Source of the DNA: Aureispira sp. CCB-E
GTDB lineage: Bacteria > Bacteroidota > Bacteroidia > Chitinophagales > Saprospiraceae
Assembly (NCBI RefSeq): GCF_031326345.1
Contig: NZ_CP133671.1
Location: forward strand, 7,041,501-7,105,500
Reading direction: 5' to 3'
DNA: 64,000 bases
Every line of letters starts with the position of its first letter. Positions within the stretch are counted from its first letter, which is position 1. Made by a program: the position numbers and the translations under genes. A model generated the notes under the pieces. The model saw only the letters and a list, made by a program, of their open reading frames with translations, searched no databases and was not told where the DNA came from. Shown here piece after piece: positions 1 to 64,000 of this stretch.

Positions 1-90
1 TTTTTGAGAATACGCCCACATTATTCTGATAAGGTAATAGCTCAAAATCCTTCCGAAGAATCCTCCGTTCTTCTTTATACCATTGATTAA
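1..90 (+). CDS. 3' end of an upstream gene (partial)
   Basis: The first reading frame is open from the window edge to a TAA at 88-90 and ends in a plausible protein tail (…SSVLLYTID). It stops 18 bases before the ATG of the next gene, a normal gene spacing. Only 29 residues are visible, too few to name the product. The frame could be chance, but its codon use resembles the neighbouring genes. Confidence 0.5.
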   Translation, partial: FLRIRPHYSDKVIAQNPSEESSVLLYTID

Positions 91-108
91 TTTTGAAAAA
101 AAGTACTT

Positions 109-2799
109 ATGCGATTTAACATTACCTTTAAGCTATTCCTACTCTTTTTGGTAGCTAGTTTAAACAACAACCTTGCTGCTCAAGACAATTTCCCTCATGT
201 AGAAGGAGAAATATTAGTTCGTGTCAAAGATGGTCACTCTATTGCTTGGGTGATCAAAGATTTAGAATTACACAAAGGACTCCAAACACACATCAATAAC
301 AAAGCCTTGCTCTCTGAGCACATGAATATTTGGCAATTAACATTTAATAAAGATATTTTAAGTACCTCCAAAATGCTTGCAAAAGCAAGAAACCACCCAT
401 CTGTTCATAATGCTCAACTCAACTATATTTTAGAAAAAAGAGTTACCCCTAACGATCCTTCTTACAACCAACAATGGCAGTATGAACAATCATCTAACAT
501 CGATTTAGATGCTTCAGCAGCTTGGGATATTACAACAGGTGGTGTCACAGCTTTAGGAGACACTATTGTTATCTGCGTTATTGACGATGGTCTAGAGGTT
601 AGTCACTCTGATTGGGGAAATAATGTTTGGAGAAACAACGGAGAGATTCCTGGCAATGGCATTGATGATGATGGCAATGGTTATATTGACGATTTCCAAG
701 GATGGAATGCCAATGCAAATAATAACAATATTGTAGCTGGAAGTCCTTTTACCAATCATGGGACACCTGTTGCAGGAATCATTGCAGCAAAAGGAAACAA
801 TGGTGTGGGCGTAAGTGGTGTCAATTGGGATGCTAAGTTAATGTTTGTCGTTGGAGGTGGAACAAGTGCCAATTCAATTGCAGCATACAGTTACCCTTTA
901 GCTTGCCGAAAACTGTACAACCAAACCAATGGCGCTTCAGGAGCTTTTGTTGTTGCCACGAATGCTTCATGGGGAGTTGACAACCAACAATGTGCAACCT
1001 ATGCTCCTTTAGTAAATGAATTTTATGATACCTTAGGAGCTTATGGAATTCTCAATGCTGCTGCTACAGCCAATGCCAATAATAACGTTGATGTAACAGG
1101 AGATTTTCCAACCAGTTGTGATAGCGATTATTTAATTGCTGTAACCAATATTAACCAAGCAGGAAATAAAGTCAACCAAGCTGGCTATGGTTTAACAACA
1201 GTTGACCTAGGAGCGTTTGGTGAAGGTACGTATACCCTAACCATCAACAATGGTTATGGAGGTTTTGGAGGTACTTCTGGAGCTACTCCACATGTCGCTG
1301 GAACTATCGGTTTATTATATTCTGCTCCTTGTCCTAGGTTAGCTCTACTAGCACGTACTCAACCTGCTCAAACAGCATTGTTACTCAAACAAATTATTTT
1401 AAATTCTACTGTCAGCAATGCTTCTATGCAAGGAACAACAGTTAGTGGGGGAATTTTAAACATGAAAAATGCCTTAGATTCTGTTATGGCTATTGGCTGT
1501 TCTCTATCAGGTTGCCACGAACCTTACAATGTGCTTGCCAATACAATTACTGGCAATAGTGCTGTTCTCAATTGGGATCGTGTTGACTCGACAACGCTTT
1601 ATTACATACGATATAGAGTGGTTGGAAATCCTACTTGGACTTTCGCTTCAGCACCTGATACCTTCTCTATTCTAAACGGCTTAGTAGCTTGTACAAATTA
1701 TGAGGTAGAAATTGCTGCTGATTGTGATACAACAGCTTATTCTAGCAGCTATAATTTCAAAACAGGAGACTGTTGCGTAGCTCCTAGCAATATTAATGTC
1801 GATACAACTGGGCTAACTTCTGCTTCGTTCTCTTGGGCGACAGATCCTTTTGTTACAACTTATAATGTAGAATATAAACTAAAATCTAGTGCCACTTGGC
1901 TAACCACCACCACTACTGGAGGAGGAATTATGTTGACAGGTCTAGACAGCTGCGAACTATACGAACTTCGCATTCTTTCTTCTTGTCCTGTCAATGTCAA
2001 CAACCAATACTCTCCTACCATTGAGTTTGAAACAAATGGATGTGGAAAATGTACTTCTAATAATTACTGTACCTCTTCTGGGCAGAGTTCTGGAGACGAT
2101 TGGATACAAAACGTAACAATCAACAGTTTAAACAATACAACTGGCAATGATGGAGGCTATATTTCTTTTGTCAATGGGGGACCAACAACAGACTTAGCTC
2201 AAGGAGGATCTTATCCTGTTTCTATAGATATTGGATTCAATACAGGTCCTTGGGGAACCAATTGGTTATTAAAAATTTGGATTGATTACAACCAAAATGA
2301 GGTCTTTGATTCCAATGAATTAGCCTATGATGCTGGTCAAATTTCATCCGCAATTAACAATCATACAGGAGTTATTAATATACCCAATAATGCCGTTTTA
2401 GATAAAACCCGTATGCGAGTTGCTTTGAAATGGGGGAATAATACGACTTTAAATGCATGCGATAACTCTAGCTATGGAGAAACTGAAGATTATTGTATTA
2501 ACATTACACAACCTACGGGTATTACCATAGAGGAAATAGAGCCAAGTGCCACTCTAAACGTATACCCCAATCCTTTTAATCGTCAGTTAGTCGTTAATAT
2601 GGATAGTCCTAAAAGTCAAGAAGCTGCTCTTAGTATGAGTACGATTACAGGACAAGAAGTAATTAATATAAACATGCAATTAGACTTGGGAAGCAACCAT
2701 TTAGAACTACCAACTAGTCGACTTCCTCAAGGTGTTTATTTAGTGCATCTCTTATTAGAAGATGGGTCTATTTTGACACAAAAAGTAGTTAAACAATAG
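109..2799 (+). CDS. Secreted subtilisin-like serine protease (S8) with Fn3-like, GEVED and T9SS sorting domains
   Basis: The 896-residue protein starts with a signal peptide (about 1-24, ending LAAQ). A short propeptide-like region precedes a peptidase S8 domain at about 130-460. The catalytic triad is readable: Asp159 in VIDDG, His217 in NHGTPVAG and Ser390 in GGTSGATPHVAG. Two fibronectin-III-like domains follow (about 470-650, each introduced by a Cys-rich linker). A GEVED domain at about 660-800 carries the typical WIDYNQNEVF and ETEDYC motifs. The last ~80 residues (VYPNPF…GVYLVHLLLEDG…KVVKQ) are a T9SS type A signal, so the protease should cross the outer membrane and be released or surface-anchored. 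A perfect hairpin terminator follows the stop. Substrate is unknown; a nutritional or surface-processing role is inferred. Confidence 0.93.
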   Translation: MRFNITFKLFLLFLVASLNNNLAAQDNFPHVEGEILVRVKDGHSIAWVIKDLELHKGLQTHINNKALLSEHMNIWQLTFNKDILSTSKMLAKARNHPSVHNAQLNYILEKRVTPNDPSYNQQWQYEQSSNIDLDASAAWDITTGGVTALGDTIVICVIDDGLEVSHSDWGNNVWRNNGEIPGNGIDDDGNGYIDDFQGWNANANNNNIVAGSPFTNHGTPVAGIIAAKGNNGVGVSGVNWDAKLMFVVGGGTSANSIAAYSYPLACRKLYNQTNGASGAFVVATNASWGVDNQQCATYAPLVNEFYDTLGAYGILNAAATANANNNVDVTGDFPTSCDSDYLIAVTNINQAGNKVNQAGYGLTTVDLGAFGEGTYTLTINNGYGGFGGTSGATPHVAGTIGLLYSAPCPRLALLARTQPAQTALLLKQIILNSTVSNASMQGTTVSGGILNMKNALDSVMAIGCSLSGCHEPYNVLANTITGNSAVLNWDRVDSTTLYYIRYRVVGNPTWTFASAPDTFSILNGLVACTNYEVEIAADCDTTAYSSSYNFKTGDCCVAPSNINVDTTGLTSASFSWATDPFVTTYNVEYKLKSSATWLTTTTTGGGIMLTGLDSCELYELRILSSCPVNVNNQYSPTIEFETNGCGKCTSNNYCTSSGQSSGDDWIQNVTINSLNNTTGNDGGYISFVNGGPTTDLAQGGSYPVSIDIGFNTGPWGTNWLLKIWIDYNQNEVFDSNELAYDAGQISSAINNHTGVINIPNNAVLDKTRMRVALKWGNNTTLNACDNSSYGETEDYCINITQPTGITIEEIEPSATLNVYPNPFNRQLVVNMDSPKSQEAALSMSTITGQEVININMQLDLGSNHLELPTSRLPQGVYLVHLLLEDGSILTQKVVKQ

Positions 2800-2872
2800 T
2801 TTTTTGATAAAGAAAGGGTTTTGCCATTCATTCGAGCATCAACAGCTATTTGATACATCATTACAATATACC

Positions 2873-2908
2873 AAACCACCTAGATAACAGCTTCTAGGTG
2901 GTTTTTTA
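2873..2908 (+). terminator. Intrinsic terminator of the subtilase gene
   Basis: A perfect 12-bp stem (2873-2884 with 2893-2904, 8-base loop) ends in a T run. It lies 74 bases after the subtilase stop codon. Confidence 0.85.
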
Positions 2909-2953
2909 ATAATTCGTTCTAATTTCTGTATTATACCTCTTTTTGTTTATCCA

Positions 2954-2991
2954 CAAAAAAGGCAGCCAACCACCTTTTGTGATTGACTGCC
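2954..2991 (-). terminator. Probable terminator for the minus-strand glucosaminidase-like gene
   Basis: On the minus strand a 9-bp stem with one mismatch (2983-2991 with 2961-2969) is followed by TTTTTT. It lies about 230 bases beyond the stop at 3223 and faces the subtilase terminator, as expected between convergent genes. It could also end a separate small transcript. Confidence 0.5.
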
Positions 2992-3222
2992 AACTAGAAA
3001 CACTCAACTTGACCTATACTTAGCTTCTTTAGGGAGTGAACATTTAAAAAGTATAAAATTGAATCATTCCTAGTCTTAAGTAACGTGATTTTCTAATCTA
3101 GCCTGCACTTAAATACTAGTCTTTAAATAATCAATAAAAGAGCAAAAAATATTAATTCTTATAGTGTAATAGTTTGTTTAGGTGAAAGAATGGTTTATCA
3201 TATAAACAGCAACAACCTTTGG

Positions 3223-4110
3223 TTATTGTATCTTATCTAATTCGTACAAATTATGGGTCTCAATAATCTCAAGTAAATTATCCGTCTCTTGCAATCCCAT
3301 TTTTTGCAATCCTGAAACCCAAATAGTATAATCATCTCCTGCTACTGCCTTCAATTCTTTAAATGGGGCAGCATCTAATTTCATACTATTGGCACGAAAA
3401 CTTGTCCATGCGTTTTGGTAGTGTATGTAACAATCATTTTCATACGTTCCTCGTCCTGTTATTCCTTCTGCTAAATGATTATCGGTACAAGTAATATGAA
3501 AATGATTGTGCCCGACCTGTGCTAATTCAGAAACACCATAGTTGCTGTGCAAAATAGCCAAGCCTAAAATAACGGAAGCTGGAATACCAAACTTCTTCAT
3601 CTCTCCTTGCGCTACACTAGCAAAACGAGCAATATAGTTTTCTTTTGCTTCATTTGACAAAGCGACCATATGACTAGGTGTCACTGGATGATTCTCTGTT
3701 TCTAATACAGGCTCTGGATAATTCGCATACATCAACATACTTGCTTGGCTATTGGTATTCGTTTTGCTACCAAAATCCAAATTGAATAGAACAATTACCG
3801 CAGCAACCGCAACAGCCTTTGGCCAGTGTCTCTTAGACATACCCAGCAAAGCCTCTTTGGTCATCTGACGCTTTAATTGTCGCCACTGCATCGCATAAAA
3901 TAACGATTGAAAAATATATTTAAGAGATAGTTTTTGAGGTTCCTTTATTTCTTTTGCCAAAACGATATCAGTTTCTGAAACTGTTTCTGTATTTTGTGCT
4001 TCAACTTCTAATAAGTCTATCAACTCTTCTGTTGTTGGAGTTGTGTTTTCTGTCACTAACACATCCTCACAAATTTGGATGTTGATATTGTTTGTATTGT
4101 TAGTTTCCAT
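3223..4110 (-). CDS. Membrane-anchored glucosaminidase (GH73-like) domain protein with a substituted catalytic site
   Basis: The product has 295 residues from the ATG at 4110. An acidic cytoplasmic-type N-terminus is followed by one membrane segment (about 97-113) and an extracytoplasmic glucosaminidase-type domain (about 155-290). The family core normally reads ILESGxG with the Glu as acid catalyst. Here it reads AILHSNYGVSELA, so His188 replaces that Glu, while the following N-H-F block is kept (HNHFHITC). The protein may therefore bind rather than cut peptidoglycan, or use another acid. The frame is open 21 codons further upstream, but a TATATTTG promoter box at 4171-4178 overlaps the first of them, so the ATG at 4110 is preferred. 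It is divergent from rsmE. Confidence 0.75.
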   Translation of the reverse strand: METNNTNNINIQICEDVLVTENTTPTTEELIDLLEVEAQNTETVSETDIVLAKEIKEPQKLSLKYIFQSLFYAMQWRQLKRQMTKEALLGMSKRHWPKAVAVAAVIVLFNLDFGSKTNTNSQASMLMYANYPEPVLETENHPVTPSHMVALSNEAKENYIARFASVAQGEMKKFGIPASVILGLAILHSNYGVSELAQVGHNHFHITCTDNHLAEGITGRGTYENDCYIHYQNAWTSFRANSMKLDAAPFKELKAVAGDDYTIWVSGLQKMGLQETDNLLEIIETHNLYELDKIQ

Positions 4111-4170
4111 TGTTTTAATATTTAGACTTAAATTGATATTCAATTGTTGTGTTGTATTCTTTTGTTGATA

Positions 4171-4198
4171 CAAATATAAAACATTTTGTTTCTAACAA
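4171..4198 (-). promoter_or_regulatory. Bacteroidota-type promoter of the glucosaminidase-like gene
   Basis: On the minus strand TTG (4196-4198) is followed after 17 bases by TATATTTG (4171-4178), matching the Bacteroidota -33/-7 consensus. It supports the downstream start at 4110. Confidence 0.6.
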
Positions 4199-4236
4199 CC
4201 AAACTTTTGTTTTTATTTTTTAAAACTTTTTGTTTT

Positions 4237-4944
4237 ATGCAACTTTTTTATGCTCATCAAGTAGAAGGAACAACAGCTTTTTTGGATCAAGAAGAAACAA
4301 GACATTGTATCAAAACATTGAGAAAGAACATCCATGATGTCATTTCGTTAACAGATGGTTTGGGCAATATGTATGAAGGAAAAATTGTGGACTTCAATAA
4401 AAAAAGTTGTACCATCCAAATTATACAACGTATTGAAACGACCGACCAACGAAATTTTAGGTTGCATTTGGCAATTGCTCCTACTAAAAATATCAGTCGT
4501 TTAGAATGGTTTTTGGAGAAAACAACAGAACTGGGGATTGACGAAATTACCTTTATATTGTGTCAACGATCAGAACGTAAAAACATTCGCTTAGATCGCT
4601 TAGAAAAAGTTGTCCTTGCTGCTGCCAAACAATCTCTTAAAAGTATCTTTCCAAAAATCAATGATTTAACTAAATTCAAAGACTTTCTACCAGCAGCTAA
4701 TAACGCGACCTTCAAAGGCATTGCACATTGTAATACTCCCAACCTTCCTCATTTAAAGAAGGTATTAAATCCCAATGTTAAAGAAGTTTTATTGTTGATA
4801 GGACCTGAAGGCGACTTTTCAGAAGAAGAAGTTGCTTGGGCCAAAGATAGTGGTTTTGAAGAAATAGGTCTAGGAACAAGTCGCTTGCGCACAGAGACAG
4901 CAGGTATTGCAGCCTGTCACACGGTTCACTTGCTGCATATTTAA
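4237..4944 (+). CDS. rsmE: 16S rRNA (uracil1498-N3)-methyltransferase RsmE
   Basis: The 235-residue protein is a SPOUT methyltransferase that methylates N3 of U1498 in 16S rRNA, using S-adenosylmethionine. The N-terminal PUA-like part begins MQLFYAHQVEG and contains the family's H-C-x-x-L-R type segment (RHCIKTLRK). The C-terminal knot shows the two diagnostic motifs LLIGPEGDFSEEEV and LGTSRLRTETAGIAA. The frame is open 17 codons upstream of 4237, but those residues are hydrophobic and atypical for the family, and the length from 4237 is normal. It shares an upstream region with the divergent glucosaminidase-like gene. Housekeeping function; well supported. Confidence 0.93.
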   Translation: MQLFYAHQVEGTTAFLDQEETRHCIKTLRKNIHDVISLTDGLGNMYEGKIVDFNKKSCTIQIIQRIETTDQRNFRLHLAIAPTKNISRLEWFLEKTTELGIDEITFILCQRSERKNIRLDRLEKVVLAAAKQSLKSIFPKINDLTKFKDFLPAANNATFKGIAHCNTPNLPHLKKVLNPNVKEVLLLIGPEGDFSEEEVAWAKDSGFEEIGLGTSRLRTETAGIAACHTVHLLHI

Positions 4945-4976
4945 TGGTATCAATCGTTCGTTAAAAAACAATCAAA

Positions 4977-4999
4977 GGTAGATCCTAGTGGGATCTACC
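4977..4999. repeat. 9-bp perfect inverted repeat between convergent genes
   Basis: GGTAGATCC (4977-4985) pairs perfectly with 4991-4999 over a 5-base loop. No T run follows on either strand, so it is at best a weak terminator between rsmE and the SRPBCC gene. Confidence 0.5.
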
Positions 5000-5048
5000 A
5001 ACAGTGAAAATTATAGTTACAAAAGATAAGTAAATTCAGGCTACAACA

Positions 5049-5603
5049 TTAATTTTCTAAATTGTATACGGTCGTATTTCCTTCTATTACTTGCTTTAAT
5101 CCTTCTATATTCTTTTCTTCCTGCTCTTGAAACGAACCTCCTAACAACTCCATCCATGCAAACATAGAACGCATAAAAATATTTTTGCCGCTCACTTTTG
5201 ACTCTGTTTTTACCTTTGTTTTCCCCTCGATTTCTGAAAAAGAAGTAGTTTGCTCAAAAAACATCATATCACTATCAAAATCCAAGCGAATAAAATCAAA
5301 TTTTTTCTTATCAACAATCGTTTCAATCATCTCAAAATCAGGCTGCTCCTCATCTGGCTTGACCACAACTCTATATTGGCTTCCAATTTCACCCTGCTCA
5401 CCACTAATTAACTCCATGCTCTTAAATCCTTCTAGCCACTGGTCATACTTTGACTTATCTTTGTGAACAGCCCAAGCTTCTTTCAAAGGTTTATCTACTA
5501 TTATTTCATGCCCATAATTTACAGAAGGTTTTAGAACCCCAGCAGCTAAAAAGAGTACAATAAATCCTAAAAGGAAGTATAATAAGTATTTTAAGAATTT
5601 CAT
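5049..5603 (-). CDS. SRPBCC-fold (START/polyketide-cyclase-like) membrane-anchored protein
   Basis: This 184-residue protein has an N-terminal hydrophobic segment (about 4-24). It is followed by a helix-grip SRPBCC-type domain: a HEIIVDKPLKEAWAVHKD strand-helix start, a WLEGFKSMEL turn, paired beta strands, and a long C-terminal amphipathic helix (SFQEQEEKNIEGLKQVIE). Such domains bind hydrophobic ligands, but nothing here identifies one. The anchor would place the domain in the periplasm or at the inner membrane. It is monocistronic and convergent with rsmE. The fold assignment is moderately sure; the function is unknown. Confidence 0.75.
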   Translation of the reverse strand: MKFLKYLLYFLLGFIVLFLAAGVLKPSVNYGHEIIVDKPLKEAWAVHKDKSKYDQWLEGFKSMELISGEQGEIGSQYRVVVKPDEEQPDFEMIETIVDKKKFDFIRLDFDSDMMFFEQTTSFSEIEGKTKVKTESKVSGKNIFMRSMFAWMELLGGSFQEQEEKNIEGLKQVIEGNTTVYNLEN

Positions 5604-5654
5604 TTTTTATGTTTTTTGTTAAAATAGTACTCCTCTGAAATAAACTAACAATAG

Positions 5655-5702
5655 TTAGCTACACTACTGTTACGTGGTTTCAACGAGCTATTGATTAATA
5701 AG
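5655..5702 (+). repeat. Dispersed intergenic repeat, short form (copy 1)
   Basis: TTAGCT…ACTACTGTTACGTGGTTTCAACG…ATTGATTAATAAG resembles the ends of the full-length copy at 44676-44757 with its middle (about 35 bases) missing. Confidence 0.6.
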
Positions 5703-6463
5703 AGACACACTAAATACGGAAAATAAACATTTTTGTTTCATTTTACCATTTTTTGTTTCACCAAAAACAAGAGATTTCAATTAACAATTGCCCCAAAAGA
5801 CGAAAAGTGCTGCTCAATTAAGAACAACACTTTTCTTTCACCCATAAAAATAACTCTAAGCTGCGGCGTCTCTAGCTACCACAGCCTATGAAACTTCCTA
5901 AAAAACAATTCTATTCTTCAAATTAGGCAAAAGACCTAATTATACTTTTTCTTTTTTTTAGAGGAATAAAGCCTCTTTTTTTAATTTCAACTCGTTATAT
6001 ACTAAAAGGCTTCAAAAGTGCCATAGAAAGGGAAAACCTAGGGAGTTTTGCCCTCTCTACAGCTACAAAACTAAGCTTGGGATAAAATATTACTTTTTGA
6101 AGTATACAGAACCGTAATCTAACACTTCATCAAGACGCCAATATTTTATTTCTTTTTCTAAAAAAATCTTTTTTTGCTGTAATATTCACTTACTTATTTC
6201 AAGCAGAAAAAAGAAAATCTTATATTATTAAAAATATATAACTTTTTAAATAACAACAATATAACTTCATAAAAACAATCACTCGTTGTTACATTTATAT
6301 ACATTGAAAATAGTGTGCCAAAAAAATAATTACCGTCTTAATATTTTGTGAAAAAGATTTAAAAACTGTTATCATTTTATAGAAAGAACCTCTACTCAAA
6401 ACTGTTTATCAAATACTTATCATTATTTCGAGCAAAAAATTCTTTTATTAAAAATAATCAGAG

Positions 6464-6511
6464 TTAGCTACGCTGCCTACTTTCAAAAAACTTTTAACGG
6501 AGTAATTAAAA
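6464..6511 (+). repeat. Dispersed intergenic repeat, degenerate short form (copy 2)
   Basis: It begins TTAGCTACGCTGC and ends TTTTAACGGAGTAATTAA, matching both ends of the repeat family. The central part has decayed. Confidence 0.45.
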
Positions 6512-6622
6512 TTATTTTAGCCGCTCTTAAAAATATAAATCCTCTTGGTTTTCAACTGATAAGCTGTTTATAAATAATTGAGATAAAAAAACAGGCTAGA
6601 CAAGCATTCCAATTTAATCTCT

Positions 6623-6630
6623 TATATTTG
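6623..6630 (+). promoter_or_regulatory. -7 promoter box upstream of the beta-helix lipoprotein
   Basis: TATATTTG matches TAnnTTTG and lies 67 bases before the chosen ATG. No clear -33 TTTG is seen. Confidence 0.4.
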
Positions 6631-6696
6631 GCTATCCTAAATCTTCTAATCATTTAGTAGGTGATGGAGACTATTAAACTTAATAACAGTATAACA

Positions 6697-8208
6697 ATGC
6701 AACAAACGTTTCTAAAGTACCTCTTACTTACTATTATTGCTTATTCTATCTTTCAGCTAACTGCTTGTAAAAAAGATCAATTTATAACTACAACGGGGGC
6801 TGGTCTAGAATTTTCACTAGATACATTAACTTTTGATACTGTATTTACTAATATGGGAAGTGCCACACGCCGCTTCAAAGTTTACAACCCACACAATCAG
6901 ATTATTCGAATTAACAATGTCTATTTAGGAGGTGGAGAACCCTCTGATTTTAATATCAATATTGATGGTTTTACAGGCGTGGCAAGTTCTGACATAGAGA
7001 TTCCTGCCAAGGATAGTATTTATATCTTTGCTAATGTTTTTATTGATCCGAATGACGGCGATGCTGTCCGAAAAGATTCTATTCTATTTGAAACAGACGG
7101 TGGAGGCACACAAAAAGTAATGCTTTATGCCTATGGTTGGAATGCCAATTATACAGGGAAGGTAGGTTTTTTGACAACGTACAATGATACCACGGTAACC
7201 TTAACCAATACCAAGCCTCATATTTTTATGGGTATTGTAGCCTTTGAAAATAATTCTTGCTTAGTTATTCCTGGTGGTACTGAAATCTATATGTTTGGAG
7301 GTCCTACTTCAAGACCTGGCGAACGAGCTATGATTTATATTGGCAATAATTCTTGTATCCGCTCAAATGTAGGAGGAGATTTGAACAATCCTGTTGTTTT
7401 AAAAACGCATCGACTAGAAGAAGACTACCAATTAATTCCTTTCCACCACAATGGCATTCGATTAGGTCCTGGTAGTCGAGATAATATTATACACGGCACT
7501 ATTATTAGAAATGCAGTAGATGGTATTTTTGTCGACTCGTTTACAGTCAATGGTAGTCCTAAATTAGAATTGAAGAATAGCAAAATTTATAATGTCGATC
7601 GCTCTGCTGTCTTGGCTAGAGGCTCTTATGTTACAATGACCAATACCGTTCTTGCCAACTCTAATCAGTTTAATTTTATCGGAATTCGAGGCGGTGCCTA
7701 TAATTTTAGAAACTGTACCTTTGCCAATGTTGGTGCAGGCTTGGTTAGCAGAAGTGAACCTGTACTTAGTTTTAGAGACTATGAAATTGTCGTTGATAAT
7801 AATGGCAATGAAATTCCTATCAAATCACAGGGAGAGGCTTATTTTACAAATTGTATCATTTATGGTAATAAAAGCGAAGAAGTTGAAATACTAACGTTGG
7901 ATAATCCTCCTGCCGATTTTTATTATGAGTTTAACAATTGCTTGATGAAGGTAGATACGTTTAGTCAAAATATGATCAACTGTATCACCAATCAAGATCC
8001 TTTGTTTGTCGATGAAGATAATTTTAATTATCAAATTGATTCTGTGGATTCTCCTGCTAATAATGCAGGACTGCCTACTACCATGAATTTTCCTTCTAAC
8101 TGGAGAATCTTAACAGGACTACCTGGTATCACAAGCCCTTTCTTAGATATTATTGGACAACAGAGAGAATCAACTCCTGCCATCGGAGCCTATGCAATCC
8201 CCAACTAA
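6697..8208 (+). CDS. Surface-type lipoprotein with right-handed beta-helix
   Basis: The 503-residue protein begins with a lipoprotein signal (MQQTFLKYLL…LTACKKDQ, lipobox LTAC). An Ig-like 'choice-of-anchor' domain (about 30-150) with the pattern LDFDTVFTNMGSATRRFKVYNP precedes a parallel beta-helix region. In that region short strands repeat with N/G turns (NGIRLGPGSRDNIIHGTIIRNAVDG, read as separate rungs), as in pectate-lyase-like and other right-handed helices. In-frame GTG and ATG codons at 6661 and 6664 would add 12 residues ahead of the signal peptide, so 6697 is preferred. It probably sits in the outer membrane; substrate unknown. The next gene starts 46 bases downstream and may be co-transcribed. 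Confidence 0.8.
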   Translation: MQQTFLKYLLLTIIAYSIFQLTACKKDQFITTTGAGLEFSLDTLTFDTVFTNMGSATRRFKVYNPHNQIIRINNVYLGGGEPSDFNINIDGFTGVASSDIEIPAKDSIYIFANVFIDPNDGDAVRKDSILFETDGGGTQKVMLYAYGWNANYTGKVGFLTTYNDTTVTLTNTKPHIFMGIVAFENNSCLVIPGGTEIYMFGGPTSRPGERAMIYIGNNSCIRSNVGGDLNNPVVLKTHRLEEDYQLIPFHHNGIRLGPGSRDNIIHGTIIRNAVDGIFVDSFTVNGSPKLELKNSKIYNVDRSAVLARGSYVTMTNTVLANSNQFNFIGIRGGAYNFRNCTFANVGAGLVSRSEPVLSFRDYEIVVDNNGNEIPIKSQGEAYFTNCIIYGNKSEEVEILTLDNPPADFYYEFNNCLMKVDTFSQNMINCITNQDPLFVDEDNFNYQIDSVDSPANNAGLPTTMNFPSNWRILTGLPGITSPFLDIIGQQRESTPAIGAYAIPN

Positions 8209-8254
8209 AAATTATAAACAAATTAATTTTTTCAACCTTCTAATGTCCTAAAGT

Positions 8255-8749
8255 ATGTCTCTTGTATTCAAAGAAAAACAAAAGCTTAGCGGCTGGCTAC
8301 TATGGTTGATAACTATTATTTTGGTTGGTATAGGTATGTTGATCCTCTATGGAATTTATCAACAAATTATACTTGGACAACCTTTTGGAGATAAGCCTAG
8401 TTCTGACCTTTCTTTGATTGTAATAGCTAGTATGATCTTAGGCTTGCTTATTTTCTTTTGGACACTCAATCTAAAAACAGAAATCAATAACACTGAAATT
8501 AAAATCCATTTTTTTCCACTTACCAAAAGAGTAATAAAATGGAACAATGTTCAAAAAGCGCAGGTGGTAGATTATGGATTTATAGGCGGTTGGGGGCTTC
8601 GCCTAAGTTCACAATACGGCACAGTTTATAATGCTTCTGGAACAATGGGACTGGCGATAGAACTAAAGAACGGAACAAAACTTTTAATTGGTACACAGAA
8701 AAGCGATGCATTAGCCCAATATGTTCAACAATTGGAACCATTTAGTTGA
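8255..8749 (+). CDS. Small membrane protein with two TM segments and a PH-like tail
   Basis: The protein has 164 residues. Two transmembrane helices (about 14-36 and 48-70) form a hairpin. The C-terminal ~90 residues are predicted beta-rich (KIHFFPLTKRVIKWNNVQKAQ, then VDYGFIGGWGLRLS, GLAIELKNGTKLLIGTQ), the arrangement seen in bacterial PH-like membrane proteins. It ends with a helix (SDALAQYVQQLEP). I do not recognise a named family. It follows the beta-helix lipoprotein on the same strand and is convergent with the carotenoid operon. Confidence 0.75.
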   Translation: MSLVFKEKQKLSGWLLWLITIILVGIGMLILYGIYQQIILGQPFGDKPSSDLSLIVIASMILGLLIFFWTLNLKTEINNTEIKIHFFPLTKRVIKWNNVQKAQVVDYGFIGGWGLRLSSQYGTVYNASGTMGLAIELKNGTKLLIGTQKSDALAQYVQQLEPFS

Positions 8750-8770
8750 GTTAGTGTCATAAACGGCTGC

Positions 8771-9478
8771 TTATGCCTTTTGTAAAGTGGTCGTAATTTT
8801 TCGTTTTCGTTCTACTAAAAATTTAAATACTAAAATATTCCCCGCAACCAGTAAGAATGAATACAGGATATCTTCTGCGGGGATTGTCCCCCAACGGTAT
8901 CCTATATTTTGAGCATTATCGTACCAAACAATTGGTGCTGGTGTAAATGATCCTGTTAAAATACTATTCATAATAAAAAATGGAATCATTGACAGCAAAA
9001 CAGCTATGGGTAAGTAAGGATAATTATTTCGTTTGATCCACAAATAGCCTCCTAAGAAAAAAGCAATAATCGCTACCATTGTACTATACCAACGCCCCAT
9101 TCCCAAAACTAAAATAACAATAGCATACAGCAGCATTCCAACATAAAACACGAGGTTAAAGGTTTTGAAATCAATTTTTGTAAAATACGCTCGACAACAG
9201 GCGTACACAAAAGTACAAGCATACGGAACGACCACAAAAAATAGCACTTCTTCTATCGGCAAATTAAGTAAATAATATCCTGTTAAGTAATCAGGATTAA
9301 AGCCCCATATGCCCATTTCTGTAAAGAAGTAATCGTGAATTAAAAATGGTACTCCAATCGCAAACAAGGCTCCAAATGTAGCGCCCCAATCACCAACATA
9401 ATGTACTTTTTTGTCAAAACTCAACAAAAAGGGAAATATAATAACTCCTAAATCTAATAGCAAGTACAAGGTATTCAT
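8771..9478 (-). CDS. crtYcd: Lycopene cyclase, fused CrtYc-CrtYd (CarR) type
   Basis: The 235-residue integral membrane protein has about seven hydrophobic segments and two copies of the heterodimeric-cyclase domain. Each copy carries its acidic motif: LPIEEVLFFVVVPY at about 75-90 and IPAEDILYSFLLVAG near 200. These P-x-E-[ED] motifs define the CrtYc/CrtYd family, which is unrelated to CrtY/CrtL. In this pathway the enzyme would make the single beta-ring. The start codon overlaps the crtZ stop by four bases (9475-9478), indicating translational coupling. It is the last gene of the six-gene operon. Confidence 0.9.
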   Translation of the reverse strand: MNTLYLLLDLGVIIFPFLLSFDKKVHYVGDWGATFGALFAIGVPFLIHDYFFTEMGIWGFNPDYLTGYYLLNLPIEEVLFFVVVPYACTFVYACCRAYFTKIDFKTFNLVFYVGMLLYAIVILVLGMGRWYSTMVAIIAFFLGGYLWIKRNNYPYLPIAVLLSMIPFFIMNSILTGSFTPAPIVWYDNAQNIGYRWGTIPAEDILYSFLLVAGNILVFKFLVERKRKITTTLQKA

Positions 9479-9942
9479 CTTTTTTTCTTTTGTTCTTGAT
9501 AAAACTTACGAGGAACAACCAATAAACCAAAACAACTGCCCTCTTCTTTAAAACGGTTTTTATGATGCACCTTATGTGCTTTTCGAAGTGCCTTAAAATA
9601 AGGATTCTGTACCTTATCGAACCACTTAAATCGTCTATGAATCAGTACGTCATGTACTAAAAAATAAGTGACCCCATACGCCAAAATACCAAATCCAAAC
9701 CCAACAGAAAAGGTATTGCCCCACATCATTCCTAACATAATACACAACCAACTTGGAATGGCATACACTAAGAAAAAGGCGTCGTTTTTCTCAAAAAAAG
9801 TATTGGGGTCGGGTTGGTGGTGATCTTCATGCAAAAACCACAAAAAACCATGCATGATATATTTGTGGGTAAACCAAGCCATAAATTCCATCCCAAAGAA
9901 AGCTAGTAGAAATGGGATTAGATAAGTCAGTATAGTCATCAT
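9475..9942 (-). CDS. crtZ: Beta-carotene 3-hydroxylase
   Basis: This 155-residue di-iron membrane hydroxylase shows the full set of histidine boxes of the fatty-acid-hydroxylase superfamily: HKYIMH, HEDHH, HDVLIH and HKVHH, between hydrophobic helices. Its length is normal for CrtZ. It adds the 3-hydroxyl to the beta-ring made by the adjacent cyclase, with which it overlaps by four bases. The first two codons are both ATG, so the start may be 9942 or 9939. Confidence 0.93.
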   Translation of the reverse strand: MMTILTYLIPFLLAFFGMEFMAWFTHKYIMHGFLWFLHEDHHQPDPNTFFEKNDAFFLVYAIPSWLCIMLGMMWGNTFSVGFGFGILAYGVTYFLVHDVLIHRRFKWFDKVQNPYFKALRKAHKVHHKNRFKEEGSCFGLLVVPRKFYQEQKKKR

Positions 9943-10008
9943 ATCTATAGTTATAATATTTTTCTTAATCCTTTTTTTAGAAATTTAGTTTGCCAACAAA
10001 CTATTTGT

Positions 10009-10647
10009 TTACAACACATTCAAAATACAGAAAAACAAGAGCCAAATATAAAACAAGAAATAAGCTGTCGCATTTACCTTTTTGACATTCAACAAATAGA
10101 CACTTGCAAATAGCACAGAAAAAATAAACCAACACACATAATTGAACAAAGGAATAATCCCATGCTCCCAATTCCAAAAATTATATTTCATAGCGACAGG
10201 TTCAATAAAATAATCCAGCACAACACACAGCAAACCAGCCACTACGGCTTTCAACATCCATGGCATTGTTTTAGGAATCCATTGAAGCACAAAATGGACA
10301 CTAGTAGCAACAACGCAATACCAATTTAAGCCCAACACAACAGGCACTCCATATAGTTTTACCCCTAACTCATGTCCATAATCATAATTGCCAAATAACA
10401 AGCCTGTATTAACACCAATCGCCTCAACCGTAAAACCACCTACAACAATTCCTAACAACAAATAGGTTTCTGTTCTCCAGTTCTCAGAAGAAAAAAGAAT
10501 AAGTAAGGCGCACAAAATCATATTTAGTCCTGACAAACCTTCTACTCGATCTGGATAAAGAAAAATTCCTAACCCAATTAGATGAAAGAGTACCAAAATC
10601 CAAGGAGCATAAGACTCCAACTTAACCTGTATCGTGTTAACGTTCAT
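10009..10647 (-). CDS. cruF: Carotenoid 1,2-hydratase, CruF family
   Basis: The protein has 212 residues and about seven TM segments. The family signature is clear: GGFTVEAIGVNTGLLFGNYDYG, followed by LYGVPVVLGLNWYCV and LDYFIEPVAMKYNFWNWE (family formerly DUF422). CruF hydrates the psi-end of lycopene or gamma-carotene to give the 1'-hydroxyl found in saproxanthin, myxol and flexixanthin. The ATG at 10647 is preferred to an upstream TTG at 10653. It overlaps the end of the desaturase gene by 11 bases, so the two are almost certainly co-translated. Confidence 0.88.
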   Translation of the reverse strand: MNVNTIQVKLESYAPWILVLFHLIGLGIFLYPDRVEGLSGLNMILCALLILFSSENWRTETYLLLGIVVGGFTVEAIGVNTGLLFGNYDYGHELGVKLYGVPVVLGLNWYCVVATSVHFVLQWIPKTMPWMLKAVVAGLLCVVLDYFIEPVAMKYNFWNWEHGIIPLFNYVCWFIFSVLFASVYLLNVKKVNATAYFLFYIWLLFFCILNVL

Positions 10648-12097
10648 TGGCAATTAATTTATCAACAATTTTTGCGGATTGAATAGACAATGGAATCCCT
10701 CCTCCTGGGTGAACGGTTCCACCACAAAAATAAATTTCTTTGTATTTTTTAGAAAAATTAGGATGCCTTGTCAAAGCAGCCATTTTGGAATTAGACGCAG
10801 CTCCATACAAAGCCCCTTCTATTGCCCCTGTATCCAATTCAATACCTTTGGGTGTCCATACCTTTTCTGTTTGAATATAGGGAGTTACTTCTTTGTTTAA
10901 CATCTGTTCGATGCGTTTTAAGATAGCACTTTTAATAATGGCTGTTTGTTCCTTATTGATCTCTATTCCAGCTGGAACATTGAGCATCACAAACCAATTT
11001 TCACCATCTTGCGGAGCATCTTGCGGATTCACTTTTGAACTAATGTGCACATATATTGTCCCTTCTAATGGAATATTTTTTTCTTCAAAAATCAATTCAA
11101 ACTCTCGTTGATAATCTTCACTAAAAAAAATATTGTGCAAGCCTAATTCTGCAAATTGTTTTTGAATACCCCAATAAAAAATAATTGCCGAACTAGACCG
11201 TTCTTGGCGATGGTACTTTTTAGCTAGGGTTTTGTCCTTGAGCACCTCTTTATAAAATTGAACACAATCAATAGCGCTTACCAATCTTTTACAATGGTAA
11301 TGGGGATTTTCATTGATACAATATCCTTTTTTTATCTTTTCTACCTTGTCAATCGAAACCCCAAATTCAAACTCTATCCCAACTTCCTTTGCCAATTGGT
11401 ACAATCCATCCACAATAGAACGCATGCCTCCTTTTGGAAAAAAAGTGCCTACATTTTGTTCTAAATGTGGAATCATACTCAAAATTCCCGATGCTTTATA
11501 GGGATTTGAACCATTGTAGGTAGCATAACGATCAAAAATTTGAACCAACCTTGGCTCTTTTAGTTGAGTTGCATTAAGTCGATGTAAGGAAGTAAATAAA
11601 TTGGTTCTAAAAATCTGTGGTAGCATCTTTAATAATTTCCCCCAAGGCAATCCGCTAGGTTTATGGATGGCATTTTCCAATGAAATTACCCCAATGGAAT
11701 TGTATTTCTCTGCACTACGTTCCATATAAGAATCAATAACCTTGGTATCAATTCCCAGTTTTTCAGATAGTTCTTTTTTTAGCTTTGTCCGATTGGTATA
11801 AAAGTTCAATTGTGTCTTATCACTAAAAAAATAACGACAAGCCTCTTCTTCTTCTTTGTACTGATAATAATCTATAGGATTTTTGTCATATAATTCATAC
11901 AATTCATCTACCAATTGAGGCATTGTAAACAAAGACGGTCCCGTATCCCAACGATAGCCCATAGATTCGTATTGATTCATTTTGCCCCCTACGTAACTAT
12001 TTTTTTCCAAGACCAATACTTTATCACCACGTTTTTTTAAACGCAATGCAACCGCAATTCCTGCTATTCCCGCTCCTATAACAATGGCATCGTACAT
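10637..12097 (-). CDS. crtD: Carotenoid 3,4-desaturase (CrtD-type, CrtI family)
   Basis: This 486-residue FAD-dependent desaturase has an N-terminal dinucleotide fold (IVIGAGIAGIAVALRL) and the GPSLFTMP segment. Its C-terminal signature is YFCGGTVHPGGGIPLSIQSAKI. The HPGGGIP form and its position next to cruF suggest the second, CrtD-like desaturase of the cluster rather than phytoene desaturase, which is encoded separately upstream. It would introduce the 3',4' double bond after hydration by CruF. The CrtD label is inferred from context; the CrtI-superfamily assignment is firm. It starts 12 bases after the crtB stop. Confidence 0.85.
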   Translation of the reverse strand: MYDAIVIGAGIAGIAVALRLKKRGDKVLVLEKNSYVGGKMNQYESMGYRWDTGPSLFTMPQLVDELYELYDKNPIDYYQYKEEEEACRYFFSDKTQLNFYTNRTKLKKELSEKLGIDTKVIDSYMERSAEKYNSIGVISLENAIHKPSGLPWGKLLKMLPQIFRTNLFTSLHRLNATQLKEPRLVQIFDRYATYNGSNPYKASGILSMIPHLEQNVGTFFPKGGMRSIVDGLYQLAKEVGIEFEFGVSIDKVEKIKKGYCINENPHYHCKRLVSAIDCVQFYKEVLKDKTLAKKYHRQERSSSAIIFYWGIQKQFAELGLHNIFFSEDYQREFELIFEEKNIPLEGTIYVHISSKVNPQDAPQDGENWFVMLNVPAGIEINKEQTAIIKSAILKRIEQMLNKEVTPYIQTEKVWTPKGIELDTGAIEGALYGAASNSKMAALTRHPNFSKKYKEIYFCGGTVHPGGGIPLSIQSAKIVDKLIANER

Positions 12098-12109
12098 AAT
12101 GATTATAGA

Positions 12110-12949
12110 TTATAACACGTTAAAAGAATGTCTTAGATAAGATTTTACATACAAATAGTATTTCGAATAATTAGGAATTCGAATGCGCTGAGAAATCAAA
12201 TCGTTAACGGTTTTTGCTTTGATTTTTTTAAGCAAGTTATAATAATACGTATAAGCTACATAAACCCCAAATCGAGAGGATCGTGGCAGCATCAGCACTC
12301 CTTTATAAGCTTCTAAAAACTCTTGTTCTATTTCTTCTTCTATCGATAATTTGTTTTCAAGTGTCAAACCTTCTACATCCCCCACATTAGGAAAATAGAT
12401 TCTTCCCAATGCTCCCCAATCATCCTTCAAGTCTCTTAGGAAGTTAATTTTTTGAAAAGCAGAGCCTAATTTCATAGCATAAGGCTTTAGTTTTTGATAC
12501 TGCTCCTCATCCCCATAAACAAAAATCTTTAAACACATCAACCCTACAACTTCTGCTGATCCTAGAATGTATTCTTCATACAATTCTTGCGTATATTCTA
12601 TGGGTTGTAAATCCATTTCCATACTTCTGAAAAATTTCTCAATCAAATCTAGGTCAATTTGATATTTATTCACAGCTGCCTGAAAAGAGTTTAAAACGGC
12701 ATTTAAAGAGATCCCTCTATCAATTGCCTTGTACGTATCTGCTTTAAACTCTGCCAATAGTTCTTCTTTTTTGTAACCATGAAAAGAATCTACAATTTCA
12801 TCCGCAAATCGGACCATTCCATAAATAGCATGGACATCATCTCGAATGTTTTCATCCAAAGTAGAAACACTTTTATAAAATGAAGTGCTATAAATCTTTG
12901 TAACATTCACTGAAGCACCTCTTGATAATTCGTCGAATAATGATTTCAT
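12110..12949 (-). CDS. crtB: Phytoene synthase
   Basis: The 279-residue enzyme joins two geranylgeranyl-PP molecules. Family motifs are present: the first Asp-rich region DEIVDSF (MVRFADEIVDSFHG), EYILGSAEVVGLM, and the second, QKINFLRDLKDDWGALGRIYFP. The frame stays open 54 codons further upstream, to 13111. That extension is translated from a copy of the dispersed intergenic repeat and is unlike any synthase, so the ATG at 12949 (MKSLFDELSRG) is the start. It lies in the minus-strand carotenoid operon; no GGPP synthase gene is visible in the window. Confidence 0.93.
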   Translation of the reverse strand: MKSLFDELSRGASVNVTKIYSTSFYKSVSTLDENIRDDVHAIYGMVRFADEIVDSFHGYKKEELLAEFKADTYKAIDRGISLNAVLNSFQAAVNKYQIDLDLIEKFFRSMEMDLQPIEYTQELYEEYILGSAEVVGLMCLKIFVYGDEEQYQKLKPYAMKLGSAFQKINFLRDLKDDWGALGRIYFPNVGDVEGLTLENKLSIEEEIEQEFLEAYKGVLMLPRSSRFGVYVAYTYYYNLLKKIKAKTVNDLISQRIRIPNYSKYYLYVKSYLRHSFNVL

Positions 12950-13051
12950 TGGAAATAAGTTTAAGTATTGTTGATTAATAACGATTACCAACCTTTCAAA
13001 GAAGGAAGCAACAAAAACACATCTTTTCTGATAATCAACTATGTAGCACTC

Positions 13052-13117
13052 TAATACCACGAAATAGCAGCGAACCGAGCTGTGCGAGCTCACGACCGTA
13101 GGGAGTAACAAAGCTAA
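13052..13117 (-). repeat. Dispersed intergenic repeat, full-length form (copy in the carotenoid operon)
   Basis: On the minus strand it reads TTAGCTTTGTTACTCCC…CGTGGT. It differs from the copy at 44676 at only 5 of the first 62 positions. A central GAGCTCGCACAGCTC is a small hairpin. It lies between crtI and crtB, separating them by 234 bases in an otherwise tightly packed operon. Confidence 0.8.
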
Positions 13118-13183
13118 CTAAAAGCAAAGCGCTCACGAAGTGAACTGATATGTTTTCTTCACGAAATAATGGTTGATATAAGC

Positions 13184-14665
13184 CTAGTGTCCTTTTTTTA
13201 GGGTAGCAGCTTTTTTCATAACTAATTTTGCCGCTACTTTGCCCGAAATTAAGGCAGGAGGAACACCTGGACCGGGAACCGTTAGTTGCCCACAAAAAAC
13301 AAGGTTATCTAGTTTAGAAGTTATTTTTGGTTTTAAATTGGCCGTTTGCATTAAGGTATTGGCCAATCCATACGCATTACCTTTGTAAGAATTATAATCT
13401 TGCTTAAAGTCATTGATACAGTAAGAACGCTTGTATATAATATGCGACCGAATAGATTGACCTGTATGACGTTCCATTCGTTCCAACATAATGTCTAAAT
13501 ATTTCTCTCGAAGGGTCTCGTTGTCCTCTACATCTGGTGCCAAAGGCATGAGTAAAAATACATTCTCCTTTCCTTCTGGTGCTACATCAGGGTCGGTTTT
13601 AGAGGTTACACAGGCATAAAACAAGGGGCTATCTGGCCAATCTGGCTGATCATAAATTTGTTTGCCATGTTCCACCAAATCTTCGTCAAAAAACAAATTA
13701 TGATGCTCTACCCCTTCCAGTTTTTTATTAACTCCCAAGTAATAAATTAAAGAGCTTGGAGCCATTTTTCGTTTATCCCAATATTCGGGACTGTATCGTC
13801 TGTATGCTTTGGGAATTAGTTGCTGTTCCACAAAATTATAGTCTGCGCCTGCAACTACCTGTTCTACTTTTTTTGAAACGCCTTCAAAGTGAAGGTCTGT
13901 TACTTTTCCATTCGCGCAGGTAAAACTTGTAACAGGGCTATTCAAGTGAAATACAGCACCATGTTTCTCTGCAATTTTCTTAAGCCCTTGCGCCAATTGT
14001 TGCATCCCTCCTTTGGGATACCAAGTTCCTAACTTTAGATCCGCATAATTCATTAAGGTATACAAAGAAGGAATTCGATGAGGCATCTCTCCCAAAAATA
14101 ACACAGGAAATCTTAAAATAGAACGTGCCTTATGTGATTCAAAACGATTACAAACATCTTTTTCGACCGATTTGAACAAGTCTAGTTTAAAGAAGTTTTT
14201 AAACACTTCTACATCAATCAATTCCAAGAGGCTTAAGCCTGGTTTTTCCAAGAATTTTTCTGTCCCTACCTTATACTTAATTTGTGCATCGTCTAAAAAT
14301 TGCTTTAATTTTTTCCCTCCATCTTTTTCAAGATCATCAAATACTCGATATAATGCGTCCATACTGGCAGGCATATCGGTATAAGATCTGTCGTTCCAAA
14401 ACACTCGGTAAGAAGGATCTAATCGCTCTAAAGTTATGTAATCTTCCCTTTTTTCGCCTAAATCTTCAAAAATCTTATCAATAAGATCGGGCATCCAATA
14501 CCAAGAAGGTCCCATATCAAAGGTAAACCCCTCGACACTAAACGTACGAGCTCGACCACCTACCATCTCATTTTTTTCATGAACATGGACTTCGTGTCCA
14601 TTTTTAGCTAAAAAGCAAGCAGCAACTAAACCTGCAAAACCTGAACCTATAATATCAATTTGCAT
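13184..14665 (-). CDS. crtI: Phytoene desaturase
   Basis: The 493-residue FAD enzyme begins MQIDIIGSGFAGLVAACFLAK (Rossmann GxGxxG), has the FDMGPSWYWMP segment, and ends with the bacterial CrtI signature LVFCGQLTVPGPGVPPALISGKVAAKL. It converts phytoene to lycopene. In-frame starts at 14728 and 14752 would add up to 29 residues ahead of the Rossmann strand, so 14665 is preferred. It is the first gene of crtI-crtB-crtD-cruF-crtZ-crtYcd. Unlike the other genes, it is followed by a gap containing a repeat element. Confidence 0.92.
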   Translation of the reverse strand: MQIDIIGSGFAGLVAACFLAKNGHEVHVHEKNEMVGGRARTFSVEGFTFDMGPSWYWMPDLIDKIFEDLGEKREDYITLERLDPSYRVFWNDRSYTDMPASMDALYRVFDDLEKDGGKKLKQFLDDAQIKYKVGTEKFLEKPGLSLLELIDVEVFKNFFKLDLFKSVEKDVCNRFESHKARSILRFPVLFLGEMPHRIPSLYTLMNYADLKLGTWYPKGGMQQLAQGLKKIAEKHGAVFHLNSPVTSFTCANGKVTDLHFEGVSKKVEQVVAGADYNFVEQQLIPKAYRRYSPEYWDKRKMAPSSLIYYLGVNKKLEGVEHHNLFFDEDLVEHGKQIYDQPDWPDSPLFYACVTSKTDPDVAPEGKENVFLLMPLAPDVEDNETLREKYLDIMLERMERHTGQSIRSHIIYKRSYCINDFKQDYNSYKGNAYGLANTLMQTANLKPKITSKLDNLVFCGQLTVPGPGVPPALISGKVAAKLVMKKAATLKKGH

Positions 14666-14886
14666 TTTTCCGTTTTTGTACAATTCAATAGAACTCTCAC
14701 CAATACTTGAGAATATCCTATGGAACATAGAACGGATTATTTTGTTTAACAAAAAAGTATTTTTTCGTAAAAAAAGTTAAACAAAAGCTATGTTTTCATA
14801 CTAAAGCTTATACTTTGAAGGCAAATTTCTGTTGTTTTTTTATCCTTTGGGCGGATTCATCAACTTAATATGTTCGTTTTATACTT

Positions 14887-16287
14887 CTATTTTCTCACTT
14901 GTTCCAACAGCCATTCTCGTTCTGCTAAGGGATGCGTATTAGCGATTTCTTGCTTCATTTTCTTTCGTACTTCTTTGTCAAAATTAGGCGTACTCAACAA
15001 TTTTTTAACCCAACTAATCAGATTAGCATAATGCGTTTTATGATAACTCAGCTCTTTTTTTCGATTCAAAAAAATTCGGAAACTCTCTAACAAAGCTTCC
15101 AATGCATCCCAATAACCTTGTTGATAATATAATTTTAAGAGCATCACCTTTGCACCAATATTCAACATAATATCGTCATAATCTGCCTGAATTAACAGTT
15201 CCATTGTTTGATTAAAATCCCCTCTAGCAAATGTCAACCTCGCCAAGCTATAATCTCGATAATTACTCTTAGAATCACCTTTAAGTTTCAGGGCATACAG
15301 TGGTATAAAGTCATCCAGCCATTCGTATTCCTTCAAAATAATACCTAGAGAGACAATATTTTTATAAGCAAAGTGACTCATTTCATTTTGTTCAATCAGC
15401 AAATTTTCTTCTAACCCCTTTTTATAAAGTCGGAAGGCTTCTTGCATATAAAATTGACTTCCTGTATTAATCTGCTTAATCGCATAATTTAAAGCCATTA
15501 ATAAAATTTCTCGCTGTTCTTTTGCTCCTAGCCAATCGTATTGCTCTAAGTAATAGTTAAGTGCCTGAAAATGCTGTTCCTCCTCTGGATTGTTGAGAGT
15601 TTGATAACCATGATAATAAATCATAAGAATTGGCGAGGAAGAATAATCATGGTGTTCTACTTCTTGCAAGACACTATCTAATAAAGGAACGTTATAATCT
15701 GTTTTTTTCAAACTTTGCTGACTACGTGCCGTATAAGCATATCGCAACGTTGTGATCATAAAAAACAGACTCGCCTGTTTGGTTATTTCGGTTATATTGG
15801 TTGCTCTTGTCCTATTTTGAGTGCCTTCCAAATCAAATTTCAAGACTTCTAATTCATACTTGTGATAATAGTATGCTTCATCGAGTGGAACACTTTTATT
15901 TAGATACTTTGTAGCTTTTTTCAGGCTTTGAGTAGCAGGTTTCAATAATTTTCTATCTCTATAGGCTTTTACCAATTTTTTTTCGTGTTCAAAAGAGATA
16001 TTTTTTACCATTTTATAGCTGACAAATTCTTCTAGCACTTTTAAACTCGAAGACATAATATGACGCATTCTTAAATCATCGTATGGTTTATTCTGATACA
16101 GGTATTTCCAAGCACGTTCTTTTTTAAGTGTCGTTGCATTTAACTGATACCTAGTAAATAAAAAATCAAACAGTTTGGACACATCCTTATGTTCATTATG
16201 AATAGGCGATTGCACCCATTTCTTTAAATCTCGAAGATCTTTTTTATCTATCTTTTTAAAAACAGTAACTAGCTTAGATTTTTGCAT
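14887..16287 (-). CDS. Conserved helical protein of unknown function (member 1 of a two-copy family here)
   Basis: The product has 466 residues, is soluble and almost entirely alpha-helical, with no signal peptide. It aligns along its whole length with the 468-residue product at 48834-50240. Shared features are the start M-x-x-SKL, the PYDDLRMRHIMSSSLKVLEEF block (PYNDGKMRQIIHRLLNAVEEF in the other), a Y…INTGS…LYKKGLEENLL segment, and a W-L-L-E-Q end. The helix-turn-helix spacing suggests TPR-like solenoid repeats. Bacteroidota genomes often carry such proteins, and I know no function. The ATG at 16287 is chosen because it matches the other copy's start. It is divergent from the SprB-repeat gene. 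Confidence 0.85.
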   Translation of the reverse strand: MQKSKLVTVFKKIDKKDLRDLKKWVQSPIHNEHKDVSKLFDFLFTRYQLNATTLKKERAWKYLYQNKPYDDLRMRHIMSSSLKVLEEFVSYKMVKNISFEHEKKLVKAYRDRKLLKPATQSLKKATKYLNKSVPLDEAYYYHKYELEVLKFDLEGTQNRTRATNITEITKQASLFFMITTLRYAYTARSQQSLKKTDYNVPLLDSVLQEVEHHDYSSSPILMIYYHGYQTLNNPEEEQHFQALNYYLEQYDWLGAKEQREILLMALNYAIKQINTGSQFYMQEAFRLYKKGLEENLLIEQNEMSHFAYKNIVSLGIILKEYEWLDDFIPLYALKLKGDSKSNYRDYSLARLTFARGDFNQTMELLIQADYDDIMLNIGAKVMLLKLYYQQGYWDALEALLESFRIFLNRKKELSYHKTHYANLISWVKKLLSTPNFDKEVRKKMKQEIANTHPLAEREWLLEQVRK

Positions 16288-16351
16288 CATTTTAATCATT
16301 TATATCAGACAATATATAAAAAATGTACATCATTTCTAATCAAACTTCAAC

Positions 16352-16359
16352 TACATTTG
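16352..16359 (+). promoter_or_regulatory. -7 promoter box of the SprB-repeat secreted protein
   Basis: TACATTTG matches TAnnTTTG, 64 bases before the ATG at 16424. No good -33 TTTG is visible at the expected distance. Confidence 0.45.
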
Positions 16360-16423
16360 TAGCATATCGACCAAAAAGCTAATACTCAATCCATTTTACA
16401 GACTTAACAAACACTACTAAATT

Positions 16424-18922
16424 ATGAGATTACTATTAAATATATTTTTATTGCTAAGCTTCGCCCCTCTTTACTCGGAGTTATATGCACAATGCAGTGT
16501 AACCGCTGCCATCACTTCTAATTATAACGGTCAAGACGTTTCTTGTAATGGAGCTTGTGATGGAGAAATTGCCGCTACTCCCTCTGGCGGGACTACCCCC
16601 TATACATATTTATGGTCAGGCAATCAAACTACGCCCATTATTTCAGGTATTTGTGCAGGCATTCATTCACTAACGGTTACTGATGCTGTTGGTTGTACGG
16701 CAACTACTTCTGTTACTGTCACCGATGTACCACCTCTAATGGTTAACGTTACCAACACGACTGATGTGATGTGTTTTGGAACATGTACAGGTAATGCTAC
16801 CGTTTCAGCTAGTGGAGGTCTAGGACAAGGTTATACCTATCTATGGAACGCTGCTACAGGTAATCAGACAACAGCCACAGCAACCAATCTTTGCGCAGGT
16901 ATTTACAGTGTAACTGCAACCGATTTTAATAATGGTTGTACGTCAGCTACTTCTGTCATTATCACAGAACTGTCTAGTTCTGCCCTTAATACGATTACTA
17001 CTATTACCCACCCTAGTCAAGCTGGTGCTACTGATGGAAGTATTTCAGTTACTGCCAGTGGTGGTGCTGCTCCTTATACTTACATTTGGCCAACTGGTCA
17101 AGTCGGTCCAGTTGCAGGAGGGCTTTCTTCTGGAACCTATTGCGTTACTGTAACAGATGCCAATGGATGTTCAACTATCAATTGTACAACATTATTTGAT
17201 TCACCAATTACCCTTAGAGGGCAGGTACGCTTAGATAGTAACAACAACTGTACTCCTGACATCAATGAGCCATTAATTGGTTCTCAAATTATAAAAGCAA
17301 CCAATTCCAATAGTGGGCTAGTTCAATATTTTTCTACCAATTCTAATGGATTATATGAGGCAGATTTAGACACAGGAAGTTACACTTTAGAGTATTTTCC
17401 AATCAATAGCTTATACGGAAATTCTTGCGTCAACCAAGTCAATGTTACCATTCCTACACTCAACTCAATAGATACCGTAAACTGGGTATTAGAAGCGGGA
17501 ACTCCATGCCACTTAATGGTTGTTTCAATAGGTGCACCGTTTTTGCGCATAGCAGGCGGAGGAAGTTGGTATAATGTGCACTATTGTAACAATGGCACCC
17601 TAGATGCTTACAACAGTTATATAGAAGTAAACATTGATTCTTTTTTGAACGTCACCTCAACAAGCATCGCACCTACTTCTGTTGTTGGCAATACTTATCA
17701 ATTTGATTTAGATACAGTACGTGTTGGTGAGTGTGGTAATATCTACATCTATGTTACTGTTGATGCGGCAGCCATCCCTGGACAAACACATTGTAGTTAT
17801 GCCCACATCTATCCAGATAGTTTTTGCTTGCCATTATGGAATGGTCCTATCTTAAAAGCTAGTAACACCTGCCAAAATGATTCTATTTTCTTCAAAATTA
17901 AAAATACAGGTAATAATATGCTGGCAGCAGAGGATTATTCCATTTTTGAAGATGATATTATTATTCAAATGGCACCATTTAATCTTAATGGTGGTGATTC
18001 GGTAGAAGTCATACAACCTGCCGATTTAGGAAAAACATATCGCATTCAAGCTCGCCAAGCGAATGGATTTCCCCCTCAATTAGGTCCCTCCATTGTTCAT
18101 TCTTATACCGAAGGTTGTCGTCCATTTAATAACGGTAGCTTTAATACAGGCTTCTTGACACAATACTATACAGGCAATACCGCTTATTTTATCGACAACG
18201 ACTGTCAATCTAATATTACATCTTTTGACCCTAATGATAAGGCAGCACAACCTGAAGGATATGGAAGCGCACATTACATTGAAGCCAATACACCACTAAA
18301 ATATAGAATCCGCTTCCAAAACACAGGAACCGATACTGCCTTTAATATTGTTATTGTTGATACCCTATCAACCAATGTTGATGCTAGTAGCTTATTAATG
18401 GGTGCAAGTAGCCATCCTTATACTTGGGAGTTAAGTGGCACTGGGGTTTTAACAGTTCGTTTTGATGATATTTTACTAGTAGATAGCAATGCCAACGAAC
18501 CTCTTTCTCATGGATTCTTTACGTATTCCATTAACCAAGTACCAAACTTAATCAATGGTTCTGTTATCAATAACCAAGCAGCAATTTATTTTGATTTTAA
18601 TCCTCCTATTTTTACGAATGTAACCACACATACCATTGGAGAAAACTTTATTCCTATTGTCTTAAAAATGGAAGAAGCATGGATAGAAGATATGAAAGTG
18701 CATATTTATCCCAATCCTACTTCTGGTTTAGTATATATTGACCAATTGGGAGAAAATGACATACAAATCAAGGTATTTGATCATCTAGGACGAAATCTAG
18801 TGCAAAAAAATGTTAGCGATCAACAAACAGCACTTGATTTGAATGACTTAACCAGTGGGGTTTATTATATAAATATTCAACAAAATCAAAAGACTAGCAC
18901 ACACAAAATCATAAAACAATAA
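16424..18922 (+). CDS. Secreted modular protein with three SprB repeats and a T9SS signal
   Basis: The 832-residue protein has a signal peptide (about 1-23, ending ELYAQ). Three SprB-type repeats follow (about 24-265), each with an SCNG…DG start, a GG…PYTYxW core and an SVTVTDxxGC close. Next comes a Cna-B/SdrD-like domain (RGQVRLDSNNNCTPDINEP), then a long beta-rich region. Near 610-745 is a domain beginning DPNDKAAQPEGYG with RFQNTGTDTAFNIVIVDTLS, shared with the protein at 45624-48539. The last ~75 residues (IYPNPTSGLVYIDQ…GVYYINIQQNQ) are a T9SS type A signal. It is likely a surface or extracellular adhesin; target unknown. A 16-bp hairpin terminator follows. Confidence 0.88.
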   Translation: MRLLLNIFLLLSFAPLYSELYAQCSVTAAITSNYNGQDVSCNGACDGEIAATPSGGTTPYTYLWSGNQTTPIISGICAGIHSLTVTDAVGCTATTSVTVTDVPPLMVNVTNTTDVMCFGTCTGNATVSASGGLGQGYTYLWNAATGNQTTATATNLCAGIYSVTATDFNNGCTSATSVIITELSSSALNTITTITHPSQAGATDGSISVTASGGAAPYTYIWPTGQVGPVAGGLSSGTYCVTVTDANGCSTINCTTLFDSPITLRGQVRLDSNNNCTPDINEPLIGSQIIKATNSNSGLVQYFSTNSNGLYEADLDTGSYTLEYFPINSLYGNSCVNQVNVTIPTLNSIDTVNWVLEAGTPCHLMVVSIGAPFLRIAGGGSWYNVHYCNNGTLDAYNSYIEVNIDSFLNVTSTSIAPTSVVGNTYQFDLDTVRVGECGNIYIYVTVDAAAIPGQTHCSYAHIYPDSFCLPLWNGPILKASNTCQNDSIFFKIKNTGNNMLAAEDYSIFEDDIIIQMAPFNLNGGDSVEVIQPADLGKTYRIQARQANGFPPQLGPSIVHSYTEGCRPFNNGSFNTGFLTQYYTGNTAYFIDNDCQSNITSFDPNDKAAQPEGYGSAHYIEANTPLKYRIRFQNTGTDTAFNIVIVDTLSTNVDASSLLMGASSHPYTWELSGTGVLTVRFDDILLVDSNANEPLSHGFFTYSINQVPNLINGSVINNQAAIYFDFNPPIFTNVTTHTIGENFIPIVLKMEEAWIEDMKVHIYPNPTSGLVYIDQLGENDIQIKVFDHLGRNLVQKNVSDQQTALDLNDLTSGVYYINIQQNQKTSTHKIIKQ

Positions 18923-18953
18923 GAGGTAATGTTTACCAGATTTTTTTTTAGAG

Positions 18954-19000
18954 TTTGGCAATTTGAAAAATGAATTTTCAAGTTGCCAAATTTTCTTTTT
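18954..19000 (+). terminator. Intrinsic terminator
   Basis: A 16-bp stem (18954-18969 with 18975-18990, one G·T pair, 5-base loop) is followed by TTTTCTTTTTTG. It closes the SprB-repeat gene. Confidence 0.85.
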
Positions 19001-19013
19001 TGTTTCAACAAAA

Positions 19014-19667
19014 TTAATCCTTCGCTTTTAATAAAACATTCCCCCTAGGAGGTTGAGATTTTAATTGCCGAATCAACTCTTCTTGATGGTCTTTTTCTGA
19101 TATAACTCGATAATGACTGGGAATTTGAAAGATATTTGCGTTTAAGATTTGTGCTTTTTTAGACTTAATTTGATGCGTATAAGATACATTTTCCTTATTT
19201 AAATGGAGGTATTTAGGTAGATAAGACAGATTGTTTGCATAAATAGGATAAATACAAAAATCAACTAAAATAGTCGAATCAAACAAAGCAAAATAAGTGT
19301 TTCCTAAATTATCTTCTAAAATACTTCCTTTCTTATTGGTTTGAACTTGATTTCCTTTTGAACCTACCCATTGGTAATCTTCAGACTGCTTTTCCAATAA
19401 CTTATAAACAACTTTTGTACTGGACTTTGATTCGAACAACGTATCATTTCTTAGCAATGACCAACGCCATACTTTTCCATCTATATAAATTTGTTCTAAA
19501 AACATAGAATCGGCAATGAACAAAACAATAGAATCTTCTGGAACAATTTCATCAGGATCATCAAATCGTTCAAAAACCTTATAAGTGACTTGTCCTTCGA
19601 AGTATCGTTCTTGACAGCAACAGATACACCACAACCAAGAGAATAGTATGGTTATTGCAACCTTCAT
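19014..19667 (-). CDS. Secreted protein of unknown function
   Basis: The product has 217 residues from the ATG at 19667. It begins with a signal peptide (MKVAITILFSWLWCICCCQERYF) that has several cysteines and could also be a weak lipobox. The rest is beta-rich (EGQVTYKVFERFDDPD, DSIVLFIADSMFLEQIY), resembling small GLPGLI-like or DUF4412-like periplasmic proteins, but I cannot assign a family. The frame is open ten codons upstream, which would run into the 3' end of the RNase P RNA gene, so 19667 is preferred. It could be co-transcribed with rnpB. Confidence 0.65.
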   Translation of the reverse strand: MKVAITILFSWLWCICCCQERYFEGQVTYKVFERFDDPDEIVPEDSIVLFIADSMFLEQIYIDGKVWRWSLLRNDTLFESKSSTKVVYKLLEKQSEDYQWVGSKGNQVQTNKKGSILEDNLGNTYFALFDSTILVDFCIYPIYANNLSYLPKYLHLNKENVSYTHQIKSKKAQILNANIFQIPSHYRVISEKDHQEELIRQLKSQPPRGNVLLKAKD

Positions 19668-19691
19668 AATAGTTTGATTTGAAACAAGAAA

Positions 19692-20089
19692 AAGCAACTA
19701 CAAGCCTATAAGCCGAATCCTGTACTCTACAAAGAGTCTCTATCATTTATCTAGACCAATAGTCACCTATTGGCTCTATCTGCCTACCCTCCAGCTAGAG
19801 CGAGCAACCCTACGGACTCCGAAGAGCCCATGCTGGTATACATGGCATTTCAACTCGCAAGGTTTATCCGCTACTATTGTTACCAATAATAGCCGTGCGC
19901 TCTTACCGCACGTTTTCACCCTTACTTCCAATAAAATGAAAGCGGTTATTTTCTGCGACACTTTCTGTATTTTCTTATGCAAAAGCAAAAGAAAACCCCA
20001 TCCGTTAGATGGTGCGATGCTCTGCGTTGTTCAGACTTTCCTCATGTTTGAATAGCTCAAACCCGCGATAGAGCAGCTTGTAGTTGCGC
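19692..20089 (-). ncRNA. rnpB: RNase P RNA (class A)
   Basis: Read on the minus strand, the ~398-nt segment contains the universally conserved RNase P blocks. These are GAGGAAAGTC near the 5' end, GGGTGAAAACGTGCGGTAAG with AGAGCGCAC in the middle, and ACAGGATTCGGCTTATAGG near the 3' end. The P1 helix pairs perfectly over 12 bp: 20076-20087 with 19694-19705. It forms the catalytic subunit that matures tRNA 5' ends. A TATCTTTG promoter box lies just upstream (20093-20100). Confidence 0.96.
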
Positions 20090-20092
20090 CTG

Positions 20093-20100
20093 CAAAGATA
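20093..20100 (-). promoter_or_regulatory. -7 promoter box of rnpB
   Basis: TATCTTTG on the minus strand ends three to five bases before the mapped 5' end of RNase P RNA, an ideal position for a Bacteroidota -7 element. Confidence 0.65.
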
Positions 20101-20293
20101 GGCTATATTTTGGAATAATGCTATGAGAATGCTATTTTCTATCGTTTATTATAACCTAACACAAGGTAAAAGAAAGCAGTATAGAACTATTCTAAATAAA
20201 AACAGTCTGCAAATAAGCCTGAACATAGGTTGCATAAGTGGCGTTGAATAGATATTTTGTGAGCAGAATGTAAAAATGTAACCGCAATCTTTT

Positions 20294-20301
20294 TATTTTT
20301 G
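20294..20301 (+). promoter_or_regulatory. -7 promoter box of the sdh operon
   Basis: TATTTTTG matches TAnnTTTG 76 bases before sdhC. The -33 element is not clear. Confidence 0.45.
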
Positions 20302-20377
20302 CGCCGTACAATTATAATAGCAGTACTATTATAACCTTCTTAAGAACTATATTTAAAACTAAAATTATCATTACAAC

Positions 20378-21061
20378 ATGAAGTGGATTATAGACTTTTT
20401 ACTATCCTCTCTTGGTAAGAAATTAATTATGTCGTTAACAGGTTTGTTTTTATGCCTGTTTTTAGTCGTGCATATGCTGGGGAACTTACAGTTATTCTTT
20501 GACAACACCGGAGAAACATTTAACCTCTATGCCTATCACATGACACACAATCCCTTGATTAAGGTAATTTCTTATGGCAATTACTTTTTTATCTTATTAC
20601 ATGCTGTACAAGGAATTTTGATTACAGCATATAATCGTAAAGCAAAAGGAGGTTCTTATCAAGGAAAGGAAATTGCAGATACAGAAGCAAAGCTTGCTTC
20701 AAGAAACATGAGAAACTTGGGTCTGCTCATTTTCGTATTTATCGGTTTGCATATGTGGCAATTTTGGGCACAGATGCACTTTTTTGAAATGGGCAAACAA
20801 ACCTATGATGGATTGGAAGTGAAAGACCTATATAGTCTAGTCAAAGAAGCTTTCTCTCAAGCATGGGTAGTTATTTTTTACTTAATCTCATTGGTTGCTC
20901 TAGCCTTGCATTTGATGCATGGGTTCTGGAGTGCCTTCCAAACAATGGGACTAAACAACAAAAAATATGCTCCTATTATTAGAGCCGTAGCCATGGGGTA
21001 TTCTATCCTAATCCCATTAGGATTTGCTTCTATGCCGATCGTATTTTTTGTACTTAAGTAA
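20378..21061 (+). CDS. sdhC: Succinate dehydrogenase/fumarate reductase cytochrome b subunit
   Basis: The 227-residue membrane anchor has five TM helices and is of the single-subunit, di-haem type usual in Bacteroidota. Candidate haem ligands lie in LVVHMLGN (His32), LLHAVQG, GLHMWQF and ALHLMHGFWSAFQTMG. It would take electrons from the SdhAB head to menaquinone. It is the first gene of sdhCAB, followed by sdhA after 93 bases. Confidence 0.94.
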   Translation: MKWIIDFLLSSLGKKLIMSLTGLFLCLFLVVHMLGNLQLFFDNTGETFNLYAYHMTHNPLIKVISYGNYFFILLHAVQGILITAYNRKAKGGSYQGKEIADTEAKLASRNMRNLGLLIFVFIGLHMWQFWAQMHFFEMGKQTYDGLEVKDLYSLVKEAFSQAWVVIFYLISLVALALHLMHGFWSAFQTMGLNNKKYAPIIRAVAMGYSILIPLGFASMPIVFFVLK

Positions 21062-21154
21062 TTAACTAACGAATAGGAGTTCGGCTTTGAACTCCCTCCA
21101 ACAACAACTGTTGTTATTAAAGAAATCATTGTTGAATAAAATTCATTCTATCAT

Positions 21155-23173
21155 ATGAAAAAGTTTCAGTCAAACGTACCTGAAAGTAAGACACTGGCAG
21201 AAAAATGGACCGAATACCGTTCCAATATGCCACTTGTTGCTCCTAACAATAAACGTAATATAGAAGTCATCGTAGTTGGAACAGGTTTGGCAGGTGCTTC
21301 TGCCGCTGCCACTCTTGGAGAACTAGGATACAAAGTAAAAGCTTTTTGCTTTCACGATAGCCCTCGTCGTGCGCACAGTATTGCCGCACAAGGAGGGATC
21401 AATGCTGCAAAAAATTATCAAAATGATGGTGACTCAGTTTATCGTCTATTTTATGATACAGTAAAAGGTGGTGACTACCGTTCTCGTGAGGCTAACGTAC
21501 ATCGCTTGGCAGAAGTATCTAGAAATATTATAGACCAATGTGTCGCTCAAGGAGTTCCTTTTGCAAGAGAATATGGTGGTAACTTAGCCAACCGTTCTTT
21601 TGGTGGGGTGCAAGTATCTCGTACCTTTTATGCTCGTGGGCAAACGGGGCAACAATTGTTGATTGGTGCCTACAGTGCTTTGTCTAGACAAATTTCTTTG
21701 GGGAATGTAAAAATGTACAATCGCCATGAAATGCTTGACCTAGTTGTTATTGATAACAAGGCTCGTGGTATTATTGCTCGTAATTTATTGACTGGTAAAT
21801 TAGAGCGTTTTGGTGCTCATGCAGTTGTTTTGGGTACTGGTGGTTATGGTAATGTATTCTATCTATCTACCAATGCAATGGGGTCTAATGTGACTGCTTC
21901 TTGGGTTGCTCACAAGCGTGGAGCCTATTTTGCCAATCCTTGTTTCTGTCAGATTCATCCAACTTGTATTCCTGTATCTGGTGATTATCAATCAAAGCTA
22001 ACCTTGATGTCAGAGTCCTTGCGTAACGATGGACGTGTTTGGGTTCCTAAACACAAAAAAGATGTGGAGGCTTTGAGAACAGGAAAAATGAAACCAACAG
22101 ATTTGGCAGAAGAAGACAGAGACTACTACTTGGAGCGCATCTACCCTGCTTTTGGTAACTTGGTACCTCGTGATGTAGCTTCTCGTGCTGCTAAATATCG
22201 TTGTGACGATGGACATGGTGTAGGTGCTACTGGCTTATCTGTTTACCTTGACTTTGCTTCTGCTGTTATTCGTTACGGAAAATCAGAGGCTATTTCTCAA
22301 GGAATCTCTAACCCAAGTGAGGAAGAAATTAAACAACTAGGACGTGCTGTTGTTGAAAAGAAATACGGCAACTTGTTTGAGATGTATGAAAAAATTACGG
22401 GTGAAGATCCTTACTACACTCCTATGCGTATCTATCCTGCAATTCACTATACTATGGGTGGTATTTGGGTAGATTATAATTTGGAAACTAGTATTCCTGG
22501 TTTGTTTGCAACAGGTGAGTGTAACTTCTCTGACCATGGTGCCAACCGATTGGGTGCTTCTGCTTTGATGCAAGGTTTGGCAGATGGATACTTTGTTTTG
22601 CCTTATACAATTGGTGTGTTCTTGAGCAAAGAAATTCGTACACCAATGACAGATACATCAGCACCTGAGTTTGAAGCCGTTGAAAACGATGTTAAAAATA
22701 AAATCAAGAAACTACTTAGCATTAATGGAACTCGCTCTGTGGAATCGTTCCATCGTGAATTGGGAGTAGACATTATGTGGGAATATTGTGGCATGGCTCG
22801 TAATGCTGAAGGTCTAAAACTAGGTCGTCAAAAAGTGCGTGCATTACGTGACCGTTTCTGGAAAGAGGTTTACATTCCTCACACAGATAAAGATGGGCAT
22901 GAGTTTAATCCTGAATTAGAAAAAGCATTGCGTGTGGCTGATTTCTTTGAATTAGCAGAATTAATGATGGTAGATGCTTTGGATCGTAACGAATCTTGTG
23001 GTGGGCATTTCCGTGACGAATATGCAACACCTGAAGGAGAAGCCAAACGTAATGACCAAGACTATGCTTATGTATCAGCTTGGGAGTACAATGGTTTAGA
23101 TGCGGATCCTATTCTCCACAAAGAGGAATTAACGTTCAATGACATTGAGTTGAAAACTCGTTCTTATAAATAA
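21155..23173 (+). CDS. sdhA: Succinate dehydrogenase/fumarate reductase flavoprotein subunit
   Basis: This 672-residue catalytic subunit of complex II oxidises succinate to fumarate. It shows the FAD-binding [15 protein letters not shown] fold, the flavin-linking His in [11 protein letters not shown], and substrate-site residues in QIHPTCIPV and [12 protein letters not shown]. The distal [12 protein letters not shown] and [21 protein letters not shown] motifs are also present. The length fits the menaquinone-linked family. It lies between sdhC and sdhB. Confidence 0.96.
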
Positions 23174-23233
23174 CGGCTAAAGAAAGAAGGAATTCTTTTT
23201 TGGTAATTATAAAAACAAAAAAAATAGAGACTT

Positions 23234-24013
23234 ATGGCTCACGATAATATAAAAGTAAACCTTTTTGTTTGGAGACAAACAGGGGTGAATGATAAAAATC
23301 CAGGCATTAAATCTTATCCAGATCTTGAAATTAACACACACATGTCTTTCTTAGAGATGTTGGACGTTTTGAATGCACACATTATAGAAAACAAAGATAA
23401 ATACCCAGAAGGTCCTGTCGCTTTTGAGCACGATTGTCGAGAAGGGATTTGTGGTGCGTGTAGTTTGGTCATCAACGGCCGCCCTCATGGTCCTATGAAA
23501 GGAACAACTACGTGTCAACTACATATGCGCCATTTTAATAATGGTGATAATATCTATATTGAACCGTTTAAAGCTGCTGCATTTCCTGTTATAAAGGATT
23601 TAGTAGTGGATCGTAGTTCTTTTGACAAGATTATTCAAGCGGGTGGTTACGTTTCGGTTAATACAGGAGGTACACCAGATGGAAATGCCGTTCCTATTGG
23701 ACAAGGAATTGCGGCTGATGCCTTTGATGCTGCGGCTTGTATTGGATGTGGTGCTTGTGTTGCTGCTTGTCCGAATGCTGCTGCAATGTTGTTTACTTCT
23801 GCGAAGGTTTCTCACTTGGCTCTATTGCCACAAGGAAAGCCTGAAGCTGCTAAACGTGTCAAAAGAATGGTTAGCCAAATGGATAAAGAAGGATTTGGTT
23901 TGTGTTCTAATATTGGTGCCTGTGAAGCGGAATGTCCTAAAGAAATTTCTTTAGACTATATCGCACAAATGAATAGAGAATATTTCTCTGCAACTTTAAA
24001 AACAACAGAGTAA
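23234..24013 (+). CDS. sdhB: Succinate dehydrogenase/fumarate reductase iron-sulfur subunit
   Basis: The 259-residue subunit carries the [2Fe-2S] ligands in [11 protein letters not shown] with a distal C in TTTCQLH. The cysteines for the [4Fe-4S] and [3Fe-4S] clusters lie in [15 protein letters not shown] and [15 protein letters not shown]. It passes electrons from SdhA to the haem/quinone anchor. It is the last gene of sdhCAB and is followed by a short hairpin (24012-24028) and then a strong terminator. Confidence 0.96.
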
Positions 24014-24047
24014 ACGATAAAATCGTTTCTTGAAATAAAATTTATAC

Positions 24048-24079
24048 AGCAGCTAAGATATATCTTGGCTGCTTTTTTG
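24048..24079 (+). terminator. Intrinsic terminator of the sdh operon
   Basis: AGCAGCTAAGATA (24048-24060) pairs with 24061-24073 (13 bp, one G·T, apex bases unpaired in practice). It is followed by TTTTT. Confidence 0.85.
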
Positions 24080-24130
24080 TTTTAGGAAGTAATGCAACCA
24101 ATAGGAAGGAGCAAACCAAATTGGATAAAT

Positions 24131-24234
24131 AAAAAAAGAGAGCTGGGGATAGCTCTCTTTTACTGTTCTCTTCTCGCCAAAAGAGTTTTTCAATCAAAAT
24201 TAATCTAGCCGTATCTCTATTAATTATAAGATTG
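24131..24234 (-). ncRNA. Candidate small RNA, three-hairpin element (copy 1)
   Basis: On the minus strand there are three hairpins in series. Hairpin III pairs CAATC/GATTG and ATTAAT/ATTAAT around a loop containing AGATACGGC. Hairpin II has a 5-bp stem (24168-24172 with 24181-24185). Hairpin I is a perfect 10-bp stem with a 6-base loop (24135-24144 with 24151-24160), followed on this strand by a T run, so it should act as the terminator. The second copy at 24767-24867 keeps the same layout with different stem sequences. CCAATAGG occurs beyond the terminator in both copies (24098, 24745). Strand and function are inferred. Confidence 0.5.
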
Positions 24235-24317
24235 ATTAGTTTTTCCACACTTTCAACTAACTTAACAATAGTAATAAGAAAGAAAGTAATGAGGATATTA
24301 AACTTGTATAGTTCACT

Positions 24318-24458
24318 TAGGGCAGATACATAACAGCTTAGGGATGTTTTTTGATCTTTTGATATACTTGGGAGGATAACATTCCAATCAAAAAACGGCT
24401 GTTAAATAAAACCTAAAAAATGATTAAATAGATACTATTGAATCACTATCTGCCCCTA
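24318..24458. ncRNA. Candidate structured RNA (three-way junction-like)
   Basis: A closing stem of 9 perfect pairs (24320-24328 with 24447-24455), extended by two more beyond a bulge, encloses two arms. Arm 1 stacks three helices: 24332-24337 with 24398-24403, a perfect 10-bp helix 24346-24355 with 24387-24396, and a 5-bp apex. Arm 2 is a 10-position hairpin with one mismatch (24422-24431 with 24435-24444). The nested arrangement is hard to reach by chance even in AT-rich DNA. It could be transcribed from either strand. A 6S-like rod or a small non-autonomous element are the alternatives. Confidence 0.4.
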
Positions 24459-24555
24459 TGACAAGGAGTTGTTCAAAAGGTTGGAATTTTTTTTACTTTT
24501 TTTTTATTTTTTTTTCAAACCTTCATTTTAAGCATTAAAATGTCTGCTATGTAAC

Positions 24556-24592
24556 GTAGTTGCACTGCTTCTATATGGTTTGAACAAGCAAT
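24556..24592 (+). repeat. Dispersed intergenic repeat, partial copy
   Basis: TTGCACTGCTTCTATATGGTTTGAACAAG resembles the GTTCACTGCTACTGCGTGGTTTCAACGG part of the family when read in short blocks. It is degenerate. Confidence 0.4.
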
Positions 24593-24766
24593 TTGTTTAG
24601 GAATAAACTTATCTAAGGTCTTCTCAACAAATCATTTGAAAAAATAAGTTTCTGATAAAATTTTTTTATCCGTTCTACTTCAATTCTATATATTATAATG
24701 TAAATATTTCCAATGGTAAGGAAAGGTAGGCAAGTCTGCATTATCCAATAGGTCAAGTATAGATAT

Positions 24767-24867
24767 ACAAAAAGGGAAGATTCCTCCTAATCTTCCCTTA
24801 AGTTTCTTCGTTAATTTCGAAGAATTCCAATCGAAATTAATAGCGGTATCTATTTAATATTAGATTG
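24767..24867 (-). ncRNA. Candidate small RNA, three-hairpin element (copy 2)
   Basis: This has the same architecture as 24131-24234. Hairpin III pairs 24828-24832 with 24863-24867 and 24836-24840 with 24854-24858, around a loop with AGATACCGC. Hairpin II is a perfect 7-bp stem (24804-24810 with 24818-24824). Hairpin I is a perfect 11-bp stem with a 6-base loop (24772-24782 with 24789-24799), followed on the minus strand by TTTTTG. Stem sequences of I and II differ from copy 1 yet still pair, which is covariation at the level of two copies. Confidence 0.5.
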
Positions 24868-25245
24868 AATATACATATAGTATTATTTTAGCACATAGGG
24901 ATAAACCCTCTTACTACTAGACGACAAATCTCATTTTGAAATGGTTGCATGAGTTGAAAAAATTTTTTGATTTATTTTTTCTTGCCATCTGTTATCAATA
25001 ACGACTGCAAATTTATTTTATTTTCCTTGGGAGTCAAAATTTATTTCATTCATTATTATAATTTTAATATTTCTTAATATTTCGTTTACATATCCAGTCA
25101 TTACTATCATTTCTAGTATGTAGTCCTGTATATAAATTTTAGCCAAAATATTTACTTATTTCTCCTCTGTAGATCAATCTATTGGAGCAATGGCAAACAA
25201 AGCTCAAGCTCTTGACAAAAAACAAGCCACAAAATAGCATCTAAA

Positions 25246-25283
25246 ATAAAAAAGACTCCAACCAAAACCAGTCAGAGTCTTTC
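25246..25283 (-). terminator. Terminator of the 2,120-aa surface protein gene
   Basis: On the minus strand AAAGACTC (25275-25282) pairs with GAGTCTTT (25251-25258) over a 16-base loop and runs into TTTTTATTTT. It lies 27 bases after the stop codon. Confidence 0.75.
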
Positions 25284-25309
25284 ATATCATCTTGTGTCTA
25301 GTCCTTTTA

Positions 25310-28300
25310 TTACTCTACTCGTATTTTTCTTGTAAAACTCGTATTATTACTGCTTACTCTGATAAAGTAAATTCCCGATACATAACGATTCATATCAAAA
25401 TCTATTTCATGGTAAGCATTGGATGTCATTGGTGCACTATACGACTCAACTATTTGCCCCAAAGCGGTTATAACTTCAATTTGATAACGATCATCTTTCG
25501 AAATTTGAAGGTATACCGTACTACTTCCTTCGTGCAATACTGTTGGGAACAGTTGCTTCACCAACGGTGCTTCTACTGTTAGCGACCTTACTTCTGTATA
25601 AGTAGATGTCCCATCAAAATCTACTTGTTTTAATCGGAAGTAATGCACTCCTGATATTAAATTAGGTACTTTATAATCATAATTTTGCGCTGTAGTCGTT
25701 GTTCCTGCTCCATTAACATATCCAATTTGATTAAATTCTGGTGCACCAGTACTAGGCAGTGCATGTTCCACTTCGTAACCTGCATTATTCAACTCACTTG
25801 ATGTTGCCCAATTTAACACACCTGTATTTTTACCTTCTAGTTTTGCCGTAAAATACAACAACTCTACAGGCAATGGATCATTCATCAAGAATTGATAATC
25901 CTCCACCTCTCCATTCGTACGTGCCCCTTGAAAGTCTACAGCTCCTAATGGATTGTCATCTAAACGAATTCGGATATTCACCAAGTTTGTTGCAACACTG
26001 GCTGGAGAAGTCACAACGACTGTTGTTGTAAATGGTCCTCCTGGCACCGCTACTGTTCCTGAATAAAAATCGTCATAAACACCATCTGCATTCCAATCAA
26101 TCCACATTCCATACGAAACATTATCTGCCACAACTGAATTTAAATCTAAATCTACATTATACACCGTTGAAGGCATCACCGTCCTTGGAAAAGCACCAGG
26201 TGTATTCGTTCCCAATTCCATTCCATCATCAAAACTATCACCATTCACGCCTAAAGCGTTGTTTTCAAAGTCGGTATTGGTTCCCAACCAAACATCTGTT
26301 GTTCCATCCAATACATTATCACTATTCGCATCTCTAATTGCTCGATGATACACTTCTCCATATATTGCTGGAGCATCTCCATAATCTTTATTGACATCTA
26401 GTATTGTAATGTAAACTGTTGCAGTATCACATACTTGAGGGCTTCCATTGTCACATACACTGTATACAAATTCATCGTTGCCACTAAAGTTAGGATTGGT
26501 TGGCGTATAACTATATGTTCCATCTGGATTTAAGGTCAAACTACCGTTGGTCGGACCTGTCACTAATGACACCCCACCAACTTGATTATCGCCCTCTACA
26601 TCCGTATCGTTTGTCAAAACATTATCATTTAATGTTGTTCCTTTGTCTACAAACTCTTCATCATCTATCGCATTGGTACTGTTGTACAATCTTGGCAAAA
26701 CGTCAATGGTTACCGTTGTTTGTTCGCAGGTGATGGGTGCTCCGTCATCACAAGCCGTGTAAATATATTCTACCACACCTATGAATCCAGCAACAGGATT
26801 AAATGTATACGTTCCATTCGCATTCTGAACCAAAGTTCCTGCATTTGTAACCGGATTTCCATTTTTGTCAATTCCTCCGATCGTGGTTAACGTACTTAAA
26901 CCTACAGTAGCATCAACAACGCCATCACCGTCTGTATCTGTTTGAATGTTTCCTGTTACCAAAATATTATCACCATCTGGGTCATTGTCATTTGATAACA
27001 CTTGACCATTTACTGCTATGTTATCATACGTTGTATTGACATCTGGTGCTAAAGCCAATTCTCCATTGTCTGTCGTTGGAGCAGGTTCTACATCAATAGT
27101 TACTTTGGCTTCTGTACAAGCTTGCGGTTGTCCATTGTCACAAATATCATATAAATAGGTCACCTCTCCAACAAAACCTGTCGTTGGTACAAAGGTATAT
27201 GTTCCATTCGCATTTTGAGTCAAGGTTCCTGCATTTGCATTGGGAGTACCATCTTCATTAATTCCACCAACTGTTGTTCCTACTCCCAACCCAATTACTG
27301 TTTCTGGAGTACCATCACCATTCGCATCAATCTCAACTCCTGTCAATGTTTGATTATCTTCTTCTTGATCGTAATCATTGGTTAAGACATTACCAACAAT
27401 GGTTACATTGGTTGGTGTTGTGTTAATATCATTGGTCGCATACGTTGTATTGCCCTCTCTCCAATCACGCTCAACTGTAATCTCATTTTTAGCATCTGGA
27501 TGAGAGTTTGGATTCAAACCAATATTAGTTGCATTGGTATTCGCTGTATTATTATCATAACCATCCAACAAGCCGTCACCATCTACATCAGCCGTACCAC
27601 CTGATAAGCCTGTATTCGCATTTGGACTATCGGCACCATTTACAACACCATCGCCATTGGTGTCGTGCCCTTCAATAACATCTGGAATACCATCATTATC
27701 AGTATCCAAATCTAGATAATCTGGATTATCTGCTGCACCATCTTGATTATTGGGTATAATACCAGAACCCGCCCCTCCAAATATCGCATCGTTGCTATCA
27801 TAAGCATCGTCTATCCCATCTCCATCCGTATCATTATTATCTGGCGCAATGTAAGCACTAGTTGCTTGCCCTTCTGTATTATCAACAATACCATCATTGT
27901 CCGCATCTATGTCCAAGAAGTTATAATTGTTATCACCATCTTGGTTGTCATTTGGATAGCTATTCGGTGCACCGTCACCATCCGTATCAGCTCCTGTTCG
28001 AGTAGTCGCATTCGCACTATTGGCTCCATTCGTATCGGTTCCTACTGCCAATGCATTGGTTGGATCACCATCAACCACATCATTAAAGCCATCTCCATCG
28101 GCATCGGCATAAGCATCTTCTTGACCATCTCTATTCGCATCTGTTCCGCCTGCTTCTTCGATATCCAAAATACCATCGTTGTCGGCATCCAAATCCAAAT
28201 GATTGTATACATTATCCCCATCCAAATCACCATTAGGCATACTATTGGGATTTCCATCACCATCAGTATCTGCACCCGTTAATAACAAGGCATCTGATGT

Positions 28301-31300
28301 ATTCGCTCCATTCGTATCGGTTCCTAATGCTAAAGCATTGGTTGGGTCACCGTCTACCACATCATTATAACCATCTCTATCATTATCTATATAACCATCC
28401 GCACGTCCATCGCCATTCGCATCGGTACCCCCTACTTCTACTACATCTGGAATGCCATCGTTATCCGCATCTAAATCTAATTGATCTAAAATACCATCAC
28501 CGTCAGTATCTCCTGTTGGGTAATCTTCTGGTGTACCATCTCCATTGGTATCTTCACCCGTCAACTGCAATGCATTTGATGTGTTCGCTCCATTCGTATC
28601 GGTTCCTACCGCTAAAGCATTGGTTGGGTCACCGTCTACCACATCGTTATAACCATCTCTATCATTATCTATATAACCATCCGCACGTCCATCACCATTC
28701 ACATCGGTTCCACCAGCTTCTACTACATCTGGAATGCCATCGTTATCCGCATCTAAATCTAGTTGATCTAAAATGCCATCTCTATCGGTATCTCCTTCAG
28801 GATAACTATCCGCACGCCCGTCCCCATTACCATCTGCTTCTGTCAGTTGTAGAGCGTCAGCACTATTTTCTGGTATGCCATCATTTCCTACATCGCCATC
28901 TACCACATCGTTATAACCGTCATTATCCACATCTACATAATTATCCACACGTCCATCACCATTTTCATCAGTACCTCCTGCTTCCACCACATCTGGAATG
29001 CCATCGTTATCCGCATCTAAATCTAAATGATCTAAAATACCATCTCTATCGGTATCATTATTGGGATAGCTATCAGGAATACCATCTGAATTGCCATCTG
29101 AATTGGTAATAATCAATACATCCACAAGATTTTCTGAAGTACCATCATTGCCAACATCCCCATCTACCACATCATTCCATCCATCTCCGTCAGTATCAGT
29201 ATAATTATCAATACGTCCATCACCATTGACATCGGTACCTCCTGCTTCTACAATATCTGGAATTCCATCATTATCCGCATCTAAGTCTAAATAATCAGGT
29301 AATAAATCTCCATCTGTATTTGTAACTGCTATGTCGTTTCCTGCTGATCCAACGCCTGGAATTTGATAATTTGCTTCTACATTTGATATACAAGAAGAAG
29401 CCGTTGCACAGAAATTAGGATCTACATCTGCGTCTGCCTGAAAATCAATCACAACAGTTCCATCGTTATTCCACAAATTCCAGTTTGCTTGAGAGATTAC
29501 AACGCTAAAATTCATTGGAGGGTTAGAACAATCTGCATAAGCACTATTATCTGAATTGGTTCTATTAAATGTACCCAAATTGACACCACCTTCTCCAGTT
29601 AATGTAAATTCAGCACCATTAAAACCATAAGCTCCAAATACAGAGAATGACAATGTAACATTACCTACCGCATCGGTTGTACCAGATGCAAATGAAATAG
29701 TATGTGCTGGTGAAACTACTGTCTGGCAATCATCTGCGGATGTATTGGTTACATTTGTAGTTCCAGCCACGCTTGAATCATACAAATCAATTAAACCATC
29801 ATTATCCGCATCGGTTGTGCCATCGACCAATCCATTTCCGTCCGTATCAACGCCTCCTGCCTCTACAATGTCAGAAATACCATCATTGTCAGAATCCAAA
29901 TCATACGAATTGATAACAGCATCCCCATCCGCATCAAAATTATCATTGACACCATCCATATTGGCATCTACAAATCCAGGAAAATCAGGATCCAAATAGT
30001 TTGGAATACCATCCCCATCAGCATCTAACAAAGGATCGGTTGGATGTTCAACTAAATCGGGTATACCATCATTATCATCGTCTATGTCTATATTGTCTGC
30101 AATACCATCTCCATCTTGATCACAGTCGGGTGTCGTTCTAGGAAAAGGAGCAGAAGATACATCATAAGACCAAAACCATGTATTAATTGTTCTAGCATTT
30201 CCAAAGTCATCACATAGGGCTGCTGTTGTAGAGCCTCTTCCTGCTGTTGGAGCGGGTATTGCAAATGTTGCACTACCATCCCAAGCATGTGCTGGACCAA
30301 AAACACCTTCTAGCATATTTGTTGTCGCAACTCCTGCCCCTGTTGTATTATGTGTTGCATTAACACTACAATTCCCCACATTTCCTAAATTTGTATCGTC
30401 CCAATATAGCTTTCTTGGTCCCAAAGCTGGGAAAAATGCTGTTACAGAAAAACCGTTTCCATTTAACTCTGCATCATGCATTGGAATGTTTGTTCGACCT
30501 CGAAATAATGTAGCAGTTACCAAGAAGTTAACATTCCCTGCAACTGGATTCCCTTGTCCATCTAAACCATCCCAACTTAAGACATGGTTGCCAGCTACCA
30601 AGTCATATAACTCTAAGACTCTATCTGAGGTGCCTGCTTGATAGCCGACAACACCATTTAAATCCAATAGGATAGCAACATCTCCTGGATCAGGAATAAA
30701 CAAAGGAATAAAATAATCTCCTGGGCAGCCATATACGTTACTAGGAATTGCTGGCGCATTGGAAGGCGGTGCCACTTTGAAAATATTGGTGTCTGGAATA
30801 GATAAAAAGATAGGATAACCTGTTGGCAAGGTTGGTGCATTGGCTCCTGTATAAGTAGATATTCTATCTGTCAAAAAGTTACCTCCGTTTGTAACTCCTG
30901 GTTTGTTCATTGCCAATACATAACGAAATGGTTGAAAACCAGGCTCAAAATTCATACGAACAACCGAACTATCCTCTGTATAAGCATAATAATCGCCTTC
31001 AAAAGAAAAATTGATCGCAGGAGTAAAATTAGCCGACAATGGATTGTAAGTAATAAATCCCCACTGTTGACAATTCAAACGACCTCTATAAGTTGTATTG
31101 TTTGTTTCACCTACTGTAAAATCAAAAAATGGAAAGAAAATTTCATCATTAGACGCACTTACTCCTGCGTCATTACTTCTATATAGCTCTATTACATAAT
31201 CCCCGTTTTGGGTCGGGTTGAATAGAATGGGGGTATACCCCGTAGGGTTCAAACCTCCAATATTAGGTCCAGCAACTGCCTGAGCATAGTTAGGAATAAA

Positions 31301-31672
31301 CCCAGTACCTGCTGTTGGAATAGGAGTTGCGGGAACTACCTCCGCACCTGTCGGGTCTAAAATACGATAAAAACCATTGGTTGACGGTCCAGCACCACCT
31401 ACCCGTTGAAAAGGGTTTAATCCAAAGTAAATGTTTTCGATCGTGTGATTTAAAATAGATATTTTCAATCTATTATCGGCAGGAGCCGCTCGATAGGTTC
31501 CTATTGTAAGATTGGGACTAACGACTAGAGCCGTTCCGTTTCCTGCGTTGGGCATTACTTGAGCAGTACCTTCTGCATTTAGTTGCGTTGTTCCTAAAAG
31601 GAATAGGGATATTACCCATAACAATTCAAGGCATCTACAATGCCTTTGAACAAAGTGTAATTGTGTTTGCAT
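25310..31672 (-). CDS. Giant secreted adhesin-like protein with TSP3 calcium-binding repeats, Ig-like and GEVED domains, T9SS signal
   Basis: The 2,120-residue protein has a signal peptide (hydrophobic [17 protein letters not shown]). After an N-terminal beta-rich region come thrombospondin-type-3 repeats with DxDxDGxxD calcium loops, in two blocks (about 510-630 and 790-1370). The second block contains five near-identical 88-94-residue units ([18 protein letters not shown]). Three Ig-like tandem domains follow (about 1410-1760; [38 protein letters not shown]). A GEVED domain ([20 protein letters not shown]) lies at about 1770-1930. The C-terminus ends in a T9SS type A signal ([13 protein letters not shown]). 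Strong calcium binding, stiff rod architecture and an adhesive surface role are inferred. It is monocistronic. Confidence 0.9.
27890..29290 (-). repeat. In-gene tandem repeat, five units of 264-282 bp
   Basis: Copies of the segment encoding LDADNDGI recur at about 29270, 29008, 28744, 28463, 28180 and 27898. The spacing is 264 bp for the first units and 282 bp for the later ones, which gain six residues ([14 protein letters not shown]). Units 3 and 4 are the most alike, pointing to recent duplication or gene conversion. Confidence 0.8.
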
Positions 31673-32312
31673 AGTGTTTTTTTTTCAGCGCATTAAACTT
31701 TTTGAAACGCAATACAATTAGTGACGTTGTATTAGCTATTTAAGAAGTGAAACACATCCATCTAAATAAAATATTTTAGTGATAATATTCCAATTAGACT
31801 ATTTGGTAAAATGTATTTGGTTGATTTATTGTATTATTTATTATAATATGATTTTGATATAATCTTTAACGATAGTTTTGCAGCACAAAACTATTTTTTT
31901 TAGTAAAGCTGAGAGGATCGATTCTTGCCATTATGAGTTTTTTTTGTGCATTTTTGTGCCAAAATCTCAAAAAAAGCGACTTTTTTGAACTATAAATAGC
32001 AATTATTGGAGTAGTGTTCTCAAATAGAAGTTCGCTATGCTACTATGTTTATGTTATTGTTTTAACGAACAATTACTCTAAAATTTAGGTCATAAAATTG
32101 CAAGAAAGTTTTTTTTATTACAACTGCAACTTATTCTTTTTTACAAAACTTACAAAACACTGACATTCAAAATATTAACTAAAAAGTTAAAAAAATAAAT
32201 TGGCATAAAAATATTCAATAAAAACATATATTTATATTGATATTCAATATTTTATCTTTGCCCGAAAAATAGGGCTTATTTCTATTTCTCGTCTTAACAA
32301 AAGATAATTGCC
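31673..32312. other. AT-rich intergenic region
   Basis: No ORF is visible. It holds a plus-strand terminator (31872-31902) with no plus-strand gene before it, and a plus-strand TATCTTTG box (32253-32260) followed at once by a GCCC/GGGC mini-hairpin (32259-32274) with no plus-strand gene after it. Confidence 0.6.
31872..31902 (+). terminator. Orphan intrinsic terminator
   Basis: A perfect 9-bp stem (31872-31880 with 31886-31894, 5-base loop) is followed by eight T. The only genes nearby are on the other strand. Confidence 0.7.
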
Positions 32313-32900
32313 TTACTTTTCTGATACTCTTTTCTTTATCCGTGACAAGGAAACTGGTGTTATTCCTAAATATGAAGCGATTTGTTTTTGTGGTACTCTC
32401 TCTAATAAATCTGGATGTTCTTTCTTCAGTTTTAGAAATCGCACTTCAGGCTTTTCATTAATATTGTCCCATATTTTGTGCAGTGAGTTAATTAATTTGC
32501 CTTTCAAAATATGATTGTAGGCTCTTAGTAAATTAATATTGTCAAAAACCAATGCATCTACTTTTTTAATGTCAACTTGTATCAACGTTGTTTCCTCCAA
32601 TGCTTGTATACATAACCTAGACGGCTCTCCTAATAATGTCGAGTACCAGTTTCCTGATAGATCATTTTCTTTATAAAAATTAATAATAATCTCCTCCCCA
32701 CCTTCGTCCAAATAATACGTTTTTAGCAAACCATTCAAGACCAAAAAAACATTTGTATTAACTTCTTCAAATTTCACAAAAAACTCGTTAACATCTAGCA
32801 CTTTAAAATGTACTAAATTCAGCATCTGTTCAACATCCTTATCTTTTAAGTAGGGGTATTTTTGTCGATAGTGATTAATGACTTCAAAAGATACTTCCAT
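32313..32900 (-). CDS. Crp/Fnr-family transcriptional regulator
   Basis: The 195-residue protein has an N-terminal cyclic-nucleotide-binding-type beta-barrel (about 20-130; NVFLVLNGLLKTYYLDEGGEE, read as strand-turn-strand). A dimer helix follows, then a C-terminal winged helix-turn-helix with recognition region PQKQIASYLGITPVSLSRIKKR. Such short Crp-like regulators are common in Bacteroidota, and their ligand is usually unknown. It lacks the RxxS phosphate-binding cassette typical of cAMP-binding CRP, so cAMP binding is not implied. It is monocistronic with a TATTTTTG box upstream. Confidence 0.9.
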   Translation of the reverse strand: MEVSFEVINHYRQKYPYLKDKDVEQMLNLVHFKVLDVNEFFVKFEEVNTNVFLVLNGLLKTYYLDEGGEEIIINFYKENDLSGNWYSTLLGEPSRLCIQALEETTLIQVDIKKVDALVFDNINLLRAYNHILKGKLINSLHKIWDNINEKPEVRFLKLKKEHPDLLERVPQKQIASYLGITPVSLSRIKKRVSEK

Positions 32901-33387
32901 AAAATATTTTTTAGTTTTAAAGAGTGATCGAAGCGAATGGGCAACAAAACTTCTGTTTAAGTGAATCCAAAAATAGGGGAATCCGAAAATAAAAACTACT
33001 CTATGTTATAAAAAGCAATATTCTTGTTCTGAAATATTTGTCTAAGTAGTTCAAACGTTAGTATTTCACTTTAAGCAAGATAGGACACGCTCTAGATACC
33101 GCTATCTCTATTGAGTTAGACCATGTGTTCATTTAAAAACAGTGTTAAAGTCGACAATTTATATCTCTTACTTAAACAATTAAGGTTATTTTAGGCTAAA
33201 ATAATACCTCAAAATAGTCTTTTTTATTGAAGTTCCTCCATAAGGGGCTAAAAATCCAAACGACACTATTCTATACCCAACTCACTCTTAATCAAACATA
33301 TTACTACAACAAGCACTCTATTAATCAACAAAATATTCAACATTCATCTGTCTCTTTCGAAGACTGTTTATCAAAAAGTAATCATAT
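32901..33387. other. Intergenic region between divergent genes
   Basis: Apart from the -7 box listed and a small AGATA-CCGC-TATCT hairpin near 33097, nothing recognisable is present. Confidence 0.6.
32968..32975 (-). promoter_or_regulatory. -7 promoter box of the Crp/Fnr-type regulator
   Basis: TATTTTTG on the minus strand lies 67 bases before the ATG. The -33 element is not recognisable. Confidence 0.4.
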
Positions 33388-33927
33388 ATGAAGTCTTTAC
33401 TTGTATTTCTAGTCATCTGCTGTATTCAACACCTTAGCATTGCACAAAACGACTATATTATAGACATTAATGATAGAAAAATATATGGCAAGGTAATTCT
33501 ATCTACTCCTGCTATAAATTCTAGCCAAATTAGCTTTAAAGATCAATCTGGTACGGTCAAAAAGTACCGCCCAGATGAAATCAAAGAATGGTCGATTGGA
33601 AACGCTACTTACCAAACCAAATTTTATGCAATCAATGAACGCAAAGGATATTCTGTTTTTATGTTGCGCCTAACCCCTCCTACAGGCAAATGCCATTTAT
33701 ACGAGTATTATAATACATCGGGAGATATGGGATATACGCAAACTTTCTTAGAAAAAGATAGAGCATTAACCGAAGTTGATTATCCTAGATTTAGAAAACA
33801 ATTAGCAGAATATTTCAAAGAAAATAAAGAGTTGGCAGAAGATATTGCTAACAAAAAATACAAAAAGAAAGATTTATTAAAAATTATTGAGGTTTATAAC
33901 GAGTGGCGGGAGTTCTTGTGGAAGTAG
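33388..33927 (+). CDS. Secreted protein of unknown function
   Basis: The 179-residue protein has a clean signal peptide (MKSLLVFLVICCIQHLSIAQ). The mature part starts with a beta-rich module (DYIIDINDRKIYGKVIL, then SQISFKDQSGTVKKYRPDEI) that resembles small periplasmic Bacteroidota domains in which a 'KYxPxEI' turn follows a beta-hairpin. It ends with a Lys/Glu-rich helix. I cannot name a family or a role. It is monocistronic, upstream of prs. Confidence 0.75.
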   Translation: MKSLLVFLVICCIQHLSIAQNDYIIDINDRKIYGKVILSTPAINSSQISFKDQSGTVKKYRPDEIKEWSIGNATYQTKFYAINERKGYSVFMLRLTPPTGKCHLYEYYNTSGDMGYTQTFLEKDRALTEVDYPRFRKQLAEYFKENKELAEDIANKKYKKKDLLKIIEVYNEWREFLWK

Positions 33928-34124
33928 TTCTTTTTTACACTGCTGCTTTTAATTGTGCTGCCATTTATCCATAAAATGGCAAATCATCTTAGATATTTTC
34001 ACCAAATGGAACAACACACAAGCCTTTTACTAAGCAACTTATTATCAAATCATTAAAAACAAATCATAGCTACCTGTATCATAAAAAGACTAAAAAATTG
34101 TTTTTGTTCAAAAGCGAGTGATTA

Positions 34125-34156
34125 TTTGTGCAGCCAATTAAATCTAACTACCTTTG
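34125..34156 (+). promoter_or_regulatory. Promoter of prs
   Basis: TTTG (34125-34128), a 20-base spacer and TACCTTTG (34149-34156) match the Bacteroidota -33/-7 consensus well. It implies that the in-frame ATG at 34154 lies upstream of transcription start, so the ATG at 34202 is used. Confidence 0.7.
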
Positions 34157-34201
34157 TGGCAACTTTTGGACTATTATTCTAACAAGCACAGCACAATAAT
34201 C

Positions 34202-35155
34202 ATGATCGAAACAATTCTTTTTTCTGGAACGGGTACCCGTTATCTCTCTGAAAAAATCGCAGACTATTACGGACAAAGCTTAGGTAAGGTTGTCTTACAA
34301 CGTTTTAGTGATGGCGAAATGCAAACTAACATTAAGGAATCGGTACGAGGTAAATACGTATTTTTTATCCAATCAACATTTGCTCCATCTGATAATATCA
34401 TGGAGTTGTTGTTAATGATTGATGCTGCAAAAAGAGCTTCTGCTGGTTATATTACAGCGGTCATTCCTTATTTTGGTTATGCACGCCAAGATCGCAAAGA
34501 TAGACCCCGAGTAGCAATTGGAGCTAAATTATTGGCCAATCTGTTGATTGCAGCAGGAGCAGACCGAATTATGACCATGGACTTGCATGCCGACCAAATC
34601 CAAGGTTTCTTCGACATCCCTGTGGATCATCTAAAAAGTGAAGCAATCTTCTTCAATCACTTAGAAAAAGAAGATACTAGTAATGTTATCTTTGCTTCTC
34701 CTGATGTGGGTAGTACCAAGCGAGCTAGAGCTTATGCACAACATTTTGGTACAGGGCTTGTTATTTGTGACAAGTATCGCAAAAAAGCAAACGAAGTAGC
34801 AGAAATGACTGTTATTGGAGATGTTACAGGAAAAGATGTCATTTTGGTAGACGACATCGTTGATACAGCAGGGACGCTATGCCGCGCTGCTCAAATTTTA
34901 ATCAAAGAAGGCGCAAAAAGTGTTCGTGCATTTTGTACGCACCCTGTTCTATCTGGACCAGCTTACAAACGTATCGAAGAGTCTGAGTTGACAGAAATGG
35001 TTGTAACAGATACCATTCCTTTGAAGCAGGCTTGCTCTAAAATAAAAGTAGTTCCGGCTGCTAAATTATTCTCTAGAGCTATTAGAAATGTACACGAATA
35101 TCGTTCTATTTCTGCTTTGTTTGTCGAGAAAGACAAAAGCAGTTTAGTCAAGTAA
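34202..35155 (+). CDS. prs: Ribose-phosphate pyrophosphokinase
   Basis: The 317-residue enzyme makes 5-phosphoribosyl-1-pyrophosphate from ribose-5-phosphate and ATP for purine, pyrimidine, His, Trp and NAD synthesis. Motifs: FSDGEMQTNIKESVRG near the N-terminus, the ATP-flexible-loop region YARQDRKDRPR, DLHADQIQGFFDIPVDHL, and the PRPP loop VILVDDIVDTAGTL. Length is standard. The frame is open 16 codons upstream, but the promoter box lies within that stretch, fixing the start at 34202. A strong terminator follows. Confidence 0.96.
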   Translation: MIETILFSGTGTRYLSEKIADYYGQSLGKVVLQRFSDGEMQTNIKESVRGKYVFFIQSTFAPSDNIMELLLMIDAAKRASAGYITAVIPYFGYARQDRKDRPRVAIGAKLLANLLIAAGADRIMTMDLHADQIQGFFDIPVDHLKSEAIFFNHLEKEDTSNVIFASPDVGSTKRARAYAQHFGTGLVICDKYRKKANEVAEMTVIGDVTGKDVILVDDIVDTAGTLCRAAQILIKEGAKSVRAFCTHPVLSGPAYKRIEESELTEMVVTDTIPLKQACSKIKVVPAAKLFSRAIRNVHEYRSISALFVEKDKSSLVK

Positions 35156-35269
35156 ATCCATAACAAATCCAAACGAGTGGTCTCACTTTATTCTGATGAT
35201 GCTATCGTAGAGTAGTATTATAATGAACAAAAACTTGAGACAATTGCATTTGATGGTTACATAAAATAG

Positions 35270-35306
35270 AAACGTCTAGCAGGTAGGGATTGCTAGACGT
35301 TTTTCT
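35270..35306 (+). terminator. Intrinsic terminator of prs
   Basis: AAACGTCTAGCA (35270-35281) pairs perfectly with 35291-35302 (12 bp, 9-base loop), followed by TTTTC. Confidence 0.8.
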
Positions 35307-35452
35307 TTTCTAAAAAAGAACCGAATTAATTTTACTAACTATGGGTTTTCTGCTATGAGTAATTCATTTTTATTACACCAATAATTAGACCAAGATACAT
35401 TTTCTAAAAATTTTAACATCTATAGAGATGTATCGTAAGAAGAATGCTTTTC

Positions 35453-36220
35453 CTACCCCACAAAATAAGTATGCAACTCAAACATTTGCACAATTGCAAC
35501 TATCAACATAACAATAAGCAAATACCGCACAAAGCCATTTGACTTAGGGTAAGTAGTTGCAAATTTGGCGGCTAGATAAGCACCGATTCCTTGCCCTATT
35601 GCCAAAACGGTTCCGATCTCCCAATCAATTTTATTTTCTACGGCAAAGATGGCAATACAAGCTATTGTATACAAAGCTATAGCTGCTAGTTTAATCCCGT
35701 TGGCATCCACCAAACTATACCGTCCTGCCAAAGCTAAAAAGACAACTAAAAAAACACCTGTCCCTACTTGTATAAAACCTGCATAAAATCCCATTAATAT
35801 AAAGATAGGAATCATCCATTTGTTCATCTTGTGGCTATGATCTGTTGAACGAATCCATTTTTTTGGATTCGCTAATACTAAAACCAACATTACCAAGAGC
35901 AGGTACTTAAAAATATCTTTAAAAGCATCGTTGTCAATATATTTGGCTGCCAGTACGGCCCCTCCGAGTGCTCCTACAAATATTGAAAGGATAATCCACC
36001 AGCTTTTCTTGACATTCAGATGTCCATTTTTATAAAAAGTCGGCAAAGCCATCAAAGCCATTGCCATAATGCCGATTCGATTCGTTCCATTGGCTATATC
36101 TGCGTCTAAACCGACTATTTGAATCAAAACATACAGGGTCAATACTGACCCTAAACCTGCTAGAGTAGCGACAAAACCTGCAAAAGCACCACATAAAACA
36201 ATCCACGCATATAATTCCAT
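35453..36220 (-). CDS. TauE/SafE-family membrane permease
   Basis: This 255-residue protein has about eight TM helices in two related halves, typical of the TauE/SafE (4-toluene sulfonate uptake/sulfite exporter) family. The N-terminal half has GAFAGFVATLAGLGSVL and NGTNRIGIM. The C-terminal half repeats the theme with GFYAGFIQVGTGVFLVV and DANGIKLAAI. Substrates in the family are mostly small sulfur-containing anions; none can be assigned here. ATG codons at 36220 and 36229 are both possible; the former starts right at the first helix. It lies 67 bases after mce on the same strand and is probably co-transcribed. Confidence 0.88.
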   Translation of the reverse strand: MELYAWIVLCGAFAGFVATLAGLGSVLTLYVLIQIVGLDADIANGTNRIGIMAMALMALPTFYKNGHLNVKKSWWIILSIFVGALGGAVLAAKYIDNDAFKDIFKYLLLVMLVLVLANPKKWIRSTDHSHKMNKWMIPIFILMGFYAGFIQVGTGVFLVVFLALAGRYSLVDANGIKLAAIALYTIACIAIFAVENKIDWEIGTVLAIGQGIGAYLAAKFATTYPKSNGFVRYLLIVMLIVAIVQMFELHTYFVG

Positions 36221-36287
36221 ACAAAGCATTTTATTCAATGAGAATTACTTAAATTGCCCATTTGAGACCACTCAATAATGAAGTTGA

Positions 36288-36686
36288 TTAACGTATTTCT
36301 TGACACAACTCCACCAAAACACCATTGGTTGTTTTAGGGTGCAAAAAGCAAACGAGTTTGTTATCTGCTCCTTTTTTAGGCTCAGGATTAAGAATCGTAA
36401 AGCCTTCCGCTGCCAAACGTTTCATTTCGGCATGAATATCGTCAACTTCAAAGGCAATGTGATGAATTCCTTCTCCTCTCTTTTCGATAAATTTTGCAAT
36501 AGGACTATCTTCTCTTGTTGCTTCTAATAGTTCTATTTTAGTCTCTCCGCACTGAAAGAAAGAAGTAGCAACTCCTTCTGATTCCACCGCTTCTACTTTG
36601 TAATGCGCTTCGCCAAATAATTTAGCAAATAAAGCATTGCTAGTACTTAAGTCTTTTATTGCGATACCAATATGTTCTACTTTCAT
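36288..36686 (-). CDS. mce: Methylmalonyl-CoA epimerase
   Basis: The 132-residue glyoxalase-fold protein interconverts (R)- and (S)-methylmalonyl-CoA in propionate/succinyl-CoA metabolism. The two beta-alpha-beta-beta-beta halves are clear. Metal-binding residues can be seen at His5 (VEHIGIAI), in GIHHIAFEV (His75/His76) and in the C-terminal strand VLVELCQE (Glu127). IELLEATREDSPIAKFI is typical of the family. It is the first gene of a likely two-gene operon with the TauE-type permease, with a TATATTTG promoter upstream. Confidence 0.93.
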   Translation of the reverse strand: MKVEHIGIAIKDLSTSNALFAKLFGEAHYKVEAVESEGVATSFFQCGETKIELLEATREDSPIAKFIEKRGEGIHHIAFEVDDIHAEMKRLAAEGFTILNPEPKKGADNKLVCFLHPKTTNGVLVELCQEIR

Positions 36687-36758
36687 TTTTTTAGCTTTTT
36701 TGATAATAACCTTCTAGAGTTTAAATAAGTTGTCAAAAGTTGTCTCTTTTTTTGTCTG

Positions 36759-36793
36759 CAAATATAAACAAGTCAAGAACATTTTTAGCCAAA
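36759..36793 (-). promoter_or_regulatory. Promoter of mce
   Basis: On the minus strand TTTG (36790-36793), a 23-base spacer and TATATTTG (36759-36766) resemble the Bacteroidota promoter. The spacer is slightly long. Confidence 0.5.
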
Positions 36794-36948
36794 CTTCAAA
36801 TCTCCTCAGCTCCAAAACTTACCTCCAAAAACATTAACTATTGATTTACAAACTCTTAACACATTATTAACTATTTTATTTTGTTATGATATAGGTATTC
36901 ATCAACTAAAAAAAGTACTATTTGTTACTTAAAAGCAAAATTATAGAT

Positions 36949-36956
36949 TACTTTTG
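36949..36956 (+). promoter_or_regulatory. -7 promoter box upstream of the methyltransferase gene
   Basis: TACTTTTG matches TAnnTTTG. A TTTG at 36921-36924 precedes it by 24 bases. The implied leader is about 170 bases. Confidence 0.4.
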
Positions 36957-37134
36957 TAGTCTGTGTGCAAATTTGTAATGAATAGAGTATCATCTATATC
37001 TAAAAAATCTATAACTTTTGGACGTTCCAACAAGTAGCTAATATTTATACAAAGACCAACAGATAATTAAGCTTATATCGTCAAAAAACGATGCACAACT
37101 TGCAGGTTACAATCGTCCAACCAAAATTCAAAAC

Positions 37135-37692
37135 ATGGGTGCAATAAAATTTTTCATACAAGGCATCAAACACTTCAAAGAAGTGGGTACCTTTTCCAGA
37201 TCTTCTCATTTTGTAGGGAAAACGATGACAAAAGACAAGCATGTTGACTTTAGTACTGCAAAATGTATTGTTGAACTAGGGGCTGGAGATGGACCTATTA
37301 CCAAACAAATCTTGAAAAAGATGGCTCCAGATGCAAAACTGCTCTGCTTCGAAATTAACGATAAATTTTATGAAGAATTGCAAGAAAAATTTGGGCACGA
37401 TGAGCGTATTACGATCATTAATGATGACGCCAAAAAATTAGGCGATTACATCCGTCAAGCAGGTTACGAAAAAGCAGATGCTGTGATTTCCGCGATTCCT
37501 TTTGTGATTATTCCCGAAGATGACATTATAGAAGAAGCACACAAATTCTTAAAAAAAGGAGGCAAATACGTTCAGTTACACTACTCTTTGGTAGCAAAAA
37601 AACGTTACGAGCGTATATTTAATAATATGGAGATTGATTTTGTCATGCTCAATGTACCTCCTGCATTTATTCACGTTTGTGAAAAACTCTAG
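37135..37692 (+). CDS. Class I SAM-dependent methyltransferase (phospholipid/rRNA-adenine methyltransferase-like)
   Basis: The 185-residue protein has a Rossmann methyltransferase core. Motif I is VELGAGDGPITKQIL (about 45-60), the acidic residue after beta-2 is in LLCFEIND, the third-strand motif is INDDAKKL, and motif IV is ADAVISAIPF. The N-terminal part (FIQGIKHFKEVGTFSRSSHFVGKTM) resembles bacterial phospholipid N-methyltransferases of the PmtA type and the related KsgA-like fold. Substrate is unproven; a lipid head-group or small-molecule target is an inference. It is monocistronic with a clear terminator. Confidence 0.82.
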   Translation: MGAIKFFIQGIKHFKEVGTFSRSSHFVGKTMTKDKHVDFSTAKCIVELGAGDGPITKQILKKMAPDAKLLCFEINDKFYEELQEKFGHDERITIINDDAKKLGDYIRQAGYEKADAVISAIPFVIIPEDDIIEEAHKFLKKGGKYVQLHYSLVAKKRYERIFNNMEIDFVMLNVPPAFIHVCEKL

Positions 37693-38110
37693 TTTGATTT
37701 TACTGTTCATCATCATAATTTATAGGCACTCTTTTGAGTGCCTTTTTCTTTATATATTAGCAACCAAAATAGTACGATTCAAGAAGGCTTCAGAAAAAAT
37801 TACATAATACGCTTCTTTGCCTGATTACTTTAAATTTATTTTGTTATTAATATCTACCCCACCAACCACTAAATTCAATTGCCTTCCATGGAACATTGGT
37901 TAGTGGAAAATACCAACCTCTATCTCATCAATAGCTTGTGCTAAACAGCAACAACAAGGTTCTATAAGTAGAAACAAGCTATTTTAGATTCTGTATACTG
38001 ACATAAATTTGCCCATACAATAGCAATAGTAGTTCGTTAAAGCCTCTGCATTTTTTATCATATCAAGTGCTTGAGCATCATCAGATCCACCGCACTATAT
38101 CTCAATTTAT
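37693..38110. other. Intergenic region with a long dyad and a promoter box
   Basis: Besides the terminator, 37866-37906 forms a nested palindrome (CCACTAA/TTAGTGG, CAAT/ATTG, TTCC/GGAA). TAAATTTG at 38004-38011 is a -7 box for the histidine kinase gene. No ORF is visible. Confidence 0.5.
37724..37748 (+). terminator. Intrinsic terminator
   Basis: AGGCACTC (37724-37731) pairs perfectly with 37736-37743 over a 4-base loop, followed by TTTTTC. Confidence 0.85.
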
Positions 38111-40018
38111 ATGAAATCTAAATATTTTATTTTAGCGTTACTTTTATTCGGAACAGTAACCAACCAAGCTCAGAACCAAGCTCATATTGATAGTCTGATA
38201 CAATTAGCCCAAAAAGAAACCATTGTAATCACAAAGGTTAAACTACTCAACCAAATTGCAAAAATGTATCGCTATTCGAACCCACAAAAAGCTATTGAAT
38301 ACAATCAAAAAGCAATCTACTTAATTCCCAAAGACTCTTGCGATAAACTTGGCAATTTATATAGTACGATGGGAACCATCTATGGGCATATTGGCGAATT
38401 ATCACAGACATTGTTTTACTTAGATAGTGCCGCAACCTTATTCACTCGTGCAAAGAGTTTTGATAAATTAGCTTCTATTTATAGTAATATGAGTGCCACT
38501 CATTTTTTTATGAGTGCGTTTCAAAAAAGCGCTGAATATCTATATAAAAGCATTCGAATTAACGAACAGTTTGGCGATACAGCAGGACTAGCCTATAATT
38601 TCGCAGCTTTGGCAGCGATGAAATATGAACTAAAAGAATTTGAAGCTTCTATTCAAATGGGCAGAAAAGTACTGGAACAATATCCTCTCCAAAATGAATT
38701 CTTATTCATGGGAAATACGTCCCTAAATATTGGTTTAGCCTATTCAAGTATCAATAAAGTCGACACGGCTCTATTTTACCTAGATCAGGGCTTGGACTAT
38801 TTTGAGAAAGAAAATTATCTAGGTGGAAAGGCTAAAATTTACAGCGAAAAAAGTTCGTTATACCTCAAACACCAACAAATAGATTCTGCCAAACAGTACA
38901 TTCATAAAGCTCTAAGTCTCAAAGAATATATTACAGATCAAAATCAGAAGTTAGACATTCAAATGAGTTTGGCGAATATCTATTTTTATGAAAATAACCA
39001 TTCTAAAAGTATACAACTGTATGATACAGTAAGAAAAGTAGCACACAAGATTCCTTATAGGGCAATTGAAAAAGCAGCTTTAGAAGGACTGATTGATAAT
39101 TATCAAGCATTAAAACAATATGCTAAGGTCGCTGAATATTTGCGAGCGTATATTGTATTAAAAGATACCATTCTGAATGCCGAAAAACAACAGCAGATTA
39201 AAGAAATGGAAATCAAATATGAAACCAATAAAAAAGAACAAGAAATCGCATTACTGGCAAAAGACCGTGACATTCATGCTCTAAATGCCTTGCGAAACCA
39301 ACAATGGGCATATAGTGCTTTTATTATCTTGATTTTAGTCCTTTTAATCTCCTTCTTGTTGCTCCGACAAAATAAACTCCGTGCCCAGCAAAAAACAGCA
39401 CAATTAAAACATCAACTGCTTAGAAATCAAATGAATCCTCATTTTATTTTTAACGCCTTGACAGCCATCCAAAGCTATGTCTACGAAAACAATCCCAAAG
39501 CCGCAGGAGTATACTTATCTTCCTTTGCCAAACTGGTTCGGGCTATCCTCGAAAATTCAAGAAAAGAGTACATTACCCTAGATAAGGAAATTCAGTGGCT
39601 CGAAAATTATCTAAAATTACAATTACTGCGTTTTGATCACCAGTTTGAGTATCAAATTAACCTTGACCCACAATTAGACTCCTACGAATTGTTGATACCA
39701 CCTATGTTAACGCAGCCTTTCATTGAGAATGCCTTAGAGCATGGTCTTAAAAACATTGACTACAAAGGAAAAATTACAATTCAATTTACAATCGAAGCAA
39801 CGCAGCTGTTAAAAATAAGTGTTGAAGATAATGGCATTGGTTATTCGCCCCCCTCCTCCCACGCTACCTCAACTCATAATTCTTTAGCAACTAAAATTAC
39901 CCAAGAGCGACTTTTATTTTTAAATAAAAATCAAGCAAACGACATCCACTTTTCTATAAAACCAGCACAACCTTCTGGGACTATTGTTTCTTTTATCATC
40001 CCTCTTAAATCTATTTAA
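38111..40018 (+). CDS. TPR-containing sensor histidine kinase (LytS/His_kinase type)
   Basis: The 635-residue protein has a signal peptide (about 1-20). A large periplasmic array of TPR-like helices spans about 30-390, then comes a coiled coil and one TM segment (about 397-417, AFIILILVLLISFLLL). The cytoplasmic kinase is of the LytS/YehU family. The phospho-accepting His444 lies in QMNPHFIFNALTAIQ, the N-box is QPFIENALEHGLKN and the G-box is VEDNGIGY. It would sense a periplasmic protein or peptide through the TPRs and phosphorylate the LytTR regulator whose ATG begins one base after its stop codon. The pairing is certain from position; the signal is unknown. Confidence 0.93.
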   Translation: MKSKYFILALLLFGTVTNQAQNQAHIDSLIQLAQKETIVITKVKLLNQIAKMYRYSNPQKAIEYNQKAIYLIPKDSCDKLGNLYSTMGTIYGHIGELSQTLFYLDSAATLFTRAKSFDKLASIYSNMSATHFFMSAFQKSAEYLYKSIRINEQFGDTAGLAYNFAALAAMKYELKEFEASIQMGRKVLEQYPLQNEFLFMGNTSLNIGLAYSSINKVDTALFYLDQGLDYFEKENYLGGKAKIYSEKSSLYLKHQQIDSAKQYIHKALSLKEYITDQNQKLDIQMSLANIYFYENNHSKSIQLYDTVRKVAHKIPYRAIEKAALEGLIDNYQALKQYAKVAEYLRAYIVLKDTILNAEKQQQIKEMEIKYETNKKEQEIALLAKDRDIHALNALRNQQWAYSAFIILILVLLISFLLLRQNKLRAQQKTAQLKHQLLRNQMNPHFIFNALTAIQSYVYENNPKAAGVYLSSFAKLVRAILENSRKEYITLDKEIQWLENYLKLQLLRFDHQFEYQINLDPQLDSYELLIPPMLTQPFIENALEHGLKNIDYKGKITIQFTIEATQLLKISVEDNGIGYSPPSSHATSTHNSLATKITQERLLFLNKNQANDIHFSIKPAQPSGTIVSFIIPLKSI

Positions 40019-40019
40019 T

Positions 40020-40769
40020 ATGCGTGTCATAATTGTTGATGATGAAGCAAGGGCAAGAAAAGCCCTTCGCCAGACAATCCTACTCTATACTCCACACCTT
40101 GATATTGTTGGTGAGGCACACAGTGTCCCCTCAGCTATCGAGAAAATCCGAAACCACCAACCCGATTTGGTACTGTTGGATGTTCAACTAGGTGATGGCA
40201 ATGGTTTTGATGTTCTAAACAAGACCAAACCCTATTCTTTTCAAGTTATCTTTATAACGGCTTACAATCAATATGCTGTAAAAGCATTCAAGGTAGCAGC
40301 TATTGATTATATACTCAAACCCATTGATCCAGAAGATTTTTTGACTGCTATAAAAAAATCGCAAGAACAAAGTTATCAAGAGAAACTAGAAGAGCGCCTA
40401 GATTTATTTTTACAACAAGTAGATTCTACGCCAAAAGTTATTAAGAAAATAAGCCTAAAAACATTAGATAGCATTCACATTATCAATATAAAAGATATTA
40501 TTTACTGCCAAGGTGAGGGAAATTACACGACCTTTCATCTCCTAAATCAGGAAGAAATTATTGTGTCAAAAAATTTACGAGAGTATGAAACCTTGCTTCC
40601 TAGTCAACTCTTTTTGCGTACCCATCAATCTTTTCTGGTCAACTCTGAACACATCCTTCGGTACGATAAACGAGATAATCAGGGACTAGTTTGTTCACAA
40701 AATCATCACATTCCTGTTTCCATAAGAAAGAAAGAGGCTGTCTTAGAATTTTTAAAAAAATTATACTAA
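40020..40769 (+). CDS. LytTR-family response regulator
   Basis: The 249-residue regulator has a receiver domain (1-120) with acidic pocket Asp7/Asp8, phospho-acceptor Asp54 in LVLLDVQLGDGNG, conserved Thr/Ala near ITAYNQYAVKAF, and Lys in YILKPIDPEDF. A C-terminal LytTR DNA-binding domain (about 145-249) shows the DIIYCQGEGNYTTFHL, ILVSKNLREYE-type and FLRTHQSFLVNSEHI blocks. It is translationally coupled to the histidine kinase (one base between stop and ATG), so the frame's upstream extension to 39984 is ignored. Targets are unknown; the lipoprotein gene 230 bases downstream is a candidate. Confidence 0.94.
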   Translation: MRVIIVDDEARARKALRQTILLYTPHLDIVGEAHSVPSAIEKIRNHQPDLVLLDVQLGDGNGFDVLNKTKPYSFQVIFITAYNQYAVKAFKVAAIDYILKPIDPEDFLTAIKKSQEQSYQEKLEERLDLFLQQVDSTPKVIKKISLKTLDSIHIINIKDIIYCQGEGNYTTFHLLNQEEIIVSKNLREYETLLPSQLFLRTHQSFLVNSEHILRYDKRDNQGLVCSQNHHIPVSIRKKEAVLEFLKKLY

Positions 40770-40855
40770 AACATCGCATTTCATTGTAACTCCAACGCTT
40801 TTTAGTCGGCTATCGGCGCTTTTTTATTACTAGAGTTTCTTCATGTAGAATCGCC

Positions 40856-40863
40856 TATTTTTG
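40856..40863 (+). promoter_or_regulatory. -7 promoter box of the small lipoprotein gene
   Basis: TATTTTTG matches TAnnTTTG, 133 bases before the ATG at 40996, so this gene is probably transcribed apart from the two-component operon. Confidence 0.4.
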
Positions 40864-40995
40864 TAATAACAACAGATGAAGTAAATCTTTATTGTTATCT
40901 GTATAAATAGGTACCTATCAATTGAATCTAGTCGAATAAAGCTGAACAACGACTCAAAACAACCTAGTAAGCGCTTCATTAACTAAATTTATAAC

Positions 40996-41544
40996 ATGAA
41001 AAAGAATTTTTTTGTTGCTCTTATCGCCTTATTGCTTGCTGTAACCTCTTGTGAAAAGGAGGAAATTTTGGAAGTAACTACTGGTGAAGAATCAACTGTA
41101 GAAACATTGGCAGCCAATAGTAATTTTAGAGGAACTGCTAGCACGGTTTTAAGACCCTATGTCGTCGCTACGGGACCTTGTTATGGCACGTCTCACTCTG
41201 GCAATTCTTATGAAACATTGGTGTATGTAACAGGAACCAAACCTTATCATAGAAAAGTAACCGTGTTTGGGTGGAGAAATGCCAATATGTCCTCTATTCC
41301 CAATACTTATACAATTGATGTTCCTGCTAACTCAACCACTTCTAGTCGAATAAACACCTTCTCTAACGCAACGATGCGCTACCATTCTATCAAAGTAGAA
41401 GTTGACAAAGTACTCAAACAAGATGCTTCTGGGCAATGGGTAACAGACAACTCATCGAGTACAACTACTGCGACAATTCCTGTTCAAAACTGCTACGATA
41501 GTAGCGGTGGTGGCGGTGGTTTTGGTTTTAGTCCTTCTCTCTAA
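40996..41544 (+). CDS. Lipoprotein of unknown function with Gly-rich tail
   Basis: The 182-residue protein has a lipobox signal (ALLLAVTSCEKEE). The mature protein is Ser/Thr-rich and beta-type, with one central globular stretch (RPYVVATGPCYGTSHSG) and two further Cys-flanked segments. It ends in SSGGGGGFGFSPSL. No family is recognised. It lies directly downstream of the kinase/LytTR pair and has its own promoter-like box. Surface exposure is possible but unproven. Confidence 0.75.
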   Translation: MKKNFFVALIALLLAVTSCEKEEILEVTTGEESTVETLAANSNFRGTASTVLRPYVVATGPCYGTSHSGNSYETLVYVTGTKPYHRKVTVFGWRNANMSSIPNTYTIDVPANSTTSSRINTFSNATMRYHSIKVEVDKVLKQDASGQWVTDNSSSTTTATIPVQNCYDSSGGGGGFGFSPSL

Positions 41545-41556
41545 CACCTATAAAGC

Positions 41557-41597
41557 AAATGCAGCTTGAAATCGAATTTTCAAGCTGCATTTTTTTA
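41557..41597. terminator. Bidirectional intrinsic terminator
   Basis: A perfect 15-bp stem (41557-41571 with 41578-41592, 6-base loop) has T after it on the plus strand and A before it. It serves the plus-strand lipoprotein and possibly the convergent acyl-CoA ligase gene. Confidence 0.85.
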
Positions 41598-41611
41598 TCA
41601 GATGAACGACA

Positions 41612-43429
41612 TTAGTCGTTGTAAATACTAGCAATAACGTCTTTGTAATCGGATAAAATAACACGACGCTTCAATTTCATGGTTGGTGTCAAATGTCCAG
41701 AGTCTACATCCCAAGGACCAGCAACTAGCTTAAATTTCTTAATTTGTTCTACTTTGCTAAAGTTAGGATTCAGTTTGGTCACTAATTTTTCAAAATACTC
41801 CAACACTTGCTTATCTTCCAACATCGCTTCTTTAGAACTTACATTGATGCCTTTTTTCTTGCACCATTGTTCCAATGTATCCATAGCAGGTAAAATTAAA
41901 GCAGAAACAAATTTTCTATTATCACCAATAACCATGACTTGTTCCACTAAGAAATCTTCACGAAAAATTCCTTCAATTGGCGCTGGAGCAACATATTTTC
42001 CTCCTGAAGTTTTTAACAATTCTTTTTTTCGATCGGTTATTTTAAGAAAATCAATGCCATTTTTTCGAATTAACTTACCAACATCCCCTGTCAAGAACCA
42101 CCCATCTGCGGTAAATTCCTCTGCTGTTTTTTCTGGTTTGTTGTAATACCCCATCATTACATTTGGTCCTTTAACCATAATTTCTCCAGCATCGGGACCA
42201 TAAGCTTCTTCATTCACATCAATACGAACCGTTACTTTTGGAATAATTGGTCCAACAGTTCCCAACAATGCCAAATTTGCCTCATACCCGCTCACAGCAA
42301 TTGCAGGCGAAGTTTCAGTCATACCATAGCCCTCACGAACGGGCACACCTATGGCTGAAAAGAATTGCGCCATTTTGCGCGGGCAAGCAGCCGCCCCAGT
42401 CAAAATTCCTTTGACACGTCCTCCTAGATTTTCACGGACTTTGCTAAATACAATTTTATCAGCTAATGCCCATTTGACTGAATTAAATCCAGAAGGTTCA
42501 AAATCATAGGCATATTGATTGGTCAGCCCCTCTGCCCAGAAGAATATCTTTTGCTTTAGAGGACTACCTTCTTTCGCTTTCGTAACAATTTTTTCATATA
42601 CTTTTTCTAATAAACGAGGTACTGTGGTGAAGAAATGCGGACGAACTTCTTTTAGACTTTCTCCTAAAGTATCAATACTTTGGGCATACATGATACTTGC
42701 TCCCATATACATATAAGCATAAACAACCGTACGCTCAAAGACATGGCACAACGGCAAGAAACTCAAAGCAACATCACCTTTTTTGATGGGAACCAAAGGT
42801 CCCACAGCTAAGATATTGCTCAAAATATTATTGTGCGACAACATTACCCCTTTTGGATTACCCGTTGTTCCAGACGTATAGATCAAAGTTGCCAAGTCTT
42901 CTGATTTGATACCTGCTTTTATTTTCTCAACCGGTGCCAAATCTCCATCGGTATGAATCGTTTCCCAATGGTGCACATCATTACCTTTGCCATCTTTTTC
43001 ACCTTCTACCTTATCAAAGGTAAAAATCCCCTGCAAACTAGGAATATCAGGGTGTGCTTTTCGTACTTTTTCTAACAAATCCCCATGTCCCAAAAAGCAA
43101 TATTTGATACTTGCATCATTAAAAATATACACATATTCTTTAGGACTTATGGTTGGGTAAATTGGCACATTAATCACCCCAATTTGAGCCATTCCAATGT
43201 CCATGATATTCCATTCTGGTCGATTATTATGAGAAATCAAAGCGATTTTATCCCCTGGTTTCACCCCCATTTGCAACAAACCCAAACTAACTTGGTTTGC
43301 CAATTTTATAAATTCTTCGGTACTATAGCTGTAATTATGACCTTTGATGTGCTTTCCGCCAATAGATGCGGCTAAGGGTCCTTGTTCTAATTGGTAGTAG
43401 GGGATATCAAATAATCTCGTAGGATTCAT
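41612..43429 (-). CDS. Long-chain acyl-CoA synthetase (AMP-forming)
   Basis: The 605-residue enzyme activates fatty acids to acyl-CoA through an acyl-adenylate. The ANL-superfamily motifs are complete: P-loop LIYTSGTTGNPKGVMLSH, gate motif GYGMTETSPAIAVSG, the adenylate-binding WFLTGDVGKL, and DRKKELLKTSGGKYV with the catalytic-lysine end region LTPTMKLKRR. This length and the KGVMLSHNNILSN block fit the FadD15/long-chain ligase group common in Bacteroidota. It is monocistronic; chain-length preference is not readable from sequence. Confidence 0.93.
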   Translation of the reverse strand: MNPTRLFDIPYYQLEQGPLAASIGGKHIKGHNYSYSTEEFIKLANQVSLGLLQMGVKPGDKIALISHNNRPEWNIMDIGMAQIGVINVPIYPTISPKEYVYIFNDASIKYCFLGHGDLLEKVRKAHPDIPSLQGIFTFDKVEGEKDGKGNDVHHWETIHTDGDLAPVEKIKAGIKSEDLATLIYTSGTTGNPKGVMLSHNNILSNILAVGPLVPIKKGDVALSFLPLCHVFERTVVYAYMYMGASIMYAQSIDTLGESLKEVRPHFFTTVPRLLEKVYEKIVTKAKEGSPLKQKIFFWAEGLTNQYAYDFEPSGFNSVKWALADKIVFSKVRENLGGRVKGILTGAAACPRKMAQFFSAIGVPVREGYGMTETSPAIAVSGYEANLALLGTVGPIIPKVTVRIDVNEEAYGPDAGEIMVKGPNVMMGYYNKPEKTAEEFTADGWFLTGDVGKLIRKNGIDFLKITDRKKELLKTSGGKYVAPAPIEGIFREDFLVEQVMVIGDNRKFVSALILPAMDTLEQWCKKKGINVSSKEAMLEDKQVLEYFEKLVTKLNPNFSKVEQIKKFKLVAGPWDVDSGHLTPTMKLKRRVILSDYKDVIASIYND

Positions 43430-43633
43430 ATAGTTTTGAATTGTTTTTGGTAATTTAAAGTTATTTGCGGTGCAAAAAATAGCTGCATAGGAAAAATAAG
43501 TAAAATATCGTACAGAACCAATATTTTTAAAAATAAAAGCATTTCCTAAACGTATCTTTTTTTACATTGTTACATTCTTTTAATTGTTGTCTTTGTAGAG
43601 CACATCTTTCATTTTTTTGAAAAATAATTATTT

Positions 43634-44542
43634 ATGTTTGCTGGCTTAATTTTTATCCCTTCTTTTATTCTTGCTGCTGTTATATTTCTATTGGCGTATA
43701 ACAACTATGTCCTCTCATTTTCTACTATATGGATTGCTGTTGTCCCTTTCTCTATAGGACTTGGAGCTTATATTGTGCGTAATGGACTCAACGAATGGTG
43801 GTATGTACGACACCCTCCAGGACTCAGTGAGCTAGAAAAAAATATCTTGGCTCGCTTTTTTCCTTATTATAGAAGATTGAGTGTTCAGCACAAAAAAAAG
43901 TTTGAAGATCGCATCTCTGTTTTTCGTTTGCAAAAGCAATTTCAAATGCGCCTCTTAGACAAAATACCAGGCGATATGCAATTGTTAGTTTCGGCAACAG
44001 CTGTTCAACTAACAATGGGACTCGAAGATGAAAAAGAGATTCTTGATAATTTAGGTATGGTCGTTCTTTTTCCAAAAGAATTTATTACTCCAGACATCAA
44101 TACGCAGTTACATTATGTTGAGTTTAATACGGATGTTTTTTCATGCCTACTCCTAGCCATTAATTTCTTCACCAAAGGTATTAGAGATCCCGAACATTAC
44201 TATCACTCAGGGCTACACGGTATGGCCAAGGCATTTAAAATTAAATATGGCTATTCTGATGATACCATTCCTTATGAAGATAAAAAAGAACTGCTAGTCA
44301 AACTACACCATTTAAGAGAATTTGAAATTGGCTACCAGTTTTTATACACGGGTTTGCCGTCCATGGAAATCTTTGAAATGTGTACAGAACATTTCTTTCA
44401 AATTCCTACCAAGATGCAGGAACACTTGCCAGAGGTTTACCGATACTTTATGGATATATACCACCAAGACCCTAGCAATGGCAGCAATCCTATTATACAA
44501 AATATTTCATCCAACTTAGATGATAATTTAGAAGCGGCTTAA
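43634..44542 (+). CDS. MtfA-family (zinc-peptidase-like) membrane protein lacking the HExxH motif
   Basis: The 302-residue protein has two N-terminal TM helices (about 5-24 and 30-50) and an MtfA-like cytoplasmic domain. The family's C-terminal block is clearly kept (FEMCTEHFFQIPTKM…YRYFMDIYHQDP), including the third zinc ligand candidate Glu252 in TEHFF. The VVLFPKEF strand also matches. Where active members have HEFAH, this protein reads H195-G-M-A-K199 (SGLHGMAKAF): the catalytic Glu and second His are gone. It is therefore a probable pseudo-peptidase. MtfA proteins act on regulators such as Mlc in enterobacteria; no such link can be assumed here. Confidence 0.75.
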   Translation: MFAGLIFIPSFILAAVIFLLAYNNYVLSFSTIWIAVVPFSIGLGAYIVRNGLNEWWYVRHPPGLSELEKNILARFFPYYRRLSVQHKKKFEDRISVFRLQKQFQMRLLDKIPGDMQLLVSATAVQLTMGLEDEKEILDNLGMVVLFPKEFITPDINTQLHYVEFNTDVFSCLLLAINFFTKGIRDPEHYYHSGLHGMAKAFKIKYGYSDDTIPYEDKKELLVKLHHLREFEIGYQFLYTGLPSMEIFEMCTEHFFQIPTKMQEHLPEVYRYFMDIYHQDPSNGSNPIIQNISSNLDDNLEAA

Positions 44543-44675
44543 GGTTATTACTTACATTTAAACCTATTTTTTCATCCAACATTTTTTGCACTAAAAAGAC
44601 CTCATTCACTAATTATAATAGATAAGATCGGACTAGTTATTTGCTCCCTTATTTCAGTAATAATACTCCATTGAT

Positions 44676-44757
44676 TAGCTTTGTTACTCCCTACGATCGT
44701 GAGCTCGCATAGCTCGGTTCACTGCTACTGCGTGGTTTCAACGGAGTAATGAATAAG
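44676..44757 (+). repeat. Dispersed intergenic repeat, full-length form (reference copy)
   Basis: It starts TTAGCTTTGTTACTCCC, has a central GAGCTCGCATAGCTC hairpin, and ends GTGGTTTCAACGGAGTAATG. A TACTCC just before it and GGAGTA near its end are inverted. It sits immediately before the terminator of the MtfA-like gene. The copy at 13052-13117 is nearly identical. Confidence 0.8.
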
Positions 44758-44758
44758 A

Positions 44759-44795
44759 AAACCTTCTAGAAAAACTAGAAGGTTCTTTATTTTTT
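44759..44795 (+). terminator. Intrinsic terminator
   Basis: AACCTTCTAG (44760-44769) pairs perfectly with 44775-44784 over a 5-base loop and is followed by CTTTATTTTTTT. It is downstream of the MtfA-like gene and the repeat. Confidence 0.8.
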
Positions 44796-44837
44796 TACCA
44801 AAAAGGCAGTTGAATGGGATACTATATGTATTCAATA

Positions 44838-45116
44838 TTAATTTTCTGGATTACCACAACCACAAGCTTGGCATTCTTGTAATGTTTCAAAAACAGCATC
44901 ATAACCAATATAAATATAAGGCTCACACTGTTGAGTAGTAGGATTGAAATAATACTTATATTCTGCTCCTGTACCACACCATCCCATATCTGGAATCATC
45001 TCGCATTTAAGACGACATTCATTTATGTGTTCGGTGCAAGAGCTATCTTTTTCGCAACTAGCAAAGAAAAAAAACGTCATTACGAATAGAATTACTCTAA
45101 AATATTTTGTAATCAT
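44838..45116 (-). CDS. Small lipoprotein with a Kunitz/BPTI-like cysteine frame
   Basis: The 92-residue protein has a lipobox signal (FFFFASCEKD, lipid on Cys21). The mature part matches the Kunitz inhibitor pattern. Cys38 and Cys47 are spaced exactly as BPTI Cys5 and Cys14, with Gly before Cys47. EYKYYFNPTTQQC corresponds to the RYFYN…C strand, and CEPYIYIG is spaced like CQTFVYGG. An F-E-T-x-x-E-C end has extra Cys85/Cys87. The residue equivalent to BPTI Cys38 is Tyr72 and the following loop is three residues shorter, so one canonical disulfide must be missing or re-paired. Protease inhibition is a hypothesis only. It lies 46 bases downstream of another small lipoprotein gene. Confidence 0.65.
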   Translation of the reverse strand: MITKYFRVILFVMTFFFFASCEKDSSCTEHINECRLKCEMIPDMGWCGTGAEYKYYFNPTTQQCEPYIYIGYDAVFETLQECQACGCGNPEN

Positions 45117-45162
45117 AATAAAGTCTATTTAGGATAATAAGTAATGTTGTTAGAAAGTTATT

Positions 45163-45570
45163 CTAATCTCGTTCAAAAAGAATACTAGGACCATCTACTG
45201 CTGGGCTATTAGACAAGATCAATTTGCCATTGTCAAAACTAATGTCATAATCATAATCTATAGACGCCAACTTTACCTTTGTACCATTCATTATATAAGT
45301 ATCCGTTGTATTGCTCTGTATGGGCATGTGCGAATTATTCAATGCAACGTTTATGACTACATCAACAGTACCATTGCTATTAAATGTCCAAGTAACATCG
45401 TCTTTATTATAATTTTCCAGACCAGCTAAACCTGCCGAATATTGCATTAAATTCCATTCTCCATGCAAACGATTGGAAGGTGAATTTATAGGTTCCTCTT
45501 TTTTGCAACTTGAAAACATTAATACAGCCAAAAGACTTAACAAAGCTAATTTCCATATTCCTTTTATCAT
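45163..45570 (-). CDS. Small lipocalin-like lipoprotein
   Basis: The 135-residue protein has a lipobox signal (AVLMFSSCKKEE). The mature part starts with HGEWNLMQYSAG, the G-x-W motif that opens lipocalin-like beta-barrels. Alternating strands follow (DVTWTFNSNGTVDVVINV, DTYIMNGTKVKLA) and it ends with ILFERD. This pattern is common among small Bacteroidota 'lipocalin-like domain' lipoproteins. Ligand is unknown. It is probably co-transcribed with the Kunitz-like lipoprotein downstream and lies 53 bases after the large T9SS protein gene. Confidence 0.75.
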   Translation of the reverse strand: MIKGIWKLALLSLLAVLMFSSCKKEEPINSPSNRLHGEWNLMQYSAGLAGLENYNKDDVTWTFNSNGTVDVVINVALNNSHMPIQSNTTDTYIMNGTKVKLASIDYDYDISFDNGKLILSNSPAVDGPSILFERD

Positions 45571-45623
45571 ATTTTTTTGATTTTCTAAAGGTGATCAAAT
45601 TTGATTTTTTTTGAAGCAATTGT

Positions 45624-48539
45624 TTATTGAGCAATGAGTTTTCCTGTTCCAATAAGTTCACCGTCTCCTATCAATTGGAAGAAATATACCCCCGTTTCTA
45701 AATTCTGACGTTGTAAGATAATTTCTTCTTGATACGCCACTTTATTGTACTGAACTTCTCTCCCGATAGCATCAACCACACGCACTTCTAAAGTAGAGAA
45801 AGATTCTCCCTTCACAACAATTTTCACAAACTCTTGAAATGGATTAGGGTAAGCTTCAATCATTGTTTGAGGTCGATCTCCAATCTTAACGATATCTACA
45901 ATAAAGTTTTCATCAATCGTATGAAAAGTTGTATTGGTCAACACTGGTGCATTCATGTCAAATACAATAGCTGCTGTATTATTAATTAACGTTCCAACAG
46001 GTAAATCAGGTTGTTGTTTCACTTTAAATTTAACATACCCATGCGAAGCCGCTTCGTTAGCTGTACTATCAGGTAGTAAAATATTATTAAATGTAAAGAC
46101 CACAATACCATTTCCTTTTAACTCCCAAGTATAGGGATGACTGCTAGCACCAGGTATAATTGAACTTGGATTAAGAGCACTTGACAAAGTGTCATAAACC
46201 GTAACATTAAACGCTGTGTCTGTACCTGTATTTTGAAAACGAATGTGATACTCTAAATCTGTATTGGCTTCAATAGCATGGGACGTACCATAACCAATTG
46301 GACGAGCTTGCTTGTCATTGGGATCCCAAGCCCCTACATTTTCTTGACAATCAATAGATACAGCAGGACTACCATCATCTTCTACAAACTGCCCCAATAT
46401 CCCTAAGGAACTATTGGATGTAAAGGCAGCATCGGTACATTGTAATACTCCTAAAGCACTATAGGTACTGTGAGGATGGTTGACATCTTGTTCTGCCTCT
46501 AAACGATATACAGCCCCATTGGAAGTTTGCACTACTTCTGTTACACTTGCTCCAGGTCCTAAATTAAATGGTCGAACCAATAAAATTACGTGATCTTCTG
46601 TTACAAAATAATGTCGAGTAGCTGACATTCCTCCAGTTCCCACATTGGTAATCGTATAAACAATACTATCTCCATAACAAACACCTGTCACATCTATATC
46701 CGACTCGTCCCACAAAGGACTGCTATTCACACACAAACTATCAGGTAATATGTTGGCTTGAACACAATGCGTTTGCCCTAATTGAGAATAACAACTGACC
46801 ATTACATCTATTGTAAAAGAACCACAACCACCTGGAGGAACAGTGCCTATATTAAAGAGGTAAGTATTCATACCCGTTGTTGCTGACCAAGGCATATTGG
46901 ATCCTAAAAAATTCAGTGTTGTATCCAAGTTGACTGTTACAGAAGCTCCAATAGCATCCGCCGTTCCTTGATTACAATAAGTAACTGTGTATACAGCCGA
47001 AGAACAACGTCTTAATAAAGCTGTCGATACATCTACATTTAACAAAGGACAACTAACCAATGCTCTAGCACCAAAATCGAATGTATCGGTATTTTCTAAC
47101 TGGCTTGAGGTAATGACAACACTATCGACACATCCTGCCCACAATGTATTCGGCAAAAGAGACTTAACAACAAAAGTCCCTGTATCTACCGTAGCTTCAT
47201 AATAACCATTGCTATCTGCTGTAGCATAGACTACCGACCCATCGCTTTTCTTGATTTCTATCAACCAATGGATAAATCCTGTTTCACCAGTCCCCTTAAT
47301 ACAATCCCCATTGCTATCGTTATAAATATAACCTTGAAATTTGTGCATAGGACGATTTAATGCCGAGTCAGATTTCACCAAATAAGCTTGATGGTTATCA
47401 TAACTTCCTGTCAATATATACCCATTATCACTAGTAGGACGAACAACATTGCCTTTGTTATGAAAGTATTCTTCAAAAATTTGTTCTACAACAACATTTC
47501 CACCTAAATCTACTTTTCCTAAAAAAGCAACGTCTAATTGAACAGTCGCAACAGGATGCGGTCGATTCACATAGCCTGTTACAACATAATATCCATTGTT
47601 ATCATATTCTACATGATTTGCAAAACCTATGATGCCTCCTAAAGTAGACGCCAAAGAGTAGGTCGACCAAAGTACGTTTGCCCCTGTTTTATCTACTTTT
47701 ACTAACAAAGGAGTTGGACCTACAAATCCCATTAATTCTGTTGCGACAACATAACCACTGTCTGGTGCTTGAACAACACTGTGCCAACTAGCCGTTCCTT
47801 GCCCCGAATAGGTCTCCAACCACGTACTATCACCATTATTATCCAACTTGTACAACATGGCAGTATTCCCCTGATGTCCAGCTAAAATATACCCTCCATC
47901 AAAAGTAGGTTGAATCGCCTCTGCCCAAGCATCTGCATGCACTTTGGTCCACAAAACCGTTCCATTAGGTGCAATCTTAATCAACTGTGTATGGTGTAAA
48001 TCTATCGGTGCACCAAGCGTAATATGAGAGCTAATTGCTAAAATATAATTTCCATCTAAAGTTGCCTCCAAACTCAATTGATCAAGCATACAAGGTCCTC
48101 CAACCTGATTGCAATAACTTTGATACGTTTTTGTCCATATGGTATCCCCCAAAGCATCTACTTGAATTAGATGAATGGTTTGTCCATTAATCCCTCCCAA
48201 CAAAAAGTGACCATTGGGCATTGGTTCTAGTGCTACACTAGAAAAAGCCATAACATCTGCACTATCAGAAAAATAGCTTTTTTCCCAAACGTTAAATCCT
48301 TGTGCGTCAACTTTTATTAGAGCAGGATAATCTCGTGGTGCTCCTGTTGCAAAGGATTGTATCCCTGCCATCACATAACCTCCATCGTTCGTTTCTGTTA
48401 CGTCATGACCACTAAACATGGAGCTTGCCCATTGCAAACTAGGAATATATGGACCATCCAGTTCTCGTGTCCATTCCTGACCATAAGCAGTAAGGATCAT
48501 TAAATGGAATAATAAAATCAATATGTTATACTTCTTCAT
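45624..48539 (-). CDS. Secreted T9SS protein with repeated propeller-like N-terminus
   Basis: The 971-residue protein starts at the ATG at 48539, directly before a good signal peptide (MKKYNILILLFHL…AYGQ); upstream in-frame codons add an unrelated 22 residues. The N-terminal ~430 residues hold at least five repeats of the type 'hydrophobic-KVD-x-x-G-x-x-x-W-x-x-x-Y' (LIKVDAQGFNVWEKSY, LIQVDALGDTIWTKTY, LIKIAPNGTVLWTKV), as in beta-propeller-like delta-60 proteins. A Cna-B/SdrD-like domain (YNDSNGDCIKGTGETG) follows. The region from about 740 (DPNDKQARPIGYG, RFQNTGTDTAFNVTVYDTLS) is the same module as in the protein at 16424-18922. It ends in a T9SS type A signal. Surface or extracellular; role unknown. 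Confidence 0.87.
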   Translation of the reverse strand: MKKYNILILLFHLMILTAYGQEWTRELDGPYIPSLQWASSMFSGHDVTETNDGGYVMAGIQSFATGAPRDYPALIKVDAQGFNVWEKSYFSDSADVMAFSSVALEPMPNGHFLLGGINGQTIHLIQVDALGDTIWTKTYQSYCNQVGGPCMLDQLSLEATLDGNYILAISSHITLGAPIDLHHTQLIKIAPNGTVLWTKVHADAWAEAIQPTFDGGYILAGHQGNTAMLYKLDNNGDSTWLETYSGQGTASWHSVVQAPDSGYVVATELMGFVGPTPLLVKVDKTGANVLWSTYSLASTLGGIIGFANHVEYDNNGYYVVTGYVNRPHPVATVQLDVAFLGKVDLGGNVVVEQIFEEYFHNKGNVVRPTSDNGYILTGSYDNHQAYLVKSDSALNRPMHKFQGYIYNDSNGDCIKGTGETGFIHWLIEIKKSDGSVVYATADSNGYYEATVDTGTFVVKSLLPNTLWAGCVDSVVITSSQLENTDTFDFGARALVSCPLLNVDVSTALLRRCSSAVYTVTYCNQGTADAIGASVTVNLDTTLNFLGSNMPWSATTGMNTYLFNIGTVPPGGCGSFTIDVMVSCYSQLGQTHCVQANILPDSLCVNSSPLWDESDIDVTGVCYGDSIVYTITNVGTGGMSATRHYFVTEDHVILLVRPFNLGPGASVTEVVQTSNGAVYRLEAEQDVNHPHSTYSALGVLQCTDAAFTSNSSLGILGQFVEDDGSPAVSIDCQENVGAWDPNDKQARPIGYGTSHAIEANTDLEYHIRFQNTGTDTAFNVTVYDTLSSALNPSSIIPGASSHPYTWELKGNGIVVFTFNNILLPDSTANEAASHGYVKFKVKQQPDLPVGTLINNTAAIVFDMNAPVLTNTTFHTIDENFIVDIVKIGDRPQTMIEAYPNPFQEFVKIVVKGESFSTLEVRVVDAIGREVQYNKVAYQEEIILQRQNLETGVYFFQLIGDGELIGTGKLIAQ

Positions 48540-48833
48540 AATTTCAAAAGTCATTGGTCTAACAAATAGTATTCTCGCCTGTATTACTAATAAATAAAAA
48601 ATCAATGGAGTATTAACTATTTATACTAGGCTTTTAAATTTTCTCTTTATATTATTGAGCTTTTTTTTATTTCTTTTCTATTCTACAAACTTCGTTAGAA
48701 ACAAGCATTCAATCAACTACAATTAACATCATTTGTTTAGCATTTTTTATCACATTTCATTATAATTACATTATTAATAGCCTACTAATAGCTCTTAAAG
48801 AGTTTCTTTGTTTTTTATATAAAAAATATCCTA

Positions 48834-50240
48834 ATGAAAAATTCTAAATTAATTAACATTTTGCACACTTTTTCTAGCAAAGAAAAACGACGTTGTAGAG
48901 ATTGGATTGCTTGCTCAATTATCAATCAACGTCAAGATGTCTGCGATTTATACGATTTTTTGTGGGATATGGAGTTAAAAGAGCAGTATTTAACAAAGTC
49001 ATTGGCATGGGCTACCATTTACCCAAAAGTACCCTACAATGATGGCAAAATGCGCCAAATTATCCATCGATTATTGAATGCAGTAGAAGAATTTTTGGTA
49101 TATGAACAATTGCAAGATCAAACAAGCAGAAGTACCATTCTATTGTCTGAGAGCCTAAAAGAAAGAGGCTTGTACAAAGAATTGAACCAAGTTCTCAAAA
49201 ATGCTCAAAAAAGCGCCCAAAAAGAAGCTACTCAAAATTGGGAGAGTTTGCGCTTAAATTACGAGTTGGAAACATTGTATTTCAATGCTTCAGAGCAAGC
49301 TCAAAGAACAAGTCCCCTAAACTTACAAGAACTGTCTGATGCATTGGATATTCAATATTTTGCCGACAAGCTACGCAAAGCCTGTCTATTGTATTCTAGA
49401 TTAGTGGTTTTTAAAATGAACTATCAGCCCAAGATGCTAGCCGTTGTGTTGGAACAAGTAAAAGAGTTAGGCTATTTAAAAATACCTGCGATTGGTCTTT
49501 ATTACTATTGTTACCTTGCATTTACCGATACTCAAAATCCCGACCAGCATTTTCAAAAAATGATGGATTATCTCCATACTTACACCTCCTCATTTCCTCC
49601 ACAAGAAATTCGAGAATTATACCTTTTGGCGATCAATTATACCATCAAAAAGTTAAATGATAACTCTAGGTGGCATTTGGAAAAAGCATTTGAACTATAC
49701 AAAACAGGTATTACCCAAAGCTACTTATTGGAACAAGGTATTATTACTCCTTTTACTTATAACAATATGGTTAGTATAGGTATACAAATGGAACAGTATG
49801 AGTGGGTAGAAGAGTTTTTGTACACCTACAAAGATAAAATAACACCAGAACATAGAGAAAGTATTTTTCAAGAATGCCTAGCGAAACTTTACTACGCCCA
49901 GAAAAAATACCAAAAAGCACAGCAGCTATTAGTGCAAATTCAAGTCAAGGATATTTTAAGAATTCTATCTTGCAAAGTCATGCTTCTAAGAATTTACTAC
50001 GAAACGCAAGAGTTTGATGCTTTAGACTCTCTATTGGACAGTCTAAAAATGTACCTCAGACGCAAGGATGTTGTTGGTTATCACAAAGAGAATTATAATA
50101 ATATTACCAAATATATGCAAAAGCTCATTCGCGTGAACCCATTTGATAAGAAAGCGAAAGAGAATCTAAAAATAGAAATTTTAAATACGGATATTTTAGC
50201 CACTAAAAAATGGCTTTTGGAACAACTCGAGCAATTATAA
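48834..50240 (+). CDS. Conserved helical protein of unknown function (member 2 of the family)
   Basis: The 468-residue protein is homologous over its full length to the product at 14887-16287: the same start (M-x-x-SKL), the PYNDGKMRQIIHRLLNAVEEF block, AINYTIKKLNDNSRWHLEKAFELYKTG, and the W-L-L-E-Q-L end. It is soluble, helical and solenoid-like with no catalytic motif. Identity between the two is modest, so the duplication is old. It ends only four bases from the stop of the convergent ribbon-helix-helix gene. Confidence 0.85.
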   Translation: MKNSKLINILHTFSSKEKRRCRDWIACSIINQRQDVCDLYDFLWDMELKEQYLTKSLAWATIYPKVPYNDGKMRQIIHRLLNAVEEFLVYEQLQDQTSRSTILLSESLKERGLYKELNQVLKNAQKSAQKEATQNWESLRLNYELETLYFNASEQAQRTSPLNLQELSDALDIQYFADKLRKACLLYSRLVVFKMNYQPKMLAVVLEQVKELGYLKIPAIGLYYYCYLAFTDTQNPDQHFQKMMDYLHTYTSSFPPQEIRELYLLAINYTIKKLNDNSRWHLEKAFELYKTGITQSYLLEQGIITPFTYNNMVSIGIQMEQYEWVEEFLYTYKDKITPEHRESIFQECLAKLYYAQKKYQKAQQLLVQIQVKDILRILSCKVMLLRIYYETQEFDALDSLLDSLKMYLRRKDVVGYHKENYNNITKYMQKLIRVNPFDKKAKENLKIEILNTDILATKKWLLEQLEQL

Positions 50241-50244
50241 CAAA

Positions 50245-50790
50245 CTATTTCATTTTAGCTTCATCAATATACTCGTCAACCAATTCACCGATGATTTGGT
50301 GCAACCTTCTCTTTTCTTCTTTGGCAATACGTTTCAATTCTGCTAACTTCTCTGTATCTAGGACTACTGTTACTCGTTTAGTCTGAGTAGATTGTTTGCT
50401 CGGTTTGTCTTTGACATTTTCCTCCGTTGTTCGTTTGATCAACAAGTCAATACCAATAGCTTTTCGGTTGCCCTTTTTTGTGTTGACCAAACTTCTTTTG
50501 ACATCCGTTACAACACCATCCAAAACGCCATCTATACTATCTTTAAAAAAGCGTTCTAGATTGTTAGAAAAAGATTTTCGGTTGGTTTTAGATTTTCCTC
50601 TTGATTTTCTTGTTAGTGTTTTTTTAGCAGTAGCTGTTGCAGCACCTTTCGTTTTGCTCTTTTTTTTATCGGGTGCTTCATTTTCAATCATAGAGAGATT
50701 GTCTTGTGCATTATCGTCAATCATTCTTTCCTGAAAGAGATTTGCCAAGTTATCTGAAAATGATTTCTTTTTGTTGTTTTTACGACCCAT
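50245..50790 (-). CDS. Basic ribbon-helix-helix protein, probable partner of ParA
   Basis: The 181-residue, very Lys/Arg-rich protein has a C-terminal ribbon-helix-helix DNA-binding domain (about 138-178: KRVTVVLDTEKLAELKRIAKE, then RRLHQIIGELVDEYI). The N-terminal half is low-complexity but contains one motif twice: KKSFSDNLANLFQERMID (8-25) and RKSFSNNLERFFKDSIDG (71-88). It lies 213 bases downstream of a ParA gene on the same strand, which suggests a ParA/RHH pair as in type Ib partition systems. The repeated motif could contact ParA. All functional statements are inference from position and fold. Confidence 0.75.
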   Translation of the reverse strand: MGRKNNKKKSFSDNLANLFQERMIDDNAQDNLSMIENEAPDKKKSKTKGAATATAKKTLTRKSRGKSKTNRKSFSNNLERFFKDSIDGVLDGVVTDVKRSLVNTKKGNRKAIGIDLLIKRTTEENVKDKPSKQSTQTKRVTVVLDTEKLAELKRIAKEEKRRLHQIIGELVDEYIDEAKMK

Positions 50791-51003
50791 TCGATAAAAA
50801 TATACGATTTAATAAAACTTCAAATGCTTATAACATCATCCTTACTGAAGCTTCCTCAAACCATTTATAGTTTCCTATATTGATTTTATAGTTCGCTCAT
50901 TTAAAGCAAACTTAATGTTTTTTTTATTAAGAATTTCCACAATAGACGATTCCATCAATAACCATGATCTCTGAACGAGCTTTTAGGCTATTGTCATAAT
51001 CTG

Positions 51004-51765
51004 TTAAGCAGGAACCGTTTCTATTCTTTCAATAATTTCTTTTGCCAAGGCTAAATAATCGGTTGCCCCATTACTTGATTTGCTGTATTCAAAAATATCT
51101 TTTCCAACACTTGGTGCTTCTGCCAAGGCTACGTTGCTACGAATTTTAGTTTTAAAAACCTTATCACCAAAGAATTTTTCGATTGTTCCCACAATATCTC
51201 GATTCAAGACTTTTCTATGGTCATACATAGTAGCAATAACCCCTCCAATTTCCAATTTTTTATTCAAACGGAATCGAACTTTGTCTGTAACTTGCTTAAT
51301 TTTAACAATTCCTTGCAATGCCAAAAACTCAGTTTGCATCGGAATCATAACATAGTTACTTGTTGTTAAAGCATTTAAGGTTAACAATCCAAGTGAAGGC
51401 GGACAGTCTATAATTATATAATCGTAATCATGCGCCAAAGGTTCAAATAATTCTCTTAAAATAAATTCACGACCAGCTTCATTGATTAATTCCATCTCTG
51501 CTCCCGACAAATCTAGATTAGAGGTAACCACATCTAACCCTTCCTTGACAGTAAAAGGACTGATTTCTGCTTCTCCACGTATATTTTCATATATCGTCAC
51601 TTTTTGACGAGGAATTCCTAACGAAATCGTCAAATTTGCTTGAGGATCTAGATCTATCAACAAAACACGTTTGTTTAATTGTACTAGAGCGGCTCCTATA
51701 TTAATTGCTGAAGTTGTTTTACCAACTCCCCCTTTATGATTCAACAATGAAATTATAATGCTCAT
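51004..51765 (-). CDS. ParA/Soj-family partition ATPase
   Basis: The 253-residue ATPase has a deviant Walker A motif (NHKGGVGKTTSA, residues 9-20), the switch region LLIDLDPQANLT, and Walker B YDYIIIDCPPSLG. The later family motifs QTEFLALQGI and TMYDHRKVLNR are also present. It dimerises on ATP and binds DNA non-specifically to move chromosome or protein cargo. There is no ParB (no ParB/Srx or HTH-ParB gene nearby); the downstream gene is an RHH protein. It may position the chromosome, a plasmid-derived element or a protein complex; context favours a chromosomal gene. Confidence 0.93.
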   Translation of the reverse strand: MSIIISLLNHKGGVGKTTSAINIGAALVQLNKRVLLIDLDPQANLTISLGIPRQKVTIYENIRGEAEISPFTVKEGLDVVTSNLDLSGAEMELINEAGREFILRELFEPLAHDYDYIIIDCPPSLGLLTLNALTTSNYVMIPMQTEFLALQGIVKIKQVTDKVRFRLNKKLEIGGVIATMYDHRKVLNRDIVGTIEKFFGDKVFKTKIRSNVALAEAPSVGKDIFEYSKSSNGATDYLALAKEIIERIETVPA

Positions 51766-52471
51766 TCTTCTATTTTTTCACTGAACAACAAATCGCTAAA
51801 AATTTTAATGATTCAATTATTAACGAATAATAGTTCTAATGTATTTTTTAGACTTTATGATTACAAAAAACACAACATTTATCAGGTACGATCAATATCC
51901 TCCTCTCCTTAACGTACGCCGTAGATTATTTGCGCTTTCAATTTTTATTCTTTCATTCAGCTTACAAATTGTGATTTTAAAAGAAAAAAAATTTAGGCTT
52001 AAAATAATCCTATTTTTTCATGATAAAGAACATCTCCCACTAAAATACTGTGTCGATTATTTTAATTCTCAAAAATAATAAACTTTCACCTCATTTTAAT
52101 AAAATAGCTGTATTTTAATCATTAATTGGTATGCAATAACTCAAATTATCACTTATTTGATTGCGTTTATAACGCTTTTAGACAAAATTTTAATTTCTAA
52201 GTAAGTGGGTAGAAAAAAATATAGCTAAAAATAAGCTCTTTTTTAGTGCTAATTGCTGAACGTAGTAGCAGCGTAGCTAACTGCGACAGCTTGGTACAGT
52301 GTACCAAAAGTATAGCCAAACAGTGCAGCTTTACTTGCGGTGCTACTTCGTGGTGGTGGGCTAAAGCCAGATGTTTCGATGAAGAGTAGCGCAAAAAGAA
52401 GGTTGTTTTTTATATAGTTTTTCTGAATGATTACTTATTTCTTTTAAAGTTCATCTAATTTCATATTTCAA
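51766..52471. other. Intergenic region with repeat remnants
   Basis: The 700 bases upstream of parA carry an AT-rich part (51766-52200) without a convincing gene and an inverted pair of dispersed-repeat fragments (52253-52361). A weak 79-codon frame at 51839-52078 is not supported by composition or homology. Confidence 0.6.
52253..52361. repeat. Inverted pair of dispersed-repeat fragments
   Basis: 52253-52281 read on the minus strand gives TTAGCTACGCTGCTACTACG. 52339-52361 on the plus strand gives TGCTACTTCGTGGTGGT. Both match the family core. Between them lies a GGTAC-AGT-GTACC hairpin. Confidence 0.5.
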
Positions 52472-53491
52472 ATGGAATATTACTTCAAAATAATAGGTTT
52501 TTGCCTTTTTTCTACAATTTCTCAAGGACAATCGTTCATCTTCAATCAATTTTTTCAGCCAAGCTTAAGAATCAACAGCCTATACAATCACGATTTTAAT
52601 TTTTTAAATAAAGATCGCTTACACGTCGGACAAGCAGATATCAATTGCATTATTCCCATTCAAAGTCAATTAAAACTAGCTGTAAAATGGGACAAACTAC
52701 TAACACTGCAATTAAAAAAAGCCACACAACTAAAAGTCTATCAACTCTTTTGGAATTTCCGTCCTAGAGTACTCTATTTAGATTTGAGTTATCAAGACAA
52801 TCATCTTCCGCATCCATTTCAACAAAAACCACACATTACCTACGGAATCAATACAGGTTTGTCTGGCATTCATTTAATCGCCAAACCCTTCAAACAACCT
52901 AAATTATTTTTTTACTCTGTCAATATTGGTTTAATGGAAGATTATCAATCCATACAACGGACACCTATCCCCAATATTACGACTATGTTTGGCTTTGCCC
53001 ATCTACGCAATTTTAATTTTTACTGGTATTATGGCTTCTTTTTTAGTTATAACAATGGTCAAATCATTCCTGCCCCCTTTTTTGGTATCCAAGCCAAACT
53101 AACCAAAACAATTTGGGTCAATATCACCCTACCCGTTCAAGTGCGATTTGCCTTTAAAGTGTCAAAAAAATTAAAAATAGATTTGAGCGCAGGCTTGTCA
53201 AATTTTTCGACCGCATTTGGTTACCTCAATACCAACAACCAATGGGAACGATCTGTTTTTGGAGATTTACGAATTCGGGGAGCATTAACAACCAACATAA
53301 AACTTAGCCCTCAAGCTATATTGTACCTAGAAGCAGGTTGTTACGCCTATCATTTTCCAGCTTTTCGATGGGGCAACACTATATTTCAGACTCCAGTACT
53401 TAGTCCAAGTGTCTACGGAAGTTTATCGCTTTATTATAGTTTTAAAAAATCCTTGTTAGGCTCCACAATTGATGGAATCATTTTATTTTGA
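52472..53491 (+). CDS. Predicted outer-membrane beta-barrel protein of unknown function
   Basis: The 339-residue protein has a short signal peptide (ending FSTISQGQ). The remainder shows alternating amphipathic strands rich in Tyr/Phe/Asn (FNFYWYYGFFFSYNNGQ, LKIDLSAGLSNFSTAFGY). It ends in a strand-rich C-terminus, as in Bacteroidota outer-membrane barrels of the DUF6268 kind. That name is tentative. No channel or ligand motif is visible. It is monocistronic. Confidence 0.7.
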   Translation: MEYYFKIIGFCLFSTISQGQSFIFNQFFQPSLRINSLYNHDFNFLNKDRLHVGQADINCIIPIQSQLKLAVKWDKLLTLQLKKATQLKVYQLFWNFRPRVLYLDLSYQDNHLPHPFQQKPHITYGINTGLSGIHLIAKPFKQPKLFFYSVNIGLMEDYQSIQRTPIPNITTMFGFAHLRNFNFYWYYGFFFSYNNGQIIPAPFFGIQAKLTKTIWVNITLPVQVRFAFKVSKKLKIDLSAGLSNFSTAFGYLNTNNQWERSVFGDLRIRGALTTNIKLSPQAILYLEAGCYAYHFPAFRWGNTIFQTPVLSPSVYGSLSLYYSFKKSLLGSTIDGIILF

Positions 53492-53668
53492 GTTTTCCCC
53501 ATTTACAATTCTAACAAAACTGGTCAAGCCTTCCGTTTTTTATGCCTTTTTGATAGAAAAACAAAATTTTAAGGACTTACACACTCAAATACTATAGAGT
53601 TTTAGTACTTTTACGCAAAACATCTTATTCCCGAACTGATCTAAATTTTCAGCAAAACAATTACATTC

Positions 53669-54754
53669 ATGCGCTATTGGTATCTTTTAATATTCAGCCT
53701 TTTAATGGTTGCCTGTCAACCTTCTCAACCTTCCAAGATAGAGCAATATAATACCGCCAAAACAAAAGCCAATCAGAATCTAGAATCAGAATTCAAACAT
53801 TCTATTAGTCAACAAATCGATTTACAAAATAATCAAGTTATTGATGCTAGTGACTTTGCTGTTTCCAAACAAGTCGTTCAAGATTTAGAGGAGGCGCTTG
53901 CTAGCTTAAATCAAACAACAACACTAGACAGCAATCAACAAAATAATCCAACTCTAGATTCTACTAACTTAACCAGTTCTCAACCTAGTCGTTTGGAGAA
54001 CAGACCAAGCAATGGAGCAATGTTGTTGAATGTTCGCAATTATCAAGAAACATATGATAAAGTACGTGCTTTGTCCAAACAATATGACTTTAGCATTGCC
54101 AACGAGTTAGAGCAAACTGGAGATTTCTACAAAGGGAATACAATGGAAATCTATACTACTCCCGAAAATTTTGATGTAGTTTTAAATGAGTTTAGAGATT
54201 TGGCAGTAGTTATTCGTCAAAAACAAGTATGGCAACAAAAAGAAAAGAAAGAATACCTTCCTATCGTTAGCCGTATTACAACCAACAAAGAACACTTAGC
54301 AAGCTTAAATGCTCAACTTGAAAAAACCAATAATCTAGATGATCAGCTAAAATTAAAAGATAAAATCAATGCTGTTCATCAAGAATTAAACTTGGCCGTT
54401 TTGGATGCTACCAATATTCTCAACAACCAACCTTATAGCACCATTACCTTAGCTTTTTATCAAAACTTGGAAATGGCAAAACCTAAAATAGAAACTTTTA
54501 GGGCTGACTTTTCTTCTAATTTGATAACAGGATGGGGCAACTTTAAACAATTTTTATTAGATGCTGCTTTGGTCTGGCCTTATATTATTATTGGTCTAAT
54601 ATTATTATTAACTGTCTTATTAGCGGTTAATAGTAGTAGAAAAAGAACCCGTCAATTCAAATTGCAAATGTTGCATGGACAAACATTACAACAACAAAAA
54701 ATGGCTCCACCAATGGCAACAACAGCAGCAACAACAAATAGCAGTAAAGCCTAA
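53669..54754 (+). CDS. DUF4349-type lipoprotein with coiled coil and C-terminal TM helix
   Basis: The 361-residue protein has a lipobox signal (FSLLMVACQPSQ). A Ser/Gln/Asn-rich linker precedes a DUF4349-like domain (about 115-300): a ferredoxin-like alpha/beta part (MLLNVRNYQETYDKVRALSKQ, EIYTTPENFDVVLNEF) interrupted by a long coiled coil. One TM helix (about 297-320, YIIIGLILLLTVLLA) precedes a Gln/Ala-rich tail. Members are probably envelope proteins; function unknown. It is monocistronic. Confidence 0.83.
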   Translation: MRYWYLLIFSLLMVACQPSQPSKIEQYNTAKTKANQNLESEFKHSISQQIDLQNNQVIDASDFAVSKQVVQDLEEALASLNQTTTLDSNQQNNPTLDSTNLTSSQPSRLENRPSNGAMLLNVRNYQETYDKVRALSKQYDFSIANELEQTGDFYKGNTMEIYTTPENFDVVLNEFRDLAVVIRQKQVWQQKEKKEYLPIVSRITTNKEHLASLNAQLEKTNNLDDQLKLKDKINAVHQELNLAVLDATNILNNQPYSTITLAFYQNLEMAKPKIETFRADFSSNLITGWGNFKQFLLDAALVWPYIIIGLILLLTVLLAVNSSRKRTRQFKLQMLHGQTLQQQKMAPPMATTAATTNSSKA

Positions 54755-54810
54755 ATTAGAGAACCTTTTTTAAATAGGTTTCGTTCTCTAATTAACCATA
54801 GTTTGTTGTC

Positions 54811-54840
54811 CCCACACAATAGCAGTGCAGGTAACAAACT
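54811..54840 (-). repeat. Dispersed intergenic repeat, internally deleted copy
   Basis: On the minus strand it reads TTTGTTACCTG then CACTGCTATTGTGTGG. It joins the two outer blocks of the full-length repeat without its central ~35 bases. It lies in the leader of the lipoamide dehydrogenase gene. Confidence 0.6.
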
Positions 54841-54897
54841 ACGACAATTAAATAATTTAATAGAAATCAATTATAAAATTTAAATAGCACCCATAGT

Positions 54898-56313
54898 ATG
54901 AAATACGATGTTACGGTTATCGGTTCTGGTCCTGGTGGTTATGTTGCCGCTATCCGATGTGCACAACTTGGTCTTAAGACTGCAATTATTGAACGATACC
55001 CTACGCTTGGCGGTACTTGTCTAAATGTTGGCTGTATTCCGTCCAAAGCATTATTGGATTCTTCCGAGCATTATCACAATGCGGAAAAATCATTTGCAGC
55101 ACACGGTATCCAAGTAGAAAAGCTAAGTGTTGATATGAAAACAATGATTGCTCGTAAAGACAGTGTTGTTTCTCAAACTTGTGATGGCGTTCAATTTCTT
55201 ATGAAAAAAAATAAGATTGACGTTATTGAAGGTCATGGCTCTTTTGTAGACAAAAATACCATCAAAGTTACGGACAAAAAAGATTCGTCTAAAGAAGTAA
55301 CCACTATTACTACTGATAAGGTTATTATTGCAACAGGTTCTAAACCAGTTACTCCTGCGGCATTTAATTATGATAAAAAACGCATCATTACTTCGACAGA
55401 AGCACTCAACTTAACTGAAGTACCAAAGAGTGTTGTAGTTATTGGAGCTGGTGTTATTGGGCTTGAGCTTGGTTCTGTCTGGGCTCGACTAGGCACAAAA
55501 GTAGAAGTGGTCGAATTTGCTGATTCTGCTTTGGCAACAATGGATGCTGACTTAGGAAAGGAAATGCGTAAGGTATTGAAAAAACATCTAAAATTTGGTT
55601 TCCACTTAAATCATATGGTTACCTCTGTTGAATCTGACAAAAAAGGTGTAAAAGTCGTTGCCAAATCAAGAAAAGATGACAAGGAAGTTACCTTAGAAGC
55701 AGACTACTGTTTAATTGCAATTGGTCGTAGACCTTATACCGATCAGTTGGGGCTTGACAATGTTGGGGTAAAAGTAGATGATAGAGGACGCATCGAAACG
55801 AACAATCACTTAGAAACTAATGTTGAAGGCATTTTTGCCATAGGAGATGTTGTCAAAGGAGCTATGTTGGCACACAAAGCCGAAGAAGAAGGTGTCTATG
55901 TTGCAGAATATATGGTGGGACAACATCCTCATATCAATTACAATTTAATTCCTGGTGTTGTGTATACTTGGCCAGAGGTTGCCGCTGTTGGACAAACAGA
56001 AAAAGAATTGAAAGAAGCTGGAATTCCTATCAAAGTAGGTAAATTCCCATTCCGTGCCTTGGGACGTGCCCGCGCTAGTACTGATACCGATGGTTTTGTG
56101 AAAATTATTTCTCACAAAGAAACGGATGAAGTTTTAGGCGTACATATGATTGGTGCCCGTGTAGCAGATATTATTGCAGAAGCTGTCGTAGCCATGGAAT
56201 ACCGTGCATCAGCCGAAGATATTTCTCGCATTAGCCATGCTCATCCAACATTTACAGAAGCTGTCAAAGAAGCCGCTTTGGCTGCAACAGACAATCGTCC
56301 ATTGCATATGTAA
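54898..56313 (+). CDS. lpdA: Dihydrolipoyl dehydrogenase (E3)
   Basis: The 471-residue flavoprotein oxidises dihydrolipoamide in the pyruvate, 2-oxoglutarate and branched-chain dehydrogenase complexes and the glycine cleavage system. It shows the FAD Rossmann start VIGSGPGGYVAA, the redox disulfide Cys41/Cys46 in GGTCLNVGCIPSK, and the NAD fold VIGAGVIGLELGSVW. The second FAD motif is IFAIGDVVKGAMLAHKAEEEG, and the catalytic His-Glu pair lies in HAHPTFTEAVKEA. Normal length, single gene, strong terminator. Confidence 0.96.
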   Translation: MKYDVTVIGSGPGGYVAAIRCAQLGLKTAIIERYPTLGGTCLNVGCIPSKALLDSSEHYHNAEKSFAAHGIQVEKLSVDMKTMIARKDSVVSQTCDGVQFLMKKNKIDVIEGHGSFVDKNTIKVTDKKDSSKEVTTITTDKVIIATGSKPVTPAAFNYDKKRIITSTEALNLTEVPKSVVVIGAGVIGLELGSVWARLGTKVEVVEFADSALATMDADLGKEMRKVLKKHLKFGFHLNHMVTSVESDKKGVKVVAKSRKDDKEVTLEADYCLIAIGRRPYTDQLGLDNVGVKVDDRGRIETNNHLETNVEGIFAIGDVVKGAMLAHKAEEEGVYVAEYMVGQHPHINYNLIPGVVYTWPEVAAVGQTEKELKEAGIPIKVGKFPFRALGRARASTDTDGFVKIISHKETDEVLGVHMIGARVADIIAEAVVAMEYRASAEDISRISHAHPTFTEAVKEAALAATDNRPLHM

Positions 56314-56386
56314 TCAAATACATTCAATTAGTTTTCTTATTCTATTAGTATAGAATTTTGAGTCAACTACTTGTTTCTTAATATTT

Positions 56387-56427
56387 AATGCCTGAACACT
56401 GAGATTATTGTTGTTCAGGCATTTTAT
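56387..56427 (+). terminator. Intrinsic terminator of lpdA
   Basis: AATGCCTGAACA (56387-56398) pairs perfectly with 56412-56423 (12 bp, 13-base loop), followed by TTATATC. The T run is short. Confidence 0.7.
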
Positions 56428-56509
56428 ATCTCCTCTTTCCCTCTCTAATTGATTCTTCATTATTCTTTTTGCCAATAGCGCACGTTTTTTTTAAAAAAAC
56501 TTATTTTTA

Positions 56510-56547
56510 CATTACCTCGTAAAAACCACGCAGTAGCAGTGCAGTTA
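56510..56547 (-). repeat. Dispersed intergenic repeat, internally deleted copy
   Basis: On the minus strand it gives TTAACTG, then CACTGCTACTGCGTGGTTT and ACGAGGTAATG, matching the right half of the reference copy with the centre missing. Confidence 0.6.
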
Positions 56548-56721
56548 AATCATATCAATCTGATAATCAACAGAGTACACTACTATCGCTCGATTCATTA
56601 AAGGGTTGATAATCAAATAGATGCAAAAATGTTTGGGTAGGCATACCATTTCATTCGTGATCATGTCTAATAATGGACCAAAACAAATCATATCAATGAA
56701 CAATAAATTTTCAATTTGCCT

Positions 56722-57828
56722 ATGAGTTTTAATTTTCCAAACAAAAAAGAACGTGAATCAATCTGGATAAAACTCGGTCTGGGTGCCATTTTAATTAGAA
56801 TAATCTTGGGCTTTCAACCTCAATGGTGCGAAGTTATCTACTCTAGAGGTATCTATCCTTGGATTAGAAGTTTTTTTGATCATACACTTGGTCTGCTGCC
56901 TTTTGCTGCCATCTACTTATTTGATCTTATCCTTGTCATTTGGCTAATAAAAATTAGTACCCATTTTATCAAAAGCGTTTTCATAGAAAAAGAGGGCATT
57001 AGAGGCAAAGGGTATGGAAAATCGATCGTTGCTTTTTTTATGGGATTAATTTTCTGGTTTCTTTTTCTCTGGGGATATAATTATGCTCGTATTCCTATGT
57101 CAGAACAAATTGGCTTAGAGGTTCCTGAATCAATGAATTTTGACGCCATTTGGGAAGAAGCTCAATATATTAAACAAACCTGTATTGAAGCACGTCAAAA
57201 AATTCCGAGTATTGATACCAATGTCATTCCCTTGGATGCTTACCCTAGCAACTTGGAAGAAGTTATGCGCACATCCTTAAAAGAAGTTTTAAAAGAATAT
57301 GGGTACGATTTTTCTGGTCATGTTAGGGGTAGATTTGTACAACCAGATGGAATTTTGCTTCGTTTCAACAGCTCAGGGGTTTATTTTCCGTTTACAGGAG
57401 AAGGGCACGTTGACAATGGCTTGCACCATATTTCTAAACCCTTTACAATTGCTCATGAATTGGGACATGGATATGGTTTTGGAAGTGAAGATGTTTGCAA
57501 TTTTCTAGGTTTTTTGGCCTGTATTCGTTCCCAACACCCTGCTATACAATATTCAGGTTACCTCATGTATTGGCGATATGTATATGGCACTTTAATGGGA
57601 TTTATGACAGAACAAGATTATCAAATAGAACGAGCAACTATTTCAAGAGGCATGCACAATGACATGGAGGCTATTTATGCTAAAGTAGAAAATTACCCTG
57701 CATTCATTCCCTTCTTACAACCCGCTGTTTACGATGTTTTTTTGAAAGTACAAGGTGTTGAAGATGGTATTGAAAGCTATGATAGGATGATTTTATTGGT
57801 CTCTAGTTGGCGAAAAAAATACCACTAA
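56722..57828 (+). CDS. DUF3810-family membrane protein with HExxH motif
   Basis: The 368-residue protein starts at the ATG at 56722; the frame opens at a TTG six bases earlier. Three N-terminal TM helices (about 15-36, 50-75, 97-122) precede a soluble domain containing HELGHGYGFGSEDVCNFL, an intact zinc-peptidase HExxH motif followed by a conserved E-D. The build fits DUF3810 membrane proteins of Bacteroidota, which are probable zinc metallopeptidases of unknown substrate. It is monocistronic. Confidence 0.85.
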   Translation: MSFNFPNKKERESIWIKLGLGAILIRIILGFQPQWCEVIYSRGIYPWIRSFFDHTLGLLPFAAIYLFDLILVIWLIKISTHFIKSVFIEKEGIRGKGYGKSIVAFFMGLIFWFLFLWGYNYARIPMSEQIGLEVPESMNFDAIWEEAQYIKQTCIEARQKIPSIDTNVIPLDAYPSNLEEVMRTSLKEVLKEYGYDFSGHVRGRFVQPDGILLRFNSSGVYFPFTGEGHVDNGLHHISKPFTIAHELGHGYGFGSEDVCNFLGFLACIRSQHPAIQYSGYLMYWRYVYGTLMGFMTEQDYQIERATISRGMHNDMEAIYAKVENYPAFIPFLQPAVYDVFLKVQGVEDGIESYDRMILLVSSWRKKYH

Positions 57829-57888
57829 ACAGCCTAACAATTAACCATCTTTTATCCATTGATTTTAATTTTTACAAAGCATTTTTTA

Positions 57889-57896
57889 TATATTTG
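57889..57896 (+). promoter_or_regulatory. -7 promoter box of the superoxide dismutase gene
   Basis: TATATTTG matches TAnnTTTG, about 100 bases before the ATG. No -33 element is seen at the usual spacing. Confidence 0.4.
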
Positions 57897-57997
57897 AACC
57901 AATACAGTAGTCTACTGTTATAGTATTAGTTTATTCAGAATAAACTTACCTGTTTGGTAAATGATACTGATTATTTAATTTTAAAAACAAACAAATC

Positions 57998-58606
57998 ATG
58001 GCTTTCGAATTACCCGATTTACCATACGCTCACGATGCGTTAGAACCACATATCGATACAAAAACAATGGAAATTCATCATGGTAAACATCATAATGGAT
58101 ATACCACTAAACTAAATAATGCTGTTGAAGGAACTGATCTTGCCAATAAGAGCATTGAAGATATCTTGAAAAACTTAGATATGAATAATACTGCTGTTCG
58201 TAATAACGGTGGTGGATTTTACAACCACTCTTTATTCTGGGAAGTAATGTCTCCTAATGGAGGTGGGCAACCTACTGGAGAATTGGCAGAAGCTATCAAT
58301 ACTGCTTATGGCTCATTTGATGCCTTCAAAGAAAAATTCTCTAGCGCTGCTGGTAGCCGTTTTGGTTCTGGATGGGCATGGCTTTGTGTACACAAAGGTG
58401 GTAAAGTGGAAGTTTGTTCTTCTGCTAACCAAGACAATCCATTGATGCCAGGTATTGGTTGTGGTGGTTTCCCTATTTTAGGTCTAGACGTTTGGGAACA
58501 TGCTTACTACTTAAACTATCAAAACCGTCGTCCTGATTACGTTTCTTCATTCTTTAATGTAATCAACTGGGATAAAGTATCTGAGTTGTATGCTGCTAAC
58601 AAATAG
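57998..58606 (+). CDS. sodA: Superoxide dismutase, Mn/Fe family
   Basis: The 202-residue cytoplasmic enzyme disproportionates superoxide. Metal ligands are His27 ([12 protein letters not shown]), His77 ([11 protein letters not shown]), Asp164 and His168 ([20 protein letters not shown]). The metal-discriminating positions look Mn-like: Gly before the second ligand region and Gln145 in ANQDNPL, rather than the Fe-type Gln at the first position. Many Bacteroidota enzymes are cambialistic, so the metal is not certain. Single gene with a good terminator. Confidence 0.95.
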
Positions 58607-58641
58607 TACAACCTTAAGTAGTATACTAATTATAATATAAT

Positions 58642-58679
58642 AAAAAGCCTTCTTGATTGATTTCGAGAAGGTTTTTTTT
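58642..58679 (+). terminator. Intrinsic terminator of the superoxide dismutase gene
   Basis: An A-flanked CCTTCT (58648-58653) pairs with AGAAGG (58666-58671), and the flanking A and T runs extend the stem. Seven T follow. Confidence 0.8.
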
Positions 58680-58772
58680 ATTAAGTAATTAAATGAAAGC
58701 CCAGAGAATAAGCTCTATTTGATACTTTTTCAGTGTAAAACCTCTAGATAATCACTTAACAATTCCCTACAA

Positions 58773-58812
58773 TAACAAACAGAGCTTCATGCACTTATTG
58801 CACAAAGCTCTG
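58773..58812 (-). terminator. Probable terminator of the SprB-like gene
   Basis: On the minus strand CAGAGCTT (58805-58812) pairs perfectly with 58780-58787 over a 17-base loop, followed by TTTGTTATT. It starts 28 bases after the stop. Confidence 0.55.
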
Positions 58813-58839
58813 TCCTATTGAGTAGTTTATCTTATTTGT

Positions 58840-61800
58840 TTAACGCAACAAAATAATATTACCTTTAAGCTGCTCTGTATGTCCATCTTTAAACAAGACA
58901 TCGGCATACCAAGTATATGTTCCAGAAGGAGCTGGACGACCACGATAGATTCCATTCCATCCTTGTTCTGGTACATTAATCTCCAAGTTGTTGCCCTCAA
59001 AGACCAAAGTTCCCCATCTATCGTACACTCTAAAGATCGTTACGGTCTGAACTTTTGAACCACCTTGAATAAAGAAGTAATCATTCACCCCATCTCCATT
59101 TGGCGTAAAGCCTGTTGGAGCATTCGCTCTTCTTAATTTGGTTACTTCTATCATGACAATACTATCCACTGAACAGCCATTGCTATTTGTTGCTGTAAAT
59201 TGATATTGTACCGCATCCTGTGGTCTAATTCCAAAGCTAAAGCTGCTGTCTGTTACCAAGCCCATTGCCCCAGAAATTTGTTGCCAACTGTAAGTCACTC
59301 CTACTGTATCGTTCAAACTAGCTGCTATCGTTAAGCTATCCAAGTATTCGATGGTTGTATCACCTGTCATACTTGTGATAAAGAATGGATCTGCATCTTC
59401 TACCACCAACATGGTATCGGCAACACAGCCATTTTCATCTCGAACCGACAAGGTATAAATTCCTGACGCCAAGCCAGAGAAGATATTGCCATTTTGCCAA
59501 GTACTACCATCAATACTGTATTCTAACAAACCAACTGTCACTGTTCCTCCTGATCCAAATGCGGTCAAGGTTCCTGTTTGATCCCCTGCACACAATGTGC
59601 CTGTCGTATTGCCTGTAATAGTCAATTCTTCTGGCTCTACGATGGAGATGCTTGTTGTTTCAAAACAACCTCTACTATCGGTCACCGTTACATCATAAGT
59701 ACCTGGTGTCAAATTACTCGCTGTACGTGTTGTCGCACCATTGGACCAATTGTAGTTGTAAGGACTCGTTCCGCCAGTTGCTGTCACTTGTGCAGCTGCA
59801 TTGCCATCTCCATAACACAAAATGCTATTGGTAGAGGCTATGCTCAAGCTAATTGGAGCAGGCTCTGTAATCGTGTAGTTAAACGTTTCTTGACAACCAT
59901 CGGCATCCGTTACCGTTACCGTATAATTACCAGCCCCCAAGCCTGTCACAGGATTGCTCACCATTCCATTTGACCAGCTGTAATTCACCAATACTTTGTT
60001 CGAACCCGTAATGTTGATGGAACCATCGGTCAAACCATGGCAACTGATGTTGCTCACTGTTTCTGTTACCGTGATGGGCGTTCCTTCTGTTAAGGTTACC
60101 GTTGCCATTGCCGTACAAGCATTGGCATCTGTAACAATTACCGAAATAGCTCCTGCACTCAAATTCGACGCATTTAATCCTACTTGTCCACTTGGATCAG
60201 TCCAAACATAGGTGTAAGGTCCAACTCCACCAGAGGTAGCATTTACGGCAACAGCTCCATTACTTCCTCCAAAACAAGAAACATGTTGTAGAACGGTGGC
60301 ACTAACTGTCAATTCTGTTGGTTCTCCAATCGTACTGGTTAGTTCTAAAGAACAACCATTGGCATCGGTCACGCTTAGGTTGTAGGTGCCTGCGGGTAAA
60401 CTATCGGCAACAACAGTTGTTTGAACCGGTGTGCTATTCCATGCGTATTGATAAGGTCTTGTTCCTCCTGTGATAACCGCTCCCAATTCTCCAGTAGAAG
60501 AACCGAAACAAAGCGCATTGGCAGCTGTAATATAACCACTCAAAGCATCGTTTGGCTCATTGATGGTAAAGGTATCAATATCAAAACAACCATTGGCATC
60601 ACTGACCGTAACAGTTTGTACACCCGCCGATAAGCCTGTGGCATTCGGGCTATTTTGTCCAGGAGCACCACTCCATTGGAAGGTGTACCCACTCGTTGGT
60701 GTTCCTCCTTGTACTGCCAAGGAGGCTGTTCCATCATTACCACCATGACAAGAAACATCGGTTGTATTAATAATGGTTGCTTGCACAGCGGTTGGTTGTG
60801 TTACTATTGCCGTAGCCATTCCAGTACAGCCATTCGCATCGCTTACCGTAACGACATAAGTACCGCCAGCTAAATTACTCGCTGTTGCCGTCGTTTGACT
60901 GCCTGCCGCAGCATCCCATTGATAGGTGTATGGTCCAACACCACCACTAACGGTGGCTGTCGCACTTCCTGTCCCTTGTCCATTACAAGTGGCAGGAGTT
61001 GTACTGCTGATGGTTGCCAAAACAACCGAAGGTTCACTAATCGTGACGGTTGTTTGTGCCGTACAGTTGTTCGTATCGCTCACCACGACTGTGTAAATGC
61101 CCGCACTCAAACCTGTTGCTGTTGCTGTGGTTTGGTTGCCTGCTGCGGCATCCCATTGATAAGTGTAAGGACTGGTTCCTCCAGTTCCTTGAGCCGTGGC
61201 TGTTCCTGTTGCCGTGCCATTACAACTAGCATCGGTTTGGGCACTAATACTAGCACTTACTGCCGTTGAGGGTTGAGTAATCGTCACACATTCTACATGC
61301 GTACAAGCATTGGCATCGGTGATCGTCACACAATGTACGCCTGCACTTAATCCTATGGTCGTGGCGGCACTGCTACCATTCGACCAACGATACACATAAG
61401 CGGTCAAGCCAATTGGTGTTCCGCCACTACCTTGTGCTGTAGCACTGGTGGTGCCACCAAAACAGTCGATAGGATCAGCACTAATGCTTCCTGTTAGAAC
61501 GGTTGGTTCGTTGACATTAAACACCTCCACTCGATCACAACCATTGGCATCGGCTACCGTTACGGAGTAGACGCCTGCTGCTAAACCAGTCGCTGTAGCG
61601 GTTGTTTGAACAGGAGTCGTTGACCAAGTATAGGTATAGTTGCCAACACCACCACTTGGATAAGCTGTCGCACTTCCTGTTGCCGTCCCGTGACAAGAAA
61701 CATCTGTCACGATAACTGAATCAATTAAAACAGAGTCGGGTTCTCCAATAGAGATGGGCAGTGCAATCTCACAGTTGTTTCCATCTCGTACAAAAACGGT

Positions 61801-64000
61801 GTAAGAACCTGCTCCTAAATTGTTGTAAGTATTGATATTGCTAAAGACATTGCCTGTTTGACCAGGTCCTGTAATTTTATATTCATAACCATTCACTCCT
61901 AAGGTTCCTGTTCCAGGAGTGGCATTGACTAAGATTTGTCCGTTGGCATCTCCATGACACAAGACATCAACAGCGGTGTAGGTGGCTGCTAATTGTACTG
62001 GGTCAGCAATGGTAATGCAAGTATCCATTTGACAACCGGCTACATCGGTGACGGTGACACAATAAGTCCCCGCTACTAAACCATTGATGTTGGCGGTATT
62101 TTGTCCTTGTGGGCTCCAAACATAGCTGTAACCACCACTGCCACCAGCCACAACCACACCAACCGATCCATCGGCAGCTCCGGTACAACTAATGGCAGCA
62201 CCATTGTAGTTGCTTAGAACTTGTGGATTTAATGTGATAGCTGTTGGTTCGGTTAAGACAGAACCTGTGCTCACACTACAACCATTGGCATCGGTTACCG
62301 TTACGGTATGTGCTCCAGCACAAACGTTGGTGGCGATGCTTGTATTTTGTCCGTTGCTCCATTGATAGGTGTAATTTGGTGTTGCTCCTTGTGCATCTAC
62401 TTCTATGCTACCATCACAACTTCCATGACACGATGGATTTAGTTGATTGATGATGGCGGCAGTTAATACCGTTGATGGTTCAAAGACCGTAGCACTACCT
62501 AAAATGGTACAACCATTAAAGTCAGTTACAGTTACTGTATAAGTTCCTACTGTTAGATTACTTGCTGTAGCAGTTACCTGTCCACCACTTCCAGTTGATG
62601 GATCCCATTGATAGCTATATGGGAAGGTTCCGCCAGTAACTAAGGCTGTTACCGAACCATCATTTCCGTTTTTACATTGTACCGAATCTACATCAAATCC
62701 TAGTTGTAAAGCCGTTGGCTCTGTAATAATTACGTTTGCTGTTACGGTACATCCATTGGCATCGGTTACGGTAACACTATGTGTATTGGCATCTAATCCT
62801 GTTGCCGTTGCGGTATTATCTCCATTACTCCAGTTATAAGTATATGCTCCGACACCACCAGTTAGACTAATGGTTGCTTGTCCATTTGAGCCACCAAAAC
62901 AACTCACGTTGATGGTAGAGAAATTGATATTACTAAAGCCTGCTGGTTCGTTCACCTGAATACAAGTATCAACCGTACAACCATTCCCATCGGTAACCGT
63001 TACACAATGCAACCCTGCTGGTAAACCTGTTGCCGTTGCTGTCGTTTGTGCACTGCTATTCCATGCGTAGCTAAAGCCTCCGACACCACCACTAGCATTG
63101 ATCGTCGCACTTCCGTCAGAAGCTCCGTTACAGCTTGCCGATGTACTTGATACGGTAAAGCTGATAGGTTGTCTTAAAACATTGATAGTTATAATAGAAT
63201 CACAGCCTGTTACTGTTTGCAAATGAAAGGTAGTTGTTGTACCTGCCATTAATACTTGACCATTATAAGTAATACTATTTCCAGCACAAATAATAGTATC
63301 TATCACCCTATTAAAGGTGTCCATCCCTTGTACATTAATCGTAACTATAGAATCACAGCCTCCTTGTGTTTGAAGATAAAACTTAGTACTCGTATTTGGA
63401 AGTAACTGTTGTCCTCTATATAAGAGACTATTACCATAACAAATACTAGTATCTAAGATTATATTAAATGTATCTAATCCTAATACATTCACAAAAACGA
63501 AGGAATCTAAGCCATTGTTTGCTATATAAGCAAAGGTATCTATTGTTCCTGGTGATAGATTATTACCTTCATACACAAAAAAGGTTCCTTGGCAAATTGA
63601 AGTATCTATTATAGTAAAGATATTACAAGTATCTATCGATATTGTAAAAGTATCTACAGAAAAACAACCTATAGAATTGCTTGTAACTAATGTATAGGTC
63701 TTTGAAAGTGTAGGATAAAACTCTGGATTCGAACAATTGTTACAACTAATATCTTGATTGGGAAACCATTGATAAGTATAATTGTTATTTAAATTCAAAT
63801 TCAAAGTATCCCCTTGACAAATTGAGGTATCCACTAATGCTGTTAAACCAATTGTATCTATGTTTATTATAATACTATCTCGAAGTGTATCTCTACATTC
63901 ATTAATTACTTCAACCCAATACACTCCTGAATCATATACAGTTAAAGTAGAATCTGTAGTATTATTCTGCCATAAATAATAATCAAAACCAGTTCCTGCA
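58840..64000 (-). CDS. SprB-like gliding/adhesion protein with 16 SprB repeats and a T9SS type B signal (5' end outside window)
   Basis: The frame stays open from the stop at 58840 to the window edge, so the gene is incomplete. A GTG at 63922-63924 is internal, preceded by in-frame, protein-like sequence (LWQNNTTDSTLTVYDSG). Visible from the N-side are a PKD/Ig-like piece and three ~50-residue 'DTSICxGxSxxYxGxxL' repeats. Sixteen consecutive SprB repeats of ~75 residues follow (SCxGxxDGxA…GGxxPYTYxW…VTVTDANGC…ITEP). The C-terminus has the CHU_C/type B signal with GFTPNGDGVNDYFF and FRVYDRWGTLVFEG. SprB in Flavobacterium johnsoniae is the mobile gliding adhesin; a similar role is inferred. No gld genes are visible in the window. 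Confidence 0.9.
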   Translation of the reverse strand, partial: AGTGFDYYLWQNNTTDSTLTVYDSGVYWVEVINECRDTLRDSIIINIDTIGLTALVDTSICQGDTLNLNLNNNYTYQWFPNQDISCNNCSNPEFYPTLSKTYTLVTSNSIGCFSVDTFTISIDTCNIFTIIDTSICQGTFFVYEGNNLSPGTIDTFAYIANNGLDSFVFVNVLGLDTFNIILDTSICYGNSLLYRGQQLLPNTSTKFYLQTQGGCDSIVTINVQGMDTFNRVIDTIICAGNSITYNGQVLMAGTTTTFHLQTVTGCDSIITINVLRQPISFTVSSTSASCNGASDGSATINASGGVGGFSYAWNSSAQTTATATGLPAGLHCVTVTDGNGCTVDTCIQVNEPAGFSNINFSTINVSCFGGSNGQATISLTGGVGAYTYNWSNGDNTATATGLDANTHSVTVTDANGCTVTANVIITEPTALQLGFDVDSVQCKNGNDGSVTALVTGGTFPYSYQWDPSTGSGGQVTATASNLTVGTYTVTVTDFNGCTILGSATVFEPSTVLTAAIINQLNPSCHGSCDGSIEVDAQGATPNYTYQWSNGQNTSIATNVCAGAHTVTVTDANGCSVSTGSVLTEPTAITLNPQVLSNYNGAAISCTGAADGSVGVVVAGGSGGYSYVWSPQGQNTANINGLVAGTYCVTVTDVAGCQMDTCITIADPVQLAATYTAVDVLCHGDANGQILVNATPGTGTLGVNGYEYKITGPGQTGNVFSNINTYNNLGAGSYTVFVRDGNNCEIALPISIGEPDSVLIDSVIVTDVSCHGTATGSATAYPSGGVGNYTYTWSTTPVQTTATATGLAAGVYSVTVADANGCDRVEVFNVNEPTVLTGSISADPIDCFGGTTSATAQGSGGTPIGLTAYVYRWSNGSSAATTIGLSAGVHCVTITDANACTHVECVTITQPSTAVSASISAQTDASCNGTATGTATAQGTGGTSPYTYQWDAAAGNQTTATATGLSAGIYTVVVSDTNNCTAQTTVTISEPSVVLATISSTTPATCNGQGTGSATATVSGGVGPYTYQWDAAAGSQTTATASNLAGGTYVVTVSDANGCTGMATAIVTQPTAVQATIINTTDVSCHGGNDGTASLAVQGGTPTSGYTFQWSGAPGQNSPNATGLSAGVQTVTVSDANGCFDIDTFTINEPNDALSGYITAANALCFGSSTGELGAVITGGTRPYQYAWNSTPVQTTVVADSLPAGTYNLSVTDANGCSLELTSTIGEPTELTVSATVLQHVSCFGGSNGAVAVNATSGGVGPYTYVWTDPSGQVGLNASNLSAGAISVIVTDANACTAMATVTLTEGTPITVTETVSNISCHGLTDGSINITGSNKVLVNYSWSNGMVSNPVTGLGAGNYTVTVTDADGCQETFNYTITEPAPISLSIASTNSILCYGDGNAAAQVTATGGTSPYNYNWSNGATTRTASNLTPGTYDVTVTDSRGCFETTSISIVEPEELTITGNTTGTLCAGDQTGTLTAFGSGGTVTVGLLEYSIDGSTWQNGNIFSGLASGIYTLSVRDENGCVADTMLVVEDADPFFITSMTGDTTIEYLDSLTIAASLNDTVGVTYSWQQISGAMGLVTDSSFSFGIRPQDAVQYQFTATNSNGCSVDSIVMIEVTKLRRANAPTGFTPNGDGVNDYFFIQGGSKVQTVTIFRVYDRWGTLVFEGNNLEINVPEQGWNGIYRGRPAPSGTYTWYADVLFKDGHTEQLKGNIILLR

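Follow-up and report, generated by a model that had tools for sequence, protein, structure and literature searches.

The minus strand of the window (the whole stretch of 64,000 nucleotides from Aureispira sp. CCB-E analyzed here) carries a conserved cassette that we read, from its sequence, as two adjacent small RNA (sRNA) genes on the same strand, RNA2 (~150 nt) and RNA1 (~325 nt). The explanation that we favor, with moderate confidence, is that both genes have ECF-like promoters, that their products would act as base-pairing regulators, and that they would belong to an ECF/T9SS-linked regulon. The features are listed below, all on the minus strand. G000 is the own genome, and G001 to G008 are the other genomes of the genus; G002 is assigned to the species of the window.

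24923..24947, minus strand: promoter-like motif of RNA2, CAACCATTTCAAAATGAGATTTGTC, aligned in G000, G001, G005, G006, and G008.
24769..24916, minus strand: RNA2, predicted to be ~148 nt, with copy 2 as its 3′ part.
24897..24909, minus strand: 5′ hairpin of RNA2, from the folds.
24869-24826, minus strand: copy 2 hairpin III, apical loop AUACCG, a module in common with copy 1.
24824-24804, minus strand: copy 2 hairpin II, 7 pairs and a 7-nt loop.
24799-24772, minus strand: copy 2 hairpin I, intrinsic terminator, loop AGGAGG, T tail reaching 24769.
24483..24515, minus strand: A-rich tract directly upstream of the RNA1 motif, by its sequence a possible UP element.
24460..24483, minus strand: promoter-like motif of RNA1, CAACCTTTTGAACAACTCCTTGTC, aligned in G000, G001, G005, G006, and G008.
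24131..24455, minus strand: RNA1, predicted to be ~325 nt, with copy 1 as its 3′ part.
24303..24455, minus strand: 5′ domain of RNA1 (the "middle"), from folds and alignment.
24447-24455 and 24320-24328, minus strand: arms of the RNA1 5′ domain.
24367-24379, minus strand: C-rich UCCUCC stretch of the RNA1 5′ domain.
24303-24321, minus strand: conserved CCTAARTGAAYTRTAHAAG of the RNA1 5′ domain.
24235-24190, minus strand: copy 1 hairpin III, apical loop AUACGG.
24185-24168, minus strand: copy 1 hairpin II, CTCTTTTGGCGAGAAGAG, almost invariant across 6 genomes.
24161-24134, minus strand: copy 1 hairpin I, intrinsic terminator, loop AUCCCC, T tail reaching 24131.

The first-pass annotation had described three hairpins that occur twice in the same order. 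Both segments are found on the minus strand (copy 1, 24237-24128; copy 2, 24869-24764), each consisting of three hairpins in the order III-II-I with the terminator last. Folded as single strands, both are better than dinucleotide shuffles, with z scores of −4.18 for copy 1 (none of 200 shuffles equally good) and −3.26 for copy 2 (1 of 200). In both copies, hairpin I, described earlier as 10-11 bp with a 6-base loop and minus-strand T residues, is a stem of 11 pairs closed by a 6-base loop and followed, on the minus strand, by a tail rich in T. The T tail is present on that strand in all 11 aligned sequences. A terminator scan of 24000-25000 gives six terminator-like sites against 0.2 expected. 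These six come from three hairpins, counted on a single strand or on both, and one of the three belongs to sdh itself.

Among the six sequences of the copy-1 family, compensatory changes are observed in 5 of the 11 terminator pairs and in 1 of the 6 outer pairs of hairpin III. The terminator loop, RUCCCC, is constant in these sequences while its stem varies, and hairpin II (CTCTTTTGGCGARRAGAG) is close to invariant. The loop AUACGG of hairpin III is not retained in G005 and G006. With a test structure derived from the same six sequences, the covariation score and the counts of changes on both sides exceed those of shuffles (0-1 of 500 shuffles reach them), while the measure of further pair types does not (500 of 500). 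The conserved structure lies outside protein genes, as would be expected of a free-standing sRNA gene.

The relationship between the two copies is restricted to one module. Hairpin III gives a Smith-Waterman score of 27.5 between the copies, against a shuffled mean of 10.6, and none of 2000 shuffles is as high; this agrees with its earlier description as preserved. Likewise, no shuffled pair of 2000 reaches the similarity of the whole of copy 1 to the whole of copy 2. For hairpin II plus the terminator, no homology between the copies is detectable (354 of 2000 shuffles as good), and these parts fail to align in register in the two-copy alignments A3 and A4. The differences between the copies in hairpins I and II, earlier taken as compensatory, cannot be counted as compensatory changes between copies, because the sequences compared have no detectable homology. 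As judged from the sequences, the copies thus have the ~45-nt hairpin III in common by descent, the rest being a common layout, and the module in RNA1 and RNA2 probably arose by an old duplication. The homology rests on the shuffle test and not on the models R1 and R2, because the cross-match scores (R2 on copy 2, 41-50 bits; R1 on copy 1, 32-40 bits) fall within, or only just above, the range of matches outside the genus. The string CCAATAGG, reported earlier as conserved beyond the terminator, was rejected as a conserved element; it occurs five times within the window (either strand) and in none of the seven relative loci checked.

The order along the cassette is copy 2, middle, copy 1. The middle (24455-24303) is conserved, and the terminator scan of 24000-25000 detects no terminator at its end; the middle and copy 1 are therefore read as one RNA of ~325 nt. 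No promoter-like motif lies directly before copy 1, which looks like the 3′ terminal part of this longer RNA. The 5′ end of RNA1 was placed by us 4 nt past TTGTC, and that of RNA2 6 nt past it. The predicted length of RNA1 is 319 nt in G001, 287 nt in G005, and 229 nt in G006, while RNA2, consisting of copy 2 and the 5′ hairpin, is predicted to be 144-151 nt across genomes. A 5′ hairpin of different sequence is also predicted for RNA2 of G001, G005, and G006. The earlier suggestion of minus-strand sRNA genes with terminators of their own is strengthened by conservation in the genus, by the promoter-like motif, and by the absence of an Rfam match; it is amended for copy 1, the apparent tail of a ~325-nt RNA.

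One or both copies are present in 8 of the 9 same-genus genomes, G007 having neither. Copy 1 is found in seven (G000, G001, G002, G004, G005, G006, and G008), as is copy 2 (G000, G001, G002, G003, G005, G006, and G008); the G004 contig stops just beyond copy 1, so that copy 2 is not assessable there. An exact-pattern contig scan with the copy-2 hairpin, in which records very near the window may be excluded, gave four contigs, three labeled as Aureispira and one as a Saprospiraceae bacterium. The element does not look like a dispersed REP-like repeat, which would have many copies per genome: at E ≤ 0.1, R1 and R2 each match these two loci, and no others, in the own genome. Outside the genus, no convincing member was found with R1 over 148 relatives or with R2 over 60, so that the covariance search gives copies within the genus, covarying in the copy-1 family, and none convincing beyond it. 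The weak matches there are those of R2 to G111 (E 7e-5, 40.2 bits), G101 (0.0019), G019 (0.012), G107 (0.032), G029 (0.071), and G020 (0.081), and of R1 to G065 (0.040), G015 (0.082), and G083 (0.089). In the five alignments inspected (G111, G101, G019, G107, and G065), the common part is chiefly the T-tailed hairpin, and the G111 match is, by eye, the end of a reading frame. The G019 match (L066) retains the AUCCCC terminator loop, and the G107 match (L067) has a hairpin-II-like UCUUUAGACGAGAAGA; from these sequences, the two are possible distant relatives.

The location after the sdh operon, pointed out earlier, is correct for five genomes, in which sdhB adjoins the element (G000, G001, G002, G004, and G008). 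In G003, G005, and G006, sdhB and the element are on separate contigs with other neighbors; the adjacency is thus incidental, and sdh does not belong to the system.

A promoter-like motif, CAAC[CT][AT]TTT-N10/11-TTGTC, is located upstream of the middle (RNA1) and of copy 2 (RNA2). It precedes both units in all five genomes aligned (G000, G001, G005, G006, and G008). Its AAC and GTC boxes are 17-18 nt apart, a spacing that suits the −35 and −10 elements of an ECF sigma-factor promoter, and in sequence the motif looks like such a pair. The frequency of sites by itself proves nothing, because the strict pattern has 7 sites in the own genome and the reversed-pattern control has 8. All seven strict sites are outside open reading frames (ORFs) of at least 100 aa. 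In G001, G005, and G006 combined, there are 19 strict sites against 6 for the control, and 15 of the 18 assessed are outside ORFs of at least 100 aa; some sites of these relatives sit in ORFs or before ordinary non-secreted genes (L078 and L089). Three own-genome sites align with G001 sites before what are, by eye, apparently the same genes (L038/L094, L041/L084, and L042/L087). A looser pattern was dropped: it gives 18 sites in the own genome against 15 for the control, and of the 11 extra sites nine are in ORFs and two outside. An ECF gene near the cassette is seen solely in G005 and G006. One motif-like string is also found, unchanged, at four positions on C1 and C2 of G000 (L101, L102, L105, and L107), each time in an ORF of 356 aa; this is probably an insertion sequence.

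The inverted repeat in 24466-24303 should be noted. It consists of CTTGTCATAG at the RNA1 motif and CTATACAAG at 24303-24311, and with it the arms that close RNA1 extend into what is presumed to be the −10 box. Such a repeat would be unexpected if TTGTC serves as a −10 box outside the transcript, and it counts against the explanation that we favor.

Just upstream of RNA2, on the minus strand, is the gene (25310-31672) of a cadherin/Ig-like protein of 2120 aa that carries a tail for T9SS sorting (TIGR04183, 33.7 bits). The hairpins might be terminators or 3′ UTR ends of neighboring mRNAs, that of this T9SS adhesin gene (31672-25310) in the case of copy 2, without any free-standing RNA gene; we regard this as possible, if doubtful. 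Such an origin is compatible with the terminator hairpins alone scoring up to 40 bits in the models outside the genus, and with G003, where a solitary copy 2 starts ~30 nt past the stop codon of an alpha/beta-hydrolase-like gene and no promoter-like motif is seen ahead of it. The unit can thus exist as a 3′ end. However, hairpin III and the loops are preserved in sequence, beyond mere pairing, the neighboring genes vary between genomes, promoter-like motifs lie ahead of the units, and the adhesin stop at 25310 is ~440 nt ahead of hairpin III. These observations argue against such an origin.

The further sites of the motif would connect the two putative genes with the envelope. Two of the seven strict own-genome sites are those of RNA1 and RNA2, and the other five lie before other genes or loci. 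One precedes porU, which encodes the T9SS sortase (NF033707, 1259 bits). Another lies before a gene for a protein with Por_Secre_tail, a third before a gene pair whose second member carries Por_Secre_tail, and a fourth before the gene of a 1006-aa protein with no family match and, by eye, a signal-peptide-like start. The fifth belongs to a third sRNA-like locus (L042; G000:C1:6001471-6001495, minus strand), with a counterpart, L087, in G001. This locus is ~190 nt long, has a terminator at its end, and lies ahead of a DUF2490 gene; its 3′ half, terminator included, is strongly conserved between G000 and G001. Two looser sites are found before a TonB-dependent receptor and before a T9SS-sorted protein, part of which is protease-like. 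The RNAs and the envelope and secretion genes (for PorU, T9SS-sorted, and signal-peptide-like proteins) thus have a promoter-like motif in common.

Rfam 15 gives no match at gathering for the locus, in accordance with the earlier remark that no known RNA family was recognized. The 19 local matches up to E 10 are all under the gathering scores of their families, the best being mir-46 (E 0.033, 24.6 bits against a gathering score of 44.7). The sole match at gathering in the whole window is an RNase P RNA (bacterial class A; 19693-20084, minus strand; 244.9 bits). No Aureispira sRNA was found in the literature searched, and none is named among the matches listed. The two genes are apparently uncatalogued, a new pair of a known kind of sRNA. 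An RNA that titrates CsrA through its GGA loops was considered and rejected: the CsrA family (PF02599) is found in none of 6 genomes, against 3 of 14 in the control.

The G-rich and C-rich loops raise the question of whether RNA1 and RNA2 pair with each other. RNA2 could be a sponge whose GGAGGA terminator loop titrates the regulator RNA1 through its C-rich loop. GGAGGA is preserved in all six copy-2 sequences read, and the perfectly complementary UCCUCC is present in the RNA1 5′ domain of G000, G001, and G008. The corresponding CUCCCC or UUCCCC in G005 and G006 would pair imperfectly, and such a regulator-sponge pair is rather unlikely.

That RNA1 encodes a small peptide beginning at the conserved CCTAARTGAA (24303-24321) is quite unlikely. 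An ATG or GTG is located at the same place in all five genomes, opening an ORF of 11-35 codons, but the peptides are unrelated past about six codons and several differences hit second codon positions. The peptide of G000 is hydrophobic. It is very unlikely that the locus is a known RNA, for instance 6S, in divergent form: one could hide here, with the Rfam 6S model (RF00013) finding none in 9 same-genus genomes (control, 8 of 14) and the RNA1 5′ domain folding with closing arms, yet no Rfam match reaches gathering and the length of that domain is highly variable (RNA1, 229-325 nt).

Two adjacent sRNA genes under ECF-like promoters are the reading with which we continue. RNA2 and RNA1 would each begin just past the CAACC-N-TTGTC motif and end at their own intrinsic terminator. 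Since the motif also lies before porU, before genes for secreted or T9SS-sorted proteins, and at the third sRNA-like locus, RNA1 and RNA2 probably form the RNA branch of an ECF regulon linked to the envelope and the T9SS. We infer that they are most likely made together with the T9SS and envelope genes and regulate mRNAs by base-pairing. Candidate pairing loops are GGAGG and AUACCG in RNA2, and UCCCC, GGCG, and, in part of the genus, AUACGG in RNA1. To our knowledge, Bacteroidota are generally held to lack Hfq, and we know of few regulatory RNAs in this phylum whose regulon is known. In enterobacteria, the sigmaE-dependent sRNAs MicA and RybB are transcribed from a promoter of the envelope-stress ECF sigma factor, end at intrinsic terminators, and act by pairing with mRNAs. 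The putative Aureispira sRNAs would resemble them in being made from an ECF promoter and in ending at intrinsic terminators, a likeness for which no sequence relation is claimed.

A parallel in arrangement, compared by description, is motif SM6 of Flavobacterium psychrophilum, which its authors assign to an ECF sigma factor (PMC9723704). The description given there characterizes SM6 by its −10 box, CGT, and places its sites before porU, gldN, an ECF/anti-sigma pair, and the putative regulatory RNA Rfp11. In both organisms, a motif of ECF type, or in Aureispira of ECF-like appearance, precedes porU, other T9SS genes, and a structured putative RNA. In contrast to the CGT box of SM6 in that description, most Aureispira sites are TTGTCAT or similar, and in the cassette only the copy-2 sites are TTGTCGT. 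Two, perhaps three, Aureispira RNAs have the motif in common, unlike what is described for F. psychrophilum (PMC9723704). The presence of porU and the sRNAs in the same company is, by this analogy, the strongest hint of function in Aureispira. In Porphyromonas gingivalis, PorXY-SigP likewise places T9SS genes under an ECF sigma factor, while the part of that account considered here mentions no sRNA (PMC4800418).

More speculatively, and with only a small chance of being right in full, Aureispira might possess an ECF regulon for the T9SS and envelope that includes several dedicated RNAs (RNA1, RNA2, and the third RNA at G000:C1:6001471). Paired through complementary G-rich and C-rich loops, these RNAs would hold one another in check as well as repress the mRNAs of cargo proteins, and the system would be a counterpart of sigmaE-MicA/RybB that evolved independently. 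A promoter motif that links two or three uncatalogued RNAs with porU and T9SS cargo would give a handle on the control of surface protein export in these marine bacteria. It would suggest that the combination reported in F. psychrophilum, an ECF-type motif with porU and an sRNA, extends more widely across the phylum, and the RNAs may help tune what an Aureispira cell puts on its surface.
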